64,000 bases of DNA from Thermoplasmata archaeon (GTDB taxonomy: Archaea > Thermoplasmatota > Thermoplasmata > Lutacidiplasmatales > UBA184): the NCBI GenBank assembly GCA_021816865.1, contig JAKAWX010000005.1, positions 1 through 64,000 on the forward strand, in the 5' to 3' direction. The notes below the pieces were generated by a model. That model made no database searches. It saw nothing but the letters and a program-made list of their open reading frames with translations, and had not been told where the DNA came from. The position numbers and the translations under genes are program-made. Below are positions 1 through 64,000 of the stretch, in pieces; within the stretch, counting starts at the first letter, position 1; every line of letters begins with the position of its first letter.

Positions 1-999
1 ACGCAGCCGACCGGCGGAGGGACCTCGATCACGGTCTCGGTGAGCGACCACCGGGCCTTCTCGGCCCCGGTGAACGTGGCCGTCCTGCCGGGCATCTTCT
101 ACGGGGCCGCGACGCGTCCGATCTTCGCGTTCGAGGACGCCCGGGCCTCGTGCTTCTTCGGCAGCCAGAGCGACGTGGCCTCGGTCGTGAGCCGGGTGCA
201 GCAGACCCTCTCCGCGCTCGGCCTGACGCAGCCGATCCAGGTCGAGAACGCCTCCGGCGTCCTCGGAGTGCTCGCGAACAGCCCCCACGCGATCCTTTTG
301 CTCCTCGAATGCGGCGTCGTACCGATTTCGCCGCTCGATCCCTCGGACCTCGCCCTCCGCGACTGGATCGCGGGCGGCGGCACGCTGGTCTGGGCGGGCG
401 GTCCGCTCGGTTTCTTCAACCAGGTCGTGACCTCTCCGACGTACGGGCTCCAGACCCCCGGCTGGGCCGGACAGACCGAGCTCGTCGGGTTCCCGATCGC
501 GAACATCGTCCCCGGACCGCCCGGGATCCCCACGGCCTGGCCCGAGGCCACCGCCGGGACGGTCCCGTCCGAAAGGGCGACGGCGCTCGGGCTGAGCTAC
601 GCGGGGGTCCCGTACGGCGCGAACGCCTCCGAGGTCAGTGCCCACGGGGGAGTGAACCTCGGCTGGAACGCGACGGTCGGCTCGGCCTCGAGGATGTCGC
701 TCGCGTACATCCCCGTCGGGGCCGGCGGGGTGCTCTACTTCGGCGGGGCGCTCTGGGCCTTTGCCGGGCCGTCGGTCCCCGACGCGGGAGCCGACCTGGG
801 CTACGACCTCTCCATCCTTCTCGCGCTCGGACTCGCGTACCTAGCGGGGCCGGTCGTTTCGACGTCGGTTCTCGTGGCGGGATGGAGCACGGTCGAGGTC
901 ACCCTGACCGCGGGGCCGAGCCTCGGGCCGTTGGCGATCGTCGTGGAAGCCCTCGTGGGCTCGACCCCGGTGGCCGTCCAGGGGTTCGTCGTCCCGTAA
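1..999 (+). CDS. Surface protein, C-terminal part (5' end outside window)
   Basis: The frame is open from base 1 and ends at TAA 997-999, so this is the C-terminal 332 residues of a longer protein. An ATG at 40 exists but the frame reads through it from upstream, and nothing marks it as a start. The first residues look like the end of an Ig-like beta domain. The middle contains the segment WIAGGGTLVWAGG, a type of motif seen in amidotransferase-like folds of large extracytoplasmic proteins. Residues are rich in Gly, Pro, Ser and Val with few charges, as in exported proteins. I do not recognise a family, and no catalytic residues can be named. Confidence 0.6.
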   Translation, partial: TQPTGGGTSITVSVSDHRAFSAPVNVAVLPGIFYGAATRPIFAFEDARASCFFGSQSDVASVVSRVQQTLSALGLTQPIQVENASGVLGVLANSPHAILLLLECGVVPISPLDPSDLALRDWIAGGGTLVWAGGPLGFFNQVVTSPTYGLQTPGWAGQTELVGFPIANIVPGPPGIPTAWPEATAGTVPSERATALGLSYAGVPYGANASEVSAHGGVNLGWNATVGSASRMSLAYIPVGAGGVLYFGGALWAFAGPSVPDAGADLGYDLSILLALGLAYLAGPVVSTSVLVAGWSTVEVTLTAGPSLGPLAIVVEALVGSTPVAVQGFVVP

Positions 1000-1148
1000 G
1001 GCACCGCGGCCGGGGCGACGCACCCAAGCGCCCCGGACCGCGCTCGGAGGTGGGGGACGGCCGGCCCAATCCTGAAATGCTCGCCGGGCTCGCCTCCTCG
1101 AGGCGATCGCACGCCGACGAACCTGCCGCCGACCGAAAGGCACCTCCG

Positions 1149-2087
1149 ATGAAGGCCGTCGTGACCGGCGGGGCCGGATTCATCGGGAGCCACCTGGTCG
1201 ACCGGTTGCTCGCCGAGGGGAACGACGTGCTCGTCCTCGACAGTCTGGCGGCCGGGACCCTCGAGAACCTCGGCCACCACCGGGAGGACCCTCGCCTCAC
1301 GGTCGTGCGGTTCGACGTGACCGACGGCGAGTTCGACCCTCATCTCCAGGGCGCGGACGTCGTCTTCCACCTCGCCGCCTTCGCCGACCTTAGGGAGAGC
1401 CTCAAGGACCGCACCGCCGACGTGCGCGTGAACGTCCTCGGCGGACTTCGGCTCCTCGAGGCGATGGTGCGCGCGAAGGTCCCCGACCTGGTGTACGCCT
1501 CGACCTCCTCCCTGTACGGCGAGGCCACGCTCACCCCCACGCCCGAGAGCTACGCGCCCACGCAAACGTCGCTCTACGGGGCCTCGAAGCTCGCGCTCGA
1601 GGCGTTCGCGGAGGCGTACACGTCGCTCGCCGACCTCCGCCTGTGGACCTACCGGTTCTCGAACGTGATCGGCGAGCGATGCCGCCGGGGCGTCGTCTGG
1701 GACTTCGTGCGAAAGCTCGCCCGCGACCCGCACCACCTCGAGATCCTCGGGAACGGGCAGCAGAGCAAGGAGTTCCTGCACGTCTCCGACTGCGTCCGAG
1801 GGATGCTGATCGGGTACCGCGGCGCCCGCGACCGGGTCAATCGGTTCAACCTCGCGGTCGACGTCAACCTAACGCCGGTCGACGTCGCCCGCATCGTCAC
1901 GGACGAACTCGGCCTCGCGGACGTGCGGACGACCTTCACGGGCGGCCGGGGCGGGTGGATCGGCGACAACAGCGTCGTGCGGCTCGACACCCGACGGATC
2001 CGTGCCCTCGGCTGGACCCCGACGGTATCGAGCGAGGACGCGGTCCGCGAGATGGTCCGATGGATCGTCCGCCACCGGCCGGCCTGA
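1149..2087 (+). CDS. NAD-dependent sugar-nucleotide epimerase/dehydratase (GalE-like SDR)
   Basis: A 312-residue extended short-chain dehydrogenase of the NAD-dependent epimerase/dehydratase family, which acts on UDP- or dTDP-sugars in the cytoplasm. The N-terminus has the NAD motif GGAGFIG (residues 7-13) and the acidic ribose-binding Asp31. The catalytic set is Ser120/Ser121 with Tyr143-xxx-Lys147. A typical C-terminal substrate domain follows, and the length matches archaeal GalE-like enzymes. The open frame runs far upstream, but similarity begins at the ATG at 1149, so that start is chosen. It converges with a glycosyltransferase 43 bases away, which suggests surface-glycan precursor synthesis. 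The exact epimerised sugar cannot be told. Confidence 0.9.
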   Translation: MKAVVTGGAGFIGSHLVDRLLAEGNDVLVLDSLAAGTLENLGHHREDPRLTVVRFDVTDGEFDPHLQGADVVFHLAAFADLRESLKDRTADVRVNVLGGLRLLEAMVRAKVPDLVYASTSSLYGEATLTPTPESYAPTQTSLYGASKLALEAFAEAYTSLADLRLWTYRFSNVIGERCRRGVVWDFVRKLARDPHHLEILGNGQQSKEFLHVSDCVRGMLIGYRGARDRVNRFNLAVDVNLTPVDVARIVTDELGLADVRTTFTGGRGGWIGDNSVVRLDTRRIRALGWTPTVSSEDAVREMVRWIVRHRPA

Positions 2088-2130
2088 ACCGCCCCCCGGC
2101 GCGGTCCGCACCCGGGTCGGAGCGGGGCCG

Positions 2131-3081
2131 CTACCCTTCCTGCCGGACGCTCTGCCACGTGGCCTGCCGGACGTGGCCGATGAGCGAGTACCGGGCCCGC
2201 GAGTAGAATCGCGCCAGCGACTCGGCCAAAAGGAAGAGCCCGAAATCGAGCGGGCCGAGTTCGCCCGTCGAGAGCCCGCGAAGGACGGCCCGAACGAAGA
2301 ACGACGGCCGTGTGGTGGGGGCCGCGGCTCGGCGGGTACGGTGAAGGTACCACCGCTCGGAGGAGATGACCCGGACCCGCTGACGGAAGAGCCCCACGAG
2401 GGAGGCCGGGGGAAGGATGTGCACGGTGAGTTCCGGGAGGTAGAGCGCCCGACGCCCGCCCTCGGTCGCGAGCTCCTGAAGGAGGATGTCCTCGGTCTCG
2501 ACGTCGTCTTCGAACCGGCCGGGGAACTTGCGGAACACCTGAACGTTGGTGAGCTTCGGCGAGAGCTCGCTGATCAGATGATGGAGCACGTACTCGCCCC
2601 TCAGGATCCGGTCGAGGATACGGCGGCCGCTCGGAGCCGGGACGATGCGGGCCCCGGTCATTCCGACGGAGGGGTCGCGCATCGCGTTGACCAGCCCCAC
2701 GATCGTCCCCGGTGGGAACCGGACGTCGGCATCGACTCGCGCCACCACCTCGGTCGGTGCGGCTTCGATCAGCCGGGCGACGGCTCGAGCGAGCCCCTGT
2801 CGTGTCGTCGAATCGAGCACTCGAACGCTCGGCCACTCCCGCGCGAACTCCCGGACCATCGACGCCGAGCCGTCGGTGCTACCGGAGACCTCGACGAGGA
2901 CAGCCGTGATCCGCGCCCCGAGCGCGACCTCCCCCCGCACCATCGCGAGCAGGGGCCCGAGGTTCGGGCGTTCGTTGTACGCCGGTATGCACACCGTCAC
3001 CTCGGGGGTCCGGGGAAGGGAGGTCTCCCCATCTCGGGGCCCGCCCGGGTCCCGTGCCGGCTCGCCCCCGCGATCGCTCAC
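2131..3081 (-). CDS. Family 2 glycosyltransferase
   Basis: A 316-residue GT-A fold glycosyltransferase, probably moving a sugar from a nucleotide donor onto a lipid or glycan at the inner membrane face. CIPAYNE lies at residues 31-37 and the metal-binding DAD at 117-119. An RQG segment and a conserved ETED stretch follow later. The C-terminal region is moderately hydrophobic and basic, which would suit membrane association. The GTG at 3081 is preferred. An in-frame ATG at 3156 would add 25 residues unlike the family. The gene points toward the epimerase, so they share a function area but not a transcript. Confidence 0.85.
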   Translation of the reverse strand: MSDRGGEPARDPGGPRDGETSLPRTPEVTVCIPAYNERPNLGPLLAMVRGEVALGARITAVLVEVSGSTDGSASMVREFAREWPSVRVLDSTTRQGLARAVARLIEAAPTEVVARVDADVRFPPGTIVGLVNAMRDPSVGMTGARIVPAPSGRRILDRILRGEYVLHHLISELSPKLTNVQVFRKFPGRFEDDVETEDILLQELATEGGRRALYLPELTVHILPPASLVGLFRQRVRVISSERWYLHRTRRAAAPTTRPSFFVRAVLRGLSTGELGPLDFGLFLLAESLARFYSRARYSLIGHVRQATWQSVRQEG

Positions 3082-3214
3082 TCGCCCTCGTCCCGGCGGG
3101 ACCTCCGCACGCCCGGAGCGTCCCTCGGCATACTCCGTGGGAGAACGACAGTTCAAAATCGCTTCGGTCCGGCGCCGGAGCCGCGTCGACCGGGAATCGG
3201 GTCCCGCGACGATC

Positions 3215-3820
3215 TCACTCGACGTCGAGAAAAAGACTGCCCGAGAAACCCCCGCTCGGCGTGGTGAGGGTGACCGTAAGGAGCGGCCCCGCGCCCGCGG
3301 CCATCGAGAGGGGGACGTCCGAAGCGATCACCTGGAACCCGGGGGTGGCCGAGGACAGGGTCGAGATGCGGCAGGAGGTTCCGGAAAAGACCGTCCAGTT
3401 CCAAGTGAAAGTGCCGCCCGCGAACGTCACAAACCCCGGTGCGGACGCCCCGCCGAGGCCGCACGCGTTGTCGGTGGACTGGAACGTGACCCCGACGACG
3501 TTCACGACGGGCGGGGGAGAGTAACCGCCGGGGCCCGGGAATTGTGGAGGGGACGGCGTAGCGCTCATCGCCGCGATAACGACGATGAAGAGGAAGAGTA
3601 CGACGAGCACGACCGCCACGATGGGGCCGGGCGAGATCGTCGGTGGCGTCGATGCCGGGGTCACCGAGGGCAATGTCTGTACCACCGGAGGGGACGAGAA
3701 CGAAAGCGGAGGGGTCGGCGCCGCCACGACCACCGGGGGAAGGTCCCGGCCACACCACTGGCAGACAGCGGCGGCCGCGGAGTTGGGTCCGCCGCACCGT
3801 TCGCAGGTGCGCGACTCCAC
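3215..3820 (-). CDS. Zinc-ribbon membrane-anchored protein with extracytoplasmic domain
   Basis: A 201-residue protein with a cytoplasmic zinc ribbon (Cys6, Cys9, Cys20, Cys23). A Pro/Ser linker follows, then a single membrane helix at about 66-84 and an outer domain rich in Thr, Gly and aromatic residues with several cysteines. The GTG at 3820 is chosen because it sits just before the first CxxC, and TATA-like sequences lie at about 3846-3850 and 3861-3869 on this strand. A longer ATG-started version (to 3910) would place the start upstream of these promoter elements. The layout resembles small archaeal surface proteins with a regulatory zinc head. No enzymatic motif is visible. Confidence 0.75.
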   Translation of the reverse strand: MESRTCERCGGPNSAAAAVCQWCGRDLPPVVVAAPTPPLSFSSPPVVQTLPSVTPASTPPTISPGPIVAVVLVVLFLFIVVIAAMSATPSPPQFPGPGGYSPPPVVNVVGVTFQSTDNACGLGGASAPGFVTFAGGTFTWNWTVFSGTSCRISTLSSATPGFQVIASDVPLSMAAGAGPLLTVTLTTPSGGFSGSLFLDVE

Positions 3821-3921
3821 GAACCGGGCAGGGCGTACGGCGCTCTTAATGCTTCGGAAACGTATAGGGTAGGGAGTCAACACCCCCCGATGGGGATCGG
3901 CGGCTGGCAACTGAGGTCCAG

Positions 3922-4251
3922 ATGAACGGTGCGTCCCGCCGCAGCGTTCGGCGCCCTTCGGGGCGGGAGAAGGGTGCCGGGGCCCAGGTGCTCCCTCCCC
4001 CAGAGCCGATCCTCAAGCGGCTGCACCCGTGCCCCGCGTGCGGGCATGCTACGATGGACGAGTGCTGGGCGGCCGGCAAGGAGCTTCCCGACCGCAGCCG
4101 AAAGCTCTGCATCGATTGCCATGACGAGTGCCGGCCCAAGGTCCGTCGCCGACCGAGCCCCGCAGGGGAGAACCGAACGGCGCCCTCGCGACCGGAGGAC
4201 GTGCCTCGCCTCCTCTTCGCGCCACGCGGCAGCGGCCGTGCCGGCGCGTGA
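3922..4251 (+). CDS. Small Cys-rich zinc-binding protein (hypothetical)
   Basis: A 109-residue frame with a central CPACGH and a later CIDCHDEC, spaced as a zinc ribbon. Both flanks are basic and Pro/Arg-rich. The ATG follows the short purine stretch CTGAGG. It diverges from the preceding zinc-ribbon gene, so a shared intergenic promoter is likely. Only the cysteine pattern argues for a real gene, because the Arg/Pro flanks also resemble GC-rich shadow reading frames. Another overlapping frame (3929-4318) lacks the ordered cysteines. Confidence 0.45.
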   Translation: MNGASRRSVRRPSGREKGAGAQVLPPPEPILKRLHPCPACGHATMDECWAAGKELPDRSRKLCIDCHDECRPKVRRRPSPAGENRTAPSRPEDVPRLLFAPRGSGRAGA

Positions 4252-4307
4252 GATCTCACCGGAGCCGGACGGGATCCTGAGGCGACCCCGGGCCGGGGTG
4301 CGCCCGC

Positions 4308-4478
4308 CTAATCCTTGAGGACGGTCGTGAAGCTGTACTTCGCCGCTTCGGCGTGCGACATCAGGTGCTCGGTGATGTCCGTCGTCTTAAGGGTCTGGAA
4401 CCCACAGACGAGGCATCGGTAGAGCAACAGTTCGTTCGGGCGACCACCCACAGCTCCGGTCAGCGAAGATCCCGCCAT
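4308..4478 (-). CDS. Stand-alone C2H2 zinc-finger microprotein (56 aa)
   Basis: The C-terminal half carries a textbook CX2CX12HX3H finger (CLVC then HLMSH). A 56-residue product starts at the ATG at 4478. A TATA-like CCTATTTCG sits about 29 bases upstream at 4503-4510, so the mRNA would be nearly leaderless. A longer frame exists upstream but would include the promoter. Single-finger proteins of this size occur in archaea and are thought to bind nucleic acid or protein, but the specific target is unknown. The gene diverges from the peptidase gene that follows. Confidence 0.75.
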   Translation of the reverse strand: MAGSSLTGAVGGRPNELLLYRCLVCGFQTLKTTDITEHLMSHAEAAKYSFTTVLKD

Positions 4479-4502
4479 CGGACGTGCTAGCGGATCTCGG
4501 TC

Positions 4503-4510
4503 GAAATAGG
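4503..4510 (-). promoter_or_regulatory. TATA-like box for the C2H2 microprotein
   Basis: CCTATTTC read on the minus strand, about 29 bases before the ATG at 4478. This spacing fits leaderless transcription. Confidence 0.4.
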
Positions 4511-4618
4511 TTTCTGTTGGACGGCATAGCGTTCCGAGACCCCTACGCGGGGCGCGGCCGCCGCTTGCGAAGCCGAAGCGAGCTGCGGGCCACGCGCCGC
4601 GAGGGAAGGAATACCCTC

Positions 4619-5677
4619 GTGTCGAAGCCACGAACCCGCGAGCTCGGAGTCCCGCTCGACGGCACCCCGGGCCCGCTCAACGCCCTGACGGACGTGCCCG
4701 GGGTCGAGGTAGGCCATGTCACCCTCATCTCCGACCCGCCCGCCCGAGGGGCCGTCCGGACCGGGGTCACCGCCATCCACCCCCGAGGGAGGGACGCTTC
4801 CGATGCGGTCTACGCGAGCTACTTCCGCATGAACGGAGCCGGCGAGCTGACGGGGACGGCCTGGATCGAGGAGGCAGGGGTTCTCGAAGGACCCGTGGCG
4901 TTCACGAACACCCTCGCGGTCGGGACGGCCCACTCGGCGCTCGTGCGATGGTGGGTCGACCGGGGGCACGACCCCGCGAGGGAGTTCCCGTTGCCGGTCG
5001 TCGGGGAGACGTGGGACGGATATCTGAACGACATCGGCGCGCTCGCGGTCGAGCCCGCCCACGTGCTCGCCGCCCTCCGGGAAGCGCGTCCCGGACCGGT
5101 CCCCGAAGGCAGCGTCGGCGGCGGCACCGGCACGAGCGCCTTCGGATTCAAGGGCGGGATCGGGACGGCCTCCCGGACGGTTCGGACAGGGTCGGCCGAG
5201 TACCGGCTGGGCGTTCTCGTCCAGGCCAACCACGGTGACCGCGGCCAGTTGAGGATCTGCGGCCGCACCGTCCCGGCGCCGCCCGCCCGAGAGGAGGCAC
5301 CGACCGGTGAACAGGGGTCGGTCCTGGTCCTCGTCGGCACGGACGCCCCGCTCGACGCTCACGACCTCGCGCGCCTGGCGCGCCGAGCCCCTCTGGGTCT
5401 CGCCCGGACCGGCTCGGTGGCGGGCGATCTTTCGGGCGACCTCGTCCTCGCGTTCGCCACGGGCCGCGTGCCGCCGCGCGCGCGGGACCCTGGTCGCCTC
5501 GCGGAGGGGCTGGGCCACTCGGCCCTCGACCCTTTCTTCTCGGCCACAGTGGAGGCCACCGAAGAAGCGGTGCTGAACGCCCTCGTTGCGGCCGAGACGA
5601 TGGTGGGCTATCGGGGCCACCGCGTCGAGGCGCTCTCCCACGAGACCGTCCGGCGGTCGTTCCGAACCCCGCGCTGA
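4619..5677 (+). CDS. P1 (S58, DmpA-type) family aminopeptidase
   Basis: A 352-residue member of the DmpA/BapA family of self-processing Ntn-hydrolase-fold aminopeptidases. The family signatures are present: GSVGGGTGTSAFGFKGGIGT at 165-184, QANHG at 202-206 (with the conserved Asn204), and a later Gly233-Ser234 followed by TDAP. In the family the precursor cleaves at that Gly-Ser bond and the freed Ser is the nucleophile. The GTG at 4619 has a good ribosome-binding stretch, GAGGGAAGGAAT, about 8 bases upstream. A more upstream ATG would add 45 unrelated residues. There is no signal peptide, so it acts in the cytoplasm, probably on D- or beta-amino-acid-containing or short peptides. Confidence 0.9.
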   Translation: MSKPRTRELGVPLDGTPGPLNALTDVPGVEVGHVTLISDPPARGAVRTGVTAIHPRGRDASDAVYASYFRMNGAGELTGTAWIEEAGVLEGPVAFTNTLAVGTAHSALVRWWVDRGHDPAREFPLPVVGETWDGYLNDIGALAVEPAHVLAALREARPGPVPEGSVGGGTGTSAFGFKGGIGTASRTVRTGSAEYRLGVLVQANHGDRGQLRICGRTVPAPPAREEAPTGEQGSVLVLVGTDAPLDAHDLARLARRAPLGLARTGSVAGDLSGDLVLAFATGRVPPRARDPGRLAEGLGHSALDPFFSATVEATEEAVLNALVAAETMVGYRGHRVEALSHETVRRSFRTPR

Positions 5678-5848
5678 GCGGAGCCCGCCGCCCCCGACCC
5701 GCCTCTCCCAGGACCGGAAGCGCTCGCGCGGGCGTGCGAGGGCCGCCGCCGGGTCGGTCGGCAAGACCTTTACGACCGGCCCGCTCTTCGGCACCCGGGC
5801 GCTTCCGCGTGGCCCTCGGCACCTCGGACCGGCCCGAAGGCATCGAGA

Positions 5849-7057
5849 ATGCTCGTACCGCTCGAGGAGGCGCGAAGAGCGGTCGACGCGGCCCCGATCC
5901 GGTCGCCCCGCGTCGTCTCGACCTCGGTGACGGGCGCGCTCGGGAAGCTCGCGGCGGCGACCGTGACCGCACGGGAGCCGCTTCCCCGCGAGAGGAGGTC
6001 GGCGATGGACGGCTACGCCGTCCGACTGGTTCCGGGCCGACCGGTCGCGGTATTCGTCCTCCGAGCGGGTCTACTGAGATCGACCGGTCCTGCGAACATC
6101 GCCCTCGCGGAAGGTGAGGCCTCCCCCATCGCTACCGGCCTCCCGCTTCCGAAAGGGGCGAACGCCGTCGTGCGGGCCGAGGCGGCCCTCGTCCAGGGGA
6201 ACGCGCTCCGGCTTCGCCACCCCGCTCGCCCCGGCCAGGATGTCCTCGAGCCCGGCGAGGTGATGGAGCGAGGAGAACGCATCCTCCAACGCGGCGAGCC
6301 GGTCCGCGCGGCGCATGTGGGGGCCCTCCTGGCCCAGCGGATACGGTCGATCCCCACGTACCGGATCCGGATCGCGATCGCCCCGATCGGGGACGAGGTC
6401 CTCCGTCCGGGGTCTCGTTCCCCGGACGGCGTCCCGGATTTCCTGAGCCCGATCATCGCGAACCTCCTCGGCTTCGCCGAGGTTCGCGTCCTCCCTCCGA
6501 CGGCCGACGACCGGAGCCGAGTCGGACGCGTTCTCGAGGCGGCGAGTCGTCGTTCCGACCTCCTCTTCACGATCGGCGGCTCTTCCGTGGGGCCGAAGGA
6601 CGTGACCAAGGCGGCGATCGTCGACGTGGGCCGGCTCCTCTTCGAGGGGGTTTCGGCGAACGTCCTCAAGCGGGGCGCGGTGGGATTCGTGCGTCGGACC
6701 CCGGTCGTGGTGCTGCCGGGCCAGGTGGTCTCCGCGGTGGCCGCCTTCCACGAGCACGGACTCCACGTGCTGGCCCGAATGGTGGGGCGGGAGACCCGTC
6801 GCTACGAGGAGGTCACTCTCGCCCGGGAGGTCCTGGCAGACCACCGGATGGACAGCGTCTACCTCTTCCGGGTCTCGGGGGGGGTCGCGACGCCGCTCCC
6901 CTGGGGGGTCGCCCGCATGATGGGACTGCTCCAGGCGAACGCATTTGGCCTCCTCGCGCACGGCCGACGGTATCCGTCCGGCGAGCCGATCCGGGTCCAG
7001 CGACTGTGGTCGTCGGGCGGCTCGGGACCCGAGGCCCCGGTACGGGCGCCCGGTTAG
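5849..7057 (+). CDS. moeA: Molybdopterin molybdenumtransferase MoeA-like protein
   Basis: A 402-residue MoeA homologue. The family inserts molybdate (or tungstate) into adenylylated molybdopterin, the last step of Mo/W cofactor synthesis. SAMDGYAV at 51-58 is the family hallmark. The MogA-like domain shows GDEVLRPG, then a GGSSVGPKD stretch corresponding to the usual GGxSxGxxD, and VLPGQVVS in place of the common LPGNPVS. A C-terminal beta-domain completes the usual length. No other cofactor genes lie next to it. The altered LPG motif and the fairly basic substitutions are mild deviations, but the fold and order are intact. Confidence 0.9.
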   Translation: MLVPLEEARRAVDAAPIRSPRVVSTSVTGALGKLAAATVTAREPLPRERRSAMDGYAVRLVPGRPVAVFVLRAGLLRSTGPANIALAEGEASPIATGLPLPKGANAVVRAEAALVQGNALRLRHPARPGQDVLEPGEVMERGERILQRGEPVRAAHVGALLAQRIRSIPTYRIRIAIAPIGDEVLRPGSRSPDGVPDFLSPIIANLLGFAEVRVLPPTADDRSRVGRVLEAASRRSDLLFTIGGSSVGPKDVTKAAIVDVGRLLFEGVSANVLKRGAVGFVRRTPVVVLPGQVVSAVAAFHEHGLHVLARMVGRETRRYEEVTLAREVLADHRMDSVYLFRVSGGVATPLPWGVARMMGLLQANAFGLLAHGRRYPSGEPIRVQRLWSSGGSGPEAPVRAPG

Positions 7058-7240
7058 CGACCGAACGAAGGTCGGGGTCCCGTCGGCCCGCTGCGCTCGA
7101 CACGACCTCTCAGGGACGGCCGCGCCGGGTTTCCGGTGCGTTGCGGGGGTCCGTTGCACAAACGCGGGGCGATGGGTGGGATGTCTGCGCAGGGTGTTTG
7201 AAGGAACGACCGGCCCGGGCGGGCCCGCGACCCCACCGGG

Positions 7241-7717
7241 TCAGCCCCGCCGCCGTCGGGAGTCCGTGCGGACGACCGCGAGCCCCGGCGCTACCGCTGC
7301 GAGCGCCGGCTCGGAGACGGACGGGACGATCAGCGCCGGCGCCGCCTTCGGGAAGTTCGCGAATCCCGGGTCCTGCCACTTCGGCCGACCGGGCATCACG
7401 ATGCGGGAGGGCGACGGCGGGACCAGCCGTTCCGGGTCGGCCGATTGAAAACGAGCCCGATGTCGCAAGAGAGCGCCGACGTCCGGGTCGGACAAGAGCC
7501 ACCCTCGGCGCCCCGTCGCGGTCGGTTGCTCCCGGACCACGTTCGCGCTGCGCAGCCGGTAGAGCTCGGCGTACGTCTTCGTCGGAGAGATCCCGCACAT
7601 TCGCGCGATGCGGTAGCCCGTGATCGGTCCCGGGGCGGTGGCGAGCGCGGCCAGCGTGCGGACGCGGGTCGCGCTCCCAAAGAGGGCCACGAGTTCCGGG
7701 CTCGGTTCGAGCGGCAT
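7241..7717 (-). CDS. Winged-helix transcriptional regulator
   Basis: A 158-residue protein whose first 90 residues form an ArsR/MarR-like winged helix. LFGSATRVRTLAALA is helix 1. The segment from ITGYRIARMCGIS through YAELYRLRSANVV is the recognition helix-turn-helix, and a basic wing (TGRRGW) follows. The C-terminal 60 residues are Pro/Ala-rich and unassigned. It starts at the ATG at 7717 with TATA sequence CCTTTATAACC about 34 bases upstream, so the leader is very short. It stands alone, and the controlled genes are unknown. Confidence 0.8.
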   Translation of the reverse strand: MPLEPSPELVALFGSATRVRTLAALATAPGPITGYRIARMCGISPTKTYAELYRLRSANVVREQPTATGRRGWLLSDPDVGALLRHRARFQSADPERLVPPSPSRIVMPGRPKWQDPGFANFPKAAPALIVPSVSEPALAAVAPGLAVVRTDSRRRRG

Positions 7718-7745
7718 TCTCGAACAACAGTTAGCGTCGGTAGGG

Positions 7746-7756
7746 GGTTATAAAGG
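7746..7756 (-). promoter_or_regulatory. TATA box of the winged-helix gene
   Basis: CCTTTATAACC on the minus strand, centred about 34 bases before the ATG at 7717. It is the closest match to an archaeal TATA box in this part of the window. Confidence 0.6.
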
Positions 7757-7757
7757 T

Positions 7758-8127
7758 AGATACAACGGCGATGGTGTAGCACGGGCTCCCGGCGGCTGCC
7801 GATCCGCTCGGGTCGTTCGACCTTCCGTCCCCTCGGAGCCGTGGTCGTCGGCCCCACTGCACCACGCTCATCGAACTCGCGCCCACCGGCTCCGATGGTG
7901 GGGGCTCCGCCCGGGTACTTGCAGAACTCGTGAGCGAACGATACGACGGTCCCACTCGAGGCGGCTGTCAGAAACGCGAGCGCGTGGGCGAACCCATTCG
8001 GACCGTTTCCGAGTTCCCGGGACCTGTACGTCCGCTTGCCTCGAGCGTGAGAACCCCCGCTCGTGAAGCAGCGTTGGGTCGAGCGTCAGGACCGACCCAT
8101 GGTGACCGACGCGCCGATCTTCCTCGC
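7758..8127 (+). other. Intergenic stretch, no gene seen
   Basis: About 370 bases between the regulator promoter and the small membrane-protein gene. The reading frames here are short, Arg/Pro-rich shadows. No RNA gene or repeat was recognised. Confidence 0.4.
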
Positions 8128-8376
8128 TCACCCGCGGGGAGGCGGAAGCACCGGGGTCCCCGAGTTCACCATTTGCTCGCTCTTCCTCATGCTCCACGCG
8201 TGGGCAAAGAAGAGCGCTGCTACTAAGACGAACAGCCCGGGGGTGCCTAATGCGATGCCATATGCGAGGGAGCCTAGATCACCGGCCGCTTGAAGTAGAA
8301 CAAGGGCGACATAGAAGGCGAAGCCCACGGCGAGCAGAACCAAGCCTCCCACCAGGAACTGTGAACTAGCCCGCAT
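8128..8376 (-). CDS. Small two-helix membrane protein
   Basis: An 82-residue protein with two hydrophobic helices (about 8-30 and 38-58) joined by a short Gly-containing turn, and a short polar C-terminus ending in a Pro-rich tail. Local GC is lower than in its neighbours. An ATG at 8376 follows a weak CTCGGAG purine stretch. The hydrophobicity pattern is too regular for a shadow frame. It has no family I can name and no conserved charged residues in the membrane. Confidence 0.6.
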   Translation of the reverse strand: MRASSQFLVGGLVLLAVGFAFYVALVLLQAAGDLGSLAYGIALGTPGLFVLVAALFFAHAWSMRKSEQMVNSGTPVLPPPRG

Positions 8377-8610
8377 CGTGACTCCGAGGGAGTCTCTCGC
8401 TCATCAACATAGTCTCCGGACGAGCTCGAGCCGATCAAGGGCTGGAGGCGGGGTAACCGAATGGTTCGTGGGCCCAGTTGCGTGGCCGAGAGCATGCGCC
8501 GCGACCGCGATCCGACACCTCGGGGCGTGAGCGAACCGTGCCCTCAGCTACCACGGACCGTGGAACGACCGACCCGTCGGGGTGTGCTCGATCGGCTCGG
8601 CCCCGGGTCG
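8377..8610 (+). other. Intergenic stretch, no gene seen
   Basis: Part of a 315-base gap between divergent genes. The right part holds the TATA-like TCTTATCC (about 8617-8624) and the ribosome-binding stretch of the methyltransferase. Nothing else is recognised. Confidence 0.4.
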
Positions 8611-8691
8611 ATCCCGCCGTGTTCTTATCCCGCGGCGGCGTCTCTCGTCCGGTCGGGGCGGTTAGGCTGCCGGTAGGGAGGAGCGCGAGCG

Positions 8692-9315
8692 TTGAGTGAG
8701 CCGATCTACGATGAACGATACGCTCGGCCCGGCCTGTATTGGGGAAGCAAGCCCACCGGACTCGCACGCGACGTCCTTCGCATAGCGCGCTCACTTCCGC
8801 GCTCCCCCCGTACCTTGGTCGACCTGGGTTCCGGTGAGGGCCGAGACTCGATCTACTTTGCCCGGCGAGGCTACCGGGTCTTGGGCGTGGACATCTCGAG
8901 CGTGGGAGTCCGAAAGGCGGAGCGGCGCGCGTCTCGGCTCGGGGTCAACGTTCGATTTCTCGTCGGGGACATTCGGACCTACCGACTGAGCCGTCGGGTG
9001 GACGTGGTGTTTTGCTCGGGCGCCCTGAACAACCTCCCTCGTCGGATCCGGGCGGCCCGATTTGAACACTTCAAAGCCCACACCGCGCCGGGGGGAATCA
9101 ACGCGATGAACGCCGACGTACCGAAACCGTACATCCCACCCTACTCGATGAATCCATTCTCGTCTCCGTTCCGCTCGGGAGAGCTGCTGGGCTACTACGG
9201 GGATTGGCAGATCTTGGATTCGGGCCAGGTGGAGTTCGTTTCCAACGCCAGCGGCGTTCCCCATCGGAAGGCGATGGACGTGGTCATTGCCCGGAAGCCG
9301 GATCCGGACTCGTAG
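8692..9315 (+). CDS. SAM-dependent methyltransferase (TehB-like)
   Basis: A 207-residue class I methyltransferase. Motif I reads VDLGSGEGRDSIYFA, closely like TehB-type enzymes that methylate small toxic or metabolic substrates. Motif II has GVDIS, and the region after the acidic GDI continues into an FCSG strand. The TTG start at 8692 is supported by a strong ribosome-binding stretch, GGTAGGGAGGAG, 9 bases upstream. A TATA-like TCTTATCC lies further upstream. The substrate is unknown. It converges on a surface-protein gene with 65 bases between. Confidence 0.8.
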   Translation: MSEPIYDERYARPGLYWGSKPTGLARDVLRIARSLPRSPRTLVDLGSGEGRDSIYFARRGYRVLGVDISSVGVRKAERRASRLGVNVRFLVGDIRTYRLSRRVDVVFCSGALNNLPRRIRAARFEHFKAHTAPGGINAMNADVPKPYIPPYSMNPFSSPFRSGELLGYYGDWQILDSGQVEFVSNASGVPHRKAMDVVIARKPDPDS

Positions 9316-9380
9316 CCGATAGTGGGGCGTGGTCGAGCCCAACGATCGTCGGCGAGAGGGCGGAGAGGGGCTCCCCGGGG

Positions 9381-11375
9381 TTACGGATCGCGCCCCAGGT
9401 CCGTTCGAGGCGCGGAAGGCTGTCCGAGCGCGACCCGGCGGCCCCGGCTCGAGATGCGCCAGGAAGCGATACCGGCGGCCGCGCCGATCGCCGTCGTGAC
9501 GAGGAGGAGTTCCCCGACCGGCGCGGTCGGCCCGGCCGACGAGCCCACCGGGGGCGAGGTCCCGGGCGCCGCCGCGACGAACGTCAGATCGACCGTCACG
9601 GAGTGGCCGACGACGACGACCTGTCCCGTGGAGCTCGAGACGAGCGAGAAGCCCGGTACGGTATCCACCGCGTAGAGGTAGCTCCCGTTCGGCTCGTGCC
9701 ATTCGATCGTGCCGTTGGAGGAGGCGAGGATGCTCCCTACGAGGGTGACGCGGAAGGAGGTGCCGGCGGTGAGACCGCTCTCCACGAACCGGATCGGATA
9801 GAGGTTGAGCGCGAACGTCACTCCGAGCGCGATCCCCGAACCGTCGATCGTGAACCGGCCGCTCGCCGGGCTCACCGAGTACGAGAGGTTGATCGACCCC
9901 ACGGAGAAGTTGTACGTCCCGTTCGGCTCCGTGAGCGAGAGCGTGGGGCCGCTGCTCACCACGGCGGGCTGTCCGGTCACCGTCACCGACCAGGGGAGCG
10001 ACCCGACGAGCCCGCTCTCCGTGAAGGTCACGGGGAAGATCGACCCGTCGAACGTCACGGGAACCGTGACGGCCGAGCCGGCGACCGAGAACTCGCCCGA
10101 CGCGGGTTGGGGACCGAGGGCGATATCCGCGGAGGCGACGGTGTAGGCATAGCTGCCGTTCGGTTCAGTGAAGGAGAGGTTGGTGGTCGTGCTCTCGAAC
10201 GACGAGCCGCGGGTGAGGTTCACCCACCACGCGGTGCCGGCCGGGAGACCCGACTCCGTGAAGGAGACCGGTTCCACGGCGACCGCGCCGCTCCGGACGG
10301 CGAGGTTCTCGAGCGTCGTGACGATCGGCACGACCCACGACTCGGTGGTCATCGACCACCAGATGTAGATCGAGCCCACGGTCGAGTTGGCGGCGTACCG
10401 GCCGTCCTGGACCGCGAGCGCCTCGGAGACGCCGTTGCCGCCGCTCCCGAGCGAGATTTGGACGGTGAGCCGGTCGATCGGAACCGACGCCGCCGCGAAC
10501 TGCGTGGTGAGCTTCGAGATCGCGACGGGCCACTTCGCGGGGCTCGCGTCCGACTGCGCCTCGATGTCGACGAAGTCGACGACCTTCGCGATGGCGCCGT
10601 AGCTCCAGTGGTCCTTCTGGAGGTCCCCCTCGAGCAGGGCCCGGCCGGACGGGTACGCGTAGGCGAGCCGATGGTACTGGTGGCAGATCGCCGTGGCCGA
10701 GGTGTAGTAGGCGAGCGCCGCCGTGAAGTTCCAGGTCCACGAGGGGAAGAACGTCAGGCTCGGTTCGTAGTCGATCATGATCCCACCGAACAGCGGGGAG
10801 AGCGAGCTCGCCGCGATCCTCACGTTCGGGAGGCTCTCGACCCGAGCGGTCAGGGTGACCCCGGCCGGAAGGTGGGAGCTGAGCTGCTGCGCCCAGGCAT
10901 TGAGCGTCGCGATGTCGGGGGTGTTGTTCGCGAGGCTCCGGCCGAGGTCGATGGTGTCGCCGGCCTTCAGGAGGTGGGCGATCCCGGCGATGTAGGAGAC
11001 TTGGCCCGAGTTGTAGGCCTCGAGGGTGACCCGAGCTCCGGTCGGAGCGGAACTCGTGGAAGAGAGGTCACCTATCGACGGCGTGGCATGAGAGAGGGGG
11101 GGCAGGGACGAGAGCAGAAGGGCAGCGCAGAGGACGGTCAGGAGGAGCGCGATCCCTCCGAACCGCGTCGGCGGTCCGTCCCGGGGTGCCCGTGGCCCAC
11201 CGATCCGGTTGAGGGGTCGACCCCGAAAAGGAGTGGTTGCACCCCGCGACCCGCGCGACTCCCGGACGGGAATGAAGCCGGTCCCCGGAGCGACGGGCGC
11301 CGCCGACCCGGACCCGACGAGCGGCCCCTGCCTTTCTTGCGCTCCCCTACGCATTGGGCAACTTGGTGTGCACAT
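9381..11375 (-). CDS. Membrane-anchored surface protein with three SGLP-type repeats
   Basis: A 664-residue protein. A charged N-terminus (1-72) precedes a hydrophobic segment at 73-92, followed by a roughly 270-residue globular domain with many aromatic residues and a TIM-barrel-like alternation. Three beta repeats (about 375-600) follow. Each begins with a form of FTESGLPAGTAW and contains a later EPNGSY box. A membrane helix at 621-639 with a basic tail closes the protein, so most of it lies outside the cell. The ATG at 11375 is supported by GGAAGGAGTAG immediately upstream. A shorter start nearer the hydrophobic segment is possible. Function is unknown; a glycan-related role is only a guess. 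Confidence 0.8.
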   Translation of the reverse strand: MCTPSCPMRRGAQERQGPLVGSGSAAPVAPGTGFIPVRESRGSRGATTPFRGRPLNRIGGPRAPRDGPPTRFGGIALLLTVLCAALLLSSLPPLSHATPSIGDLSSTSSAPTGARVTLEAYNSGQVSYIAGIAHLLKAGDTIDLGRSLANNTPDIATLNAWAQQLSSHLPAGVTLTARVESLPNVRIAASSLSPLFGGIMIDYEPSLTFFPSWTWNFTAALAYYTSATAICHQYHRLAYAYPSGRALLEGDLQKDHWSYGAIAKVVDFVDIEAQSDASPAKWPVAISKLTTQFAAASVPIDRLTVQISLGSGGNGVSEALAVQDGRYAANSTVGSIYIWWSMTTESWVVPIVTTLENLAVRSGAVAVEPVSFTESGLPAGTAWWVNLTRGSSFESTTTNLSFTEPNGSYAYTVASADIALGPQPASGEFSVAGSAVTVPVTFDGSIFPVTFTESGLVGSLPWSVTVTGQPAVVSSGPTLSLTEPNGTYNFSVGSINLSYSVSPASGRFTIDGSGIALGVTFALNLYPIRFVESGLTAGTSFRVTLVGSILASSNGTIEWHEPNGSYLYAVDTVPGFSLVSSSTGQVVVVGHSVTVDLTFVAAAPGTSPPVGSSAGPTAPVGELLLVTTAIGAAAGIASWRISSRGRRVALGQPSAPRTDLGRDP
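9600..10275 (-). repeat. Three coding copies of the ESGLP/EPNGSY repeat
   Basis: In-protein repeats of about 75-80 residues. The ESGL boxes lie near 10228-10272, 9989-10030 and 9750-9792. Each is followed by an EPNG(S/T)Y box. The copies differ at DNA level, so they are old domain duplications and not recent DNA repeats. Confidence 0.7.
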
Positions 11376-11388
11376 CCTACTCCTTCCT

Positions 11389-11706
11389 TTTGGTGCGAGC
11401 CCCGAACTCCTTGGCGCAAACCCCGAAGCGCCGGGCCGCCGGCGGGACGGGGCGTACCGCCGACGGACATGATCGGGACCCCACCACCGGCCCGCGCGGG
11501 GCGGTTCCTACTGGGGGTTCGAGGGGCGTCCGAACGAACGCTCGTCGCGCCTCAAGACCGGCCCCGCCCCCGAGGCGCTTTCGAGGGAAGAGCGGGCTCG
11601 GGCCCGGAGTTCGAGCCGACCGACCCCCCTGCCGGTCCGCGTCGAACTCGTCGTCGTCGGTCTCGGCCCGATCGTCCCCGTCGGCGGCGCGGCCCCAAAG
11701 TTGATG
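11389..11706 (+). other. Intergenic stretch between divergent surface-protein genes
   Basis: About 320 bases. The right edge has the TATA-like TGTATAAC (11706-11712) for the propeller gene. No gene is recognised; reading frames here are Arg/Pro-rich shadows. Confidence 0.4.
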
Positions 11707-11759
11707 TATAACACCCCCGGTCCCCCACCGCCGTCACCGGAGAGGCAGCGGACCATACC

Positions 11760-14465
11760 GTGCGGAACCTTGTCGTCCTACTGATCACCCTCACCGTGCT
11801 CCTCGACGGCGGGTTCCTTTTTGCCGCCGCCGCGCCCCCCGTGCCCCCGCCAGCGTCGCTCCCGGGCCTGAGCGCCATCGGGCCGTCGGGCTCGAGTTCC
11901 GTCACCCCGGGTCCCGGCGACTGGCCCACTTATCTGGAGAACACGGCGCACACTTCGGCGAACCCGTATGAGACGACGTTGTCCGTCTCCAACGCGAAGA
12001 GTCTCTCACAGGACTGGTCGTTCGCGAACCCGGGTCCGATCAGCGACTCCACGACCGTGGTCGGCACCACGGCCTACTTCGGCACGTGGGCCGGTTACGA
12101 ATACGCTCTCGACACGTCGAGCGGAGCCCTCCGTTGGAAGACCTACCTCGGGACCACCGTCTCGAGCGCCTGCGGTACGTTCGGGGTCGCGTCTTCGGCG
12201 ACGATCGCCAACGGCGACCTCTATATCGGTGGTGGGGACGGCAACTTCTACGTCCTCGATGCGTCGACCGGCGCGATCGAGTGGAAGGTGCTCGTCGGCG
12301 ACCCCAGCCAGGGCTACGCCCTCTGGGCGAGCCCGCTCCTCTACGATGGGTTCGCGTACGTCGGCGTGGCGAGCTTCTGCGACCAGCCCCTCGTCCCCGG
12401 CGGTCTCCTCCAGGTGAACCTCACGACGCACAGCATCCAAGCGGAGTTCCCCACGACCTCGAACGGCGAGCTCGGCGCCAGTGTCTGGGGAACGCCGACC
12501 GTCGACCCGACGACCAACACGATCTACCTCACGACGGGCAACGCGAAGGTCGGCGTTTCGGAGGCGATGGCGGACTCGATCGTCGCGATCAACGCCACCA
12601 CGCTCGCGCTCGAGTCGATGTGGCAGATACCTCCGGCCCAACAGATAGTCGACGGGGACTTCGGGAGCACCCCGACCTTCTTCGTACCGTCGTCCGGCAC
12701 GCCGATGGTCGCCGCGCTCGACAAGAACGGATACTTCTACGCGTTCCGGGCGAGCGACCTCGCCGCGGGGCCCGTCTGGGAGGAGCACCTCACGACCGGC
12801 CAAGCGGTCGGTTCCGCCTCGTTCGCGAACGGACTCCTCTTCGTAGGGACGGGTACCGCGACGTGGGACGGGACCAAGTCCTCCGGGGCGGCCTGGGCGC
12901 TGAACGCCGAGACCGGGGCGGTGGTCTGGGAGCGGCCCCTCTGGGGCCGGAGCGTCTCGGCGCCCGCCTACGCGAACGGCCTCCTGGCGGTCGACGGAGG
13001 CGACCACTTGTTCGTGCTGGACGCCGCGACGGGGGTGCGCCTCCGGTACTTCTCCTGCAACGCAACGTTCTTTTCACCGCCATCGATCTCCCACGCCCGT
13101 ATCTTCGCCGGATGCATGAACGGCGACGAGGAGGCGTTCTCGCTCCCGTCGGCCGGGGGCTCGCCGCTCAGCATCGCCTCGTTCTCGGCGTCGGTGGACC
13201 CGGTCGCGGCGGGGTCGTCGACGACCTTCACCACGGTCGCGAACGGAGGCGCGCTCCCCTACTCCTACTCCTACACGGGCCTCCCACCGGAGTGCACTTC
13301 GGCGATCGGCGCGTCCTTCTCGTGCACGCCGGCAGGACCCGGTGCCTATTCGGTCGGGGTGACCGTGACCGACTCGACCGGAGCGACCGCGACCGCTTCG
13401 ACCAATCTCACGGTGGCCCCGGTCTATTCCGTGGAGTTCTCGGAGACCGGCCTTCCGACGGGAACCTCGTGGTCGGTGGACCTCGGCGGAACGACCGAGA
13501 GCTCCGTGACCACGTCCCTATCATTCTCCGAGCCGAACGGCTCCTACGCGTTCACGATCGGCCCCGTCCCGGGAGAGGTCGCCACGCCCTCCTCCGGGAC
13601 GTGCGTCGTCACGGGCGCCGGCAGCTCGCTCGCGGTGTCGTTCGCTACCGGGCCACCGTCGATCGTCTCCTTCGGGGCGAGCCCGTCGACGATCGCCCTC
13701 GGAGGCTCGACCACGCTCTCGACGGTCGTGGGCGGCGGAGTCGGCCCCCTCACGTTCGCCTACTACGGTTTTCCGGTCGGCTGTGCCTCCGCGAATCTGA
13801 GCCAGCTTCCGTGCAGCCCCGCCGGCACAGGTACCTTCACCGTGGAGGTCGAAGTCACCGACACGGCCGCCAACGCCGCCTTCGCCAACACCACCTTCAC
13901 CGTGACCCCGAGCGGCGTGGCCGTGACGTTCAGCGAGACCGGGCTCCCCGGGGGCACTCGTTGGAACGTTACGCTCAACGGAGTGACGCTCGGCTCGATG
14001 ACGAACACGATCGTCTTCCAGGAGCCCGCCGGCACGTACCATTGGCTGGCCGAGCCGGTCCCCCACCACGTGGCCAGAACTCAGGACGGGTCCGTGACGG
14101 TGGGCACGCTCGCCCGGTCGGTCCCGGTAACGTACGTCTTCGCCTACCTGGCCACTTTCACAGAATCGGGCCTCCCGAGCGGCACCCACTGGAGCGTGAC
14201 CCTACGGACCGTGACCTTAGGCTCGACGGCGACCACCCTCGCGTTCTGGACCCCCAACGGAACCTACGCCTACGCCGTCGAGCCGGTCTCCGGCTACACC
14301 GGTGTGGGGTCACCGTCGAGCGTCGTCGTGGCCCACGCTCCGACCTTCCTAACGGTGACGTTCTCTCCCTCCGCTCTGGGTCCGGCACGCGCCCTCCCGG
14401 CCGCCACGGGAGAGATATGCGCTGCGGCGACACCGCGTGCCGCGCTCCCCGGGCGGCCGACTTAA
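11760..14465 (+). CDS. Secreted PQQ-type beta-propeller protein with PKD-like and SGLP repeats
   Basis: A 901-residue exported protein. It has a signal peptide (about 1-24), then a beta-propeller of PQQ/WD-like blades at 55-465 with repeating phrases such as LYIGGGDGNFYVLDASTG. A PKD-like Ig domain (470-555) comes next, then an ETGLPTGTSW repeat (from about 556), a second PKD-like domain (645-715) and two more SGLP repeats (from about 719 and 796). It has no C-terminal membrane anchor, unlike the preceding protein. It starts at the GTG at 11760 with TGTATAAC about 50 bases upstream. The propeller closely parallels that of the protein at 44127. Whether it binds a quinone is unknown; the family also includes purely structural propellers. 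Confidence 0.8.
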   Translation: MRNLVVLLITLTVLLDGGFLFAAAAPPVPPPASLPGLSAIGPSGSSSVTPGPGDWPTYLENTAHTSANPYETTLSVSNAKSLSQDWSFANPGPISDSTTVVGTTAYFGTWAGYEYALDTSSGALRWKTYLGTTVSSACGTFGVASSATIANGDLYIGGGDGNFYVLDASTGAIEWKVLVGDPSQGYALWASPLLYDGFAYVGVASFCDQPLVPGGLLQVNLTTHSIQAEFPTTSNGELGASVWGTPTVDPTTNTIYLTTGNAKVGVSEAMADSIVAINATTLALESMWQIPPAQQIVDGDFGSTPTFFVPSSGTPMVAALDKNGYFYAFRASDLAAGPVWEEHLTTGQAVGSASFANGLLFVGTGTATWDGTKSSGAAWALNAETGAVVWERPLWGRSVSAPAYANGLLAVDGGDHLFVLDAATGVRLRYFSCNATFFSPPSISHARIFAGCMNGDEEAFSLPSAGGSPLSIASFSASVDPVAAGSSTTFTTVANGGALPYSYSYTGLPPECTSAIGASFSCTPAGPGAYSVGVTVTDSTGATATASTNLTVAPVYSVEFSETGLPTGTSWSVDLGGTTESSVTTSLSFSEPNGSYAFTIGPVPGEVATPSSGTCVVTGAGSSLAVSFATGPPSIVSFGASPSTIALGGSTTLSTVVGGGVGPLTFAYYGFPVGCASANLSQLPCSPAGTGTFTVEVEVTDTAANAAFANTTFTVTPSGVAVTFSETGLPGGTRWNVTLNGVTLGSMTNTIVFQEPAGTYHWLAEPVPHHVARTQDGSVTVGTLARSVPVTYVFAYLATFTESGLPSGTHWSVTLRTVTLGSTATTLAFWTPNGTYAYAVEPVSGYTGVGSPSSVVVAHAPTFLTVTFSPSALGPARALPAATGEICAAATPRAALPGRPT

Positions 14466-14923
14466 GGCAGAAACGGCCGCCAACGGCGACGCCCCGCCGA
14501 AAGGGTCGACCTCCGGGCCCCGGGCTCTCCCACACGGGCGCGCGGCGCGGTGAACAAACGGCACTCGCATGGTCTGGGCTCCACAGGCTCGAGTGAGGGG
14601 AGGAGGTGCATCGAACGATCGACCCAGAACGGGTTTCCGGGAAGCCGTGGGAGCCCTGCGCGCGCGGCTCGGTCGTAACCACCTACGAGGGTGGACCGCC
14701 CCCGGCGGGCGCCCGGAAGGGAGAGAACCACCCTCGCGACACGGGCGAGGGATGGCGTTCGAGGGTATCTCCGATGTGGGACCCGGGCCCCCCGAGCTCC
14801 TCCGAGGTCGCTCTCGGCCTCACAGGGACCCTAGGGCAGCCTTCCTACCGCCCCGGGCGGGAGCGCCAGAGGGAAGAAGGAGACGCGCCTGAGGACGAGG
14901 CGGTCGTCCCCGGGTGAGGTCGA
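14466..14923 (+). other. Intergenic stretch, no gene seen
   Basis: About 460 bases between the propeller gene and osmC. Several overlapping frames on both strands are Arg/Gly/Pro-rich, without hydrophobic cores or motifs. No promoter stands out. Confidence 0.4.
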
Positions 14924-15412
14924 ATGGAAACAGAGCAGACGGTCGTGCTGGAGCGCGCCGAGAAGTACCAGTTCGAGGTCCGGTTCACGGGCAAGAGCTA
15001 CGCGAACCTCCGTGTCGACGAGGGAAGTCCTCCGGGCACCGACACGGCTCCCAACCCGTCCCGGATGCTGGCGGTGGCCGTGGGCCACTGCCTGAGCTCG
15101 AGTCTCCTCTTCTGCCTCGAACGTTCCCGTGCGGAGGTCGGACCCGTGACGACCCGGGTCCGGACGACCCTCGCCCGCAACGATCGGGGCCGCTGGAGGA
15201 TCCAGGGGATCGAGGTGGAGATCGACGCGGAGGTTCGCGGGCCGGAGAGCGACCTGAAGCTCGCCCGCTGCCGGGAGATGTTCGAGGACTTCTGCATCGT
15301 CACCGACAGCGTTCGGCACGGGGTCCCGGTCCGGGTCACGGTGGGCGGGCTCGCCACCTCGCCGCCGGGGCCCGGCCCCGCGGACCACTCACCCTCGGAG
15401 ACGGCGCGCTGA
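14924..15412 (+). CDS. OsmC/Ohr-family protein
   Basis: A 162-residue OsmC-type protein. The family reduces organic hydroperoxides with two reactive cysteines and forms an intertwined dimer in the cytoplasm. The N-terminal beta-sheet is followed by GHCLSSSLLFCLERS (Cys56 at the position of the first catalytic Cys). A later FEDFCIVTDSVRHGVPV holds the second. The ATG at 14924 is the only sensible start. The acidic DRSVRHG-type end and the length fit the archaeal OsmC branch. No redox partner gene is adjacent. The natural substrate is not known. Confidence 0.8.
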   Translation: METEQTVVLERAEKYQFEVRFTGKSYANLRVDEGSPPGTDTAPNPSRMLAVAVGHCLSSSLLFCLERSRAEVGPVTTRVRTTLARNDRGRWRIQGIEVEIDAEVRGPESDLKLARCREMFEDFCIVTDSVRHGVPVRVTVGGLATSPPGPGPADHSPSETAR

Positions 15413-15490
15413 GAGGTCCCTAGCCCGCGGCCGCCCCGGGGAGCGCCGTAACGGACCGACCGCCGTTCCTTGGCCGGGCCCGCCATTGTA

Positions 15491-15499
15491 GATATACAT
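15491..15499 (+). promoter_or_regulatory. TATA-like box for the secreted protein at 15526
   Basis: GATATACAT about 31 bases upstream of the ATG. It lies in a locally AT-rich island within very GC-rich DNA. Confidence 0.5.
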
Positions 15500-15525
15500 C
15501 AAGCCCATCGCCCCAGCGATCGACC

Positions 15526-16941
15526 ATGCGGGCTTCGACCCTGGGCTCGGTGCTGGTGAGCGTCCTTCTGTTCTCGACCGTCGCCGGAGCGGCCGTGGCG
15601 GTCCCCGTCGGGGCCGCAGCGAGCGGAGCCCTCATGCCCCGGCCCGCCGCGCCGGCGGTCACGCCGGGCCCCGGGTCGTTCGCCCTGGTATCGAACTTCG
15701 AGGACGGGGCCCTCGACGGCTGGACCGTCGTCTCGGGGAGCGCGGCGGTCTCGACCGCCGAGACCTACGGTGGGGAGCCGAGCCTCGTATCGCAGGCGCG
15801 GCCCGGAGCCCCGCAGGTGGACCGGGCCTCCGGGATCGTCGCCGGCGGTTCGTTCGTCTCGATGCAGGTTGCGATCCACGCCGGGTCGAAGGGCTCGGGG
15901 TTCTTCGGCCTCGCGAGCTCGCAGGGGGTTCCCGTCGCCGTGGTCGGCGTCCGGAACGGCGAGGTCTACGCCGGCGCCACGCCGTCGACCGCCTCCGCCG
16001 TCGAACCGGTCCCGACCGGGACCGCCCAACCGGCGGGCTGGGTCTACTTCGCCGTGAACGTCTACCCGGTCGACGGAAAGGGCGGGAGCCCCCCGGCCTG
16101 GCAGATGGACGTCTTCGTCGACCGCTCCGACCAGATCGCCGCCGCCGGGGTCTCCGTGTCCGCCGCCGGGAGCTACGCCGAGGCCGTGATCGGGACCATG
16201 GTCGGGACCGTCGCGTACTCGGACATCGTCGTGTCGAACTACGAGATCCCGATCTACCTTCCGGGGTACAACAACATGGAGGGGTACGGCCAGGGGTCGG
16301 GTCTCCTGGTGCAGCTGCTCCCCGCGTTCACCACGCTGACCGCGCAGATGACGCTCTCCTCGTGGAACGTTCCCCAGACCGGGATCCTCAGCTTCCAGAT
16401 CAACGCGATGAACTACTACGGGACGACCCGGTCGACGTGCAAGGGATTCTTCCAGCTCGGGATCGACCTCGACCCGAACGGCACCATCGCCCCCTGGTAC
16501 GTTCCCGGGGTGAACTGCTTCGCGCACTACTTCCTCCCGTCCAACAACCCGGCCGTCGGAGCGGGGTTCGCTTCGCCGAGCCCGACCCACCTCTCGCTCA
16601 CGATCCAGGACCGGCCCGCGACGAAGGAGATCCTGTTCCAGATCGTCGACCACTCGGTCGGGCTCTCGCTCCGGTACTGGAACGCCACGATCCCCTACGA
16701 CGGGACCGAGTTCTTCGGCTCCTACACCCAGATCGAGTGGCAGCCGTGCTGCTCGAACTACCCGATCTCGGAGTACTCCCTGAACGCCCGCATGTACGGC
16801 CTCACGATCTCGGGCGGGAACCTCTCGGCCCCCGAGCCCCTCGGCGCGGCCTACATGCTTCCGTTCATCCTGGACACCCCGTCGTCGTGGAGCTTCACCT
16901 ACTACGACGGGCCGTCCGCCGGGTACGTCCAGCGCGCCTAG
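15526..16941 (+). CDS. Secreted protein with jelly-roll-like N-terminal domain (hypothetical)
   Basis: A 471-residue protein with a clear signal peptide (about 1-30) and no membrane anchor after it. Residues 55-240 start with NFEDGALDGWTVVSG and have a beta-rich pattern like carbohydrate-binding or LamG-type jelly rolls. The rest is rich in Tyr, Trp and Asn, with pairs of Cys (including CC near residue 406), as in extracellular enzymes or adhesins. The start ATG sits just downstream of GATATACAT. No catalytic motif could be assigned. It may bind or cleave polysaccharide, but that is only inferred from composition. Confidence 0.75.
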   Translation: MRASTLGSVLVSVLLFSTVAGAAVAVPVGAAASGALMPRPAAPAVTPGPGSFALVSNFEDGALDGWTVVSGSAAVSTAETYGGEPSLVSQARPGAPQVDRASGIVAGGSFVSMQVAIHAGSKGSGFFGLASSQGVPVAVVGVRNGEVYAGATPSTASAVEPVPTGTAQPAGWVYFAVNVYPVDGKGGSPPAWQMDVFVDRSDQIAAAGVSVSAAGSYAEAVIGTMVGTVAYSDIVVSNYEIPIYLPGYNNMEGYGQGSGLLVQLLPAFTTLTAQMTLSSWNVPQTGILSFQINAMNYYGTTRSTCKGFFQLGIDLDPNGTIAPWYVPGVNCFAHYFLPSNNPAVGAGFASPSPTHLSLTIQDRPATKEILFQIVDHSVGLSLRYWNATIPYDGTEFFGSYTQIEWQPCCSNYPISEYSLNARMYGLTISGGNLSAPEPLGAAYMLPFILDTPSSWSFTYYDGPSAGYVQRA

Positions 16942-16959
16942 CCTCGCCGGGGAAGGACG

Positions 16960-18066
16960 TCAGGGGCCGTCGCGCGGCGGCGGTTCCCGTCGCTCCAGCT
17001 TCCGGCGGCGGCCTTGCCTTCCCGGAAGGGCCGGCGCGGGGACGAACCGACCGGTCCCCTGGTCCCGCGCGGCGGGGGCTCTGGGGCTCGTCTCGCCGAG
17101 CGCTCCCGGCCCCACGGGCGCCGCCGGGGTCGATCCCCAGTCCCCGAGCGCCGCGCCGAACAGGTCCATCGCCCGCCGCTGGCGGGCCGGGTCCGTTTCG
17201 AGGTATCTCATCGTGGTCGACAGGTTCTGGTGACGGAGGAACTCCTGCACGGACCGGTAGACCCCGTCCCTCGAGGCCGCCGGCGACTCGAGCAGGGTCC
17301 TCTCGAGGAGCGTGGCCCCCGACCGCCGGAACATGTGGGTCGAGAGTTTCACCTCGACGCCGTTCCGCTCGAGCCTCCGCTCGAGGATCCGCATCCATCC
17401 GTTCGGTCCTCCCTCGCCGTACGGGACCAGGCGCTCCCCCTTGCGATGCAGCAAGAGCTCGGGCGGAGGCAGTTCCAACGGCCACCGACGCAGCTGCCGA
17501 CGGACGGCGCGCTCCCGCCATTCAAGATACCCCTTGAGGGCCTCGGGGAGCGCCGGATGCATCGGCATCCAGGCGAGCTTGGGCGTTCCCCGGCCCTTCC
17601 CCCGCACGAGGAGGCGACGACCGGCGAGATCGAGGTCCTCCGTGCGGAGCCGGATCCACTCGATCCGCCGGAGCCCCTGACCGAGGCCGAGCAGGACGAC
17701 GAGGCGGAGGAGGGGATCGTTCCGGCTCACGTCGAGGACCGCTCTCGCCTGGACCTCGGTGAGCCAGCGGACGCGCCGCGGGGGCCGGGGCCGGGGAAGC
17801 CCGACCTCGTGGAAGACGAAGTTGCGGGAGGTCCGTGCGAGGTCGGCGAGGACCGCGAGCTGCCACGGGTCGTCGTGCAGCCGGTAGCGGAGCCACCTCG
17901 CGTCCTCGGCGCTCCACGCCCGTGGGTCGGCCGGCCGACCCGACCGCCGCAGAACGGTCGTGGCCCGCCGCGCGACCCAACGGTACTGGTGGATCGTCCG
18001 CGGAAGGCATCCCCGTTCCTTCTTGAGGGCGAGCCATCGGGCCACCGCGTCGTCGTCCGAGGCCAT
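16960..18066 (-). CDS. Tyrosine recombinase (XerC/D- or XerA-like)
   Basis: A 368-residue phage-integrase-family recombinase with a complete active site: Arg133 in GLRRIE, the beta-hairpin Lys157, His244-xx-Arg247 in STHMFRRSG, His279 in LRHQN and the nucleophile Tyr288 in TMRYL. An N-terminal SAM-like DNA-binding domain (about 1-90) precedes it. The ATG at 18066 is chosen; a longer frame upstream is Pro/Gly-rich noise. The C-terminus (from about 300) is an extra basic, Pro-rich tail. It could be a housekeeping dimer resolvase or the integrase of the patch of broken and toxin genes that follows. No attachment site was identified. Confidence 0.9.
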   Translation of the reverse strand: MASDDDAVARWLALKKERGCLPRTIHQYRWVARRATTVLRRSGRPADPRAWSAEDARWLRYRLHDDPWQLAVLADLARTSRNFVFHEVGLPRPRPPRRVRWLTEVQARAVLDVSRNDPLLRLVVLLGLGQGLRRIEWIRLRTEDLDLAGRRLLVRGKGRGTPKLAWMPMHPALPEALKGYLEWRERAVRRQLRRWPLELPPPELLLHRKGERLVPYGEGGPNGWMRILERRLERNGVEVKLSTHMFRRSGATLLERTLLESPAASRDGVYRSVQEFLRHQNLSTTMRYLETDPARQRRAMDLFGAALGDWGSTPAAPVGPGALGETSPRAPAARDQGTGRFVPAPALPGRQGRRRKLERREPPPRDGP

Positions 18067-18330
18067 GCCGGGGGTGGGTTCGTTCCCCGAAGAGCCCACC
18101 GACGCTCGCGAACGGTGAAAACTGCGGCCGCCGCGTGGGCCTCCCGGATTCCCGGTGTCGGGGCCGGCTCGAAGAGGAAGGCCGCTCGAACGGGCCGTTT
18201 CGGCCGAGTCACTCCACGTCGCGCCGTCGAGGGAATGGGGGCGACTTTCCAAGCCCGGCGACCGCCGGGTCCCGGCGGGAGCGCAGCGCATGCTGGCCCG
18301 CGTCCGCGGCGAGCTCGCTCTCGCACGGAA

Positions 18331-18666
18331 TCATCTCCTCGAGGAAGCGGAACCGTGCGGCTGCGTTCCTCGCCTCGAGGTTCCAGTCCCGCGGGCGGGA
18401 CCTCCCGATGAGCGGGCGAGGTCGGGCCACTCCCGACGAACCTCGGCGAGGGTCCGTAGCACCCGAGCCGGGTCGAGCTCCCTCCTCGCGCTCCAGAGCT
18501 TCGCGACCGACAGGAGCCTCACCAGTCGCTCGTCGAGTCCCTTGCGGCCGTAGCCCATCCTGTCGTAGGGATCGCGCTCGGCCGCTCGCTGTTGGGTCGC
18601 CCGTATCTTCTCGGCGAGCGCTTCCTCGACCCGCAGGCCCGGGGTCTCGAACGGCGGGAAGGGCAA
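18331..18666 (-). pseudogene. AbiEii-type nucleotidyltransferase toxin remnant (C-terminal part)
   Basis: About 111 residues that match the C-terminal helical part of AbiEii/AbiGii-type toxins: VEEALAEKIRATQQRAAERD, then a DERLVRLLSVAKLWSARREL stretch and a predicted helix with EVRREWPDL. The catalytic N-terminal nucleotidyltransferase half is missing. The frame is closed by a TAG only 30 bases above the TTG at 18666, and the next gene upstream is the toxin at 18834. No AbiEi-like antitoxin is present. It is most simply a decayed abortive-infection gene. Confidence 0.55.
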
Positions 18667-18833
18667 CGACCGAAAGTGGGGCTGCGGGAGCGGTCTCTAG
18701 CGGGCCGGAGGGAGGAACGGGGTCCCCGGTAGCCCACGTCGAGTCGGAACGGCGCAACGATACTTATCGAAGCGACCTCCTTCAGGCCGTTCGAGATCTC
18801 CCGCGGCTTGACCGCGACGCCCGGAGGGAGGGA

Positions 18834-19136
18834 TCAGCGGTGCAGCCGGTCGGTCTGACGTAGCCGTGCGTAGAAGCCTTCCCTGGGGCCGAAACCGTAG
18901 ATCATGAGAGTCGTGCCTTCGACCGAGTAGTACATTCGGACGCGCCGAAAGGAGGTCAACCGAAGTCGCCACAGACCCGGATGTCCCGACAGTTCCTTTA
19001 CCCAGTAGCCCGGCCCGGACCGATGCGGCTGGTACATCAGCCCGCGGATGGCGTAGAGGAGTTCCTCCCGGATTCCTGGGGGGAGTCTCGCGAACTCCTC
19101 CTTGGCTTTCGCATGGGGAACGTAGCGGAGGGGCAC
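18834..19136 (-). CDS. RelE/ParE-family toxin
   Basis: A 100-residue toxin of the RelE/ParE superfamily: an N-terminal helix pair (AKEEFARLPPGIREELLYAI), the central strands WRLRLTSFRRVRMYY and the C-terminal strand LMIYGFGPREGFY. RelE members cut mRNA on the ribosome and ParE members poison gyrase; the sequence does not decide which. The GTG start at 19136 lies 3 bases after the stop of the antitoxin frame, so translation is coupled. Family members are usually neutralised by the partner made from the same transcript. Confidence 0.85.
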   Translation of the reverse strand: MPLRYVPHAKAKEEFARLPPGIREELLYAIRGLMYQPHRSGPGYWVKELSGHPGLWRLRLTSFRRVRMYYSVEGTTLMIYGFGPREGFYARLRQTDRLHR

Positions 19137-19139
19137 TGG

Positions 19140-19373
19140 TCATGTCCCCTTACGGAGGAGCTCCTCGTGCACCCGGTCGAGCTCGCCCGCGGGGAGCCAG
19201 CGGCCCTTCTTTCTGCGTTTCTCGAGTTCGGCCAGCCACTCGGGGGGGTCATAGTCGTCGAGCAACTCGATCAGGAACTCATCCCACGTCTTGGAGCCGG
19301 TCTTCTTCGCCCGCAGTTCCCGTAGCACGTCGGAGTGGACCGGGATACTCGTCATACGTCCTGCGTTCATTGG
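19140..19373 (-). CDS. Antitoxin partner of the RelE/ParE toxin
   Basis: A 77-residue protein with a ribbon-helix-helix-like N-terminus (the part starting TSIPVHSDVLRELRAKK) followed by an acidic WDEFLIELLDDYD helix and a basic tail. The layout resembles VapB-type antitoxins. The first ATG (19373) is about 25 bases downstream of the TATA-like TTATAATTATC, so transcription would be leaderless from it. ATGs at 19367 and 19355 are in frame, and the latter starts exactly at the conserved domain. A longer open frame to 19541 crosses the promoter and is not likely used. Confidence 0.8.
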   Translation of the reverse strand, partial: PMNAGRMTSIPVHSDVLRELRAKKTGSKTWDEFLIELLDDYDPPEWLAELEKRRKKGRWLPAGELDRVHEELLRKGT

Positions 19374-19389
19374 CATCGTAATGGTCGCA

Positions 19390-19403
19390 ATGATAATTAT
19401 AAT
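19390..19403 (-). promoter_or_regulatory. AT-rich promoter of the toxin-antitoxin operon
   Basis: GATTATAATTATCA on the minus strand, a rare AT-only island here. It sits about 25 bases before the first possible antitoxin ATG. Antitoxins of this class commonly repress such promoters, though no operator repeat is obvious. Confidence 0.6.
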
Positions 19404-19537
19404 CTTGGAGGGGGCGTCACGGTTCCGACCGAACCAACGCCCGAGCCCTCGCTCGACGGCTCCCTGCGTGAATGTCGCGTTACGCGTCCTCCCAACGATG
19501 ATGTCGACCGACCCGGGGGTCGTCGGCGCCCGCACCG

Positions 19538-20059
19538 TCACTCCCGTGCGGAACGGGGAAGACCGGCGGGCGCGGACGTTCGAGGACCCGCACGTGCGTG
19601 TGCTCGAGCCGCGGTCTCAATGTCCGGTAAGGATCGCCGGCCCGCGGGAGCTCCTCTCGGATCCACGACCGCGACGCGGTGACCGTTGTCCTCGAGGAAA
19701 TCTCCGAGCCAGACCCCCATCGCGCCGGCCCCACCGACTATCGCGATGTCGAACGTGGACTCCGGCTCGGGCGGTCGGCCCCGCAGGACCTCTTCCTGAA
19801 TCCGCAGCGACTCCTCGATGATCCACTGCGCCAGGGCCTCCGAACGGCCCGGCGGGACCCCCCACGAATCGAGCCGTTCCCGCCAACGAGCGATGACGTT
19901 GCTTTCCACGGAGTACTCTCGGAGCGCACGGCCGGTCTCCGCCTTCGCGGCACCGATCCGCTGGGCCAACCGGAACCGCCGATCCAGAGCGTCGAGCATA
20001 GCGACGTCGGCCTCCCTCACTTCGGAGCGCAGACCGTCGAGTCGATCTCCGGCGAACAT
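19538..20059 (-). pseudogene. Chorismate mutase-prephenate dehydrogenase gene truncated after the first NAD loop
   Basis: Residues 1-95 form a full AroQ-type chorismate mutase (conserved Arg residues in RRFRLAQRIGAAKAETG and a C-terminal helix ending IIEESLRIQEEVLRG). From about 103 the prephenate dehydrogenase begins with FDIAIVGGAGAMGVWLGDFL and a VVDPRG strand. It then turns into Ala/Arg/Pro-rich residues and stops at 173. The usual remaining 200 or more residues are not recognisable in the other frames downstream, where the toxin-antitoxin promoter begins. The mutase domain may still work. The gene could instead be read as an active single-domain enzyme with a tail. Confidence 0.6.
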
Positions 20060-20080
20060 CCGGCGACCGGACTCGGGACC

Positions 20081-20108
20081 GGTACATAAGCCATGCTAAG
20101 CTATAGCA
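20081..20108 (-). promoter_or_regulatory. Promoter region with TATA-like GGCTTATGTACC and a small inverted repeat
   Basis: On the minus strand a TATA-like GGCTTATGTACC lies about 28 bases before the ATG at 20059. Above it, at 20094-20108, TGCTA and TAGCA form a perfect 5-base inverted repeat around 5 bases, which overlaps another TATA-like GCTATAGC. It is short enough to be chance. Confidence 0.35.
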
Positions 20109-20114
20109 CGGGTC

Positions 20115-20354
20115 CGTTCACGACCGGGGCGCGACCTGTCGTCGCCGGGCCGGAGGGCCTCCTGCTTGCCGCCGTCTGGGCGGCCCACGGCACGATTGAT
20201 CTGCCACCGCAGCCCCGCGGAATCCCGTCGTGCCATGGGGCGACCGCTCCCCCCCAGGGGTAATCGGTGGGTAACGGAGAGACGCTTGATCCCCGCGGGG
20301 GCCCAAGCGCATCCCCTTCGGGTCGACTCCCGCACGGAACGCGGAGCAGAGGGA
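20115..20354 (+). other. Intergenic stretch between divergent genes
   Basis: Roughly 240 bases with no recognised gene, repeat or RNA. Its right edge joins the TATA-like GCTTAATC of the cyclase gene. Confidence 0.4.
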
Positions 20355-20363
20355 GCTTAATCT
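20355..20363 (+). promoter_or_regulatory. TATA-like box of the cyclase gene
   Basis: GCTTAATCT, centred about 26 bases before the GTG at 20385, so the message would begin at or next to the start codon. Confidence 0.45.
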
Positions 20364-20384
20364 AACCGAACCGGTCCCCGGGTC

Positions 20385-22322
20385 GTGCCCTCCGTCCGTC
20401 GCCTTTCCGCCATCATGTTCACGGACACGGTCGGTTCGACGGCGGCCGCACAGGCCAACGAAGCGCTGGCTCTCCAGCTTTGGGACGAACAGGCCGGGCT
20501 GCTTCGTCCCCTCTTCGGGGCGTATCAGGGACGCGAGATCAAATCCCTCGGCGACGGGTTCCTGGTCGAATTCGAGAGCGCCCTGCGGGCCGTCCAGTGC
20601 GCGATCGACATTCAGCAACGTGTGCACGAACGCAACTCGCAACCCGGCGTGGCGCCCCTGCGGCTTCGCATCGGGGTGCACCTCGGGGACGTCGAACAAC
20701 GCGAGTCCGACATCTTCGGAGACGCGGTGAACGTCGCCTCCCGCATCCAGCCGCTCGCGGTCCCGGGGGGAGTCTGCATCTCGGGGGAAGTGTTCAGTCA
20801 GGTCCGGAACAAGATCCCCAACAAGTTCGAGAAGCTTCCGCCGACCGTGCTGAAAGGCGTGGAAGCCCCGATGGACATCTACCGCGTCGTGCTCGCTTCG
20901 GCGGCCTTCGAGGTTCCCCCCGCCCGGCCGGGACCTCGTCGCCTGGCCGTTCTTCCGTTCGCCAACATCAGCCCCGACCCGAAGGACGAGTACTTTGCCG
21001 ATGGCCTCACGGAGGAGATCATCACGGTGCTCTCGCAGCTCCGAGAGCTTCGTGTGATCGCCCGGACGTCCGTGGCGCGGTACCGATCCACCACCAAATC
21101 GGTCGCCGAGATCGGCGCCGAACTGGGCGTGGACGTGCTCCTGGAAGGCAGCGTTCGGAAGGCCGGTGACGAGCTCCGGATCACGGCGCAACTCATCGAC
21201 GTCACCACGCAGGAGCCCGCATGGGCGAGCACCTACGACCGGAAGCTCGAGAAGGTCTTCGTCGTACAGGCGGAGATCGCAAAGCAGGTGACGGAAGCGC
21301 TGAAGGTCGAGCTCGGAGCGAACGAAACCGCCCGCCTCGCCCACCGGCCGTTTCCGCGCCCGGAGTCGTACCTCGAGCTCCTGCAGGGCCGCACGAGCAT
21401 GCACGGCATAGCGGAAGCCGACCTGAGAGCCGCGAAGGATCACTTCGAGCAGGCGATCCGCCTGGACGACCGCAACGCCGCGGCCCACGCCGGTCTCGCC
21501 GATGTACATCGGTTGCTCGGAAGCGTCTACCGCCACCTACCGAAGGCGGAGTGGGAGGCCGCGAGCCGAAAAAGCGCCGCGAGGGCCATCGAGCTCGACC
21601 CGGACCTCGCGGAGGCCCACTCCTCGTTCGCGTGGGTCCTGTGGGACGATTTCGAGTTCACGGCTTCGGAGAACGAGCTCAAGCGGGCGCTCTCGCTCAA
21701 TCCGAACCTCGCCTGGGCGCGAGGGTTGTATGGGAGCGTGCTCGCGGACGAGGGTCGCTCGGAGGAGGCCCTGCACGAATTCACGCTCACCGAACAGCTC
21801 GACCCCCTCTCCACCCTCTTCCTGAGCGAGAAGTTCAACCTCCTGGTCGGACTGCGGCGGCTCGACGAGGCCCGGGCCACGCTCGAGAAGCTCGGCCGGG
21901 CCGAGGATTCCGGTATCCTCTATCACAACTGCTGGGCCACCCTCGGCATCGCCCTCGGCGACCGGGACCGGGTCCGGCAGGAGCTCGACTGGCTGAACGC
22001 GAGCCTACCGGGTCGGCCGGACGGTACGACGGCCTACGCGATGTACGCCGCTTGGACCGGCGATGCCGCGCGCGCGCGGGAACTGCTCGGGCCTATCGAG
22101 GCGCTCCCGGAGGAGGACCGGCCCTACACCTCGATCGCGGTCACCTACGCCCTGATGGGGGACCTCGACGGTTGCTTCCGCTCGCTGAACCGGGCCGTCG
22201 AGGCGAAGCGCTTCAGCCCCCGCCAGTGGCGGATCGATCCGCTTTGGGCCAAGCTGAGGAGCGACCCAAGATTCGAGGTACTGCTGAAAAAGGCGAACCT
22301 GGAGCCACCGCGATCGTCGTGA
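20385..22322 (+). CDS. Class III adenylate cyclase fused to TolB/FlgO-like domain and TPR repeats
   Basis: A 645-residue cytoplasmic protein. The class III cyclase domain (1-170) has the metal Asp14 and Asp57, the base-selecting Lys53 and Asp113, and the transition-state Asn116 and Arg120, so it should make cAMP. A TolB/FlgO-like domain (185-310) starts RRLAVLPFANISPDPKDEYF. TPR repeats (about 330-640) follow with motifs such as AHAGLADVHRLLGS and AWVLWDDF. It starts at the GTG at 20385, close to leaderless. This order is common in bacterial cyclases, notably in rhizobia, and seems unusual in archaea, so transfer from bacteria is likely. No cAMP receptor is visible nearby. Confidence 0.9.
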   Translation: MPSVRRLSAIMFTDTVGSTAAAQANEALALQLWDEQAGLLRPLFGAYQGREIKSLGDGFLVEFESALRAVQCAIDIQQRVHERNSQPGVAPLRLRIGVHLGDVEQRESDIFGDAVNVASRIQPLAVPGGVCISGEVFSQVRNKIPNKFEKLPPTVLKGVEAPMDIYRVVLASAAFEVPPARPGPRRLAVLPFANISPDPKDEYFADGLTEEIITVLSQLRELRVIARTSVARYRSTTKSVAEIGAELGVDVLLEGSVRKAGDELRITAQLIDVTTQEPAWASTYDRKLEKVFVVQAEIAKQVTEALKVELGANETARLAHRPFPRPESYLELLQGRTSMHGIAEADLRAAKDHFEQAIRLDDRNAAAHAGLADVHRLLGSVYRHLPKAEWEAASRKSAARAIELDPDLAEAHSSFAWVLWDDFEFTASENELKRALSLNPNLAWARGLYGSVLADEGRSEEALHEFTLTEQLDPLSTLFLSEKFNLLVGLRRLDEARATLEKLGRAEDSGILYHNCWATLGIALGDRDRVRQELDWLNASLPGRPDGTTAYAMYAAWTGDAARARELLGPIEALPEEDRPYTSIAVTYALMGDLDGCFRSLNRAVEAKRFSPRQWRIDPLWAKLRSDPRFEVLLKKANLEPPRSS

Positions 22323-22420
22323 CGTGAACCCCCATCGCCGGGACCGGCCCGTGCGACCGGGAGGACGAGCCCCGTCCCCACCGTGGTGCCGGCCCCGTAT
22401 CGTGCGATCGCGGCGTGCGA

Positions 22421-22633
22421 CTACTTGGACTCCTCCGACGCGGGTTCCGCCCACTCGCGCATCGGTGTCCGTCGGACCCCCGCCACGCGCGCCAGCGCAT
22501 TCTTCGTCCCCTCTTTGGCCAAGCGGGGGGCGTGCGCCACGTCCGTTTCCACGTCCTTGCCGATCCCCTCGAGCGCGCGACCCAGGTCTCTCAGATGCTC
22601 TCGGATCCGTGGTCCCTCCGTCTCGTCGGTCAT
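22421..22633 (-). CDS. Small helical protein (hypothetical, 70 aa)
   Basis: A 70-residue acidic/basic amphipathic protein with one long predicted helix, RIREHLRDLGRALEGIGKDV, and a second helix with a similar Ala/Lys pattern. It has no cysteine and no membrane segment. The ATG at 22633 sits downstream of the T-rich TATCTCAAGGTTTTTGG, which may be its promoter. The amino acid balance is unlike that of surrounding shadow frames. It has no family I recognise. A longer frame upstream is Arg/Pro-rich and likely noncoding. Confidence 0.55.
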   Translation of the reverse strand: MTDETEGPRIREHLRDLGRALEGIGKDVETDVAHAPRLAKEGTKNALARVAGVRRTPMREWAEPASEESK

Positions 22634-23034
22634 GGTCCCTCGACCGCGTCTCGGGCGTTCCGGTCCAAAAACCTTGAGATACTCGGGAAACAGGATCCGG
22701 CGATGCCCGTGGGAAGGCGTAGGGCGTCCCCGCGCAGGAGGGGGGAGGTTTGGTGTCCTCCCGCACCGGGAATCGACGGGAGCGCGGCCGGAGCCGGGGC
22801 TCCCGCCCTTTCCGTGCGGAGGACTACGAAGCCCACCGCGGGACCCTCCCGCACCGCGCCGCGCGGCCGAGCCGCCGTCCGGGGTACGAGCGCTCGCATC
22901 GGGCGAAAGGGCCAGAACGGACCGGAGCTCGAGACCGGGTCCGAGGAGTAGACGGATGCTCGGCCCGTCCGTCGGCCTCCAAGACGGCGGTCCGCCCGAA
23001 GACGACGCTTCGCGGGTCCTCCGTTCCTTGCCGG
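22634..23034 (+). other. Intergenic stretch, no gene seen
   Basis: About 400 bases between the small helical protein and the methyltransferase, both on the minus strand. The upper 60 bases hold the T-rich candidate promoter. Otherwise nothing is recognised. Confidence 0.4.
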
Positions 23035-23826
23035 TCAACGGACGGTGGGGACGGTCGAGGGCGTGCTCTCCTCGGCCGGCACCGGTCCCAGGTCGACCAG
23101 CCGGACGGCCGCGCGGCCGAAGAACGGGGTGACCGCGATGAACTCGTGCCGCAGCGTCTTCGTGGGAAAGAGTTCCACGAGCGCGCGGTACTCGCCGTTT
23201 TGGTGCCACCCGGGGTAGTTGAACAGCTCGTCGAAGAGGAGGATCGATCCTCCTCGCAGGCGCCCTTCCTTCAGCAGCGTGGACAAGACGAACCGGGTCG
23301 AGGAGTAGAGGTCGCAGTCGATGTGGACGAACGCGGCCGCTCGCTCGTGGTGGCGAAGGAAAGGCACCAGGGTTTCCTCGAACCGGCCTTCCACGAGGGT
23401 CACGTTCGGTTCTACGCGCGGGAGCTCGGACTGAGCGTACTCGCCCGCTCCGACGCCGGTTCGCCAGGGTTCCGGTAGCCCCTCGAAGGTGTCGAATCCG
23501 TAGAGCCTTGCCTCGGGGATCCGCCGACGGAGGCTCCGGGCGATCTGGTTGGTGGACAATCCCCCGGCCACTCCGAACTCAAGGTAGAGACCGGAGGGAG
23601 CAGCCTGACCCACCGTCCAGTCGCGTATCAGATACGGCGAAGCCAGCCGTGCGACCGTCGGGGGAAGCCGCCAGACGAACTCCGTGGCCCGGAGCCTCGA
23701 GTCGAAATCTTCTCCCTGTCCGTAGGCGTAGGGATGGAACAGGGCCAGGAGAGGGTCTCGCACCGGAGCGAGCGGGTTCAAGGTCGACCAGACTCTGTCG
23801 ATCGCCCGGTTGGCACGGTCGTCCAT
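23035..23826 (-). CDS. TylF/MycF-type class I methyltransferase
   Basis: A 263-residue SAM-dependent methyltransferase. The SAM site is YLEFGVAGGLSTNQIA (about 80-95). An acidic VHIDCDLYSSTRFVL strand (about 165) and LFDELFNYPGW (about 199) follow, corresponding to the metal-binding Asp positions of TylF/MycF macrocin O-methyltransferases. Related proteins also methylate sugar hydroxyls in glycans and lipooligosaccharides. There is no neighbouring antibiotic or sugar cluster, so a surface-glycan substrate is more plausible than a macrolide. It starts at the ATG at 23826. Confidence 0.85.
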   Translation of the reverse strand: MDDRANRAIDRVWSTLNPLAPVRDPLLALFHPYAYGQGEDFDSRLRATEFVWRLPPTVARLASPYLIRDWTVGQAAPSGLYLEFGVAGGLSTNQIARSLRRRIPEARLYGFDTFEGLPEPWRTGVGAGEYAQSELPRVEPNVTLVEGRFEETLVPFLRHHERAAAFVHIDCDLYSSTRFVLSTLLKEGRLRGGSILLFDELFNYPGWHQNGEYRALVELFPTKTLRHEFIAVTPFFGRAAVRLVDLGPVPAEESTPSTVPTVR

Positions 23827-24233
23827 CGGGTGCTCGGGCCCTCACGAGCGTACCCGGCGCGGCGCTAAAGGGTTCCCCCGGGACGGCCCCACCGGGTCGG
23901 AGCCGAATAGACGCCGGGAAACCACGAAACCCCGAGATACGGCCAGGATCGGGCACGGATGGCGCTCGATGGCCCGACCTCAGTCCGAGATCGCTCCCCG
24001 TCCCCCCGCAGATACCTACCTGGGCGGACTTCGCCGAATCCATGGCCTCGGGCCGGGACCTCCGCGGGCGCCCCCGGGTCGCTGCTCGCTGGCACGCGGA
24101 CCCTCTTCCTCGCCCGATTTCCCAAAGAGGTCCCGATACGGACCGGATTCTCCGTCGCCCCCTACCACGGTTCACCTGGCGGCAGTTCTTGGCTGGGGGG
24201 TCCCGGGCCACGAACCCGCCGAGCCGCAGCGTC
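23827..24233 (+). other. Intergenic stretch, no gene seen
   Basis: About 400 bases upstream of the DUF1059 gene, with Arg/Pro-rich shadow frames only. It may hold the promoter of the methyltransferase, but no clear TATA box was found. Confidence 0.4.
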
Positions 24234-24234
24234 A

Positions 24235-24242
24235 GTTATGTA
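24235..24242 (+). promoter_or_regulatory. TATA-like box of the DUF1059 gene
   Basis: GTTATGTA, about 30 bases before the ATG at 24270. Confidence 0.4.
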
Positions 24243-24269
24243 CTGTCGGGCCCTGTCGCCACGGGAACC

Positions 24270-24443
24270 ATGGCGAGCTTCAAGTGCGCGGACATCGGGA
24301 TGGCGTGTGGCTTTGAGGTGAAGGGAGCGAAGGATGCGGGCGAAGTGATGACGATCGCGGCGGCCCACGCGAAGTCCTCCCACGGCATCAGCAACCCTCC
24401 GCCCGACCTCGTGGCCAAGCTGCAGAAGGCCATCAAGGCCTGA
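24270..24443 (+). CDS. DUF1059 family small protein (57 aa)
   Basis: A 57-residue protein beginning MASFKCADIGMACGFEVKG, with a later AAHAKSSHGI. Cys6, Cys13, His30 and His35 sit as in DUF1059 proteins, which may bind a metal through Cys2His2, but the function of the family is unknown. The size is exactly that of the family. The start at 24270 follows the TATA-like GTTATGTA, so the message has little or no leader. There is no operon partner. Confidence 0.85.
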   Translation: MASFKCADIGMACGFEVKGAKDAGEVMTIAAAHAKSSHGISNPPPDLVAKLQKAIKA

Positions 24444-24904
24444 ACGCGGAATCCCATCCGATCGACCCCATCCTCCGACCGGCCCGCGTACGGTCTTCGG
24501 GGCCTACGGTCGAAGGGCCGGTCCGACCGCCCAACGCGTCGGATCGCCGGCGCGGGCGATCTCCGCCGGTAAGGTCGACGGGTACGAAGGTCGGGGTCCC
24601 GCCGACCCGAGCGGGCTACGCTGCGCCGCACGTCGCGAGCACCGTCGTGATGGCGAGCCGCACGCCCGCGCGGCCGGGTCGAGCCCGGTGTCCGAGCCGC
24701 GCCAGCACCGCCGGGCCCCGAAGGCGGCGCAACCGACGGGCCCGAACGCAAGGGCGGTCCCGATGCGGACGGTCGAACTACGGCCCGAGAGGATGACTCC
24801 GGGGTGGGGGCCGCCCATCGCCATGGAGTCGCTCACGGTCGACCTCCACGACCGCTCTCGGTGGACGAGAGCAAAGCAAATACCCCGCGACCCTTCCGGC
24901 GTTC
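24444..24904 (+). other. Intergenic stretch, no gene seen
   Basis: About 460 bases. Only GC-rich shadow frames are present. A TATA-like CAAATACCC at about 24877 belongs to the zinc-ribbon gene that follows. Confidence 0.4.
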
Positions 24905-25252
24905 GTGCCGGGATACAGGCGACCGTGCCGGTTCTGCGGCCAGCTCGTTGACGAGAACTCCACGGCATGTCCTTTCTGCCACCGGGGTCACCCCCTGCAA
25001 ATGGTCTGCCCGTACTGTTTCGCCCCCGTTCAGCCGGCTTGGACCGTGTGCAACACCTGCTCGAAGCCGCTCTCCGCGCCGTGCCCGCATTGCGGGGCTC
25101 CCGCGGGACCGGACGACGACATTTGCGCCAAGTGCCGTGCGGTCGTCCGATACCGCTGCCCGGCGTGCGCGGCCGTCGTCGCTCCGTCGGTGAAGCGGTG
25201 CGAGCGCTGCGGAGCGAAGCTGAAGGAGTTCTGGAAGTCGCAGGGCCTCTGA
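24905..25252 (+). CDS. Four-module zinc-ribbon protein
   Basis: A 115-residue protein made almost entirely of CxxC knuckles: CRFC, CPFC, CPYC, CNTC, CPHC, CAKC, CPAC and CERC, enough for four tandem zinc ribbons. It has no catalytic domain and no membrane helix. It starts with a GTG at 24905, about 28 bases below the TATA-like CAAATACCC, so it is leaderless or nearly so. Such double zinc-ribbon proteins usually mediate protein or nucleic-acid contacts. It leads a group of three zinc-ribbon genes and may act with them. Confidence 0.8.
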   Translation: MPGYRRPCRFCGQLVDENSTACPFCHRGHPLQMVCPYCFAPVQPAWTVCNTCSKPLSAPCPHCGAPAGPDDDICAKCRAVVRYRCPACAAVVAPSVKRCERCGAKLKEFWKSQGL

Positions 25253-25275
25253 GATTCTCGGGCCCCGGACTCCGG

Positions 25276-25283
25276 GATTTAAG
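25276..25283 (+). promoter_or_regulatory. TATA box of the second zinc-ribbon gene
   Basis: GATTTAAG, about 35 bases before the ATG at 25314. The second and third zinc-ribbon genes may thus be transcribed apart from the first. Confidence 0.5.
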
Positions 25284-25313
25284 AGGGGGAACCCATCTCC
25301 CGCCGGAGAGTAC

Positions 25314-25994
25314 ATGGCGCTCCTCGACCACCCCAAGAACGTCGATGACCTGAGCGGCGACCGCGGGTTCCAGTGGAAGTTCCACTGCGACGTCTGCGGG
25401 TCCGGATACGACACGACCTTCATTCCGTCGAAGAGCCAGGCCTCGGCGCGCCGTCTGGGGTTCCTCAGCTCCGGTCTCTCCTCTCTCGGGAGCGTCGCGT
25501 CCGGGCTCGCCGGCAATGCCGGTGGAGGGCTCTACGGTGCCGGTCAGGCGGCCGGGGCCGCGAGCCAGTTCCGGGGGATGTCCGCCGACTGGCATCGGGA
25601 GCACGACAACGCGTTCCTGCAGGCCGTCAACGAGGCGAAGGTCCACTTCAAAAAGTGCCCGAAGTGCAAGAACTACGTCTGTGCCGACGACTGGAACGAC
25701 GAAGCCGGCCTCTGCACGACCGACGCGCCCTCGCTAGTGGCCGAAATGCAGGCCGCCAAGGCCCAGGCGCGCGTCGAGCAAATGCAGGAGGCGGTGAAGA
25801 AGCAGGCCCTCTTCGACGGGGACACCGCGACCGACCGCTCGACGCTCTGCCCCACGTGCGGGAAGCCGTCCGGGGCGGCGAAGTTCTGTCAGAACTGTGG
25901 CGCCCCGCTCGGCTTCAGGATCTGTCCGAAATGCCAGCACCAGAATCCTCCCACCGTCAACTTCTGCGGCGAGTGCGGAACGAAGCTCGGCTGA
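25314..25994 (+). CDS. Zinc-ribbon protein with Gly/Ala-rich middle
   Basis: A 226-residue protein with an N-terminal CDVCGSGYDT (Cys25, Cys28) whose partners appear to be KKCPKCKNYVC after residue 110. Between them lies a Gly/Ala/Ser-rich stretch of about 35 residues (48-85), weakly hydrophobic and possibly membrane-touching. The C-terminal 60 residues hold two more ribbons (CPTC/CQNC and CPKC/CGEC). It starts at the ATG at 25314 below GATTTAAG. The third gene follows after 12 bases, so the two are likely co-transcribed. Function is unknown. Confidence 0.8.
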   Translation: MALLDHPKNVDDLSGDRGFQWKFHCDVCGSGYDTTFIPSKSQASARRLGFLSSGLSSLGSVASGLAGNAGGGLYGAGQAAGAASQFRGMSADWHREHDNAFLQAVNEAKVHFKKCPKCKNYVCADDWNDEAGLCTTDAPSLVAEMQAAKAQARVEQMQEAVKKQALFDGDTATDRSTLCPTCGKPSGAAKFCQNCGAPLGFRICPKCQHQNPPTVNFCGECGTKLG

Positions 25995-26006
25995 CCGGGG
26001 CGGACC

Positions 26007-27317
26007 GTGTGCGACCTCTGCAGCTCCGATCCCGCGTGCTCGGACGGGCCCTGCTCGCGCGACCCATCGGCGTGTGCCTGCTCGTTGGCCGGGCCGCCGC
26101 GGTGCGCGACGTGCGGACACGAGTGCGCTCCGTGGTGGTTCGGCCTTTCGGTGATCGGCGGCCCGTCGTTGGTCAATGACTTCCTCGGGGGCGACGGCAG
26201 CGAGAGCGGCGGTTTTGGCCGCTTTCCCGCCACGAAGGCCGAGCTCCGGGCCGCGCTGCGCGAAATCGTCGAGGAGCAGGACGAAACGACCCTGATGGCC
26301 GACGCCGACTGGTTCGACGCCCACCTCCCCGAAGGGACGTACCGGGACGCGGGCGAGGTGATGGTCGCGCTCGCTCCGTCGATCTCGGGCCTCCCGATGC
26401 CCGCCGGGAGCTGGGTCCGGGACACCCCGGTCCGAGCCCTCCCCGCGGGCATCGCCCTCCACGTGCCTCCGGGACAGGTCGCGGTCCTGCGCAGCGGACG
26501 CGGGGTCGCGTTCGACGTTTTCCCGCCAGGACAGCACCGACTGACGAGGGACTCGGCCCCCGAGGCGGCTCGCGGGTCCCGGCCGCCCGCGCCCTCGTTT
26601 CCCCGTTCGGTCCTCGACGCCTCTCCGGTCTTCCTCGACACCGGTGACCGAACGGCCCAGGTGATCGTCGCGGCCCGGTCCTCGGCCGGGTTCCCGGTCG
26701 GTGTGCGGGCAACGGTCGTGTTCTACGTGGCCGACGGAAGGAGGTTCGTCGCGTCGCGGGCGAACCGGAGCTTGGTCCCTCCGGCCCCGGACGACAAGTT
26801 TCTGTCGGCGCTGCTCGAGCCGAGCCTAGCTCCGCTCTTCCGGGACCGAGGGGCCGAGGCCGTCGCCGGGGATCGACCTCGGGTCGAGGCGGCGATCCGT
26901 TCGGGCCTCGAGGGCGTCGGGCTCGGAGTGCGGTCGCTGCGGATCGACCACGTGGGCTCGATGCTTGACGCCCCGGCGACCGGACCGAGCTTCGGCGGGG
27001 CGCTCGCGAACATGCCCCCCGAAGTCCGGGCGCAGTTCGAGGCGCGAATGGCGGAAGCGATGCGACGTCGGGCCGCCACGCCGTCGCCGCCGGGTCCTCC
27101 CCCGCGGGGTCCACCGCCCGGGAGCGGCACGAGCGGGCCGTCGGGCGCGGGCGGGCTCGCCTGCCGGGCGTGCGGCCGTGCGAACCTTCCCGGCACGAAG
27201 TTCTGTGGCAACTGCGGACAGCCCCTCGCGAGCCGACGCAGCTGCCCCGCGTGCGGGAAGGAAATCGGTCCCGACGTCAAGTTCTGCGGGTCGTGCGGTC
27301 AGCGTCTCCCGGCGTAG
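26007..27317 (+). CDS. SPFH/Band7-like protein with terminal zinc modules
   Basis: A 436-residue protein. The first 40 residues contain nine cysteines in irregular spacing (Cys2, 5, 11, 16, 23, 25, 33, 36, 40). The middle (about 125-330) has the beta-alpha pattern of SPFH/Band7 domains, including IALHVPPGQVAVLRSGRG and a GVRATVVFYVADGR strand. A Pro-rich linker (about 360-385) leads to two C-terminal zinc ribbons (CRAC/CGNC, CPAC/CGSC). It starts at the GTG at 26007, 12 bases past the previous stop. Bacterial relatives couple an SPFH domain to zinc ribbons in stress or membrane settings. No membrane helix is seen here, so its location is uncertain. Confidence 0.75.
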   Translation: MCDLCSSDPACSDGPCSRDPSACACSLAGPPRCATCGHECAPWWFGLSVIGGPSLVNDFLGGDGSESGGFGRFPATKAELRAALREIVEEQDETTLMADADWFDAHLPEGTYRDAGEVMVALAPSISGLPMPAGSWVRDTPVRALPAGIALHVPPGQVAVLRSGRGVAFDVFPPGQHRLTRDSAPEAARGSRPPAPSFPRSVLDASPVFLDTGDRTAQVIVAARSSAGFPVGVRATVVFYVADGRRFVASRANRSLVPPAPDDKFLSALLEPSLAPLFRDRGAEAVAGDRPRVEAAIRSGLEGVGLGVRSLRIDHVGSMLDAPATGPSFGGALANMPPEVRAQFEARMAEAMRRRAATPSPPGPPPRGPPPGSGTSGPSGAGGLACRACGRANLPGTKFCGNCGQPLASRRSCPACGKEIGPDVKFCGSCGQRLPA

Positions 27318-27462
27318 ACCGCGCGGGGGAATCGCGACCCGGAGCCGATCCCACGCTCCGACCACATCCTACGGCCGGGCGCCCTCCCGCGCGGCGGGTG
27401 AACGCCCCGGATCGGTCGCCTTCGAACGACCCCACTCGCGGCACGCACCGGTCGTGAGCGCC

Positions 27463-27470
27463 CGTTATCC
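27463..27470 (+). promoter_or_regulatory. TATA-like box of the ABC exporter operon
   Basis: CGTTATCC, centred about 26 bases before the GTG at 27493, which supports that start over the GTG at 27541. Confidence 0.4.
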
Positions 27471-27492
27471 CTCCCCGAGCCTCTGCGCGTAC

Positions 27493-28491
27493 GTGCTCGA
27501 CCGACCCGGTCCACTTCCCGGCGACCGGGACGGCGATCCGGTGATCACGGCTCGCGCTCTCCGCCATTCGTACGACGGCCACCGCTTCGCCCTCGAAGGG
27601 ATCTCGTTCTCCGTCCGGCGGGGCGAGGTCTTCGGCCTCCTCGGACGGAACGGCGCGGGAAAGTCCACGCTCATCAAGGCGATGACCACTTTGATCCAGC
27701 CGACCTCGGGCTCGTTGCGGGTCCTGGGGATGGATCCCGCCCGGGACGGCCAGAAGATCCGTCGCCGCATCGGCGTGGTCCAGCAGGGCGAGTCGTTCGA
27801 TTTCACGACGGTCCAGGGGAACCTGGACGTCTACGGCGTGCTGTGGGGGGTGCCGAGGGCCGAGCGGGCGCGTCGGCGCGAGCAGCTGCTGGCGCAGTTC
27901 GACCTCGGGGAGGTTCGCAAGCGACGGGCGTTCGACCTGTCGGGGGGGCAGAAGCGGCGGGTCCAGGTCGCGCGCGAGTTCATGCACGACATGGAGATCC
28001 TCTTCCTCGACGAGCCGACCGTCGGCCTCGACGTCATCATGCGGCGGGCCCTCCTCGACTCGATCCGCGCCGAGGTGCGCCGCGGCCTCACGGTCGTGTT
28101 CACGACCCACAATCTCGAGGAGGCGGACTACCTCTGCGACCGCGTCGCCGTCCTCGACGAGGGCCGGATCCTCGTCCAGGACGACCTCGAGAACCTGAAG
28201 CGCCTCTACGGTGGCAAGAAGACCATCGACCTGACCGTCCGCGACGGCGACGCCGCCCGGTTCTATGCCGCCCTCTCCGATGCCCTCGGCGCCCGGGCGT
28301 CCGTCCGCCCGAGCGGGGGCTCCGCCGTGATCCTCACGGACGACCCGAGAGCGACGCTCGCGTCGATCGTCGAGCTCTCCCAGACGACCGGGGTGCAACT
28401 GGAATGGCTCAACGTGCGGCTGAACACGCTCGAGGACGTGTTCCTCCGTTCGGTGCGACACGAAGGAGGCGAGGACCGCGGCGCTGCCTAA
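27493..28491 (+). CDS. ABC transporter ATP-binding protein (DrrA/ABC-2 type)
   Basis: A 332-residue ATPase of an ABC-2 exporter. It has Walker A (GRNGAGKST), a Q-loop (VVQQGESFDF), the signature DLSGGQKRRVQVAREF, Walker B (ILFLDEPTVGLD) and a His switch (TTHNLEEADYLC). A 100-residue C-terminal domain of the DrrA/DUF4162 kind follows. The GTG at 27493 lies about 26 bases below CGTTATCC; the GTG at 27541 would give a product without the extra 16 N-terminal residues. The gene runs into the permease frame with overlap, so both belong to one operon. The transported substrate is unknown; drug-, lipid- or glycan-type export is usual for this class. Confidence 0.9.
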   Translation: MLDRPGPLPGDRDGDPVITARALRHSYDGHRFALEGISFSVRRGEVFGLLGRNGAGKSTLIKAMTTLIQPTSGSLRVLGMDPARDGQKIRRRIGVVQQGESFDFTTVQGNLDVYGVLWGVPRAERARRREQLLAQFDLGEVRKRRAFDLSGGQKRRVQVAREFMHDMEILFLDEPTVGLDVIMRRALLDSIRAEVRRGLTVVFTTHNLEEADYLCDRVAVLDEGRILVQDDLENLKRLYGGKKTIDLTVRDGDAARFYAALSDALGARASVRPSGGSAVILTDDPRATLASIVELSQTTGVQLEWLNVRLNTLEDVFLRSVRHEGGEDRGAA

Positions 28492-29245
28492 CCTCCTGCG
28501 GCTCATCTACCGCAACATCGTCGTCAACACCGACCCCGGGAGCCTCGTCATCCTGATCGGCCTCCCGGGGCTCTACCTCGTCTTCTTCGGTTTCGGGTTC
28601 CAGTCCATCACGTCGTCGTCGGGGTCGGGGACGAGCTACCTGACGTTCCTCACGCCCGGGATCCTGGCGTTCCAGGTCGTGATGGCCGGAACGGTCGGAG
28701 GCGGGATCCTCTGGGCCGATCGACGGTGGGGCATGCTCGCCCAGCTCCTCTCGGGCCCGTTCACGCGCCTAGAGTACCTCCTCGGGATCATGCTCACGTC
28801 GATGATGTTCGGTCTCGGGGGGGCGGTGGTCATGCTCGGCGTGGCGTATGCCCTCCTAGGCTCGATCCCGACCGGCCTCTGGGCGTTGCTCGTGATCTTC
28901 GGTTCGATCACCCTCGGCTCGATCTTCTTCGGAGCGCTGATGCTGCTCCTCGCCGCCGTCCTGAAGTCGAACACGGCGTACAACAGCGTACAGATCCTCC
29001 TGATCTTCGTCGTGAACTTCGCCAGCACGGTCTTCTATCCGCTGACCGGAGGGCTCCCGCTCGCCCTGCGGGCGCTGTTCGAGGCGAACCCGCTCACCTA
29101 CGTGTCCGATGCGGTACGGGGCGCGTATGCGGGAACGTTGACGATGACGGACGTGTACCAGATGACCGTGCTGGTGGCGGAGACGGGCCTCGTCCTGTTC
29201 CTCGCCGTGAGGGCCTACATGCGTTCGGACCTCTCGTACGAGTGA
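28484..29245 (+). CDS. ABC-2 type permease with non-canonical start
   Basis: A protein of about 253 residues with six or so membrane helices, matching ABC-2 permeases. The first ATG/GTG codons in frame are at 28676-28679, but the frame upstream encodes a convincing first helix (LVILIGLPGLYLVFFGF) and the usual LLRLIYRNI entry segment. The frame is closed by a TGA at 28421, and no ATG, GTG or TTG lies between it and 28676. An AAGGAGG stretch at 28463-28469 sits just before a CTG at 28484, so that is taken as the start, overlapping the ATPase stop. A sequencing error is the alternative. The conserved region near the last helices (NPLTYVSDAVR) is intact. Confidence 0.75.
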   Translation: MPNLLRLIYRNIVVNTDPGSLVILIGLPGLYLVFFGFGFQSITSSSGSGTSYLTFLTPGILAFQVVMAGTVGGGILWADRRWGMLAQLLSGPFTRLEYLLGIMLTSMMFGLGGAVVMLGVAYALLGSIPTGLWALLVIFGSITLGSIFFGALMLLLAAVLKSNTAYNSVQILLIFVVNFASTVFYPLTGGLPLALRALFEANPLTYVSDAVRGAYAGTLTMTDVYQMTVLVAETGLVLFLAVRAYMRSDLSYE

Positions 29246-29457
29246 ACCTTCGCCGAGCGACGCGCGGCTTTCCGAACCCGTTCTCGGCGTTTCGGGTCCG
29301 GGGACGCGCGGCGCTAACTACTGCGGAACGATCGCCGCGCGGGGGTGGGGCTGTGCGGGCAGCGCTCGGGCGATGTCCGGTCCGCGTGCGACCGTCCGCA
29401 CGCCGACGTCCGTCGCCGCGAGCCCGCCGCCGCGCGGACGCCCGAGCCTAGAGCCGA

Positions 29458-30525
29458 ATGTCGGCCGTCCAGCCCGTCGTCCTTCGCAGCCTCGCCCGGA
29501 GCCTCCGGAACGTTCGCGGTGGGAAAGCGCCGGTCCTCGCCGGCCACAAGCTGCTCTACCGCTGCAATCTCGAATGCGCCATGTGCCCGTTCTGGCGACG
29601 GAACGACGAAGTGCTCCTCGGTCTGGCCGACGAGGTCCGCGTCATGGAGGCGTTGGCGCGGGCCGGGGTTTCGTTCCTTGGGTTCGAGGGCGGAGAGCCG
29701 CTGCTCCGACACGACCTTCCCGCCCTCCTCGAGGAGGCGTACGGGCGGTTCCACACCTCCCTCGTCACGAACGGCTGGCTGCTCGAGCACCGACTGCCCG
29801 AGATCGCGCGCCACCTGGACGTGCTGTGCGTTTCGCTCGATGGCATCGGGGCGACGCACGACCGCCTGCGGGGGACCCCGCGGTCGTTCGAGCGGGCCGT
29901 CGCCGGGATCAAGGCGTCCCGGCACGAGGTGCCGACCGTCATCAGCCACACGGTGACCCGGGAGAACCTCGAGGACGCCGAGCGCGTCGTCGACCTCGCC
30001 GAGGCGCTCGACGTCGGCGTCACGGTTCAGGTCGCCTACGACTACCGGGGTGCCGACCCGATGGCCCCCGCTCCGGCCGACCTCCTTCCCACGATCGAGC
30101 GCCTTCGCGACCGCAAGAGGTCGGGGGCGCCGATCATGGAGTCCGTGGAGTACTTCGACGCGATCGTCGGCTCCTGGTACCGCGGGACGCCTTGGCGCTC
30201 TAAGCCCTGGCTCACGATCAACGTCGACCCGTCGGGCCGGATCGTCCTGCCCTGCTACGTCCTCCAAGAGTATCAAGGTGGCCTGCCGGCGTGGGAGGTC
30301 GACATCCGCCGGCTCTGGAACTCGTTCGACTGGGCGCCGTACGCGGCGTGCAACCGTTGCGCGCTCGCCTGCTACCTCGAGCCTTCGCTCTTCCGATGGA
30401 CCAACCTCGCCCACCTTCGGGAACGGGTCGTCGGGGCGACGTGGCGCTACGCGCGCCGCGCGGCGTGGGCTGCGGTGCATCGAAGGCCGGGCGGCGTGGT
30501 CCCGACCGGAGGCGGGGGCGCCTAG
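29458..30525 (+). CDS. Radical SAM protein
   Basis: A 355-residue radical SAM enzyme with CX3CX2C in YRCNLECAMCPFW (Cys36, 40, 43) for the [4Fe-4S] cluster. The SAM-binding EGGEPLLR follows, and a later CNRCALACY segment may hold a second, SPASM-like cluster. The TIM-barrel body keeps the usual SLDGIGATHD and HTVTREN strands. It starts at the ATG at 29458. It stands downstream of the ABC exporter with 212 bases between, so co-transcription is uncertain. The substrate is not evident; relatives modify peptides, lipids or cofactors. Confidence 0.85.
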   Translation: MSAVQPVVLRSLARSLRNVRGGKAPVLAGHKLLYRCNLECAMCPFWRRNDEVLLGLADEVRVMEALARAGVSFLGFEGGEPLLRHDLPALLEEAYGRFHTSLVTNGWLLEHRLPEIARHLDVLCVSLDGIGATHDRLRGTPRSFERAVAGIKASRHEVPTVISHTVTRENLEDAERVVDLAEALDVGVTVQVAYDYRGADPMAPAPADLLPTIERLRDRKRSGAPIMESVEYFDAIVGSWYRGTPWRSKPWLTINVDPSGRIVLPCYVLQEYQGGLPAWEVDIRRLWNSFDWAPYAACNRCALACYLEPSLFRWTNLAHLRERVVGATWRYARRAAWAAVHRRPGGVVPTGGGGA

Positions 30526-30741
30526 GAGGCGCGCGACGGCCAACGGGGCAGGGTCTCCGGACGCCGTTCCGTCTCACCCGCCGCTCCGCAGGGACCGCCG
30601 CCACACGGGCTTGCGAGTGGCGTGCGACTCGTCCGGCCACCGGTAGGCTCATAAACTCGCCTCCCGGTACCGCACCGTGGGCCGGGTCCGAGACCCCTGA
30701 GCTGGCGGTCGTCGACCTTCGCCCCCCGGGAAGATGAGGCC

Positions 30742-31806
30742 GTGACGTTCCGGAAAGCCCTGCTCTGCACGCTGGGTCCGAGCTCGCTCAACCCCAAAGT
30801 GATCGCCCAGCTAGAAGCCGCGGGCGCCACGACGTTCCGGATCAACATGTCGCACACGAAAGCGCGCGACCTCGAGCGCATCATCCGGAACATCCAGAAG
30901 TACACCCGGGTGCCCGTGTCGATCGACACCGAAGGCGCGCAGATCCGCACCGGCGAGATGAACGGCGGGGTCACCGTTCGCGCCGGCACCCAGGTCCGTC
31001 TGGTCTCCCAGCCCGTCAACGGCGACGCGCAGACCCTCCCGCTCACTCCGGGGAACGTCGTCGAGAGGCTTGCGCCCGGGGCCCGGTTGAGCATCGATTT
31101 CGATTCGGTGGCGCTCCGGGTCGAGGGTCTCATCGACGGGGCGGCGGTCGCCACGGTGCTCGTCGGAGGTGAGGTCGGGTCCCGGAAGGCCGTCACCGCA
31201 CTGCCCTCCCCGCGCCTTCCGACACTTTCGGAGAAGGACCTCGTGGCGATCCGGATCGCACGGCGCAATCGGATCCGCCAGTTCGCCCTCTCGTTCTGCG
31301 ACGACAAGGAGTCGGTCCTCCGACTGCGGAAGCTCGTCGGGCCGAGGAGCACGATCGTCGCCAAGATCGAGAGCCGGGACGGCGTGCGGAACCTCGGGGA
31401 GATCGCGCAAGCCGCGGACGGGATCCTCATCGACCGGGGGGACCTCTCGCGCGAGGTCCGCCTCGAAGCGATCCCTCTCCTCCAGAAGGCGATCATCCGC
31501 AAGGCGAACGCGCTCGGCACTCCGGTCTACGTGGCCACAAACCTGCTCGAGTCGATGGTCGCCCGCCGGGCTCCGACCCGCGCCGAAGTGAACGACGTCA
31601 TCAACACGCTGCTCGACGGCGCGGACGGCCTCGTCCTCGCCGCGGAGACGGCGATCGGCAAGTATCCGGTCGAGGCGGCCCGCATGATCGCGGCCCTCAT
31701 GCGGGAGTACGAGGGGTCGCTCGAGGGGTATCACATCGACGACCTGCTCGGCGACCATCCGCTGTCGAAGCCGACGCCGACCCCGGAGCCCCCCGGGCCG
31801 TCGTAG
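30742..31806 (+). CDS. Pyruvate kinase-like protein lacking the C-terminal domain
   Basis: A 354-residue protein whose catalytic barrel follows pyruvate kinase: TLGPSS, FRINMSHT, VSIDTEGAQIR, FALSFCDDKESV, VAKIESRDGVRN, IDRGDLSREV, VATNLLESM and DGADGLVLAAETAIGKYP. The C-terminal regulatory domain of about 120 residues is absent, and the canonical ARGDLG is IDRGDLS. In glycolysis the enzyme makes ATP and pyruvate from PEP; a short form may instead use another enolpyruvate compound. The GTG at 30742 follows a TATA-like CTCATAAACTC at about 30648. A three-codon ATG reading frame ends across this GTG, probably by chance. Confidence 0.8.
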   Translation: MTFRKALLCTLGPSSLNPKVIAQLEAAGATTFRINMSHTKARDLERIIRNIQKYTRVPVSIDTEGAQIRTGEMNGGVTVRAGTQVRLVSQPVNGDAQTLPLTPGNVVERLAPGARLSIDFDSVALRVEGLIDGAAVATVLVGGEVGSRKAVTALPSPRLPTLSEKDLVAIRIARRNRIRQFALSFCDDKESVLRLRKLVGPRSTIVAKIESRDGVRNLGEIAQAADGILIDRGDLSREVRLEAIPLLQKAIIRKANALGTPVYVATNLLESMVARRAPTRAEVNDVINTLLDGADGLVLAAETAIGKYPVEAARMIAALMREYEGSLEGYHIDDLLGDHPLSKPTPTPEPPGPS

Positions 31807-32126
31807 GCGGGCCAAGCCGAGAGGGTTCTCGGGAGTCCGCCCACTCGCTATCGCCGTCCCGCCCCCGGAGGGGACGGTTCGGGTCCCCGCGCGGGCTGTG
31901 TATCGCCGTCACCCAGGACTACCGAGCTATCCCGGACCACCCCTCTTCCTCGCCGCTCGAAACACCGGGGACGCAATGCTTGCCCCCGGTCGGGGGACCC
32001 GAGCCACCCCGACGTCGAGGGCTCGGGGACGTCCGGCCCGCGCCCCCTACGGAGAACCGCGGGTTCGCTCGGCCCCGGAAGGGCGGAGCGACGGCCGACC
32101 CGTTGTCCCCCGAGGTCGCGGCCTTC
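31807..32126 (+). other. Intergenic stretch, no gene seen
   Basis: About 320 bases between convergent genes. Shadow frames only; no hairpin with a T-run was noted. Confidence 0.4.
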
Positions 32127-32594
32127 CTATTGGAACGTCGCCGTTCCGAGGCAAGAGTACTCGCCCGCGGTCGAAGGGAGGCCGAGGTCGACGGAGACCG
32201 TGATGCCGTTCGGCGGGACCATCACCGGCAGGGCCGGGTCGGTCGATACGATGCGAAAAGGGCCGGGGACCGAGAGCGTCAGGTTCTTCCCCGCGAAGTA
32301 CCCCGACGCGACGAACGTGGTGGCGTACTCAGATCCAAGCTTCGCGTGCGTCGGGCAGTTCCCTTCCCCGCCTCCGCACGAGATCCAGTACTCGGTCGCG
32401 CCCCCCACGCTCACGGCCCACGTCACGGAGTTGACCGTGACCGTGGTGTGGTCGACCACGTAGCCCACCAGCGAGAGCGTTCCGGCCCCCGCGAGGGGGG
32501 CCGCAACGAGGAAAACGAGCACAGGGACCCACCACGGCACGTCCCGGAACCGACGCGGCGGCGAGCGGTCGACGGGGCGTCCGAAATCGGGCAT
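32127..32594 (-). CDS. Membrane-anchored extracytoplasmic protein (hypothetical)
   Basis: A 155-residue protein: a short basic N-terminus, one membrane helix (WWVPVLVFLVAAPLAGAG, about 21-38) and an outer domain of about 110 residues rich in Val, Thr, Gly and Tyr with four cysteines (including one CGGGEGNC loop). Its plan resembles the zinc-head protein at 3215-3820 but lacks the zinc ribbon. The ATG at 32594 is chosen because it leaves a normal short basic leader. Upstream GTG and ATG codons (32678, 32861) would add Pro/Arg-rich residues. No function is known. Confidence 0.7.
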   Translation of the reverse strand: MPDFGRPVDRSPPRRFRDVPWWVPVLVFLVAAPLAGAGTLSLVGYVVDHTTVTVNSVTWAVSVGGATEYWISCGGGEGNCPTHAKLGSEYATTFVASGYFAGKNLTLSVPGPFRIVSTDPALPVMVPPNGITVSVDLGLPSTAGEYSCLGTATFQ

Positions 32595-32850
32595 GTCGAG
32601 GGGTGGGCAAGCGAGCGCCTCGAGCGGCAAGTAGATTTCGTCCCCCCGCCGGGTTCTGGGTTCCGAGCGGTCCGACACCCCTCCCATCGGCGCCGGGCGA
32701 AGGTGGCCGCGAACGTAGACCCCCGCGGTCGACACGGGAATGGCGACCCGTCGGTTCCCCTTGGAGCGAGCGCATCCCTCGACGCGCGTCCGTCCGCCGC
32801 GACTTCCGCTCCCCGGCAACCTTACGAAGTCCCGGCGGTTGTTCGGGAGA

Positions 32851-34575
32851 ATGTCCACCACTCTCGCGGAGGCGCTGGTCGGGTCGCTCGCGCGGTCGGG
32901 CGTCCGGCGGATCTACGGGATCACGGGCGACTCGCTGAACTCGGTCGCGGACGCAGTCCGTCGGGACGGCACGATCGCGTGGGTGCACACCCGGCACGAG
33001 GAGGCAGCGGCGTTCGCCGCCGCGGCGGAGGCGTACCTCACCGGAGCGCTCGCGGTGTGCGCCGGCAGCTGCGGTCCGGGGAACCTCCATCTGATCAACG
33101 GCCTCTACGAGGCGCACCGGGACCGGGTCCCTCTCCTCGCGATCGCGTCGCAGATCCCGACCGCCGAGATCGGCAGCAACTACTTCCAAGAGACGCGCCC
33201 TCAGGAACTCTTCCGGGAGTGTTCGGCGTACGTCGAGCTCGTGCTCGACGCCGTGCAATTCCCGTCCGTGTACGCGCGGGCGGTCCGGACCGCGGTCGCG
33301 CAACGGGACGTCGCCGTTCTCGTTCTGCCCGGTGACGTCGGCTGGCGGCATTTCGACGGGGAGCTCGCATCGGTGCCGACCGCGGGGGGACCGGTCGGCC
33401 CGACGCCGAGCGACGCGGACGTGGACCGGCTGGCCGCCTGGCTCAACCAAGGAGAGCGCATAACGATCCTTGCGGGCGCGGGGTGCGCCGGAGCCCACGA
33501 CGAGCTCATGGAGGTCGCCCGGGCCCTCCGCGCGCCGGTCGTCCACGCCCTGAGAGGTAAGGAGTCCGTCGAGCCGAACAACCCGTTCGACGTCGGCATG
33601 ACCGGGCTCCTGGGCTTCTCGTCCGGGTACGTCGCGATGGAACGGGCCGATACGCTCCTCATCGTCGGGAGCGACTTTCCGTACCGGGCGTTCTACCCGG
33701 AGAAGGCCCGCATCGCCCAGATCGATGCTCGGGGCGAGCAGATCGGACGACGGACCCGGGTCGATCTTGCCCTGGTCGGTGACGCGGCGTCGGCCCTGAA
33801 GGTCCTCCTCCCTCGCCTCGCGCGACGAACCACGGAGGACCACCTCCGAACTTCGCTCGACCACTACCACAAGGCCCGCGAGGATCTCGACCGGCGGGCC
33901 GTCGCGGCCCCCGACGGCGAATCGCTCCACCCCCAATTCGTCGCGCGCACGATCGATCAGCTCGCCGGTCCGGACGCGATCTTCACGTGCGATGTCGGGA
34001 CCCCGACCCTTTGGGCCGCCCGGTACCTCACGATGAACGGCCGACGACGGCTGTTGGGTTCGTTCAACCACGGCTCGATGGCGAACGCCCTGCCGCAGGC
34101 GATCGGGGCGCAGCTCGTAGCCCCGGAACGCCCGGTGATCGCGCTCTCGGGCGATGGGGGACTCTCGATGCTCCTCGGGGAGCTCCTCACGCTTCGGCAG
34201 CATCAACTCCCGGTCAAGGTCGTGGTCTTCAACAACGGGGCGCTCGGATTCGTCGAGCTCGAGATGAAAGCGGCCGGCCTGCTCGAGTACGCGACCGACC
34301 TCGTGGAGACCGATTTCGCGGCGCTCGCCCGGGCAGCGGGGCTATGGAGTACCCGCGTCGAAAGCTCGTCGGCGTTGCGGCCCGCGCTCGAGCAAGCGTT
34401 CGCCGCGCGGGAGCCGGCCCTCGTCGACGTCCGGGTGAACCGGCTCGAGCTGTCGACACCCCCGAAGCTCACCTGGGCGGAGGCCTCGGGGTTCAGCCTG
34501 TACCTCATGAAGGCCGTCCTGAGCGGCCAGGGCGACGAGGTGGTCGAGCTCGGGAAGCGCGCGCTCTTCGGCTGA
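32851..34575 (+). CDS. Thiamine-diphosphate-dependent pyruvate oxidase/dehydrogenase family enzyme (PoxB-like)
   Basis: A 574-residue ThDP enzyme, about the length of PoxB. The catalytic Glu50 lies in the RHEEAAAFAA segment. The PYR domain, central FAD/ADP-type domain and ThDP-binding domain follow in order. The last carries SGDGGLSML and FNNGALGFVELEM (metal and diphosphate binding). PoxB enzymes turn pyruvate into acetate plus CO2 with a quinone, while relatives make acetyl phosphate or carboligate. The ATG at 32851 has GGGAGA just upstream. It lies near the pyruvate kinase-like gene but is not in the same transcript. The electron acceptor cannot be told. Confidence 0.85.
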   Translation: MSTTLAEALVGSLARSGVRRIYGITGDSLNSVADAVRRDGTIAWVHTRHEEAAAFAAAAEAYLTGALAVCAGSCGPGNLHLINGLYEAHRDRVPLLAIASQIPTAEIGSNYFQETRPQELFRECSAYVELVLDAVQFPSVYARAVRTAVAQRDVAVLVLPGDVGWRHFDGELASVPTAGGPVGPTPSDADVDRLAAWLNQGERITILAGAGCAGAHDELMEVARALRAPVVHALRGKESVEPNNPFDVGMTGLLGFSSGYVAMERADTLLIVGSDFPYRAFYPEKARIAQIDARGEQIGRRTRVDLALVGDAASALKVLLPRLARRTTEDHLRTSLDHYHKAREDLDRRAVAAPDGESLHPQFVARTIDQLAGPDAIFTCDVGTPTLWAARYLTMNGRRRLLGSFNHGSMANALPQAIGAQLVAPERPVIALSGDGGLSMLLGELLTLRQHQLPVKVVVFNNGALGFVELEMKAAGLLEYATDLVETDFAALARAAGLWSTRVESSSALRPALEQAFAAREPALVDVRVNRLELSTPPKLTWAEASGFSLYLMKAVLSGQGDEVVELGKRALFG

Positions 34576-34729
34576 GCCGCCCCGCCGGCGCTGCCCGCAC
34601 CGACGGCCGAGAGGCCCGTCGGATCCCGGAGGAGAGGCTTCCTCGGCGGGCCCGGGCGGAACTCGAAAAGAGTACCCTCCTTCCCGTCGAAGAAGCACGG
34701 AGGGGCCGCTCGGTCCGGTGCGGCGATCT

Positions 34730-36829
34730 CTAGGTGCGGCAACCCAAGGCCGCTGTTCCGGGCAGGAAGGCGAAGACCCACGCGTCGCCTTCGTGGAAGA
34801 GGACGGAGAAGTCGGGCGAGCCTTCCAGCGGATCGGGCGAGAGGGGGGCATAGGAGATCGAGGTCTGTCCCGTGACCAGAACCTCGGTGACCGAGAGCGA
34901 GAGGAGCGAGCTCCGGGTCCACGGCCGGTAGATCCCGGACGTGAGGTTGTCGAGCACCACGTAGTACGAGAGATTGGCGGGAGAGGGCACCGTCTGGTAG
35001 ACGAGCCGGAGCTCGGAGAACTCCGGAAGGAACTGTCCCGCCGACCCGGGCGCCACGAAGACCCCGGAGCAGTCGGGCAGGTGGAGGGAGATCCAGACGA
35101 GCGCGGCGACGTCGGCGGGCGTTACGTCGGCGGTCTTCGTGACCTCCTGGCGGAGGAACCCGGGCCCGTCAAGCAGGCTCGCCGCGATCCCGGAGGAGAG
35201 GGGGACGACCACGAGCATCAGCGCGAGGGCCGCGACGCAGGCTCGTCCGGGTCGTGCGGCACGGGACCGGCGGCGCGGGCGGAACATCCCCGAGCCGGAC
35301 CGGGCCAGCGCTCGGGGGACCGCCCATCCCGGTGGATCGGAGGCCCGTGCCTGGAGCCACTTCGCCCCGAGCAGCACGGGGAGCAGGGCGATGACCGAGT
35401 AGAGCAGGAACACGAGCATCGACGACTCGCCGGGGTTCGTAACGACCGTGAGGAACCGGAGGCCGGGGCCGGCATACGCGGCGGAGACTTCCGCCGCGGT
35501 GACGACCAGAAGGGCGGCCGTGGCGACCGCGGTCCCGCGGTAGAAGTCTGCGGGGAGCAGCGAGAGGGGCCCGCTCCGGCCTTGGACCCGGACCCACAGG
35601 AGCCCGGCCAAACCAGCGAGGAGAAGGAGCTCGAGCTCGACGCTGAGGAGAGGGAACGGCGAGACCATCCACTTGAGGGGCCACGGGTAGAACGGAAGGA
35701 GACTCCCCTGCCACGACGCGAGGAGCGACCCGGACGGGGGGCTCCAGGGTGCGAAGGGGCGGGCCCCGGTCTGCGTGAGGACGTAGTACGGATACCCCGC
35801 CCAGCGCACGACCCCGATGACGCTCCGGGCGACGAACGCCACCTCGAACCCGAGGATCACCAGAAAGCAGAGCGCCCAGCGCAGGGCCGTCCCGACCTCG
35901 CGCCGTCCCAGCACGATCACGAGAGCCACGAAGACCAGCCCGAGGTCCTCGCCGGCCACGAGGCTCAACGACGTGATCGCCCCGGCGACGGTTCCGAACG
36001 CGACCACGTCTCTCCAGCGGGCGAAGCCGCGCCGCGCGAGACCCGGAAGCCAGCCGAACGCGACGAGGAACAGCGGCAGGGCGAACGCGAAGTCGTACGA
36101 GCCTCCCACGAACAGGCGCGGCCAACTGGCGACCGCCGCGAAGAACCCAGCAAAAAGAAGGCCCACGGTGATGTCCGGGGCGCCGTCGGCGGCGCCGAGA
36201 CGACTCCCCCAGCAGTACGCGGCGGGCACCGAGAGGGCGAGGAAGAGCGACGGCAGGAGGACGGGCGCCGCGACGATCGGCCAACCGAACACGAGGACCG
36301 GCACGGTCATCCACACGGTCGCCCCGAGCGGGTAGATCACGCCGGCCGAGCTCACGGGACCGAGGACGAGCGGAAGGGTGTGGTGCTGCAACGTAAGGGT
36401 GATCCAAAGCGAGGTCGCACTCCCATCGAGCGCGTTCGGGAACGCGACGGACTGGATCGGGAGGAGTTCGAAGCCGAGGAGCCCGATCGTCATGGCGGCG
36501 AGCGCCACGGCCCCGGGAGTGGACGCGAACCGGAGGAAGGCGCGCAGGCCCCGGCCCCGATCGAGCACCGACGCGAACGCGTAGCCGGCGACGCCGAACC
36601 CGATGAGCCCCCAGAGCGTCGGCGCGCCGTAGAGGGGAAGCGGAACGGACCCGAGCACGTACAGGAGCGCCCCGGCAGCGTAGAAGGCGAGGAGGGCGCG
36701 CTCGACGGGGAGCAGGCGGAACCGAACGTCCAGCACCGCCTCCGCTCCCCGGAGCAGCGTGGCTCCTAGCGGGGTCAGAAGGAGTGCAACGAGGGCGACT
36801 TCGCCGAGCGACACCCAGGGCGGGGCCAC
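34730..36829 (-). CDS. Large polytopic membrane protein with outer C-terminal domain
   Basis: A 699-residue protein with about 13-14 hydrophobic helices spread over residues 5-560. Loops contain PYYVLTQTG, RPFAPWS and PLKWMVSPFPL, and a C-terminal non-membrane domain of about 130 residues is presumably outside. The overall plan resembles GT-C-type glycosyltransferases, but no conserved DxD or ExD motif in the first loop can be confirmed. It starts at the GTG at 36829, with a TATA-like box about 25 bases upstream, so the mRNA is probably leaderless. It may act on surface glycans or lipids; this is not proven. Confidence 0.75.
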   Translation of the reverse strand: MAPPWVSLGEVALVALLLTPLGATLLRGAEAVLDVRFRLLPVERALLAFYAAGALLYVLGSVPLPLYGAPTLWGLIGFGVAGYAFASVLDRGRGLRAFLRFASTPGAVALAAMTIGLLGFELLPIQSVAFPNALDGSATSLWITLTLQHHTLPLVLGPVSSAGVIYPLGATVWMTVPVLVFGWPIVAAPVLLPSLFLALSVPAAYCWGSRLGAADGAPDITVGLLFAGFFAAVASWPRLFVGGSYDFAFALPLFLVAFGWLPGLARRGFARWRDVVAFGTVAGAITSLSLVAGEDLGLVFVALVIVLGRREVGTALRWALCFLVILGFEVAFVARSVIGVVRWAGYPYYVLTQTGARPFAPWSPPSGSLLASWQGSLLPFYPWPLKWMVSPFPLLSVELELLLLAGLAGLLWVRVQGRSGPLSLLPADFYRGTAVATAALLVVTAAEVSAAYAGPGLRFLTVVTNPGESSMLVFLLYSVIALLPVLLGAKWLQARASDPPGWAVPRALARSGSGMFRPRRRSRAARPGRACVAALALMLVVVPLSSGIAASLLDGPGFLRQEVTKTADVTPADVAALVWISLHLPDCSGVFVAPGSAGQFLPEFSELRLVYQTVPSPANLSYYVVLDNLTSGIYRPWTRSSLLSLSVTEVLVTGQTSISYAPLSPDPLEGSPDFSVLFHEGDAWVFAFLPGTAALGCRT

Positions 36830-36850
36830 CCATTCGCGTACCCTCTCACG

Positions 36851-36860
36851 CTATAGAAAC
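36851..36860 (-). promoter_or_regulatory. TATA-like box of the polytopic membrane protein gene
   Basis: GTTTCTATAG on the minus strand, centred about 25 bases before the GTG at 36829. Confidence 0.5.
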
Positions 36861-36925
36861 CCTCGCCCGACCCCGGAGTACCGTTCTCGGGTCCAGAGAT
36901 CGACGTCCCCGGGCGCTCGGAGGCG

Positions 36926-37471
36926 TCATCTTCGGCGAACGTTCGCCACTTCGATCCACGTCATCGGCGGAGGCTCGATATCGTCCTGCCATAAGGCGGC
37001 GATGATCTCGCCGAGGTGATGCGCCTGTTCGAACGTCGTCTGGAGGAGGCCGTCCGAGACGACGTACCGGCCCGGCATCCAGAACACCCTCACCGGCCGA
37101 CGCATCTCGGACGGCGTCAGACGGCCGAGGTAGTCGCGGACCAGGCTCCACACGCGCGCCTCGTACGCCCGAAACCCCCGCCAGTCCTTGGGGCGCCGGA
37201 CGGGATCGGCGAACAGCCGTTCGAGTTCCGGGTCCGAGCTTCGCCCCGGAAGGACGTGGCCGACCCAGACCTCGTGCACGTTCAGGACGTGGACGAGGGT
37301 CTGGAAGAGCGACTGGTGCCCGATCCCCCGGCGTCGGCGAACGGTCCGCCACGGGAGCCGGCGGACGCGTCGCACGAACCGGTCGAAGACCCGGGTGTTG
37401 TACGCGAAGATCTCCCGAGCCTGGGCCGGGGTGAGAAGCCCGGTGGGGGGCCGGCGGCTCGGTCCGGTCAT
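36926..37471 (-). CDS. DinB-family putative metal-dependent protein
   Basis: A 181-residue four-helix DinB-like protein. Histidines in the helix containing GHQSLFQTLVHVLNVHEVW (His52, His61, His66) and in FEQAHHLGEI are placed like the metal triad of DinB/YfiT proteins. These are often thiol transferases or hydrolases using mycothiol, bacillithiol or related thiols. The ATG at 37471 has GGGAGGGCGG upstream and a TATA-like CATAGTAATAGC about 37 bases before it. No thiol-synthesis gene is adjacent. Confidence 0.8.
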   Translation of the reverse strand: MTGPSRRPPTGLLTPAQAREIFAYNTRVFDRFVRRVRRLPWRTVRRRRGIGHQSLFQTLVHVLNVHEVWVGHVLPGRSSDPELERLFADPVRRPKDWRGFRAYEARVWSLVRDYLGRLTPSEMRRPVRVFWMPGRYVVSDGLLQTTFEQAHHLGEIIAALWQDDIEPPPMTWIEVANVRRR

Positions 37472-37582
37472 GGTTTGCGACCGCCCTCCCCAAGCCTCCC
37501 TCGCTATTACTATGTCTCGCGCCTTCAAGGCGCCCCCGCGGCACCGGGGGCGTCCGGGCCACGTCCCGCGGTCCCCCGCCGC

Positions 37583-37900
37583 TCACTCGGGGAGACCGAG
37601 GGAGTTCCAGGCGGGGTAGCGCACGAACTTCCCCTCGCAGACGTTGCCGACGTACTTCCCCCGATAGGAGAACTGCATGATCCGCTGGCCCGTCTGGGCG
37701 AGCTTCGCCCAGCGCGAGCCGGTTTCGGGGTTCTGCTCGATCCCTTCGAGGCGGTCTTCTCCGACCGAGAAGCCGACCGCTCGGAGCCGTTGGTTTCGGG
37801 TCCGGGTCACGCGGTAGGTCCGGTCGCCGAGCCGGACCTCCGAACGGTCCTCGACGAGCACCTGCTGCCAGACCGACAGCAGCGTCTCGGCCAGGGTCAT
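37583..37900 (-). CDS. Hypothetical protein (105 aa)
   Basis: A 105-residue alpha/beta protein of ordinary composition: a helix LAETLLSVWQQVLVE, then strands VRLGDRTYRVTRT and LRAVGFSVG, and a second half with several Trp, Phe and Tyr. The ATG at 37900 follows a strong ribosome-binding stretch, GGAGGCGACGG. It overlaps nothing and lies downstream of the metallo-beta-lactamase gene on the same strand (about 106 bases away), so they may form an operon. No family could be named. Confidence 0.7.
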   Translation of the reverse strand: MTLAETLLSVWQQVLVEDRSEVRLGDRTYRVTRTRNQRLRAVGFSVGEDRLEGIEQNPETGSRWAKLAQTGQRIMQFSYRGKYVGNVCEGKFVRYPAWNSLGLPE

Positions 37901-38006
37901 CCGTCGCCTCCGATCTCGCCCCGAAGCCGACCCGAGTCGCACGACGGCAGCGAGCCCCCGTTCCTCGCGGACCCGCACGGTCCGGACGGGAGGCTCGGCA
38001 CGCTCG

Positions 38007-38945
38007 TCATCCTCCCGCCGGCGTCTGGTCGTAGACCCGACGAAGATTGTCGCCAAAGAAGTCGGCGAAGTCCCAGGTCGCGAACTCGGGCGGGACGGGC
38101 GTGCGGCCGAACCCGTCCCGCGAGACTCCCGAGCGTCGCGCGTCGCGCGCGAGGGACCTGAGCTCGCGAAGGTATCTCTGGATCCGCTCGATGTCGCCCA
38201 CGCCGCCGAGGGGTCCGTGACCGGGGAGCACCTTTTCCGGGCCGAGGGCGAGTACCTTCTCCAAGATCGCGAGAAAGCTTCCCGCGTCGCCGTCGCTCAC
38301 TCCCGGGTGGAACCCGACCGAAAGGAGGTCGCCGAGGAAACCGATGCGTTCGTCGGCGAGGTAGGCGATCACGTCGCTCGGGGAGTGGCCCCCCCCGAAG
38401 CTGAGGACCTCGAGCTCTCGCTTCGGACCTCGGAGGACGAGGCGGTCGTCGACGAACATGTCGGGGCCCGGGATGAGCGTACCGCGTGGGGTAGCCAGGA
38501 TCCCTTCGAACCACCCCTCGAAGACCACCCTCTCGCGGGGACGAAGGGCCCAGGTCCCGTTCCGCAGCCGTTCGAGCTCCGCCGGCACCTCCGCCCGATC
38601 GCTCTCGAGCGCGCGCACGGCCCGCTCCTCGATCAGTTCGCGCACTTTGCGCGTGGAGACGATGCGCACCGAGGGGAACGAGACGTTCCCGCGGACATGA
38701 TCGCCGTGGTAGTGGCTGTTGATCAGGTACGCGACGCGCCGCCCCGTCAGGCGTTCGGCGGCCCGCCGGAGGTCGGCCCCGGCTTGGGGCGTCAGCATGG
38801 AGTCGAAGACGACCGCGCCGTCGCCGAGATCGACGATCGCGCTGTTGCAGAGAGCGAACCCCGCGTCGGTCGCGATCGCGACGTACACCCCCTCCGTCAC
38901 CCGGTGGACCGTGAAGTGGGGGGAGCGGACCGTAACCTCCGGCAC
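38007..38945 (-). CDS. Metallo-beta-lactamase-fold hydrolase
   Basis: A 312-residue MBL-fold protein with the complete dinuclear zinc motif NSHYHGDHVRGN (His78, His80, Asp82, His83), then GGGHSPSD (His), the bridging Asp in FLGDLLSVGFHPG and a C-terminal His in VLPGHGP. The fold serves glyoxalase II-, lactonase- or alkylsulfatase-type hydrolases; the loop lengths do not settle which. It has no signal peptide. A GTG at 38945 is the start. Confidence 0.85.
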   Translation of the reverse strand: MPEVTVRSPHFTVHRVTEGVYVAIATDAGFALCNSAIVDLGDGAVVFDSMLTPQAGADLRRAAERLTGRRVAYLINSHYHGDHVRGNVSFPSVRIVSTRKVRELIEERAVRALESDRAEVPAELERLRNGTWALRPRERVVFEGWFEGILATPRGTLIPGPDMFVDDRLVLRGPKRELEVLSFGGGHSPSDVIAYLADERIGFLGDLLSVGFHPGVSDGDAGSFLAILEKVLALGPEKVLPGHGPLGGVGDIERIQRYLRELRSLARDARRSGVSRDGFGRTPVPPEFATWDFADFFGDNLRRVYDQTPAGG

Positions 38946-39148
38946 GTCCTTGGGGACGCGAGGGCGCCAGATAGACTTTGACCTCGGGCAGGCGAAGCGA
39001 ACGCCTTACCCTTTTGAACCACGAGCCGGAGCACCTTCCACGGCACCCGAGCGCCCTGCGGCACCGGACCGGCCGCGACGTGCTCCTCGCGGTAAGCGGA
39101 CGTCTTATCCACCAAAGAGCCGTGGACGGACCCGTAGACCGCTCCCGT

Positions 39149-39610
39149 ATGGCCGAGGATGCACCGCTCCCCGACTTCCGAGCCCCGATTCCGGTGCGGG
39201 AGGCGAGGCTACCGGAACCGCCGCCACCTCCCGACCGCTGCCCGTACTGCCGCTCGCTGATCACGATCGGCACGTCCGTTTGCAACGCGTGCGGCCGGCG
39301 CCTGCGGGAGGACCCACCTCGGACCCCCATCCGCGACGCCCCTTGGACCCCGACGGACTGTCCCCGTTGCGGTCGGCCGACGGTACCGGGTCTCCTCTCG
39401 GGGTCGGACGGCAATGGCGAGATCTGGGTCCACCTCTTGCTCGAGTACTTTCCGGTCTCGGGATCCGACGGCGTCGCCGGGCCGGTGAACGACGTGGTCA
39501 TCGCCCGGCCCCTCGGCCGCAAGGTCGTCAAGGACAGGGCAAAGTGGCCACGATGGCACTGGTGCGCGTCGTGCCGGCTCCTCCACTACCCCGAGCCGGC
39601 TCCCGGATAG
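39149..39610 (+). CDS. Two-ribbon zinc protein
   Basis: A 153-residue protein with a Pro-rich lead, one ribbon at CPYC/CNAC and a second formed by CPRC with CASC near the C-terminus, separated by a 70-residue alpha/beta insert (VHLLLEYFPV, VVIARPLGRKVVKD). It starts at the ATG at 39149; the TATA-like TCTTATCC lies about 43 bases upstream. The plan suggests a nucleic-acid or protein-binding factor. It diverges from the metallo-beta-lactamase gene. Confidence 0.75.
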   Translation: MAEDAPLPDFRAPIPVREARLPEPPPPPDRCPYCRSLITIGTSVCNACGRRLREDPPRTPIRDAPWTPTDCPRCGRPTVPGLLSGSDGNGEIWVHLLLEYFPVSGSDGVAGPVNDVVIARPLGRKVVKDRAKWPRWHWCASCRLLHYPEPAPG

Positions 39611-39770
39611 GAGCCGTACCCGGTCCCACGACAACCGAGGTCAGAGCGCCCGGCGCTCAGGCCCCCCTATCGGCCGCCCTCCATCGACCGGACTCACGGG
39701 CGGTACGTCCGCAACGACGCCCCAGCGGGTCATCGGCGTCGAGGGCGGTTCCCTCGCGCGAAGACCCCAA

Positions 39771-39780
39771 GTTCTTATTC
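39771..39780 (+). promoter_or_regulatory. TATA-like box of the secreted phosphoesterase gene
   Basis: GTTCTTATTC, about 40 bases before the ATG at 39817. Confidence 0.4.
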
Positions 39781-39816
39781 GGGCACACGGTACGGTGGCG
39801 TGCCCCGTTTGCTTCG

Positions 39817-41340
39817 ATGTTGGGTGTGGGATCGTCCGGCCCAGTGATCCTGGCCGCGGCGCTCCTGCTGGTTTCCTCCTCGGGGTTCGCGGTCGCCGCT
39901 CCGGTCCCCTCCTCGACGGTCCCCTGTTCGTCGATGCCGTCATCGTTCATGGAGGCGTTCTGCACGCACATCCAGCACATCGTCTTCGTCGTGATGGAAA
40001 ACCACGCCTACGACAACTACTTCGGCACGTACTGCACCTCGGCGAGCCCCTACTGCAACGGCACGGCCCGGGGCATCACCCCCGGGGCGTGCGTGTTCGA
40101 GACCGGCTACTCCGGCACCGGATACCCCGCGGGATCGTGCAAGAAGGGCTACGTCAACCTCTGGACGTTCGGGTCGAAGAACCTCTCCACGGTGAACCTC
40201 AATCACAACCAGTTCAGTTCGGTCCTCTCGATCTGCGGCACGACCTCGAGCACTTCGTGCCTATCGAATCCTCCCGCCATGGACGGCTTCTGGCAGGCCG
40301 AGGGGAAGAAGTACACGACGTTCGGTCACTACGACGGCTCGACGCTCCCGCTCTACTGGGACATCGCCCAGGAGTTCGGTATCGGCGACAACACCTTCTC
40401 CTCCGACCCGTCGTACTCCCTCCCGAACCACTGGTTCATGATCGCCGGGCAGGCGCCGGCCCGAGCCCAGTACTTCCTGCTCACGACCGCACAGGAGCAG
40501 CAGTACCTCCACCAGGCGAACCTCACCCGGACGTTCCAGGACCTCCTCAACACGACGCCCTCCGTCTCCTGGAAGTACTACGACTGGTCGCTCGCGACCT
40601 ATCGAACCGCGATCTCGGGCGCTCAGAGCAACGCCTACGGCAAGGGCTCCGCCTACTCGTACTGGAACCCCATGGCCGCCCGCGCCGAGACCTACAGCCA
40701 TTGGTACGCGAGCCACTTCGTGAACCGTACCCCACAGTTCTTCACCGACCTGACGAAAGGACCCGGGCCGGGCCTCGGTCTTCCGAACATCTCGTGGGTC
40801 ATCCCCGACCAGGCATTCTCGGACCACCCGGGCGCCAACCTGACACGGGGGGAGGCGTTCGTCGCGAACGTCCTCGACGCCATCGAGCAATCCCGCTACT
40901 GGGACTCCACGGCGGTGTTTCTGACCTGGGACGACTACGGGGGATTCTACGACGGGGTGGGGCCCCCGAAGCTCCCGGGGCTGAACGCCCTCGGCCTTTC
41001 GTTCCGGGTCCCGTTCCTCGTCATCAGCCCGTACACGCCCCGGGGTCTGGTCAGCCATCAGCTCGGGTACTTCGATTCGGTCCTGCGGATGATGGAAGAA
41101 CGCTGGGGAATGTCCTGCATCGTCCCCTCGCGCCCCACTCAGGACTGCGGAGCCCCGATCCTCTCGAGCTACTTCGATTTCCAGAACCTGTCGAGTCCAA
41201 GGGCCCCGTGCCTCTTCCCGACCTCCGCGAGCCTCGCGACCTACCCGATGGCGTGCCCGGCACCGTCGTCCACCGTCGCGATCGACTCGAGTCCCTGGAC
41301 GGGGAGCGACCAGGGCCTCCCGGCCGAACAAGCCGACTGA
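39817..41340 (+). CDS. Secreted phosphoesterase (phospholipase C/acid phosphatase family)
   Basis: A 507-residue exported enzyme of the phosphoesterase family that includes phospholipase C and AcpA. A signal peptide covers 1-29. The metal site begins VVMENHAYDNYFGTY. The segment SLPNHWFMIAG holds the family nucleophile region, and WDDYGGFYDGVGPPK together with FRVPFLVISPY completes the set. Several Cys pairs suggest disulfides. It likely releases phosphate or a diacylglycerol headgroup outside the cell. It starts at the ATG at 39817. The protein at 44127 carries a more distant domain of the same fold. Confidence 0.85.
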   Translation: MLGVGSSGPVILAAALLLVSSSGFAVAAPVPSSTVPCSSMPSSFMEAFCTHIQHIVFVVMENHAYDNYFGTYCTSASPYCNGTARGITPGACVFETGYSGTGYPAGSCKKGYVNLWTFGSKNLSTVNLNHNQFSSVLSICGTTSSTSCLSNPPAMDGFWQAEGKKYTTFGHYDGSTLPLYWDIAQEFGIGDNTFSSDPSYSLPNHWFMIAGQAPARAQYFLLTTAQEQQYLHQANLTRTFQDLLNTTPSVSWKYYDWSLATYRTAISGAQSNAYGKGSAYSYWNPMAARAETYSHWYASHFVNRTPQFFTDLTKGPGPGLGLPNISWVIPDQAFSDHPGANLTRGEAFVANVLDAIEQSRYWDSTAVFLTWDDYGGFYDGVGPPKLPGLNALGLSFRVPFLVISPYTPRGLVSHQLGYFDSVLRMMEERWGMSCIVPSRPTQDCGAPILSSYFDFQNLSSPRAPCLFPTSASLATYPMACPAPSSTVAIDSSPWTGSDQGLPAEQAD

Positions 41341-41600
41341 CCGACCGGGCTCGTCCGCTCGCGCTCTCGTCGTGCGAGTCTTCTCGCCACCCACGTCGAG
41401 CGACGCGGCGATCGGCGGGCCACGCGAGGAGCCGCGGCTCGCGGCGTGGGTGAGAGGACTTGGGAACCTCGCGGAAGTTGCGGGGAACCCTTCGCTCGGT
41501 CGCGGCGCGCTCGGGAGACGTCCCCGAGTCTCCTTCCCCGGCCTCGCGCCTGTAGTGTCCCGAGAAGAGTTCCTCTCAGAAACCCCTCAGGCACCGATGG

Positions 41601-41607
41601 GTTTATC
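41601..41607 (+). promoter_or_regulatory. TATA-like box of the MEDS gene
   Basis: GTTTATC, centred about 25 bases before the ATG at 41628, fitting a leaderless message. Confidence 0.45.
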
Positions 41608-41627
41608 TCTCATGACCGCAAGATTTG

Positions 41628-42359
41628 ATGCTGCGCCTCATGCCGGAGCTCGTCGAGAGACTCTCTCAGCTGCCATCGGGCTCGCATTGCATCAGCCTCC
41701 ACACGAGCCCGGAGGAAGCCGCCGATCACGCCGTCGACTTCCTGGCGGGGACCCCGCCCGGTCAAGCCGCCTCCTACTGGGTGCCGGACCCGGACCTCGC
41801 CGCGAAGTACAACCTCCGACTCGAGACGGAGGCGCCCAGCCAGGTCGGATGCGTCCGCGCCCTGGCCCACGAGCAGGTCGCACCCCACGACGGTCGCCTC
41901 CGTCCCACTACGGAGATCGTGGAGTTCGTGACGGCTCACCCTGGGGGAGTGACCGGGGGGGCCGACACGATTAGCCGACACTGGACCCGGGAAAACCTCC
42001 CCGATCACCTCGAGTACGAGGCATGGTTCGACGACCAGCCGCGAAAGGAATCGCGGTTCCTCTGCCCGTACGACCTTCGGACGCTGCCGGTGGAGCTGGC
42101 CCCCAGGGTCCTCCGGGAACTCGGAACCCACCACACGCACGCGTCCCTCTCGAACTCCGGGGAACCCGCCGTCCGACTTCTCCAGCTTTTCATCTTTCCG
42201 ACCATTCACGACCTCCCACCCCAGCTCCACGCGACGCTCGGATGGGCGCTCGCTCAAGGGTACGCGAGCCTCCCGGGCCTGGAAGACGAGCTCGTCCTCA
42301 CGGCGGCCGGCGAGACCGTCGTACGGAACTGGAGTCGCGACGCGGTCGTCGACTGGTAA
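41628..42359 (+). CDS. MEDS (DcmR-like sensory) domain protein
   Basis: A 243-residue protein resembling the MEDS domain, a sensor found in methanogens and in the DcmR regulator of methylotrophs. The fold resembles an RecA/KaiC-like alpha/beta unit. The N-terminal SHCISLHTSPEEAADHAVDFL and the central HPGGVTGGADTI loop are typical, but no DNA-binding domain is present. The ATG at 41628 is preferred by its spacing from GTTTATC. A TTG at 41625 and an ATG at 41640 are in frame. It may relay a signal by protein contact; the ligand is unknown. Confidence 0.7.
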   Translation: MLRLMPELVERLSQLPSGSHCISLHTSPEEAADHAVDFLAGTPPGQAASYWVPDPDLAAKYNLRLETEAPSQVGCVRALAHEQVAPHDGRLRPTTEIVEFVTAHPGGVTGGADTISRHWTRENLPDHLEYEAWFDDQPRKESRFLCPYDLRTLPVELAPRVLRELGTHHTHASLSNSGEPAVRLLQLFIFPTIHDLPPQLHATLGWALAQGYASLPGLEDELVLTAAGETVVRNWSRDAVVDW

Positions 42360-42419
42360 GGTCGCTTCGGCCTCGGGCCCACCGGACGGGCGGTGCCGTC
42401 CGGTTCGCCCTGCTCGCGG

Positions 42420-43778
42420 TCATGTTCGACTTCGGAAGATCGCGGAAGGTTCCCGGGCGGTGTACTCCTCAAGGGGGGTCTCGCTCGACTCCGCTTCCGC
42501 GCGGTCGAGGAGCTCCGTGAGCGCCTCGATCGCCTGGGCGGCGACCGCGTCCGCCCCGAGACGCAGCGCGTCGATCGATCGGCGCACCTCGTCCTGCGCT
42601 AGGGCGAGGACCTCGGGATCGAGGTGCAGACGAAGCATCCGCCGCGCCTCGTAGCGCAAGTGGCGATGGAGGGTCGAGGCGTACTGGGACAGGACGATTC
42701 CGCGGTGTTCGGAGGTCCTTCCGCCCTCGGGCTCCGCGGCCACCGCGACGGCGGGGGGCGGTGGCGGCGGGAGCGGTCGGTGCTCGTAGGCGTACGCCAC
42801 TTCACCGTCTAGGACGAGGAACACGTTGCCTCCAAGGTCGGGGTCGACGGGGCGGAGGATCGGCTTGCCGACCGCGTTGGCGACCCTCACGAGGTCCGGA
42901 AAGTCGCGCATCGTCACCGTTCGGGGAAGGAAGGCGAGCGGGCCGGTCTCGACGAGGGTGGGGAAGCGAGGAGGCTCGATCGTCGCGGTCGGCCCACGTA
43001 CCCGCGGTCCCCGCTCTCCGTACATCCAGGCTCCGGTTCCGACGACGGCGCCAAGGGACCCGGCGAGGAGAGCCACGAGAGCCGCCCCGAGCCTCGGCCC
43101 GGTCGGGGGCGGAAGGGGTGCCGAAGCATACACCGGCACGGAGCTCGAGTACGCGAGACCGGACGGCACGATCTCGGGCGCGGCAAACGAGAAGTTGAGG
43201 TCGGGCGCGAACGCCACGGATTGGCGCACCGCAGCCACGGTGAGGCTCCCGGTGACGCTCGGCATGAAGGAGAGGGTCAGGGCAGGGCTCGTGTAGTTCA
43301 GCTGCCGGTCGATCGACGCCGCCAGCGCGAGCAGCTGGGTCACGTTCGCATCGTACCCCGCAGAGATCGCGAGCCCGGTGGTGCTTGGGCTCGACGTGTT
43401 GAGCCACGTCGCGTACACTTCCTTCGACCAGACCGGGGTCGTAAGGAGGACGGAGAACCGTTCGTGGAGGGAGACAGAAGCGCTCCGGTTCGTGAGGAAC
43501 GTCGTCGAGAGCGTGGCGTTGATCCAATTCGTAATCGGGGCGAAGAGGGTCACGTTGCCGCCCTCGACGTGCGTCGCGTTCCCAAAGAGCGCGCTCGGCT
43601 GCACGGCGGCGGTGAAATTGTTCCGAGCGGTCGCGTTGAACGTCGCGATCGGCGACCTTGCGGGTGCGGGCGCCGGCTCGAGTCCCACGGCGATCGCGTA
43701 CGCCGCGCCGGCCGCCGCGAGGCAGAACACCACGAAGAGCACCCAAGGTAGCCGATACGAGCCGCTCGAGAACGTCAC
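42420..43778 (-). CDS. Two-helix membrane protein with large outer domain (DUF5305-like)
   Basis: A 452-residue protein: a membrane helix (about 10-32), a Ser/Thr/Asn-rich outer domain of about 195 residues with many NxS/T sites, a second helix (about 230-253), then a charged cytoplasmic part ending in helices (RHLRYEARRMLRLHLDPEV). This layout resembles archaeal DUF5305 proteins. The GTG at 43778 is preferred because a TATA-like CTTATCC on this strand lies about 75 bases upstream; an ATG at 43904 lies beyond that box. Function is unknown; a cell-envelope role is likely. Confidence 0.65.
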   Translation of the reverse strand: MTFSSGSYRLPWVLFVVFCLAAAGAAYAIAVGLEPAPAPARSPIATFNATARNNFTAAVQPSALFGNATHVEGGNVTLFAPITNWINATLSTTFLTNRSASVSLHERFSVLLTTPVWSKEVYATWLNTSSPSTTGLAISAGYDANVTQLLALAASIDRQLNYTSPALTLSFMPSVTGSLTVAAVRQSVAFAPDLNFSFAAPEIVPSGLAYSSSVPVYASAPLPPPTGPRLGAALVALLAGSLGAVVGTGAWMYGERGPRVRGPTATIEPPRFPTLVETGPLAFLPRTVTMRDFPDLVRVANAVGKPILRPVDPDLGGNVFLVLDGEVAYAYEHRPLPPPPPPAVAVAAEPEGGRTSEHRGIVLSQYASTLHRHLRYEARRMLRLHLDPEVLALAQDEVRRSIDALRLGADAVAAQAIEALTELLDRAEAESSETPLEEYTAREPSAIFRSRT

Positions 43779-44126
43779 CTCGGTCCCCCGCGGGATCCCA
43801 CTCCGACTCGGGCGGGCACCCTCCCCGGGGCGAGACGAGCCACGGTCAGAGGATAAGGGAACCGCCGCAGTCGCAGCACGGGACGGCCCCGTCCGGGAAG
43901 CCATCGGCGAAGGGGGTAGCCGATCCGCACCGCGCGCCGTGCGGTCCTCGAGACCGGCCCACGGCCGGGCGCGGACGATCGGCGGGGGCCGGCCCGGTTT
44001 CGGTGCCCCCGAGCGGCCCTCGGGCCGCCCGGAGGGCGGGGGGTTACCGGGAGGAAGGCTTGAGGAGGTTACAAGTAGGCCGGAAACTACGGGGTCTTCC
44101 CGAGTTATACGTCACAGGGAGGGGGA

Positions 44127-47100
44127 ATGAACCACCGGGCGCGAGCCGCTGGCCAGTTCGTCGTCCTCTTCCTCGTGGCCCTCCTCCTGCCGCTGGGGAT
44201 CGCGCCTCACGTCCACGGGACTGCGGCCTTCGAACGCGGGCGCCTCGAAGCCTCCAGCAGCCCCCCGGGCTACAGCCCGTCGATCGCCGGCCGCTGGTCG
44301 TTCGCTTTCGACAAATCCTCCGGCAGCTCGACCGGGGTAGTGACGAGCCGATCGGGGGATTCCCTCGTCGTCTTCGTCTCCGTGGCCTCTTCCGCGAAGG
44401 TGGTCGCGGTGACCGACAGCGCGGGGACCGCCTACCGCCCCCTTCACTTCGTAGAGCTCGGTTCGACCCTAGGCCTCGCGGTGTGGACGGCCGCCAACGT
44501 GAGCGCCGTTTCTGGGGACGTGGTCGCGGTCACGCTCTCGGCCTCGTCCGTGTGCGCGGTGGACGTCGTAGACGTGTCGAACGCATCGACCGACCCCGTG
44601 GACGGGATCGGGCCGGGGGCGAACGGCACCGCTGTGTCGCCTCCCTCCTCGTCCGTCGTGACGGCGACGCCGGGCGACCTTTTGCTGCTCGGGATCGCGA
44701 CCACGGGGACCCCGACCGTCGACGGCCTCGACGGGACCAACGTGCTCGCAAGCCAGCGGTCGAGCAGCTCCACGAAGTCGATGACCGGGGCCGCGCTCGA
44801 CCGCACCGAGCCGTGGACGGGCCCGCTCGAACTGAGCGCGAAGCTCTCCTCGGGCGAAACGTGGGTTGCGACCTCGCTCGCGATCCGGAGCCGCGATCCT
44901 CCCGCCGCCCCGGCGAATCCCGCGACCCCCACGAACCTCACCCACGTCGTTACGATCGTCCTCGAGAACGCCGAGATCGGTTCGGTCTACCTCGAAGCAC
45001 CGTATATGCGGTATCTCGCGGCGACGTACGGGAACGACAGCCGGTACTTCGCCGCGTGCCATCCGTCCGCCCCGAACTACCTCGCCCTCACTTCGGGATT
45101 CCCCTGGCAGTGCGGCAGCGACGCGCTGCGCGTCTACGACGCCGTGAACCTCCCCGACCTTCTCGAGGAGCGGGGGCTCACCTGGGCCGGGTACTTCGAG
45201 AACATGTCGGGGCCTTGCGACACGACCGACAACGGCACCTACGTCGCGCACCACGACCCCTTCGTCTACTATGCGGACATCGTGGAGAACCGCTCGCGGT
45301 GCGACGGCCACGTGCTACCTGCGTCGGCGTGGAGCCTAGCGGTGAACTCGGGGACCCTCCCGAGCTACTCGCTGTACGTTCCGAACCTCCTCGACGACGG
45401 CTCCAAGACGAGCGTAGCGTACGCCGATGCCTGGCTTCGGGGATTCCTCTCGCCTCTTCTCAACTCCACGGACCCGACCGTCGCCGACACCGTCCGGCAC
45501 ACGGTCTTCTTCGTTCTGTACGACGAGGGGACGACGAAACTGGGATACAACGGGACCAACGGCGGCCACGTCTACCTGACCGCGGTCGCCCCGGCCTACC
45601 GGGGGGTCACGGTCACGAACGACTCCTCCGATTCGGACGTCCTCAGCACGGTCGAGTGGCTCTTCGGTCTGCGGTACAGCGGCGGGAACGACGGAACGCC
45701 CGGGTATCCCCCGATCTCGTCCCTCTTCGCCTCCTCGCAAGCTCCTCCTCCCCCGACGGCCTACCCCGTGTCGGGGACGGTGGGCAACTCGAGCGGCGGA
45801 GCCCTATCGGGAGCCTCGGTCACGGCGACCGGCGCCGGGCCCTCCGTGACCCAACGGACGGCGGCGAGCGGGTCGTACTCGCTCGACCTCGCGAACGGGT
45901 CGTACACCCTCACGGCCGCCGCGGCGGGCTACACCGCCCGGTCGCCGAGCGTAGCGGTCGCCGGCGCGGCCGTCGGGGGAGTCGACTTCGTCCTTCCCCC
46001 GGACGAGTTCTCGCTCGGCGGTCTCGTCACCTCATCGGCCACGGGCGCGGCGATCGCCGGCGCCAGCGTCTGGGCGAACGACTCCGGGGGCTCGGCCCGA
46101 GCGATCACGACCGTTTCCGGCAACTACTCGTTCCTGCTGGCGAACGGGAGCTATGACGTGACCGCGTGCGCGGACGGCGACGCCTGCGCGAACACGACCG
46201 CGGAGGTCGTCGGCTCGGCGGTCGCTGGGGTCGACCTCACCCTGCGTTCCGACACGTTCGTCGTCTCGGGCTACGTCAACTCCTCTTCGCCCGCGGCACC
46301 GCTCGCCGGGGCCACGGTCTGGGCGAACTCGACCGGCACCTCCGGTTCGACCGTGACCGGGCCCGATGGGAGCTATGCCTTTCTCCTCCGCAACGGAAGC
46401 TACACGTTCGCCGCGAGCGCCCCGGGATACGCCGTACTCGAGGCACCGGTCGTCGTGTCGGGTGCGAACCTCGGCAACGTCGACTTCCTCCTCCCGCCGG
46501 ATCGGTTCCGACTGTCGGGCACCGTCAATTCGACCTCGCCCGGCGGCCCCCTCGCGGGCGCCACGGTATGGGCCAACCTCAGCGCGGACGCCCGGTCGAC
46601 CCTGACGTCGGCCTCGGGGACGTTCTCGTTCCTTCTCCCGAACGGCACCTACGAGGTCACGGCCGTCGCCTCGGGGTTCGTGCCGGCGTCCACCGCGGCC
46701 GTCGTCGCCGGGACGGCGGTCTCCCTTCCGGCGAACCTGACCCTTTCACCGCTCCCCGCGTCCCCGCCGCCTCCGTCCGGTACCGGACCGGACGACTGGC
46801 CGACGTACCTCGCGAACGCCGAGCGCACCTCGTCGAACTCGAACGAGAGCGCCCTTTCGGTCCTCAACGCGAAATCGATCCGCCTCCTCTGGTCGGCCGC
46901 CGCCGGCAAGGTGATCTCGGGCTCCACGATCGTGGTCGGGGGTGTAGCGTACGTGGGTACCTGGGGAGGCTATCTCTTCGCGTTCAACGCAACGACCGGC
47001 GCCACGATATGGAAGAGCCCCTTCCTTGGTACTACCGTGGTCTGCGGGACCACGACCGGGGTCGCCGCGACACCCACCTACTCTCGAGGAACGCTCTACG

Positions 47101-48224
47101 TGGCCGGCGGCAACGCGCGCTTTTACGCCGTCAACGCGACCACGGGAACGATCGACTGGGACCTTGAGCTCGGACTGCCCTCCGCCGGGTACTTCCTGTG
47201 GGCGAGTTCGCTCGTTGTCGGGAACTACGCCTACCAGGGCATCGCGAGCGGCTGCGACAAACCGCTCGTCCCCGGCGCGCTCGACATGATCGACCTCTCG
47301 ACGCACGCGGTGGCGCGCCAGTTCAACACGACGCTGGACGACGCTCTCGGGGCGAGCATCTGGGCGACACCGACGTACTGGGCCGCGACGGGAACGGTGT
47401 TCGTCGCGACCGGCAACGCGAAGAACGCGTCCGGTGCCGAGTACGCCGAGTCGATCCTGGCCCTCAACGCGACCACGCTGGCGCTCGAGGGCCAGTGGAA
47501 GGTCCCGACGAGCCAGGCGAGCTCCGACGGCGACTTCGGCGCGACCCCGTCGCTCTTCGCGTCGGACCGCGGTTTCGAGTACGTCGCCGACCCGAACAAG
47601 AACGGGATCCTCTACGTCTGGAACGCGAGCGACCTGGCCGCCGGCCCGGTCTGGGAGCACGCGATCGCGGTCGGGTACGGACCGATCATCGGCGGAGCGG
47701 CGTACGGCGACGGCCTGTTGTTCGTCGGCACGCAGCGGGCTCTCCTCTCGGGTAGCCAGGTCGGTGGCACCGTCTGGGCGTTCAACGCCACCACCGGCCT
47801 CGAGGCCTGGGAAGTCAGCCTATGGGGCCCCGACCTTGCGGCGCCCGTCTACTCGAACGGCCTCGTCCTCGTGGACGGGGGACAGACGTTCTTCGTGCTG
47901 GACGCCCACACCGGTGCGAAGCTCTTCCACTTCAAGTGCGGGAGCAAGTTCTTCGCACCGCCCTCGCTCTCCCACGGCATCGCGTACCTCGGCTGCTCGA
48001 GCGGCACGGAGTACGCGTTCGGGGTACCGGGGGTATCGGGCGTGGCGACGGCCCTCGCGGCCGGGTCCCCCCCGCTCGGGGCCGCCCTCCCCGCTCCGGT
48101 CGGACCCGCGGTCGCGCTTCCGGGGGTCCGCTGGACGTCGGCCCTCGTCGCGCGCCCCATCGATTCGTCGGCGCTCCTTGCGGCGGTCGCACCAAGGCCG
48201 AACGGTCTCGCCGCTCCGCCGTGA
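44127..48224 (+). CDS. Secreted mosaic: phosphoesterase, four Ig-like repeats and PQQ-type beta-propeller
   Basis: A 1365-residue protein, the largest in the window. It has a signal peptide (1-31) and a beta-sandwich domain (about 50-265). A phosphoesterase domain (268-540) follows, with VLENAEIGSVYLE, SAPNYLALTSG and FVLYDEG in the usual order. Four carboxypeptidase-regulatory-like repeats start near 545, 626, 709 and 792. A beta-propeller from about 886 shares phrases such as DDWPTYLAN and ALSVLNAKS with the protein at 11760. There is no C-terminal membrane helix. The ATG at 44127 follows GGGAGGGGGA; a TATA-like GTTATACG lies 25 bases upstream. It likely hydrolyses phosphate esters outside the cell. 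The propeller's ligand is unknown. Confidence 0.85.
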   Translation: MNHRARAAGQFVVLFLVALLLPLGIAPHVHGTAAFERGRLEASSSPPGYSPSIAGRWSFAFDKSSGSSTGVVTSRSGDSLVVFVSVASSAKVVAVTDSAGTAYRPLHFVELGSTLGLAVWTAANVSAVSGDVVAVTLSASSVCAVDVVDVSNASTDPVDGIGPGANGTAVSPPSSSVVTATPGDLLLLGIATTGTPTVDGLDGTNVLASQRSSSSTKSMTGAALDRTEPWTGPLELSAKLSSGETWVATSLAIRSRDPPAAPANPATPTNLTHVVTIVLENAEIGSVYLEAPYMRYLAATYGNDSRYFAACHPSAPNYLALTSGFPWQCGSDALRVYDAVNLPDLLEERGLTWAGYFENMSGPCDTTDNGTYVAHHDPFVYYADIVENRSRCDGHVLPASAWSLAVNSGTLPSYSLYVPNLLDDGSKTSVAYADAWLRGFLSPLLNSTDPTVADTVRHTVFFVLYDEGTTKLGYNGTNGGHVYLTAVAPAYRGVTVTNDSSDSDVLSTVEWLFGLRYSGGNDGTPGYPPISSLFASSQAPPPPTAYPVSGTVGNSSGGALSGASVTATGAGPSVTQRTAASGSYSLDLANGSYTLTAAAAGYTARSPSVAVAGAAVGGVDFVLPPDEFSLGGLVTSSATGAAIAGASVWANDSGGSARAITTVSGNYSFLLANGSYDVTACADGDACANTTAEVVGSAVAGVDLTLRSDTFVVSGYVNSSSPAAPLAGATVWANSTGTSGSTVTGPDGSYAFLLRNGSYTFAASAPGYAVLEAPVVVSGANLGNVDFLLPPDRFRLSGTVNSTSPGGPLAGATVWANLSADARSTLTSASGTFSFLLPNGTYEVTAVASGFVPASTAAVVAGTAVSLPANLTLSPLPASPPPPSGTGPDDWPTYLANAERTSSNSNESALSVLNAKSIRLLWSAAAGKVISGSTIVVGGVAYVGTWGGYLFAFNATTGATIWKSPFLGTTVVCGTTTGVAATPTYSRGTLYVAGGNARFYAVNATTGTIDWDLELGLPSAGYFLWASSLVVGNYAYQGIASGCDKPLVPGALDMIDLSTHAVARQFNTTLDDALGASIWATPTYWAATGTVFVATGNAKNASGAEYAESILALNATTLALEGQWKVPTSQASSDGDFGATPSLFASDRGFEYVADPNKNGILYVWNASDLAAGPVWEHAIAVGYGPIIGGAAYGDGLLFVGTQRALLSGSQVGGTVWAFNATTGLEAWEVSLWGPDLAAPVYSNGLVLVDGGQTFFVLDAHTGAKLFHFKCGSKFFAPPSLSHGIAYLGCSSGTEYAFGVPGVSGVATALAAGSPPLGAALPAPVGPAVALPGVRWTSALVARPIDSSALLAAVAPRPNGLAAPP
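45760..46770 (+). repeat. Four coding copies of a carboxypeptidase-regulatory-like repeat
   Basis: Protein repeats of about 83 residues, starting near 45763, 46006, 46252 and 46504. Each has a G(T/L/Y)V opening, an AGA(T/S)VWAN strand, an NGSY box and a GxxVxGVDF ending. The DNA has diverged, so this is not a recent duplication. Confidence 0.7.
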
Positions 48225-48417
48225 GGCGCCGGACGCGTGGGTCCCCGAGCCGAAGAAGGTCGCGGGGGTCGGTCGGGAACGAGTTCCGGCACGGAGGTCG
48301 GACGGGCCCGAACGATCGCCCTCGTCTCTCCGGTCTTGTCAGGACGCCGATGCTCGACCGGGACCGGCCTCGAGGCCGGCTTCGGGCCCGTACGCGGTCC
48401 GGAACCCGGGGCAAGGA

Positions 48418-48426
48418 GCTATCTTT
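48418..48426 (+). promoter_or_regulatory. TATA-like box of the SIS-domain gene
   Basis: GCTATCTTT, about 25 bases before the GTG at 48447. Confidence 0.4.
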
Positions 48427-48446
48427 CGGAGCCCCTCTGCGGGGAG

Positions 48447-49541
48447 GTGGAGATCGAACTCCCCGGGCCCGAGGACCCGAAGCCCCCCTACGGACGAACC
48501 GTACACCCTTACTTTCTTCACGACATGATCCGTTCGCAGCCCCGCGCGATCGCTGCGACGGTACGGGAGGCCCAGCGGCGGGCCCGATCGATCTCGGCGC
48601 CGCCCGCGGGGCGCCCTCTCCTCTTCGTCGGCATGGGCACGTCGTTCCACGCCGCGGTCGCGAGCGCGAGGGGGGCCGAAGCGGCGTTCGGCCCGGGACG
48701 ACCGTGCCGTCCGGTCGACGCGTTTGAGCTTCTCCTCGAACCGGACCGGATCACGGGAGCCGGAGCGGCGATCGTCTTCTCGTCATCGGGCGAGACCGCG
48801 CTCACCCTCCGGGCTCAGGAGGCCCTCCGCGCCGGCGGCGTGCCGCAGACTCTGATCACGGGCACCGCTCGCAGTCGGTCGGCGGAGCTGGCCGACCATG
48901 TCGTCCTCACGCAGGAAGCGACGGAAGCGGCCTGGGTCCACACGGTGAGCTACACGACCGCGGTCGCGGCCGCCCTCTCGCTCGAGCGAGAGTGGGCGGG
49001 CCGGCCGGCGGACGACCTCTTGGCGGTCGACGCGGCGGTGGCGAGCACGGTCGAGCGCGAGACCGACTGGAAGCGGCTCGCCGAAGGAGTGCGCGACTGC
49101 CCGAAGTTCCTCTGCCTCGGCTCCGGGTACGCCGAGGCCACGGCCCGGGAGGCCGCGCTCAAGCTCCGGGAAGGTGCGGCGAGGTTCGTCGCCTGGACCG
49201 GGGTGGAAGAGTTCCTCCACGGGGTCCTCCCTTCCGTCGGTCCCGGCACGGCCGTGCTGGCGCTCGCGACGTCTCCCGTCGAGCGGCGCCGGGCCGAGAC
49301 GGCCGTGCGGGCCGCAGGGCGGGCCGGGGCGAAGACCGCATGGTTCCACCGGGGGCCTCCAGATCCCGGCACCGAAGAGTTCGAGCTCCCGGCCGTCACC
49401 GGCTCCCTCACCCCTCTGGTGGATGTCGTTCCGTTCCAGTTCCTGACGTACTGGCTCGCGGTCGGTGAGAACCGTAACCCCGACGTCATGGGGTTTGACG
49501 ATCCCCGGATTCTCGCCGCGCGCCGTACGTACGGGATCTGA
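48447..49541 (+). CDS. SIS-domain sugar isomerase (GlmS isomerase-like, no glutaminase domain)
   Basis: A 364-residue protein with two SIS domains like the isomerase half of GlmS: GMGTSFHAAVASARGAE, SSSGETALTL, GSGYAEATAREAALKLREGA and EFLHGVLPS with the conserved Glu and His. The N-terminal glutaminase domain is missing, so it would use ammonia or a different nitrogen source, or act as an aldose-ketose isomerase such as AgaS. The GTG at 48447 is placed about 25 bases below GCTATCTTT and just before HPYFLHDMIRSQP, the usual entry to this fold. The longer upstream frame is noise. Confidence 0.85.
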   Translation: MEIELPGPEDPKPPYGRTVHPYFLHDMIRSQPRAIAATVREAQRRARSISAPPAGRPLLFVGMGTSFHAAVASARGAEAAFGPGRPCRPVDAFELLLEPDRITGAGAAIVFSSSGETALTLRAQEALRAGGVPQTLITGTARSRSAELADHVVLTQEATEAAWVHTVSYTTAVAAALSLEREWAGRPADDLLAVDAAVASTVERETDWKRLAEGVRDCPKFLCLGSGYAEATAREAALKLREGAARFVAWTGVEEFLHGVLPSVGPGTAVLALATSPVERRRAETAVRAAGRAGAKTAWFHRGPPDPGTEEFELPAVTGSLTPLVDVVPFQFLTYWLAVGENRNPDVMGFDDPRILAARRTYGI

Positions 49542-49629
49542 CGCCGCTCGACGCCGATGGCCTCACGGCCGTTCCCGGCCCCCGAGCGGCTCGGGCCCGG
49601 GCGAAGCGACGCCCCTCGACCGGCCCCCC

Positions 49630-50403
49630 TCACGCGATCGTGTCGAGCCGGGGGATGTCGAAGTAGCCCTTCAGTCGGGCACCGAGCGTTGGGGCAGCGG
49701 AGTGGAGGCCGCACTCCTTGGTCCCTTCCTCCCACCACCAGCGACCGCTGCGGGGGTCGGCTTCGGCGGGGACGGCCCGAGTGCAGGGAGCGCACCCGAT
49801 GCTGACGAATCCCCGGGAGTGGAGCGCGCTCACGGGCACCCCGTGTTGGCGCACGTAGCGCTGGACGTCGTCCCAGCTCCAATCGCTGAGCGGGCTCACC
49901 TTGTACATCCCCGGGTGGGAGGGGTCGGCGGCGAATTTGGGCGTGGTCGACCGCTCGGCCGACTGATCGCGTCGCAGGCCGACAATCCACGCTTGGGCGC
50001 CCTTCAGCGCCCGGTCGAGCGGTCGGACCTTTCGTACCGAGCAACAGAGCTTGCGACTCTCGACGGAGTCGTAGAAGAGGTTCGGCCCCCTCTCGTTCAC
50101 CATCCGTTCGACCTCACCGGCCTCGGGGAAGACGAGCTCGATCGGCACGCCGTACGTGCGTCGTGCCTCCGCGATGAGGTCGTAGGTCTCGGGGAAGAGC
50201 CGGCCCGTGTCCAGGCTCACGATGCGGATCCCGCCCGCGCCCGCCAGCCGGCCGCGCGCGATCATGTCGAGAACGACCATGTCCTCGGCGCCGAAGCTGC
50301 AGGCGAACACCGCGGTCCCCGGGAACCGCTCCGCGGTCCAACGGACCAGCTGCTCGGCGCTCGCCGCCTCCCACTCCGCCCCCGTCACCTCGGACGCCAA
50401 CAT
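49630..50403 (-). CDS. cysH: APS/PAPS reductase with iron-sulfur cysteines
   Basis: A 257-residue sulfonucleotide reductase that turns APS (or PAPS) into sulfite. It has the PP-loop-like SFGAED (36-41) and the [4Fe-4S] ligands CC (120-121) and CxxC (204-207) of APS-using enzymes. The catalytic Cys231 is in ECGLH, which forms the thiosulfonate intermediate. The iron-sulfur set points to APS as substrate and not PAPS. The ATG at 50403 is preceded by the TATA-like CCTTATAC about 25 bases above, so the message is leaderless. It is divergent from a ComA-type gene that would use sulfite. Thioredoxin or a similar donor is needed; none is adjacent. Confidence 0.95.
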   Translation of the reverse strand: MLASEVTGAEWEAASAEQLVRWTAERFPGTAVFACSFGAEDMVVLDMIARGRLAGAGGIRIVSLDTGRLFPETYDLIAEARRTYGVPIELVFPEAGEVERMVNERGPNLFYDSVESRKLCCSVRKVRPLDRALKGAQAWIVGLRRDQSAERSTTPKFAADPSHPGMYKVSPLSDWSWDDVQRYVRQHGVPVSALHSRGFVSIGCAPCTRAVPAEADPRSGRWWWEEGTKECGLHSAAPTLGARLKGYFDIPRLDTIA

Positions 50404-50424
50404 CGTCCCCCGTTCGTCCGTGGA

Positions 50425-50432
50425 GTATAAGG
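50425..50432 (-). promoter_or_regulatory. TATA box of cysH
   Basis: CCTTATAC on the minus strand, centred about 25 bases before the ATG at 50403. It lies in the AT-rich region shared with the divergent gene. Confidence 0.6.
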
Positions 50433-50465
50433 GCTCAATTACCGCACCCTATATCGAGATGCAGA

Positions 50466-50508
50466 TGGTAAAATATCGTCTAGTATACGACCGATACAAC
50501 TAATACTT
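50466..50508 (+). promoter_or_regulatory. AT-rich control region with several TATA-like elements
   Basis: GTAAAATATC, TAGTATACG and ACTAATACTT lie within 45 bases. The last is about 33 bases before the ATG at 50537. This is by far the most AT-rich stretch in the window and could bind a regulator that controls both divergent genes. Confidence 0.5.
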
Positions 50509-50536
50509 GCATGTAGGATGGCCCTTTAGGGTCCAC

Positions 50537-51526
50537 ATGGGGTTCCTAGAGACCGTCATTTCGGCCCCTCGCACGAAGCCCCGCCGACGCGGGCTGACGA
50601 TGGTGCTCGACCGCCTCGCCGGGGACCCGCGACCGTTCGTCGAGGCGCTCGCACCGTACATCGACGTCGTCAAGATCGGCTGGGGGATCCCGGTCCTGCT
50701 CCAGGACGCCGTCCTCTCCCGGCGCGTGGCGCTGTACCGGGACCACGACATCCACGTCTCGAACGGGGGGACCCTTCTCGAGCTCGCGGTCGCGAAGGGC
50801 CGCCACCGAAAGGCGCTCGAGGGGTTCGTCCGCGCCGGGTTCGACACGGTCGAACTGAGCGAGGGGGTGATCGACATACCCGCCCGCGTCCAGCGGGAGA
50901 TCGTCGAGTTCGTCCGCTCCAAAGGACTCCGCCTCCACTGGGAGGTCGGCCGAAAGAGCCTTCACCACCAGTTGAGCCTCGAAGAGACGATCGTGAGGTC
51001 CCAGCGCGCGCTCGACTTCCGGCCGGAGACCCTGATCATCGAGGGCCGGGAGAGCGGGAAGGGGGTGGAGATCTACGACGACGGGGGGGCGATCAAGTGG
51101 GACTGGGTGGACCGGCTGCGTGCAGCGGTGCCGCCCGACTTCCTCATGTTCGAGACGCCGCTCGAGATCCAGCAGACGGAGATGGTGCTTCGCCTCGGGC
51201 CCGACGTCAACCTCGGGAACATCTCGTTCTCCAGCGTGGCGGCGCTCGAGACCCAGCGCGAAGGATTGCGGGGCGACACGTTCGGGGTCGTCGCTCCCGT
51301 GCCCCAGACGGTCGTGAGCCCGGCGGGGAAGTTCGTCTACCACATCCTGAGGACCCAGGGCGTCCTCGACCAGGGCAGGATCATGGAGCTCACGGGCCTC
51401 AACCGCCGGACGGTCCAGTACGCGCTCGATGCGCTCGTCTTTGCCCGCGCGGTGAGGGTCGGGAAGGACTCCCGCGATCTGAGGCGTCGTCTGTACGAGT
51501 GCGTGTCGAACCTGCCCGCGGAGTGA
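50537..51526 (+). CDS. Phosphosulfolactate synthase (ComA)-like protein fused to a winged helix
   Basis: A 329-residue protein. Residues 1-258 match the ComA TIM barrel, which adds sulfite to PEP to give phosphosulfolactate. The visible matches are YIDVVKIGWGIPVLL, GTLLELAVAKGR, GFDTVELSEG, LHWEVGRKS, IIEGRESGKGVEIYD and NLGNISF. Residues 259-329 form a winged-helix domain (RIMELTGLNRRTVQYALDAL with a basic wing), which normal ComA (about 250 residues) lacks. It may be an enzyme that also controls transcription, or a sulfite/PEP-sensing regulator derived from ComA. The ATG at 50537 is preferred; a TTG at 50507 overlaps the promoter. Confidence 0.85.
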   Translation: MGFLETVISAPRTKPRRRGLTMVLDRLAGDPRPFVEALAPYIDVVKIGWGIPVLLQDAVLSRRVALYRDHDIHVSNGGTLLELAVAKGRHRKALEGFVRAGFDTVELSEGVIDIPARVQREIVEFVRSKGLRLHWEVGRKSLHHQLSLEETIVRSQRALDFRPETLIIEGRESGKGVEIYDDGGAIKWDWVDRLRAAVPPDFLMFETPLEIQQTEMVLRLGPDVNLGNISFSSVAALETQREGLRGDTFGVVAPVPQTVVSPAGKFVYHILRTQGVLDQGRIMELTGLNRRTVQYALDALVFARAVRVGKDSRDLRRRLYECVSNLPAE

Positions 51527-51602
51527 CGAGAGCTCCCGGTGGGGGCCGACCGGCGCCCGTCGCCGCGAGGACGGGCCCCGTCCGCGGGGCGGACACGGCC
51601 GC

Positions 51603-52526
51603 CTACGGGGTCACGGGGCGGCCAAGGCACTCGAGGCAGAACGTTGGTTGTCCGTGGTTCCGCAGGGAGCGGAGACAATCTTCGCAGAGGAGCCGAGCGC
51701 AGCCCGCGCAACGGCCGCGCGGTCGGTCGGCGGGAAGCGGGCGCTCGCAGTCCGCGCACCGCGGAGCCCGGGGCGACCGGTTCTCCGTCGGGGATCGGGA
51801 CCAGGAGGAGGCCGTGGGATGGGCGATCGTCGTCCATTCCGCGAGCGCGTCGGCGACATCCGGGGGAAGTTGAGGGTCCCGGGGGCTACCCGCGGGCGCG
51901 ACCGGCCGCGGTGTCGCGGGGGTCAGCGACGACAGTTGCGCGAGCCCGGACGACGCACGGGCTGGAGGAGCCGGGGCCGGGACCGCCCGGGGGGCCGCGC
52001 GGCCCATCTGTCCGGGCGGACCCTCCCACCACGGCGGGGTCGACGGGGTCGGCCGGGCCGCCCGAGGCCGAGGAAGGGGTTCCGGGTCCGGAACGCGAAC
52101 GGGGCTCGGCCCCGGGGGCCCCGCCGGTTCCTCCGGGCGCGCCGGGGCTTCGGTCGCCTCCGCGAAGAACAGGGAAAAGACCCCCGCTACCAGCAGCGTG
52201 GCCCCCACCCCGACGATCAGCATCCAGAGCTCGAGGCGGTGGCCCGGGGTCGACGCTTCCTGGATGGCGGTAAAGAGGCCGTAGGCCAGCAAGAATCCAC
52301 CGAGACCAAGGAGCGGCAACGCTCCTTTCGTGTTGATCCGCTCGTTCTCCCCGTCGTACTCGCGGCGGTACTCGGGGGCCGTACGCCGCGCGGCCGCCCT
52401 CCCGACGGGCCGCCTCGAATCGGCCGACGGGGTCCGGTCGCGCGGTGTCTCCCGGCGCCCGAAGCTCGCCGACGCCGGCTCGGCCCATTGACGGTGGGTC
52501 GCGTTCCCCTCCGACACGGAGACCAC
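51603..52526 (-). CDS. Membrane protein with C-terminal zinc-finger domain
   Basis: A 307-residue protein with a basic N-terminus, two membrane helices (about 69-88 and 99-121), a long Pro/Ala-rich linker (about 125-230) and a cysteine-rich tail (CADC, CAGC, CEDC, CLEC) like a double zinc finger or B-box. Both ends would be cytoplasmic. It starts at a GTG at 52526. The linker has the low-complexity composition of GC-rich archaea, so its length is uncertain. The function is unknown. It may belong to the same family style as the zinc-head proteins elsewhere in the window. Confidence 0.7.
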   Translation of the reverse strand: MVSVSEGNATHRQWAEPASASFGRRETPRDRTPSADSRRPVGRAAARRTAPEYRREYDGENERINTKGALPLLGLGGFLLAYGLFTAIQEASTPGHRLELWMLIVGVGATLLVAGVFSLFFAEATEAPARPEEPAGPPGPSPVRVPDPEPLPRPRAARPTPSTPPWWEGPPGQMGRAAPRAVPAPAPPARASSGLAQLSSLTPATPRPVAPAGSPRDPQLPPDVADALAEWTTIAHPTASSWSRSPTENRSPRAPRCADCERPLPADRPRGRCAGCARLLCEDCLRSLRNHGQPTFCLECLGRPVTP

Positions 52527-52856
52527 CGACTACCCCGCTGCGGCCGGTCCGCTCGGACGGTCTCGACCGGCCACCGGCCGGGGGAATCTTCGAGGGGCAA
52601 GGCGCCCCGGCAACCGCCATCGGTCGTCCGGCGTCCGGGGCGCGTCCACTGGCCCACGCAGCACGGAGCCGCCCCCGACCCGCCCCGACTCAGGTGGCCG
52701 CCGTGACGCAGGACCGGGGAGGGTCGCGGGGCCGGCCGTCGAGGGGCGGACCGGAAGGCACCCGACCCCCGGCGGACGGCGCCCGCCCTCGGCTCCCCTC
52801 GACGGCCGACTCGCGTTCATCCGGGGGCTCCCTCGCGACGGAACATGATTCCATAG
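52527..52856 (+). other. Intergenic stretch, no gene seen
   Basis: About 330 bases between divergent genes. Only shadow frames are present. The right end leads into the TATA/palindrome region at 52858-52880. Confidence 0.4.
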
Positions 52857-52857
52857 G

Positions 52858-52880
52858 TTATTATACGCATCCATGCGTAT
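52858..52880 (+). promoter_or_regulatory. TATA box overlapping a perfect 8-bp palindrome (candidate operator)
   Basis: TTATTATAC (52858-52866) is the TATA-like element. ATACGCAT (52863-52870) and ATGCGTAT (52873-52880) form a perfect inverted repeat separated by two bases, beginning inside the TATA element. The ATG at 52907 lies about 45 bases below. A dimeric regulator bound here would block transcription factor access. Confidence 0.6.
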
Positions 52881-52906
52881 TTGATTCGCCTCGGGAGTGG
52901 GGTCGT

Positions 52907-53503
52907 ATGGGAAAACGCATCCGGCAGAGAACGGTCTACGCGGCGACGATCGTGGCGGTACTGTCCTTGGTCGCGGGGTTCGCGATCGCGAGCATCACCA
53001 CGTACAGCTTCAATCCGACGAACCAGGGGTCCGGTTCGACCAACACGGCGGCGACGGCGTACCAGTGCGCGACCACGTGCCTCCAGTCCACGCTCACGAC
53101 GGGCAGCACTACGCCCGCGACGTGCGCTAACGCCCCGACGGCCACGTCGGTCACCGGCGCGAATCCGACGTACACGATCACGCTGACCGTGGCGTCGAGC
53201 GGAACGACGTGCAAGGGCGGGGATTTCGCCGAGGAGTTCTCGTTCACCTCGAGCTTCCTCGCCAGCGCCCCGCCGGTCTCGGGCTGCTTCACCACAGCGA
53301 CCTCGTGCAGTGACGACTTTCTGGTCAGCAGCGTGATCGGCGGGAGCGCGAGCAACGCGGAGCTCGGGACCGCAGCGTTCACGGAGAGCAGCACCGCGCC
53401 CACGGGCACCGTGACGATCGACGTCAACGTCGTGGTCGACTATGGGGCCGGCGCCAACCCGGGGATCGCCTCGATCAGCCTGGTGGCCAACGGGAACTAC
53501 TGA
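52907..53503 (+). CDS. Secreted beta-rich protein (hypothetical, pilin- or TasA-like size)
   Basis: A 198-residue exported protein with a basic start and a hydrophobic segment at 10-30, followed by a Ser/Thr/Ala-rich beta domain with seven or eight cysteines that could form disulfides. It contains no catalytic motif. The size and leader resemble small structural surface proteins, but no processing site of archaeal prepilins can be confirmed. The ATG at 52907 sits below a palindromic promoter, and strong hairpins follow the stop codon, so this is a well-insulated single-gene unit. Confidence 0.7.
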   Translation: MGKRIRQRTVYAATIVAVLSLVAGFAIASITTYSFNPTNQGSGSTNTAATAYQCATTCLQSTLTTGSTTPATCANAPTATSVTGANPTYTITLTVASSGTTCKGGDFAEEFSFTSSFLASAPPVSGCFTTATSCSDDFLVSSVIGGSASNAELGTAAFTESSTAPTGTVTIDVNVVVDYGAGANPGIASISLVANGNY

Positions 53504-53519
53504 GGGAGAAGGGAAGAGG

Positions 53520-53550
53520 CCCTTCCGGTCCCCGCGCGGGACCGGAAGGG
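53520..53550 (+). other. Perfect 13-bp hairpin after the secreted protein gene
   Basis: CCCTTCCGGTCCC at 53520-53532 pairs with GGGACCGGAAGGG at 53538-53550 around a 5-base loop, 16 bases past the stop. It could protect the 3' end of the mRNA or assist termination. Confidence 0.65.
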
Positions 53551-53606
53551 CGAAGAGACAACCGGGTAGGGCGACGAACGGCCGACTTCGCCACGTTCGT
53601 CGCCGT

Positions 53607-53651
53607 CGGGGCTCGGAGCGAAGATCGATCGCTCCGGCCCCGAGTTTTTTT
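53607..53651 (+). terminator. Hairpin plus T-run terminator-like element
   Basis: CGGGGC-CGGAGCG at 53607-53620 (one bulged T) pairs with CGCTCCGGCCCCG at 53630-53642. Seven T residues follow at 53645-53651. This is the only long T-run noted in the window. Archaeal termination often needs only the T-run; the stem resembles a bacterial-type terminator. Confidence 0.6.
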
Positions 53652-53722
53652 CTGGAGCATCGTCTGGGGTCTTCTTGGAAGCCACCCGCTCCGCCGGGCG
53701 GCGTCGGGCCGGCGGCCCGCTC

Positions 53723-54439
53723 ATGACGAAGATACGGACGCTGGCCACGCACGAGGTCGTTCGCTGGGTCTATCCTCGGCCTCCCCGGGAAGGAAGCGAG
53801 GTCGGGCTCGCGGTCGGCACGGCGATCGATCGCGCCCTGAGCCGCTTCGGGCACGAGTTCCGAACCGGGCGACGCCCGACCGCGAGCGCCATGCGGGCCC
53901 TCGCCGAATCGGTCCTGGACGAGGAGCTCGAGGCCAACGCCGCCGAGCTCGCGCCGACGGATCGGAAGGTCGTGCTCGCCCAGGTCGAGGGGGTCCTCGC
54001 CGCGTTCCGACGCAGCGAGCTTTTCGGCCTCTCCCGCCCCCGCACGCGCCTGATCGCCATCGGGACCGACGTGGGGATCTACGCCCAGCCCGACTACTGG
54101 GACGGGCGGGGAAGGTTCTACGAGATGAAGAGCTACCGCGCGATCCCTCCGCCACCGGACGTCGCGCTTCAGCTGCGGCTCTTCCAGCTCGCCTATCCCG
54201 GGTTCGAGTCCGTCCTCGTTTGCATCGACCGCCACCACGAACCGGTCGAGACCACGTCGCTCGTCCTGCCGCCCCCCACTCCCGAAGAGGCGACGGCCAC
54301 GCTCCGCCGGGCGTATGACCTCGGCCGGGAGCACGGCCAGGAGAAGGTGCTCGAGTACATCGACGCCCCGACGGTGCGATACCCGGTCCCGGCCCCGCTT
54401 CCGGACCAAGGACCGGGTGAGCCGGCATCCCCCGGGTGA
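53723..54439 (+). CDS. PD-(D/E)XK nuclease (Cas4/RecB-like)
   Basis: A 238-residue single-domain nuclease with the core motifs in order: Asp in AQPDYWDG, Glu and Lys in FYEMKSYRA, and the C-terminal QLRLFQLAY (Q-x-x-x-x-x-x-x-Y of RecB/Cas4-like enzymes). An N-terminal helical region includes GTAIDRALSRFGHEF. It lacks the cysteines of the Cas4 iron-sulfur cluster, and no CRISPR array is near. The ATG at 53723 is chosen; a TTG at 53675 adds residues with no family support. A role in DNA repair or processing is likely. Confidence 0.75.
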   Translation: MTKIRTLATHEVVRWVYPRPPREGSEVGLAVGTAIDRALSRFGHEFRTGRRPTASAMRALAESVLDEELEANAAELAPTDRKVVLAQVEGVLAAFRRSELFGLSRPRTRLIAIGTDVGIYAQPDYWDGRGRFYEMKSYRAIPPPPDVALQLRLFQLAYPGFESVLVCIDRHHEPVETTSLVLPPPTPEEATATLRRAYDLGREHGQEKVLEYIDAPTVRYPVPAPLPDQGPGEPASPG

Positions 54440-54646
54440 CCTAGGGTCGGGTGGGCCGCCGCCCGGAACCACCGAGTTCTGGGGAACCTCATGCGGTCGG
54501 ACCGGAGGTCGTCGGAGAGCGGTCCGCCCGCGCGGCCCCTATTCCTTCGACCGAGGGAGCCTCCTACCCGAGGAGCCCCCCGCCGTCCCGCCGGAGCGGG
54601 GCGCGCCGACATAAGGAACCGAAGCTCACGACCCCGGAGCACGGTC

Positions 54647-55882
54647 GTGGTTGCCCCAACGCCTCTCCCGAACTCCCGAAGGCTCCTCGTCCTGAGCTCG
54701 CTCGCCCACTTCGTCAACGACGGGACGACGTTCTTCGTGCCGGTCCTCGCCGCGCTGTTGGTCCCGCTGCGGGGATTCTCGCCGCTCGAGGTCACGGTCT
54801 TCTTCGTGCTCTACTACGTCAGCGCCTCGCTGCTCGGGCTCTTCATCGGCTGGTGGTCCGACCGACACGGCCGCGCCGTCTCGCTCATGGGCCTCGGTGT
54901 GGGGCTCCTCGGCGGGGGCCTCCTCACGTTCTTCCTGGTGCTCTCGGGGCTTCTGCCCGGCCCGTTCGAGTACCCCGTGGCGCTGCTCGCGGGAGTGCTC
55001 ACGGGGTTCGCGACCTCGTTCTACCACCCGCTCGGCGCTTCGCTGCTCCAGCGGTCGTTCGGGCCAGCAGAGCGGGGCACGGCGCTCGGGATCAACGGCG
55101 CGATGGGGAGCCTCGGCCGAGCCCTGTTCCCGTTCCTCTTCTTCGTCGTAACCCTCGCGCTCGTCACCACGGACGCGATCCTCCTCTTCGTCGCCGTGGC
55201 GCTCGTCTCCGCCGTCGCGATCGCGTGGGGGACGCGGTCGATCTCGGCCCGCGCCAGCGACGGCCGTAGCCCTTCGATCGGTAGGGCCCGCGACGCGACC
55301 ACGAGCGGCATCGTTCGGCTGACGGCCGTAGCGTTCGTCCGGTCCGTGGCGTTGCAGGGAGTGGCGGTCTGGATCCCCACTTACCTCACGGTCGCCCGGA
55401 ACGTCCCCGCGAGCGGCCAGCTCGGCCTCGCGGTCACGGTGATGTACGTCGGGGGGATCCTGGGCCAGCCGCTCTTCGGCCTCGCCGCGGACCGGACCGA
55501 CCGCCGCCTCTTGATCGGGGGAAGCTCGGCGGGGGCGGCGCTCGCGACGCTCGGATACCTCTTCTCGACCGGCGGGACCGCCGACCTCCTCTTGTTCGCG
55601 ATCGGCTTCTTCACGTTCAGCGCGTTCCCGCTGTTGATGACCCTCTCGGCGGATTACGTCCCGAGCGGGTCCTCCTCGCTCGCGAACGCGCTTGTCTTCG
55701 GGCTCGGGGCCGGCGGCGGAGGCGTCGTGGGTCCGCTGGTCGTGGGGGCGATCGCGTCCGGAGGGTACCATCTCCTGACCACGGGCCTCGAGGTCATGGT
55801 CGGCCTCGGGCTCGTCGCGGCCGTCGCCGTGGTACTCCTGCCCGAGGGCGGCCGGGGACGACCCCGCAGCCTCTTTGGCTGA
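54647..55882 (+). CDS. Major facilitator superfamily transporter
   Basis: A 411-residue protein with about 12 membrane helices in two halves. The conserved loop between helices 2 and 3 reads GWWSDRHGR, close to the MFS motif G-x-x-x-D-R-x-G-R, and the central loop is cytoplasmic and Arg/Ser-rich. It starts at the GTG at 54647; the TATA-like ACATAAGGA lies about 35 bases upstream. The upstream open frame is Arg/Pro noise. The substrate class (sugar, drug, organic acid) cannot be read from the sequence. It is in the same orientation as the nuclease but probably has its own promoter. Confidence 0.85.
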   Translation: MVAPTPLPNSRRLLVLSSLAHFVNDGTTFFVPVLAALLVPLRGFSPLEVTVFFVLYYVSASLLGLFIGWWSDRHGRAVSLMGLGVGLLGGGLLTFFLVLSGLLPGPFEYPVALLAGVLTGFATSFYHPLGASLLQRSFGPAERGTALGINGAMGSLGRALFPFLFFVVTLALVTTDAILLFVAVALVSAVAIAWGTRSISARASDGRSPSIGRARDATTSGIVRLTAVAFVRSVALQGVAVWIPTYLTVARNVPASGQLGLAVTVMYVGGILGQPLFGLAADRTDRRLLIGGSSAGAALATLGYLFSTGGTADLLLFAIGFFTFSAFPLLMTLSADYVPSGSSSLANALVFGLGAGGGGVVGPLVVGAIASGGYHLLTTGLEVMVGLGLVAAVAVVLLPEGGRGRPRSLFG

Positions 55883-55980
55883 GGGCAAACGAGGGGCCGA
55901 CCCGCCACCCGACCCCGGACCGGGCCCCCGGTGGGTGGCCGCGGTGAGACCCGTGAGAGACCGTGTCGGGCCGAGACCAA

Positions 55981-55988
55981 GGTTTATC
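55981..55988 (+). promoter_or_regulatory. TATA-like box of the gene at 56021
   Basis: GGTTTATC, centred about 36 bases before the ATG at 56021. Confidence 0.45.
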
Positions 55989-56020
55989 CCCTTCAGGGAA
56001 CGTTTTAGCGACGAACTTCC

Positions 56021-57265
56021 ATGGCGACCCCGTCCCCCCCTTCCGAGTCGGGCCTCCCGATCGCGCCCGTTCCGCCTGCGGCAGCCCCTCCGGCCCCCGC
56101 GCGCCGACCGAACCGAGTCCCGCTCTACGTCGCCGTGGGAGCGATCGCGGTCGTCCTTCTCCTCCTGCTCGTCCTGGTCGCGGCGCCGATGCTCACGGGG
56201 TCGGGAAAGGGCGGTTCGTCGCCGGTCGATATGACGTATGCCCATGCCAAGCCGATCGCGGACCAGGCAGTGGCCAACTTCCAGGGCGGCGGCTGGGTCG
56301 CGGTCGTCGGGAGCGGGGTCGCCCCCGAGAACACGACCGTCGTGCCGGTCAACGCGACCTCCGTCGCGACGTCGACCAACTGTTCGCTCAACGTGAGCGC
56401 CGGGGCGCCGTCCAGCCTCACCGTCCCCGCCTACAACGGGACCCGCACGTCGGGCGTCGCGCCGCTCTGGACCTTCGTCTACAAGAACGTCGTGGGACTC
56501 GCCGCGGTCGTCGTGGTCCTCAACGGCCAAGCGACCGTCCTCGGCACGATCTCGGGCGGGACGTGCGCGTCCGTTTTCGCGTTCCTCTCCCCCATTCCGT
56601 CGAACGTCGTCGACAGCTCGGTGGCTGCCGCCGCGGTGGCCGGAGCGGCCGCCCCCTTCCTCGCGAGCTACCCGAACGCGTCGACGGTCTATGCCCTCCT
56701 CGGAGGGATCAACTTCGGTGTGCTCTCGAGCGGCCCGCAGTGGACGGTCCTCTACACGACCTGCCCGGCGGTATCCGCCGGGTCGACCGCTGTCGGCGCG
56801 CAGTTCAACGCGACCGTGAACGGGACCACCGGCCAGCTGATCTCGACCCACACGGCCACCGGCGTCTCCTGCGGCTCGGGTTCGAGCGGGACCACGCCGC
56901 TCGCGAGCGTGCTCGCCTTTGGCGGGGGCTCGACCACGGTCAACCCACCGTACACGAACGTCACCTACCCCATCGTGGTCGCGTCGGGCGGGGTGAGCTG
57001 GTCGGACTTCACGGCCTCGCTCCAGACGAGCACCGGCGTGCCGATCTCGTCGGGCTGGCTCCTGCTCGCCCAGACTCCGACGGGAACGACGATCGCCACG
57101 TTCGACCCGACCGTCGGCGCATGGTCCGGCGCTTCGACCGCGGCGATCACGGCCATCGACCAGATCGTTCTGACCTCCACGAACCCCTCGGTGGGTTCCG
57201 GGGACCTCCTCACCTTGAGCGGCGTGGGCTCCTATACAGGCTCGATCCTGCTGTTCGTCCCTTAG
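56021..57265 (+). CDS. Membrane-anchored secreted protein (hypothetical)
   Basis: A 414-residue protein with a Pro/Ala-rich cytoplasmic tip (1-32), one membrane helix (about 34-56) and a 350-residue outer domain very rich in Val, Ala, Gly, Ser and Thr. The outer domain has spaced Trp/Tyr residues, Asn glycosylation sequons and three cysteines, consistent with tandem beta-sandwich domains. No catalytic site is seen. The ATG at 56021 has a TATA-like GGTTTATC 36 bases upstream, so a short leader is expected. It is most likely a surface structural or binding protein. Confidence 0.75.
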   Translation: MATPSPPSESGLPIAPVPPAAAPPAPARRPNRVPLYVAVGAIAVVLLLLLVLVAAPMLTGSGKGGSSPVDMTYAHAKPIADQAVANFQGGGWVAVVGSGVAPENTTVVPVNATSVATSTNCSLNVSAGAPSSLTVPAYNGTRTSGVAPLWTFVYKNVVGLAAVVVVLNGQATVLGTISGGTCASVFAFLSPIPSNVVDSSVAAAAVAGAAAPFLASYPNASTVYALLGGINFGVLSSGPQWTVLYTTCPAVSAGSTAVGAQFNATVNGTTGQLISTHTATGVSCGSGSSGTTPLASVLAFGGGSTTVNPPYTNVTYPIVVASGGVSWSDFTASLQTSTGVPISSGWLLLAQTPTGTTIATFDPTVGAWSGASTAAITAIDQIVLTSTNPSVGSGDLLTLSGVGSYTGSILLFVP

Positions 57266-57372
57266 GCGACGCCCGCCCTCGTCTGCGACGGTCGGCCGCC
57301 GTCTTCGGAGAAAGGCGTTCCCGAAGCTCCGAGCCGTCGGCCAACGCCGACGGAATCTAGAGGCCAGAACCC

Positions 57373-57380
57373 CTTCATAG
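57373..57380 (+). promoter_or_regulatory. TATA-like box of the lipid-like operon
   Basis: CTTCATAG, centred about 28 bases before the ATG at 57405. It is the only promoter candidate for the three overlapping genes. Confidence 0.45.
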
Positions 57381-57404
57381 CCGCGGCGAGTGACTTCGTC
57401 GGGC

Positions 57405-59102
57405 ATGCCGGGGAGGCCGTCCGCGCGTTGGTGGGGATGGGGGATCCCGTCGGGCCGCTACGACCCCGGCCGAGCCGATCGGGTGATCGGTCACCTCCGG
57501 GCCCGGCTCGGGCCGGAGGGACCCGCGTTCGCGGAACCGGTGGACCCGCCGCGGCCCGATGAGGTCGACGCGACGCGTCTGGACGCGACCGACCTCGATG
57601 CGCTTCGTTCGGTGGTCGGGGCGGGCGGGGTCTCGGTCGACCCTCTCGAACGGGTACGGCATTCGTTCGGTCGATCGCTCGTCGACGAGCTCGCCCTAAG
57701 GACCCGCTCGTTCCGCCCGCTGGCGGACGGCGTCGTCACCCCTTCGAGCACGCCGCAGGTCGAAGGGATCGTGGGTCTCGCCGCCGCACGCGATCTCGCC
57801 CTCGTCCCTTGGGGCGCGGGGTCGAGCGTCGTCGGCGGCGTCCGGGCCGACGCCGGGAGCCACCGCGCCGTCCTCGCGCTCTCCCTCGAACGGCTCGACC
57901 GGCTCGTCGCGCTCGAGACGACCGACCGTCTCGCGACGTTCGAGGCCGGCATCCTCGGTCCCGACCTCGAGTCGGCGCTGCACTCCCGGGGTTTCACCCT
58001 GGGGCAGTTCCCCCAGTCGTTCGAGCATTCCACTCTCGGCGGATGGGTCGTGACGCGGGCGTCGGGCCAGGCGTCGACCCTGTACGGAGACGCGGCCGGG
58101 CGCGTCGTGGGGGCGACGTTCGTTACTCCGCGGGGTGTGCTACGGTTCCACCGCCCGGTCCACGAGGCCAGCGGCCCGAGAGCCTCGGGCCTCTTTCCGG
58201 GAAGTGAAGGGGTCTTCGGCGTCCTTACCGAGGTGACGGTCCGCGTCGAGCCCGTTCCGGCCTCCACCGAGTTCCGGGCTGCGCTCCTGCCCGACTGGGA
58301 CTCCGCGCTCGCCACGGTCCGGGCCCTCGCGACCGCCGCGGTCCTCCCGGCCGTGCTGCGGGCCTCCGACCGCGAGGAGACCGAGCTCACCCTCGCCGCC
58401 CGCTCCCCGGCGTCGGGTCCGGTCCGACGAGTGAAGGGCCGCATCGGGGACGCCTGGGTGCGCCGGCGGCGCGCCGCGGGCGACGGGCCGACCCTGCTCG
58501 TGGTCAGCTACGAGGGAGACGCCGAGACGGTGGGTCGGGGACTCGGCCTTTTCCGCGACGCGGCCCGCCGCGCCGGGGGCCTCTCGGCCGGAACGGCGGC
58601 CGGAGAAGAGTGGCGCCGCGACCGATTCCGGCTCCCGTACCTGCGCGAAACGCTGCTCTCCAACGGGTGGATCGTGGAGACCGTCGAGACCGGCGCGACG
58701 TGGTCTCGGCTGGCGGAGCTGCGCCGTGCGCTGCGGACCGCCGTCGAGCGGGCTGGAGCGTCGCTCGGGGTCCGGATCCTGGTCGGCTGCCACGTGTCGC
58801 ACCCCGAGCCGAGCGGGGCATCGCTCTACGCGACCGTCCTGCTTCCGAGCCAGGGACCCGCTTCGGCCGAGGTCTGGAGCGAGATCAAGCATCGCGTCAC
58901 GGAATCGATCGTGGCCGCCGGGGGCTCGGTCAGCCACCATCACGGGGTCGGCGTCGACCACCGCGCGTGGGTCGAACGGGGACGAGCGGCGCTCGAGCTC
59001 TCGCTCCTCGAGAGGGCGAAGCGCGAGCTCGACCCGGACGACCTCATGAACCCCGGGAAGACCCTGGGCGCCTCCGTACGCCGCGGGCGGTCCGGAGAAT
59101 GA
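57405..59102 (+). CDS. Alkyl-DHAP synthase-like FAD flavoprotein
   Basis: A 565-residue FAD enzyme (PCMH fold) whose features resemble alkylglycerone-phosphate synthase more than lactate oxidases. It has an N-terminal ARWWGWG, a VRHSFGRSLVDELALR stretch, the FAD-binding WGAGSSVVGG with the EHSTLGGWVVTRASGQAST region, and a C-terminal Tyr475 followed by the triple-His SHHHGVG (511-513). In animals and some bacteria this enzyme swaps the acyl chain of acyl-DHAP for an alkyl ether. The start is set at the ATG at 57405 by TATA spacing; a GTG at 57390 is possible. The stop overlaps the next start (ATGA). Confidence 0.85.
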   Translation: MPGRPSARWWGWGIPSGRYDPGRADRVIGHLRARLGPEGPAFAEPVDPPRPDEVDATRLDATDLDALRSVVGAGGVSVDPLERVRHSFGRSLVDELALRTRSFRPLADGVVTPSSTPQVEGIVGLAAARDLALVPWGAGSSVVGGVRADAGSHRAVLALSLERLDRLVALETTDRLATFEAGILGPDLESALHSRGFTLGQFPQSFEHSTLGGWVVTRASGQASTLYGDAAGRVVGATFVTPRGVLRFHRPVHEASGPRASGLFPGSEGVFGVLTEVTVRVEPVPASTEFRAALLPDWDSALATVRALATAAVLPAVLRASDREETELTLAARSPASGPVRRVKGRIGDAWVRRRRAAGDGPTLLVVSYEGDAETVGRGLGLFRDAARRAGGLSAGTAAGEEWRRDRFRLPYLRETLLSNGWIVETVETGATWSRLAELRRALRTAVERAGASLGVRILVGCHVSHPEPSGASLYATVLLPSQGPASAEVWSEIKHRVTESIVAAGGSVSHHHGVGVDHRAWVERGRAALELSLLERAKRELDPDDLMNPGKTLGASVRRGRSGE

Positions 59103-60658
59103 CGACCGGGTCCGACGGCGACGCGGGGGCCGTTCGCGACGACCCAACCGGTCGGGCCGCACGTCTTTGCAGCCTCGCACGCGAGCGCTGGGACCTCGTG
59201 GTCGTCGGCGGAGGGATCACCGGCGCCGCGGTCCTCCACGAAGCGACGCGACGCGGACTGCGGAGTGCCCTCGTGGAACGGGAGGATTTCGCCGCGGGAA
59301 CGTCGAGCGGGTCCTCGAAGATGCTGCACGGTGGCCTCCGCTATCTCGCGTACGGCAAGGTGCGTCTCGTCCGGACCTCGGTGCACGAGCGCGACCGGCT
59401 GCTGTCGGAGCTCGGGTCCGCCGCGGTCCCGACGCGCCTGGTCGTCCCGTTGCCGAAAGCGCTCGGCGGGAGGCTCCTCCTCCGCGGCGGGACGTGGCTG
59501 TACACGGCGTTCTCGAGCGGCCCTCCGCTCGGCGTGCGTCGGCGGCTATCGACCGACGAGCTCGCTCGCGCCGTTCCCGGCCTCGACGTGCGGGAGTTCC
59601 GCGGGGCGGTCGAGGTCGGGGAAGCGGTCGTCGACGACGCGGGGCTCGTCTTCCGCCGCCTAAGGTCCGCCGAGGCGGCGGGCGCGGTGGTGGTCAATCG
59701 GCTCGCCGCCACCTCGGCCGCCGCGACGGGCGCGGGCCGGGTCGAGCTCGAGCTCTCGGACCGCCGGGCCGGGCGCGAGCTCCGGGTCGTGGCCTCCCGG
59801 GCGGTCAATGCCGCCGGCATCTGGGCGTCGTCGTGGGGAGGGACAACGGGGATCCCTGCCCTGCGGTTCTCGAGGGGCATTCACCTCGTGTTCGCGCGGT
59901 CGAGCTGGCCGGTCGTGTCGGGCGTCGTCCTGCCGACACCCGACCACCGGTGGGTCTTCGTCCTGCCGTACGGCGCCTTCGTCCTCGTCGGGACCACGGA
60001 CGTCGAGGAGCCGGGGGTCCCCGCCGACGTGCACGTTCACGCCGAGGACGTGCGGTACCTCTGGCGCGTCCTGCGAAACGCGTTCCCGCGCCTACCGGTG
60101 GGACCGAACGACGTCGTCGACGCGTACGCAGGAGTCCGGGCCCTCTGGGGGGACGCATCGAAACCGGTGTCGGCGGTCGCCCGTGACGAGATGATCGCCC
60201 GTGGCCCGGGGCCGATGTGGACGATCGTCGGCGGCAAGCTCACGACCCACCGCGCCATGGCCCGGCGGCTCCTCGACGCGATGGGGGTGCCCGACCGGCC
60301 GGCCGAGCTCCTCCGGCCGACAAAGAGCGCGCCTCTCGGACCGGGCGAGGGCCCGAGCCCTGTACCGGGCGCGGAGCTTCTCTACCGATGGACCCCGGAC
60401 GACGCGGCCGCCTCGAGGGCCCTCGCCGAGCTAGTTTCGACCGCGGTCCGCACGACCCAGCCGGTGTCGCTCGGCGACCTCATCGACCGGCGGTTCCACG
60501 CCCTCCACCGGCTCTCGCCGGGATTCGCCGACGTCGCGAGCTGCGTCGCCGACGCGGCGGCGGCGGCCCTCGGATGGTCCGACGAGACCCGGAGGCACGA
60601 GCTCGACGCGGTGCGGGCCGACATTGCCCGATCGACCCGGGGGGTTCGCGAGGCGTGA
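59099..60658 (+). CDS. glpD: Aerobic-type glycerol-3-phosphate dehydrogenase (GlpD-like)
   Basis: A 519-residue FAD flavoprotein of the GlpD/GlpA family that oxidises sn-glycerol-3-phosphate to DHAP, usually passing electrons to a quinone. The FAD-binding VVVGGGITGAAVLHEA (about 34-49), DFAAGTSSGSSKMLHGGLRYL and the later DAYAGVRALWGD match the family. An extra C-terminal helical part is shared with bacterial GlpD. The ATG at 59099 overlaps the stop of the preceding gene, so translation is coupled. The DHAP product fits the putative ether-forming partner. No membrane anchor is visible, though such enzymes are often peripheral. Confidence 0.9.
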   Translation: MTTGSDGDAGAVRDDPTGRAARLCSLARERWDLVVVGGGITGAAVLHEATRRGLRSALVEREDFAAGTSSGSSKMLHGGLRYLAYGKVRLVRTSVHERDRLLSELGSAAVPTRLVVPLPKALGGRLLLRGGTWLYTAFSSGPPLGVRRRLSTDELARAVPGLDVREFRGAVEVGEAVVDDAGLVFRRLRSAEAAGAVVVNRLAATSAAATGAGRVELELSDRRAGRELRVVASRAVNAAGIWASSWGGTTGIPALRFSRGIHLVFARSSWPVVSGVVLPTPDHRWVFVLPYGAFVLVGTTDVEEPGVPADVHVHAEDVRYLWRVLRNAFPRLPVGPNDVVDAYAGVRALWGDASKPVSAVARDEMIARGPGPMWTIVGGKLTTHRAMARRLLDAMGVPDRPAELLRPTKSAPLGPGEGPSPVPGAELLYRWTPDDAAASRALAELVSTAVRTTQPVSLGDLIDRRFHALHRLSPGFADVASCVADAAAAALGWSDETRRHELDAVRADIARSTRGVREA

Positions 60659-61626
60659 CCGAGGAGCCGACGCCCGCCCCGCGGGAGCTTTCCGGGTCGC
60701 GCGCGGTCCTCGTGTACAACCCGGCCGCGGGCGTCCGAGGGGACCGCCGGAGACCGGAGGAGCTCGAGCGACTCGTTCGCTCCCGGTTCGCCGAGTGCGT
60801 CCGGGTCGACACGACGCGACGCGGTCACGAAGCGGAGATCGGTGAGCGGCTCGCCCGGGACCCCCCGGACTACGTGCTCGTGGCCGGGGGGGATGGAACG
60901 TTGAGCGGACTCGTCGACGGCTGGATGCGGCACCGGTCGGCCCGGCAACGCGACCCCGTCTTCGTGCCGCTGCGTCTCGGTTCCGGCTCCGACTTCGCCC
61001 GCGGGCTCGGGATCCCGGCCGATATGTCCCTCGCCCTCGATCATCTCGCGCGGACCCCCGTCTCGCCGATCGACGTCGGTCGCATCGCGTTCGGGCCTGC
61101 GGGAGGGCGGGACCGCTACTGGGTCAACCAGTCGTATGTCGGGCTCGGCGCGGCGGTCGTCGCCCGCGTGAACCGTCGATCCGGGGCTCGCGACCAGGGG
61201 GCGTACGTGCGGTCCACGGTGCGGGAGGTGATCGGCTGGCGTCCCGTGGACGTGGAGATCTCCGGGTTCGACGGGGCGCCCGGGAGCTTCGGGCTGACGA
61301 ACCTCCTGGTCACGAACGGACCGTACTCAGGGTCGGGGATGCTCACCTCCCCGCATGCGGACCCCTCGGACGGACGCTGGGAGGTCGTCGCGGTCGGTCG
61401 TATCCCGCGGCTGCGCCTTCTGCGCGAGCTCGGCCGCTTCCGGACGGGCGAGCATCTCGGCCGCCCGGGCGTCACCCTCTGGTCGGCGACGAGGCTCGAG
61501 ATTCGTGCGGTCGACCCCTTTGCGAGCGTTCCGGTCGAGGCGGACGGGGACGTGGTCGGAAAGTTGCCGGCACGCTACGAGCTCCTCGCGGGCGCGATCC
61601 GGACGCCGTTCGTCCCCCGCCGATGA
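60655..61626 (+). CDS. Diacylglycerol/lipid kinase family protein (YegS/DgkB-like)
   Basis: A 323-residue lipid kinase. VLVYNPAAGV near the start, the nucleotide-binding GGDGTLSGLVDG, then PLRLGSGSDFARGLGI and a C-terminal beta-sandwich with LTSPHADPSDG match the DAGK catalytic family. It phosphorylates diacylglycerol or a similar lipid alcohol. Its GTG start (60655) overlaps the previous stop, so all three genes form one operon and likely act on glycerolipid or ether-lipid intermediates. The lipid substrate itself is unknown. Homologues in archaea can also act on diphytanylglycerol-type lipids. Confidence 0.85.
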   Translation: MTEEPTPAPRELSGSRAVLVYNPAAGVRGDRRRPEELERLVRSRFAECVRVDTTRRGHEAEIGERLARDPPDYVLVAGGDGTLSGLVDGWMRHRSARQRDPVFVPLRLGSGSDFARGLGIPADMSLALDHLARTPVSPIDVGRIAFGPAGGRDRYWVNQSYVGLGAAVVARVNRRSGARDQGAYVRSTVREVIGWRPVDVEISGFDGAPGSFGLTNLLVTNGPYSGSGMLTSPHADPSDGRWEVVAVGRIPRLRLLRELGRFRTGEHLGRPGVTLWSATRLEIRAVDPFASVPVEADGDVVGKLPARYELLAGAIRTPFVPRR

Positions 61627-61675
61627 CGCGCCTCGTCCGGCGGGAGGACCGGCCCCGGTCGGGCACGGTCGGCGG

Positions 61676-62767
61676 TCAGGGGAGTTCCGGGCCGAGGAGG
61701 CTCGCATCGATCGCCGCGAGGTTCGTTCGCCCCGCGAGCGCCATCGACGTGGCGAGCTCGACGCCGAGCAGGGAGAAGTAGTGGGCGACGCCGGCCCCCC
61801 CGCCGGCCGCGAGGGCCCATAGCACCGGCCGGCCGAGCCCGACCGCCCGGGCGCCCATGGCGAGGGCCACGAGGACGTCGCTTCCGCGCCGGACGCCGCC
61901 GTCGAGGTACACCTCCGTCGCCCCGCCCACCGATGCGACGACCTCGGCGAGCGCGTCGAGCGCCGCCGGGCTCCCGTCGAGCTGGCGGCCCCCGTGGTTC
62001 GAGACCAGGATGCCCCGGGCGCCGTGGTCGACGGCGCGTCGCGCGTCCGGCCCGGTCAAGATCCCCTTGACGACGATCGGGAGCCGGGTCGCCTCGCTTA
62101 GCTGGTCGAGGACCTCCCAGGTCGCTCCCGCGTCCGAGCGCAGCCGGAACTCCTCCCCCTGGAGGAGGGGCGCGCGTGACGGGGGCACGACGTCGGCCCC
62201 GTTGCCGACCGGGACGCTCGCGTCGATCGCGAACCCGCCCTGTGCCTGACGGTCGCGGCTACCGAGGACCGGCACGTCGGCCGTCAGGACGATCGCGGCG
62301 TAGCCGGCACGCTCCGCCCGCTCGACGAGGCTCTTCGAGACGGTGAAGTCGGGCTGGAGGTAGAGCTGGAACCAGCGCACGCCGTCCCCCGAGGCGGCGG
62401 CGATCTCCTCGAGCGAGCGGGAGGAGAGGGTCGAGAACGCGCCGAGGAGGCCCGCGTCGCGCGCCGCGCGGGCGACCGCCACCTCTCCGTCGGGATGGAT
62501 CATGCCCTGGTAGGCGGTCGGCGCGACGAAGAACGGTGCGCGGACGCGCCGGCCGAGGACGGTCGTCGAGAGATCGAGGGCCGTCACGTCCACGAGGACG
62601 CGGGGCTTCAGGCTGCGCCGGCGGAACGCCGCCAGGTTCGCGGCGAGCGTTCGCTCGTCGCCGGAGCCGCCCTGAATGTACGCCCAGACATGGTCGAGCA
62701 CTCGGTGCGAGGCGCTCTCCTCGAGGTCACGGAGCGTGCGGAACCCGTACGCGAGCTGGTCGTCCAC
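61676..62767 (-). CDS. FMN-dependent alpha-hydroxy-acid oxidase/dehydrogenase
   Basis: A 363-residue FMN TIM-barrel enzyme of the lactate/glycolate oxidase family. PTAYQGMIHPDGE, the substrate-side SNHGGRQLDG (catalytic His followed by Gly-Gly-Arg) and VYLDGGVRRGSD are in their normal order, and an N-terminal cap lies over residues 1-40. It oxidises L-lactate or another 2-hydroxy acid, passing electrons to oxygen or a carrier. It starts at a GTG at 62767 and converges on the three-gene operon with only 49 bases between, so it is a separate transcription unit. Confidence 0.9.
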   Translation of the reverse strand: MDDQLAYGFRTLRDLEESASHRVLDHVWAYIQGGSGDERTLAANLAAFRRRSLKPRVLVDVTALDLSTTVLGRRVRAPFFVAPTAYQGMIHPDGEVAVARAARDAGLLGAFSTLSSRSLEEIAAASGDGVRWFQLYLQPDFTVSKSLVERAERAGYAAIVLTADVPVLGSRDRQAQGGFAIDASVPVGNGADVVPPSRAPLLQGEEFRLRSDAGATWEVLDQLSEATRLPIVVKGILTGPDARRAVDHGARGILVSNHGGRQLDGSPAALDALAEVVASVGGATEVYLDGGVRRGSDVLVALAMGARAVGLGRPVLWALAAGGGAGVAHYFSLLGVELATSMALAGRTNLAAIDASLLGPELP

Positions 62768-62918
62768 GGTCGTTGAAAGGCTCGACCGGCCGAGGGGCCC
62801 GCCGGACTTGAAAGCATCGATGACTCAGGTCCCCGAGCGGCCGGCGGACGGGGGGAGGGCCGGGGGCCTCCGAGGCCCCGGCCGCCGGCCGAGGCGCCGA
62901 GAGGGGTCGGGGATACCT

Positions 62919-62926
62919 TCATAAAG
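62919..62926 (+). promoter_or_regulatory. TATA-like box of the four-helix membrane protein gene
   Basis: TTCATAAA, about 27 bases before the GTG at 62950. Confidence 0.45.
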
Positions 62927-62949
62927 GTAGAGCGCGCGTTTCATTGGTC

Positions 62950-63726
62950 GTGACCGCGTCCAGTCCCTCGCTCGAATGGCCCAAGTGGCCGCGATGGAAG
63001 CTCCCCGAGGTGCCTTCGCCGGATACCTCCGAAGGTCGGCTCGTCATCCTCGGCGTGCTCGTTGCGGCGGTCTACGTCCTCTTGCTCCTTGCCGACAACA
63101 CCGCCCTGGCCGACCAGGCGGGCGCCTTCGTGCCCCTCCTTCTGGTCCTCGGTACGGTGATCATGTTTTCCATCGGTGGCATGCTCGGTGCGGACGAGGC
63201 TCGCCAGCGCCACTTTGAGCTCGAGCTCGCCCGGACGGTCGCCGTCCACTCGGGGGCCGGACAGCTCCCCGAACCGAACACCCCGCTCGGCCGGGTCCTC
63301 GTGGAGTACCTGCGCAGCGCCGAGGAGACGCGCGAGCACGGCCGGATCCACGCCTACGCCGCCGGACCGGCGCTCTACGGAGCGGCCGCTGCGCTCGGCG
63401 CCGCGATCTTCTGGGGGATCGGCCTCGCGACCGGTACGATCTGGCTCGGCTACCTTGCGGTGGTCGTTGAGCTTCCGGCGATGGTTCTGCTCGCGTTCTC
63501 GGTCGCGATGCTCGCGAACGGCTCGCGTCGGGTCCGAACGACCGCCGGCTTCACCGTTTTGACGCCGCACCGGTGGCGGCAGCACGAGACCCGCAGCTCC
63601 GCGCTCGACGAAGCGCTTACGACCCTTCCCTGGCTCAAGGAAGCCGCGGAGACGATGGCGGCGCCCCGGCGAACCACAACCGCCCTCGCGCCGATAAGCG
63701 CGGGCGCCGCCGACGCCCAGCCCTGA
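62950..63726 (+). CDS. Four-helix membrane protein (hypothetical)
   Basis: A 258-residue protein with two N-terminal membrane helices (about 30-50 and 58-78), a charged 70-residue loop predicted as helices, and two more membrane helices (about 138-160 and 165-185). A polar C-terminal tail rich in Arg, Thr and Ala follows. The GTG at 62950 lies about 27 bases below TTCATAAA, so the message is nearly leaderless; a TTG at 62944 is an alternative. No conserved charged residues lie in the helices and no family is recognised. Confidence 0.65.
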   Translation: MTASSPSLEWPKWPRWKLPEVPSPDTSEGRLVILGVLVAAVYVLLLLADNTALADQAGAFVPLLLVLGTVIMFSIGGMLGADEARQRHFELELARTVAVHSGAGQLPEPNTPLGRVLVEYLRSAEETREHGRIHAYAAGPALYGAAAALGAAIFWGIGLATGTIWLGYLAVVVELPAMVLLAFSVAMLANGSRRVRTTAGFTVLTPHRWRQHETRSSALDEALTTLPWLKEAAETMAAPRRTTTALAPISAGAADAQP

Positions 63727-63897
63727 GCGCGCGTTGCGTCCGAAGCCCGCCTCGGGGGCGGTTCCCTCCGTTCCTCTTGGAAGCGGTCGGCCGGTCCCGC
63801 GCTCTCGCACGAGCGGCCACGCGACCGGACGATGCCGGCCCGCTCGTTCCCTGACCTTCGGACGGGGGTCGCTCGCGCGTACGCGAGAGGATTCCCT

Positions 63898-64000
63898 TCA
63901 AGCCTGCCCGCCCTCGAGCCGGCGCAAGAGGTCGACCGGTGCCCACGCGGGGAGCGGCGGGAACCGCTTGGCCGGTCGAGCGGCGCCGACGCGTCGGGCC
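63898..64000 (-). CDS. Possible C-terminus of a gene entering from the right edge
   Basis: On the minus strand, a frame open at the window edge ends with a TGA at 63898-63900. The last residues have an ordinary composition (FPPLPAWAPVDLLRRLEGG). At about 33 codons it cannot be identified, and it may be a shadow frame. Confidence 0.3.
   Translation of the reverse strand, partial: ARRVGAARPAKRFPPLPAWAPVDLLRRLEGGQA

Follow-up and report, generated by a model that had tools for sequence, protein, structure and literature searches.

Regulators such as BirA, PutA, NadR and the ROK repressors combine an enzyme fold with a DNA-binding domain, and metabolite binding controls transcription, an arrangement that is also proposed for the protein considered here. 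We know of no enzyme-derived regulator that contains the barrel of ComA (phosphosulfolactate synthase; PF02679) or that is tied to sulfite metabolism. In bacteria, cys genes are controlled by CysB and Cbl, LysR-type regulators that respond to a sulfur-pathway ligand; their role is alike, and their architecture is unrelated. To our knowledge, sulfite sensing and the control of sulfate assimilation in archaea are largely unknown. The ordinary ComA proteins 1qwg from M. jannaschii (251 aa) and 1u83 from B. subtilis (YitD; 276 aa) lack a winged helix. The protein described below carries one fused to the ComA barrel (ComA-wHTH), and sequence comparisons suggest that, in acid-loving archaea, it probably represents a type of sulfite-responsive regulator that has not been described before.

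The window, a 64,000-nucleotide stretch of DNA from a Thermoplasmata archaeon, belongs to contig 11 in a Lutacidiplasmatales-like host genome of 1.54 Mb that is 83% complete. In the named collections, the host's relatives are MAGs of Thermoplasmata, Ca. Lutacidiplasma and UBA184 among them, and many come from acidic soils and mine waters (in part from PMC9287336). In the window, cysH and the ComA-wHTH gene are divergently transcribed, and both ORFs are real and conserved (Table 1). The region between them had been described as AT-rich in an earlier note made from the sequence alone; this holds relative to the flanking GC-rich genes, and in absolute terms the 133 bp are 48% GC. A GlmS-like SIS-domain protein lacking a glutaminase domain (48237-49541) converges on cysH.

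Table 1. Features of the divergent cysH/ComA-wHTH locus (positions within the window)
Feature	Position	Strand	Description
cysH	49630..50403	-	APS-reductase-type (4Fe-4S) APS/PAPS reductase, 257 aa; predicted sulfite maker
Shared divergent control region	50404..50536		133 bp, 48% GC; from sequence
Candidate operator TCGTCTA-G-TATACGA	50476..50490		Imperfect inverted repeat, 6/7 pairs, overlapping a TATA-like stretch
ComA-wHTH protein	50537..51526	+	329 aa from ATG 50537; PF02679
ComA (beta/alpha)8 barrel	50582..51286	+	Residues ~16-250; K140 = M. jannaschii K137
Flexible linker	51287..51310	+	Residues 251-258; pLDDT <50
MarR-like winged helix	51320..51502	+	Residues 262-322; recognition helix 290-302, invariant R-R-T-x-Q core

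In profile searches, the CysH protein matches the PAPS_reduct domain (PF01507) with 156.8 bits and PRK02090.1 with 260 bits, and falls just under the cut-off of the APS reductase family TIGR02055 (234.0 against 235.3 bits). It contains cysteines at positions 35, 120, 121, 204, 207 and 231, of which 120/121/204/207/231 make up a CC...CxxC...KECGLH pattern. This is the cysteine set of the 4Fe-4S APS reductases, with a CC...CxxC cluster and a C-terminal catalytic cysteine. The domain match and these residues confirm the APS-type reductase that had been recognized from Cys 120-121, 204, 207 and 231.

The barrel of the ComA-wHTH protein scores 216.2 bits against PF02679, for which the curated cut-off is 25.2, and the match to M. 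jannaschii phosphosulfolactate synthase (1qwg; E 6e-43) spans the whole barrel, residues 27-262 of a 339-aa reading from an alternative start, TTG 50507. A length of 329 aa is more probable, because close homologues start where ATG 50537 lies. The protein misses the TIGR03849 equivalog cut-off (214.1 against 280). In an AlphaFold2 (AF2) model with a mean pLDDT of 89.6, the barrel is confident and a winged helix is confidently predicted at residues 261-320 (pLDDT 85-93), with helices at 262-274, 279-286 and 290-302 and strands at 306-310 and 318-322; the isolated C-terminal domain is predicted to adopt the same fold. Foldseek matches the isolated tail best to MarR-family regulators (6pcp, E 8e-5, TM 0.82); the tail is a domain of about 70 residues, and the TM by target length is 0.46. 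The complete MarR architecture, with its dimerization helices, is not found in the tail. The model and the MarR-type matches thus support the earlier note, in which a winged helix added to a ComA-like protein had been proposed.

A scan of species genomes gave 78 related loci. Fused proteins are found in Thermoplasmata, in a few Nitrososphaeria and in one further class of Thermoplasmatota, and ordinary ComA proteins without a winged helix occur in Bacillota, Actinomycetota and the Thermoplasmatota family f27. In a tree built from the barrel only, all 76 fused rows form one clade (support 97/87) apart from ordinary ComA, with a warning from the tree program of long branches near this fork. Since the fused proteins are monophyletic in this tree, a single origin of the fusion is probable. 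The window protein belongs to clade A (29 rows; 100/99), clade B comprises 45 rows (100/100), and two single fused rows lie outside both. One locus (L144), labelled clade B from ORF length only, is an ordinary ComA. Close homologues at three loci (L080, L082 and L134) lie in MAGs titled 'bacterium' (clean3188, DX1.bin10), and their genes look like those of Thermoplasmata.

In clade A, about 25 distinct loci have the ComA-wHTH gene and cysH in divergent orientation, representing about two dozen species and several families, including Ca. Sysuiplasma and Thermogymnomonas acidicola. Because the divergent pair recurs in this way, it is not a product of chance. The spacing between the two genes is mostly 110-140 bp, with 110-139 bp in 15 related loci whose orthologous intergenic regions were compared with that of the window, and sat directly follows cysH in most clade A loci; in the host genome sat lies apart from cysH (G000:C11:110264-110890). 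In Thermogymnomonas acidicola JCM 13583, cysH-sat and a sulfite reductase gene face a ComA-wHTH gene; the draft sequence interrupts the frame of the latter, which may reflect sequencing error or decay.

An even sample of the phylum yielded 12 genomes of family f19 with ComA-wHTH, ten of which have a divergent cysH within the flank. Among 30 f19 genomes at least 91% complete, and with CysH matches of E >1e-5 not counted, CysH is present in 11 of the 12 with ComA-wHTH and in none of the 18 without it (Fisher p 2.2e-7, a value that overstates independence, as the genomes are related). In one of these genomes (G289), both genes are present on different contigs; in another (G259), the search found ComA-wHTH and no CysH. 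The functional link between the two genes, first proposed from the window and said there to be weakened if relatives lacked the neighbouring cysH, is thus strongly upheld in relatives.

No cysH adjoins the clade B ComA-wHTH genes in the gene neighbourhoods examined. The host itself encodes a second, clade B paralogue (G000:C11:139891-140817; L027, L063), located beside an SDR gene with no adjacent cysH. Neighbours of clade B genes in several genomes include short-chain dehydrogenase, alpha-amylase, GH15 and ROK proteins. In two genomes (L122, L123), a clade B gene is found directly 3' of sat on the same strand.

Taken with a certain reserve, but as somewhat better than an even prospect, we favour a one-component regulator whose barrel senses sulfite or a sulfite-derived ligand and which controls cysH(-sat) and its own gene. 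The ComA barrel, with its retained active-site-type residues, would be the sensor. The ligand would probably be sulfite (with PEP) or a sulfonate derived from it, and the MarR-like winged helix would act at the shared control region on the cysH(-sat) operon and on the ComA-wHTH gene, by repression or activation. The cell could thereby match sulfite production to demand and avoid a build-up of sulfite. Regulation of cysH together with sulfite sensing is the most economical inference, and consumption of sulfite as well is possible. Counted in favour of a regulator are the recurring divergent pair, the near-strict co-occurrence with CysH in family f19, the MarR-like tail, the single clade of fused proteins, the invariant active-site-type residues and the motif enriched in intergenic regions of relatives (below). 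Counted against a regulator are the ComA-wHTH genome without CysH, the clade B genes without an adjacent cysH and an operator candidate in the window that is not above chance.

Winged helices can also serve as protein-protein modules. If this one mediated protein contacts or oligomerization rather than DNA binding, the linkage to cysH would be metabolic and not regulatory, and the weak operator statistics in the window are consistent with this. However, conservation within the tail is highest in the recognition helix, with R38, R39, T40 and Q42 (domain numbering) invariant in 22 proteins, and the gene adjoins the promoter region that it shares with cysH. A role confined to protein contacts is for these reasons considered decidedly improbable.

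Within the control region of the window, the number of inverted repeats is not above that in shuffled sequences (p about 0.75), and TCGTCTA-G-TATACGA is a weak candidate operator, not significant on its own statistics. It resembles TTCRTATA, a motif enriched in relatives, which occurs 17 times in 1.56 kb from 12 clade A intergenic regions compared with nine times in the other 140 kb that these loci comprise; these sequences are related, and the motif was first noticed in the same 12 regions in which it was counted. Most of the more diverged loci that had been set aside for testing lack it (three in 2.4 kb against six in 56 kb), and it was rejected as a universal clade A operator on this ground. 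Most of the intergenic regions that carry it have it at -28 from the comA start, the position of the TATA box of leaderless genes, and it may simply be that TATA box. The region upstream of the host's own sat contains no such site. A motif obtained by EM from clade B upstream regions proved to be conserved coding sequence and was discarded. When sequences were anchored on the start, a TCCTGCGCAGGA-like palindrome was seen about 24 bp before it in part of the clade B promoters. These motifs are leads to operators rather than proof of them.

The main rival to a sensor is a trigger enzyme: the barrel would be an active phosphosulfolactate synthase and use up sulfite from CysH, as a sink or for detoxification, with the winged helix tying expression of its own gene and of cysH to turnover. 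The polar residues E82, E106, E136, K140, E169, R171, E172, E206, Q212, Q213, N228, R241 and R245 occupy thirteen positions that ordinary ComA also conserves, and all are invariant in the 29 clade A proteins. K140, the equivalent of Lys137 of M. jannaschii ComA, is among these active-site-type residues. The loss of ComA catalytic residues, named beforehand as a result that would speak against the proposal, was looked for in the alignment of these 29 proteins and not found. Such conservation is equally compatible with an enzyme and with a sensor. Against the trigger enzyme, two positions beside the active-site residues have changed throughout the fused family: of the 74 proteins in clades A and B, 73 have E at the position of M. 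jannaschii K209 and 72 have I or L at that of T48 (M or T in the others), whereas most ordinary ComA proteins keep both. From the order of secondary structures, the two positions are expected to be close to the end of the barrel at which catalysis takes place. Because the active-site-type residues are kept, T48 and K209 are changed and the TIGR03849 equivalog score is not reached, it appears that catalysis is possible and that specificity may have shifted.

The distribution of other sulfite-related genes also bears on the trigger enzyme. Presence and absence in the host were determined by family searches of the 83% complete genome, and all statements of absence from MAGs are limited by their incompleteness. 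Of 16 genomes with a clade A gene, 15, the host included, gave no siroheme sulfite reductase (NIR_SIR), so that sulfite would need another sink; the exception is T. acidicola, in which the gene lies just after sat. A simple assimilatory operon with sulfite reductase as its last step was rejected, as only T. acidicola has one in clade A. Sulfite oxidation has been proposed for the order in a published genome analysis of Lutacidiplasmatales, which makes no mention of ComA or sulfolactate (PMC9287336).

ComB (PF04029), through which the product of a trigger enzyme could go on to sulfolactate in those Thermoplasmata that have it, was detected in 13 of the 15 clade A relatives tested. However, it is absent from the host by family search and missing from the two nearest sister genomes of clade A tested, and none of the tested clade B genomes yielded it. 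Genomes of family f19 contain ComB just as often whether or not they have ComA, and the gene lies far from that of ComA-wHTH; in four genomes of family f27 (G087, G175, G249 and G401) an ordinary ComA lies directly beside ComB, which is likely to represent a true phosphosulfolactate pathway. A coenzyme-M route in the host was rejected, because ComB is absent there and does not track ComA-wHTH elsewhere. The sulfolactate or coenzyme-M-like thiol suggested in the earlier note is unsupported for the same reasons. Of its two proposals for the module, sulfite fixing or sulfite sensing, the second, with regulation, is the better supported. A trigger enzyme is on balance regarded as rather unlikely.

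Another fate for the sulfite is suggested by a Nitrososphaerales archaeon (JOPF010), in which a UDP-sulfoquinovose synthase gene (NF041015, 592 bits, over the cut-off) converges on ComA-wHTH in a glycosylation cluster, with glycosyltransferases and a flippase upstream (L096:1-3359 and L097; these contigs share a 508-bp overlap with 98% identity). The synthase is another consumer of sulfite, and it was counted in favour of the regulator. In a variant of the favoured explanation, the sulfite from CysH would be used to make UDP-sulfoquinovose for surface glycans, and ComA-wHTH would regulate that branch and not general sulfur assimilation. Glycosyltransferase and GmhA genes beside ComA-wHTH in two f19 genomes (G289 and G259) are consistent with this variant, as is an Agl3 homologue listed for Thermoplasma acidophilum (PMC4388408). 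Set against it, no SQD1/Agl3-like protein was found in the clade A neighbourhoods examined, such a protein in the host was rejected as none occurs among the epimerase-family loci of that genome, and T. acidicola instead has its sulfite reductase. Restriction of the regulator to a sulfosugar branch is accordingly thought unlikely.

If the favoured regulator is taken further, ComA-wHTH could define a new class of archaeal transcription factor and the first sulfite sensor of its kind, in which the barrel would detect sulfite by carrying out, or imitating, the reaction of PEP with sulfite; clades A and B would be two ancient subfamilies, with clade A governing sulfite production and clade B a second, unlinked regulon. 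This is a tentative proposal, held with rather less than even confidence. The fate of sulfite made by CysH in archaea lacking sulfite reductase is a puzzle, and a conserved fusion, apparently of single origin, that tracks CysH offers a testable set of protein, promoter and ligand; T. acidicola is a cultured relative with a ComA-wHTH locus. Annotation as 'phosphosulfolactate synthase' in Thermoplasmata should not be taken as evidence of coenzyme-M synthesis.

Compared with described ComA proteins, ComA-wHTH retains the whole barrel and the equivalents of M. jannaschii K137, E133, E168, R170, E171, E205, Q211, Q212, R240 and R244. It differs in its fusion to a MarR-like winged helix, in the substitutions at K209 and T48, in its score below the TIGR03849 cut-off and in the location of its gene beside cysH and not comB. 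With MarR regulators (BpsR 6pcp, PcaV 4fht, MepR and MarR) it shares the winged-helix fold (TM ~0.8 over 70 residues) and a divergent gene arrangement typical of local regulators. Unlike these, it has no dimerization helices, and the ligand-binding or oligomerizing part would be the N-terminal ComA barrel.
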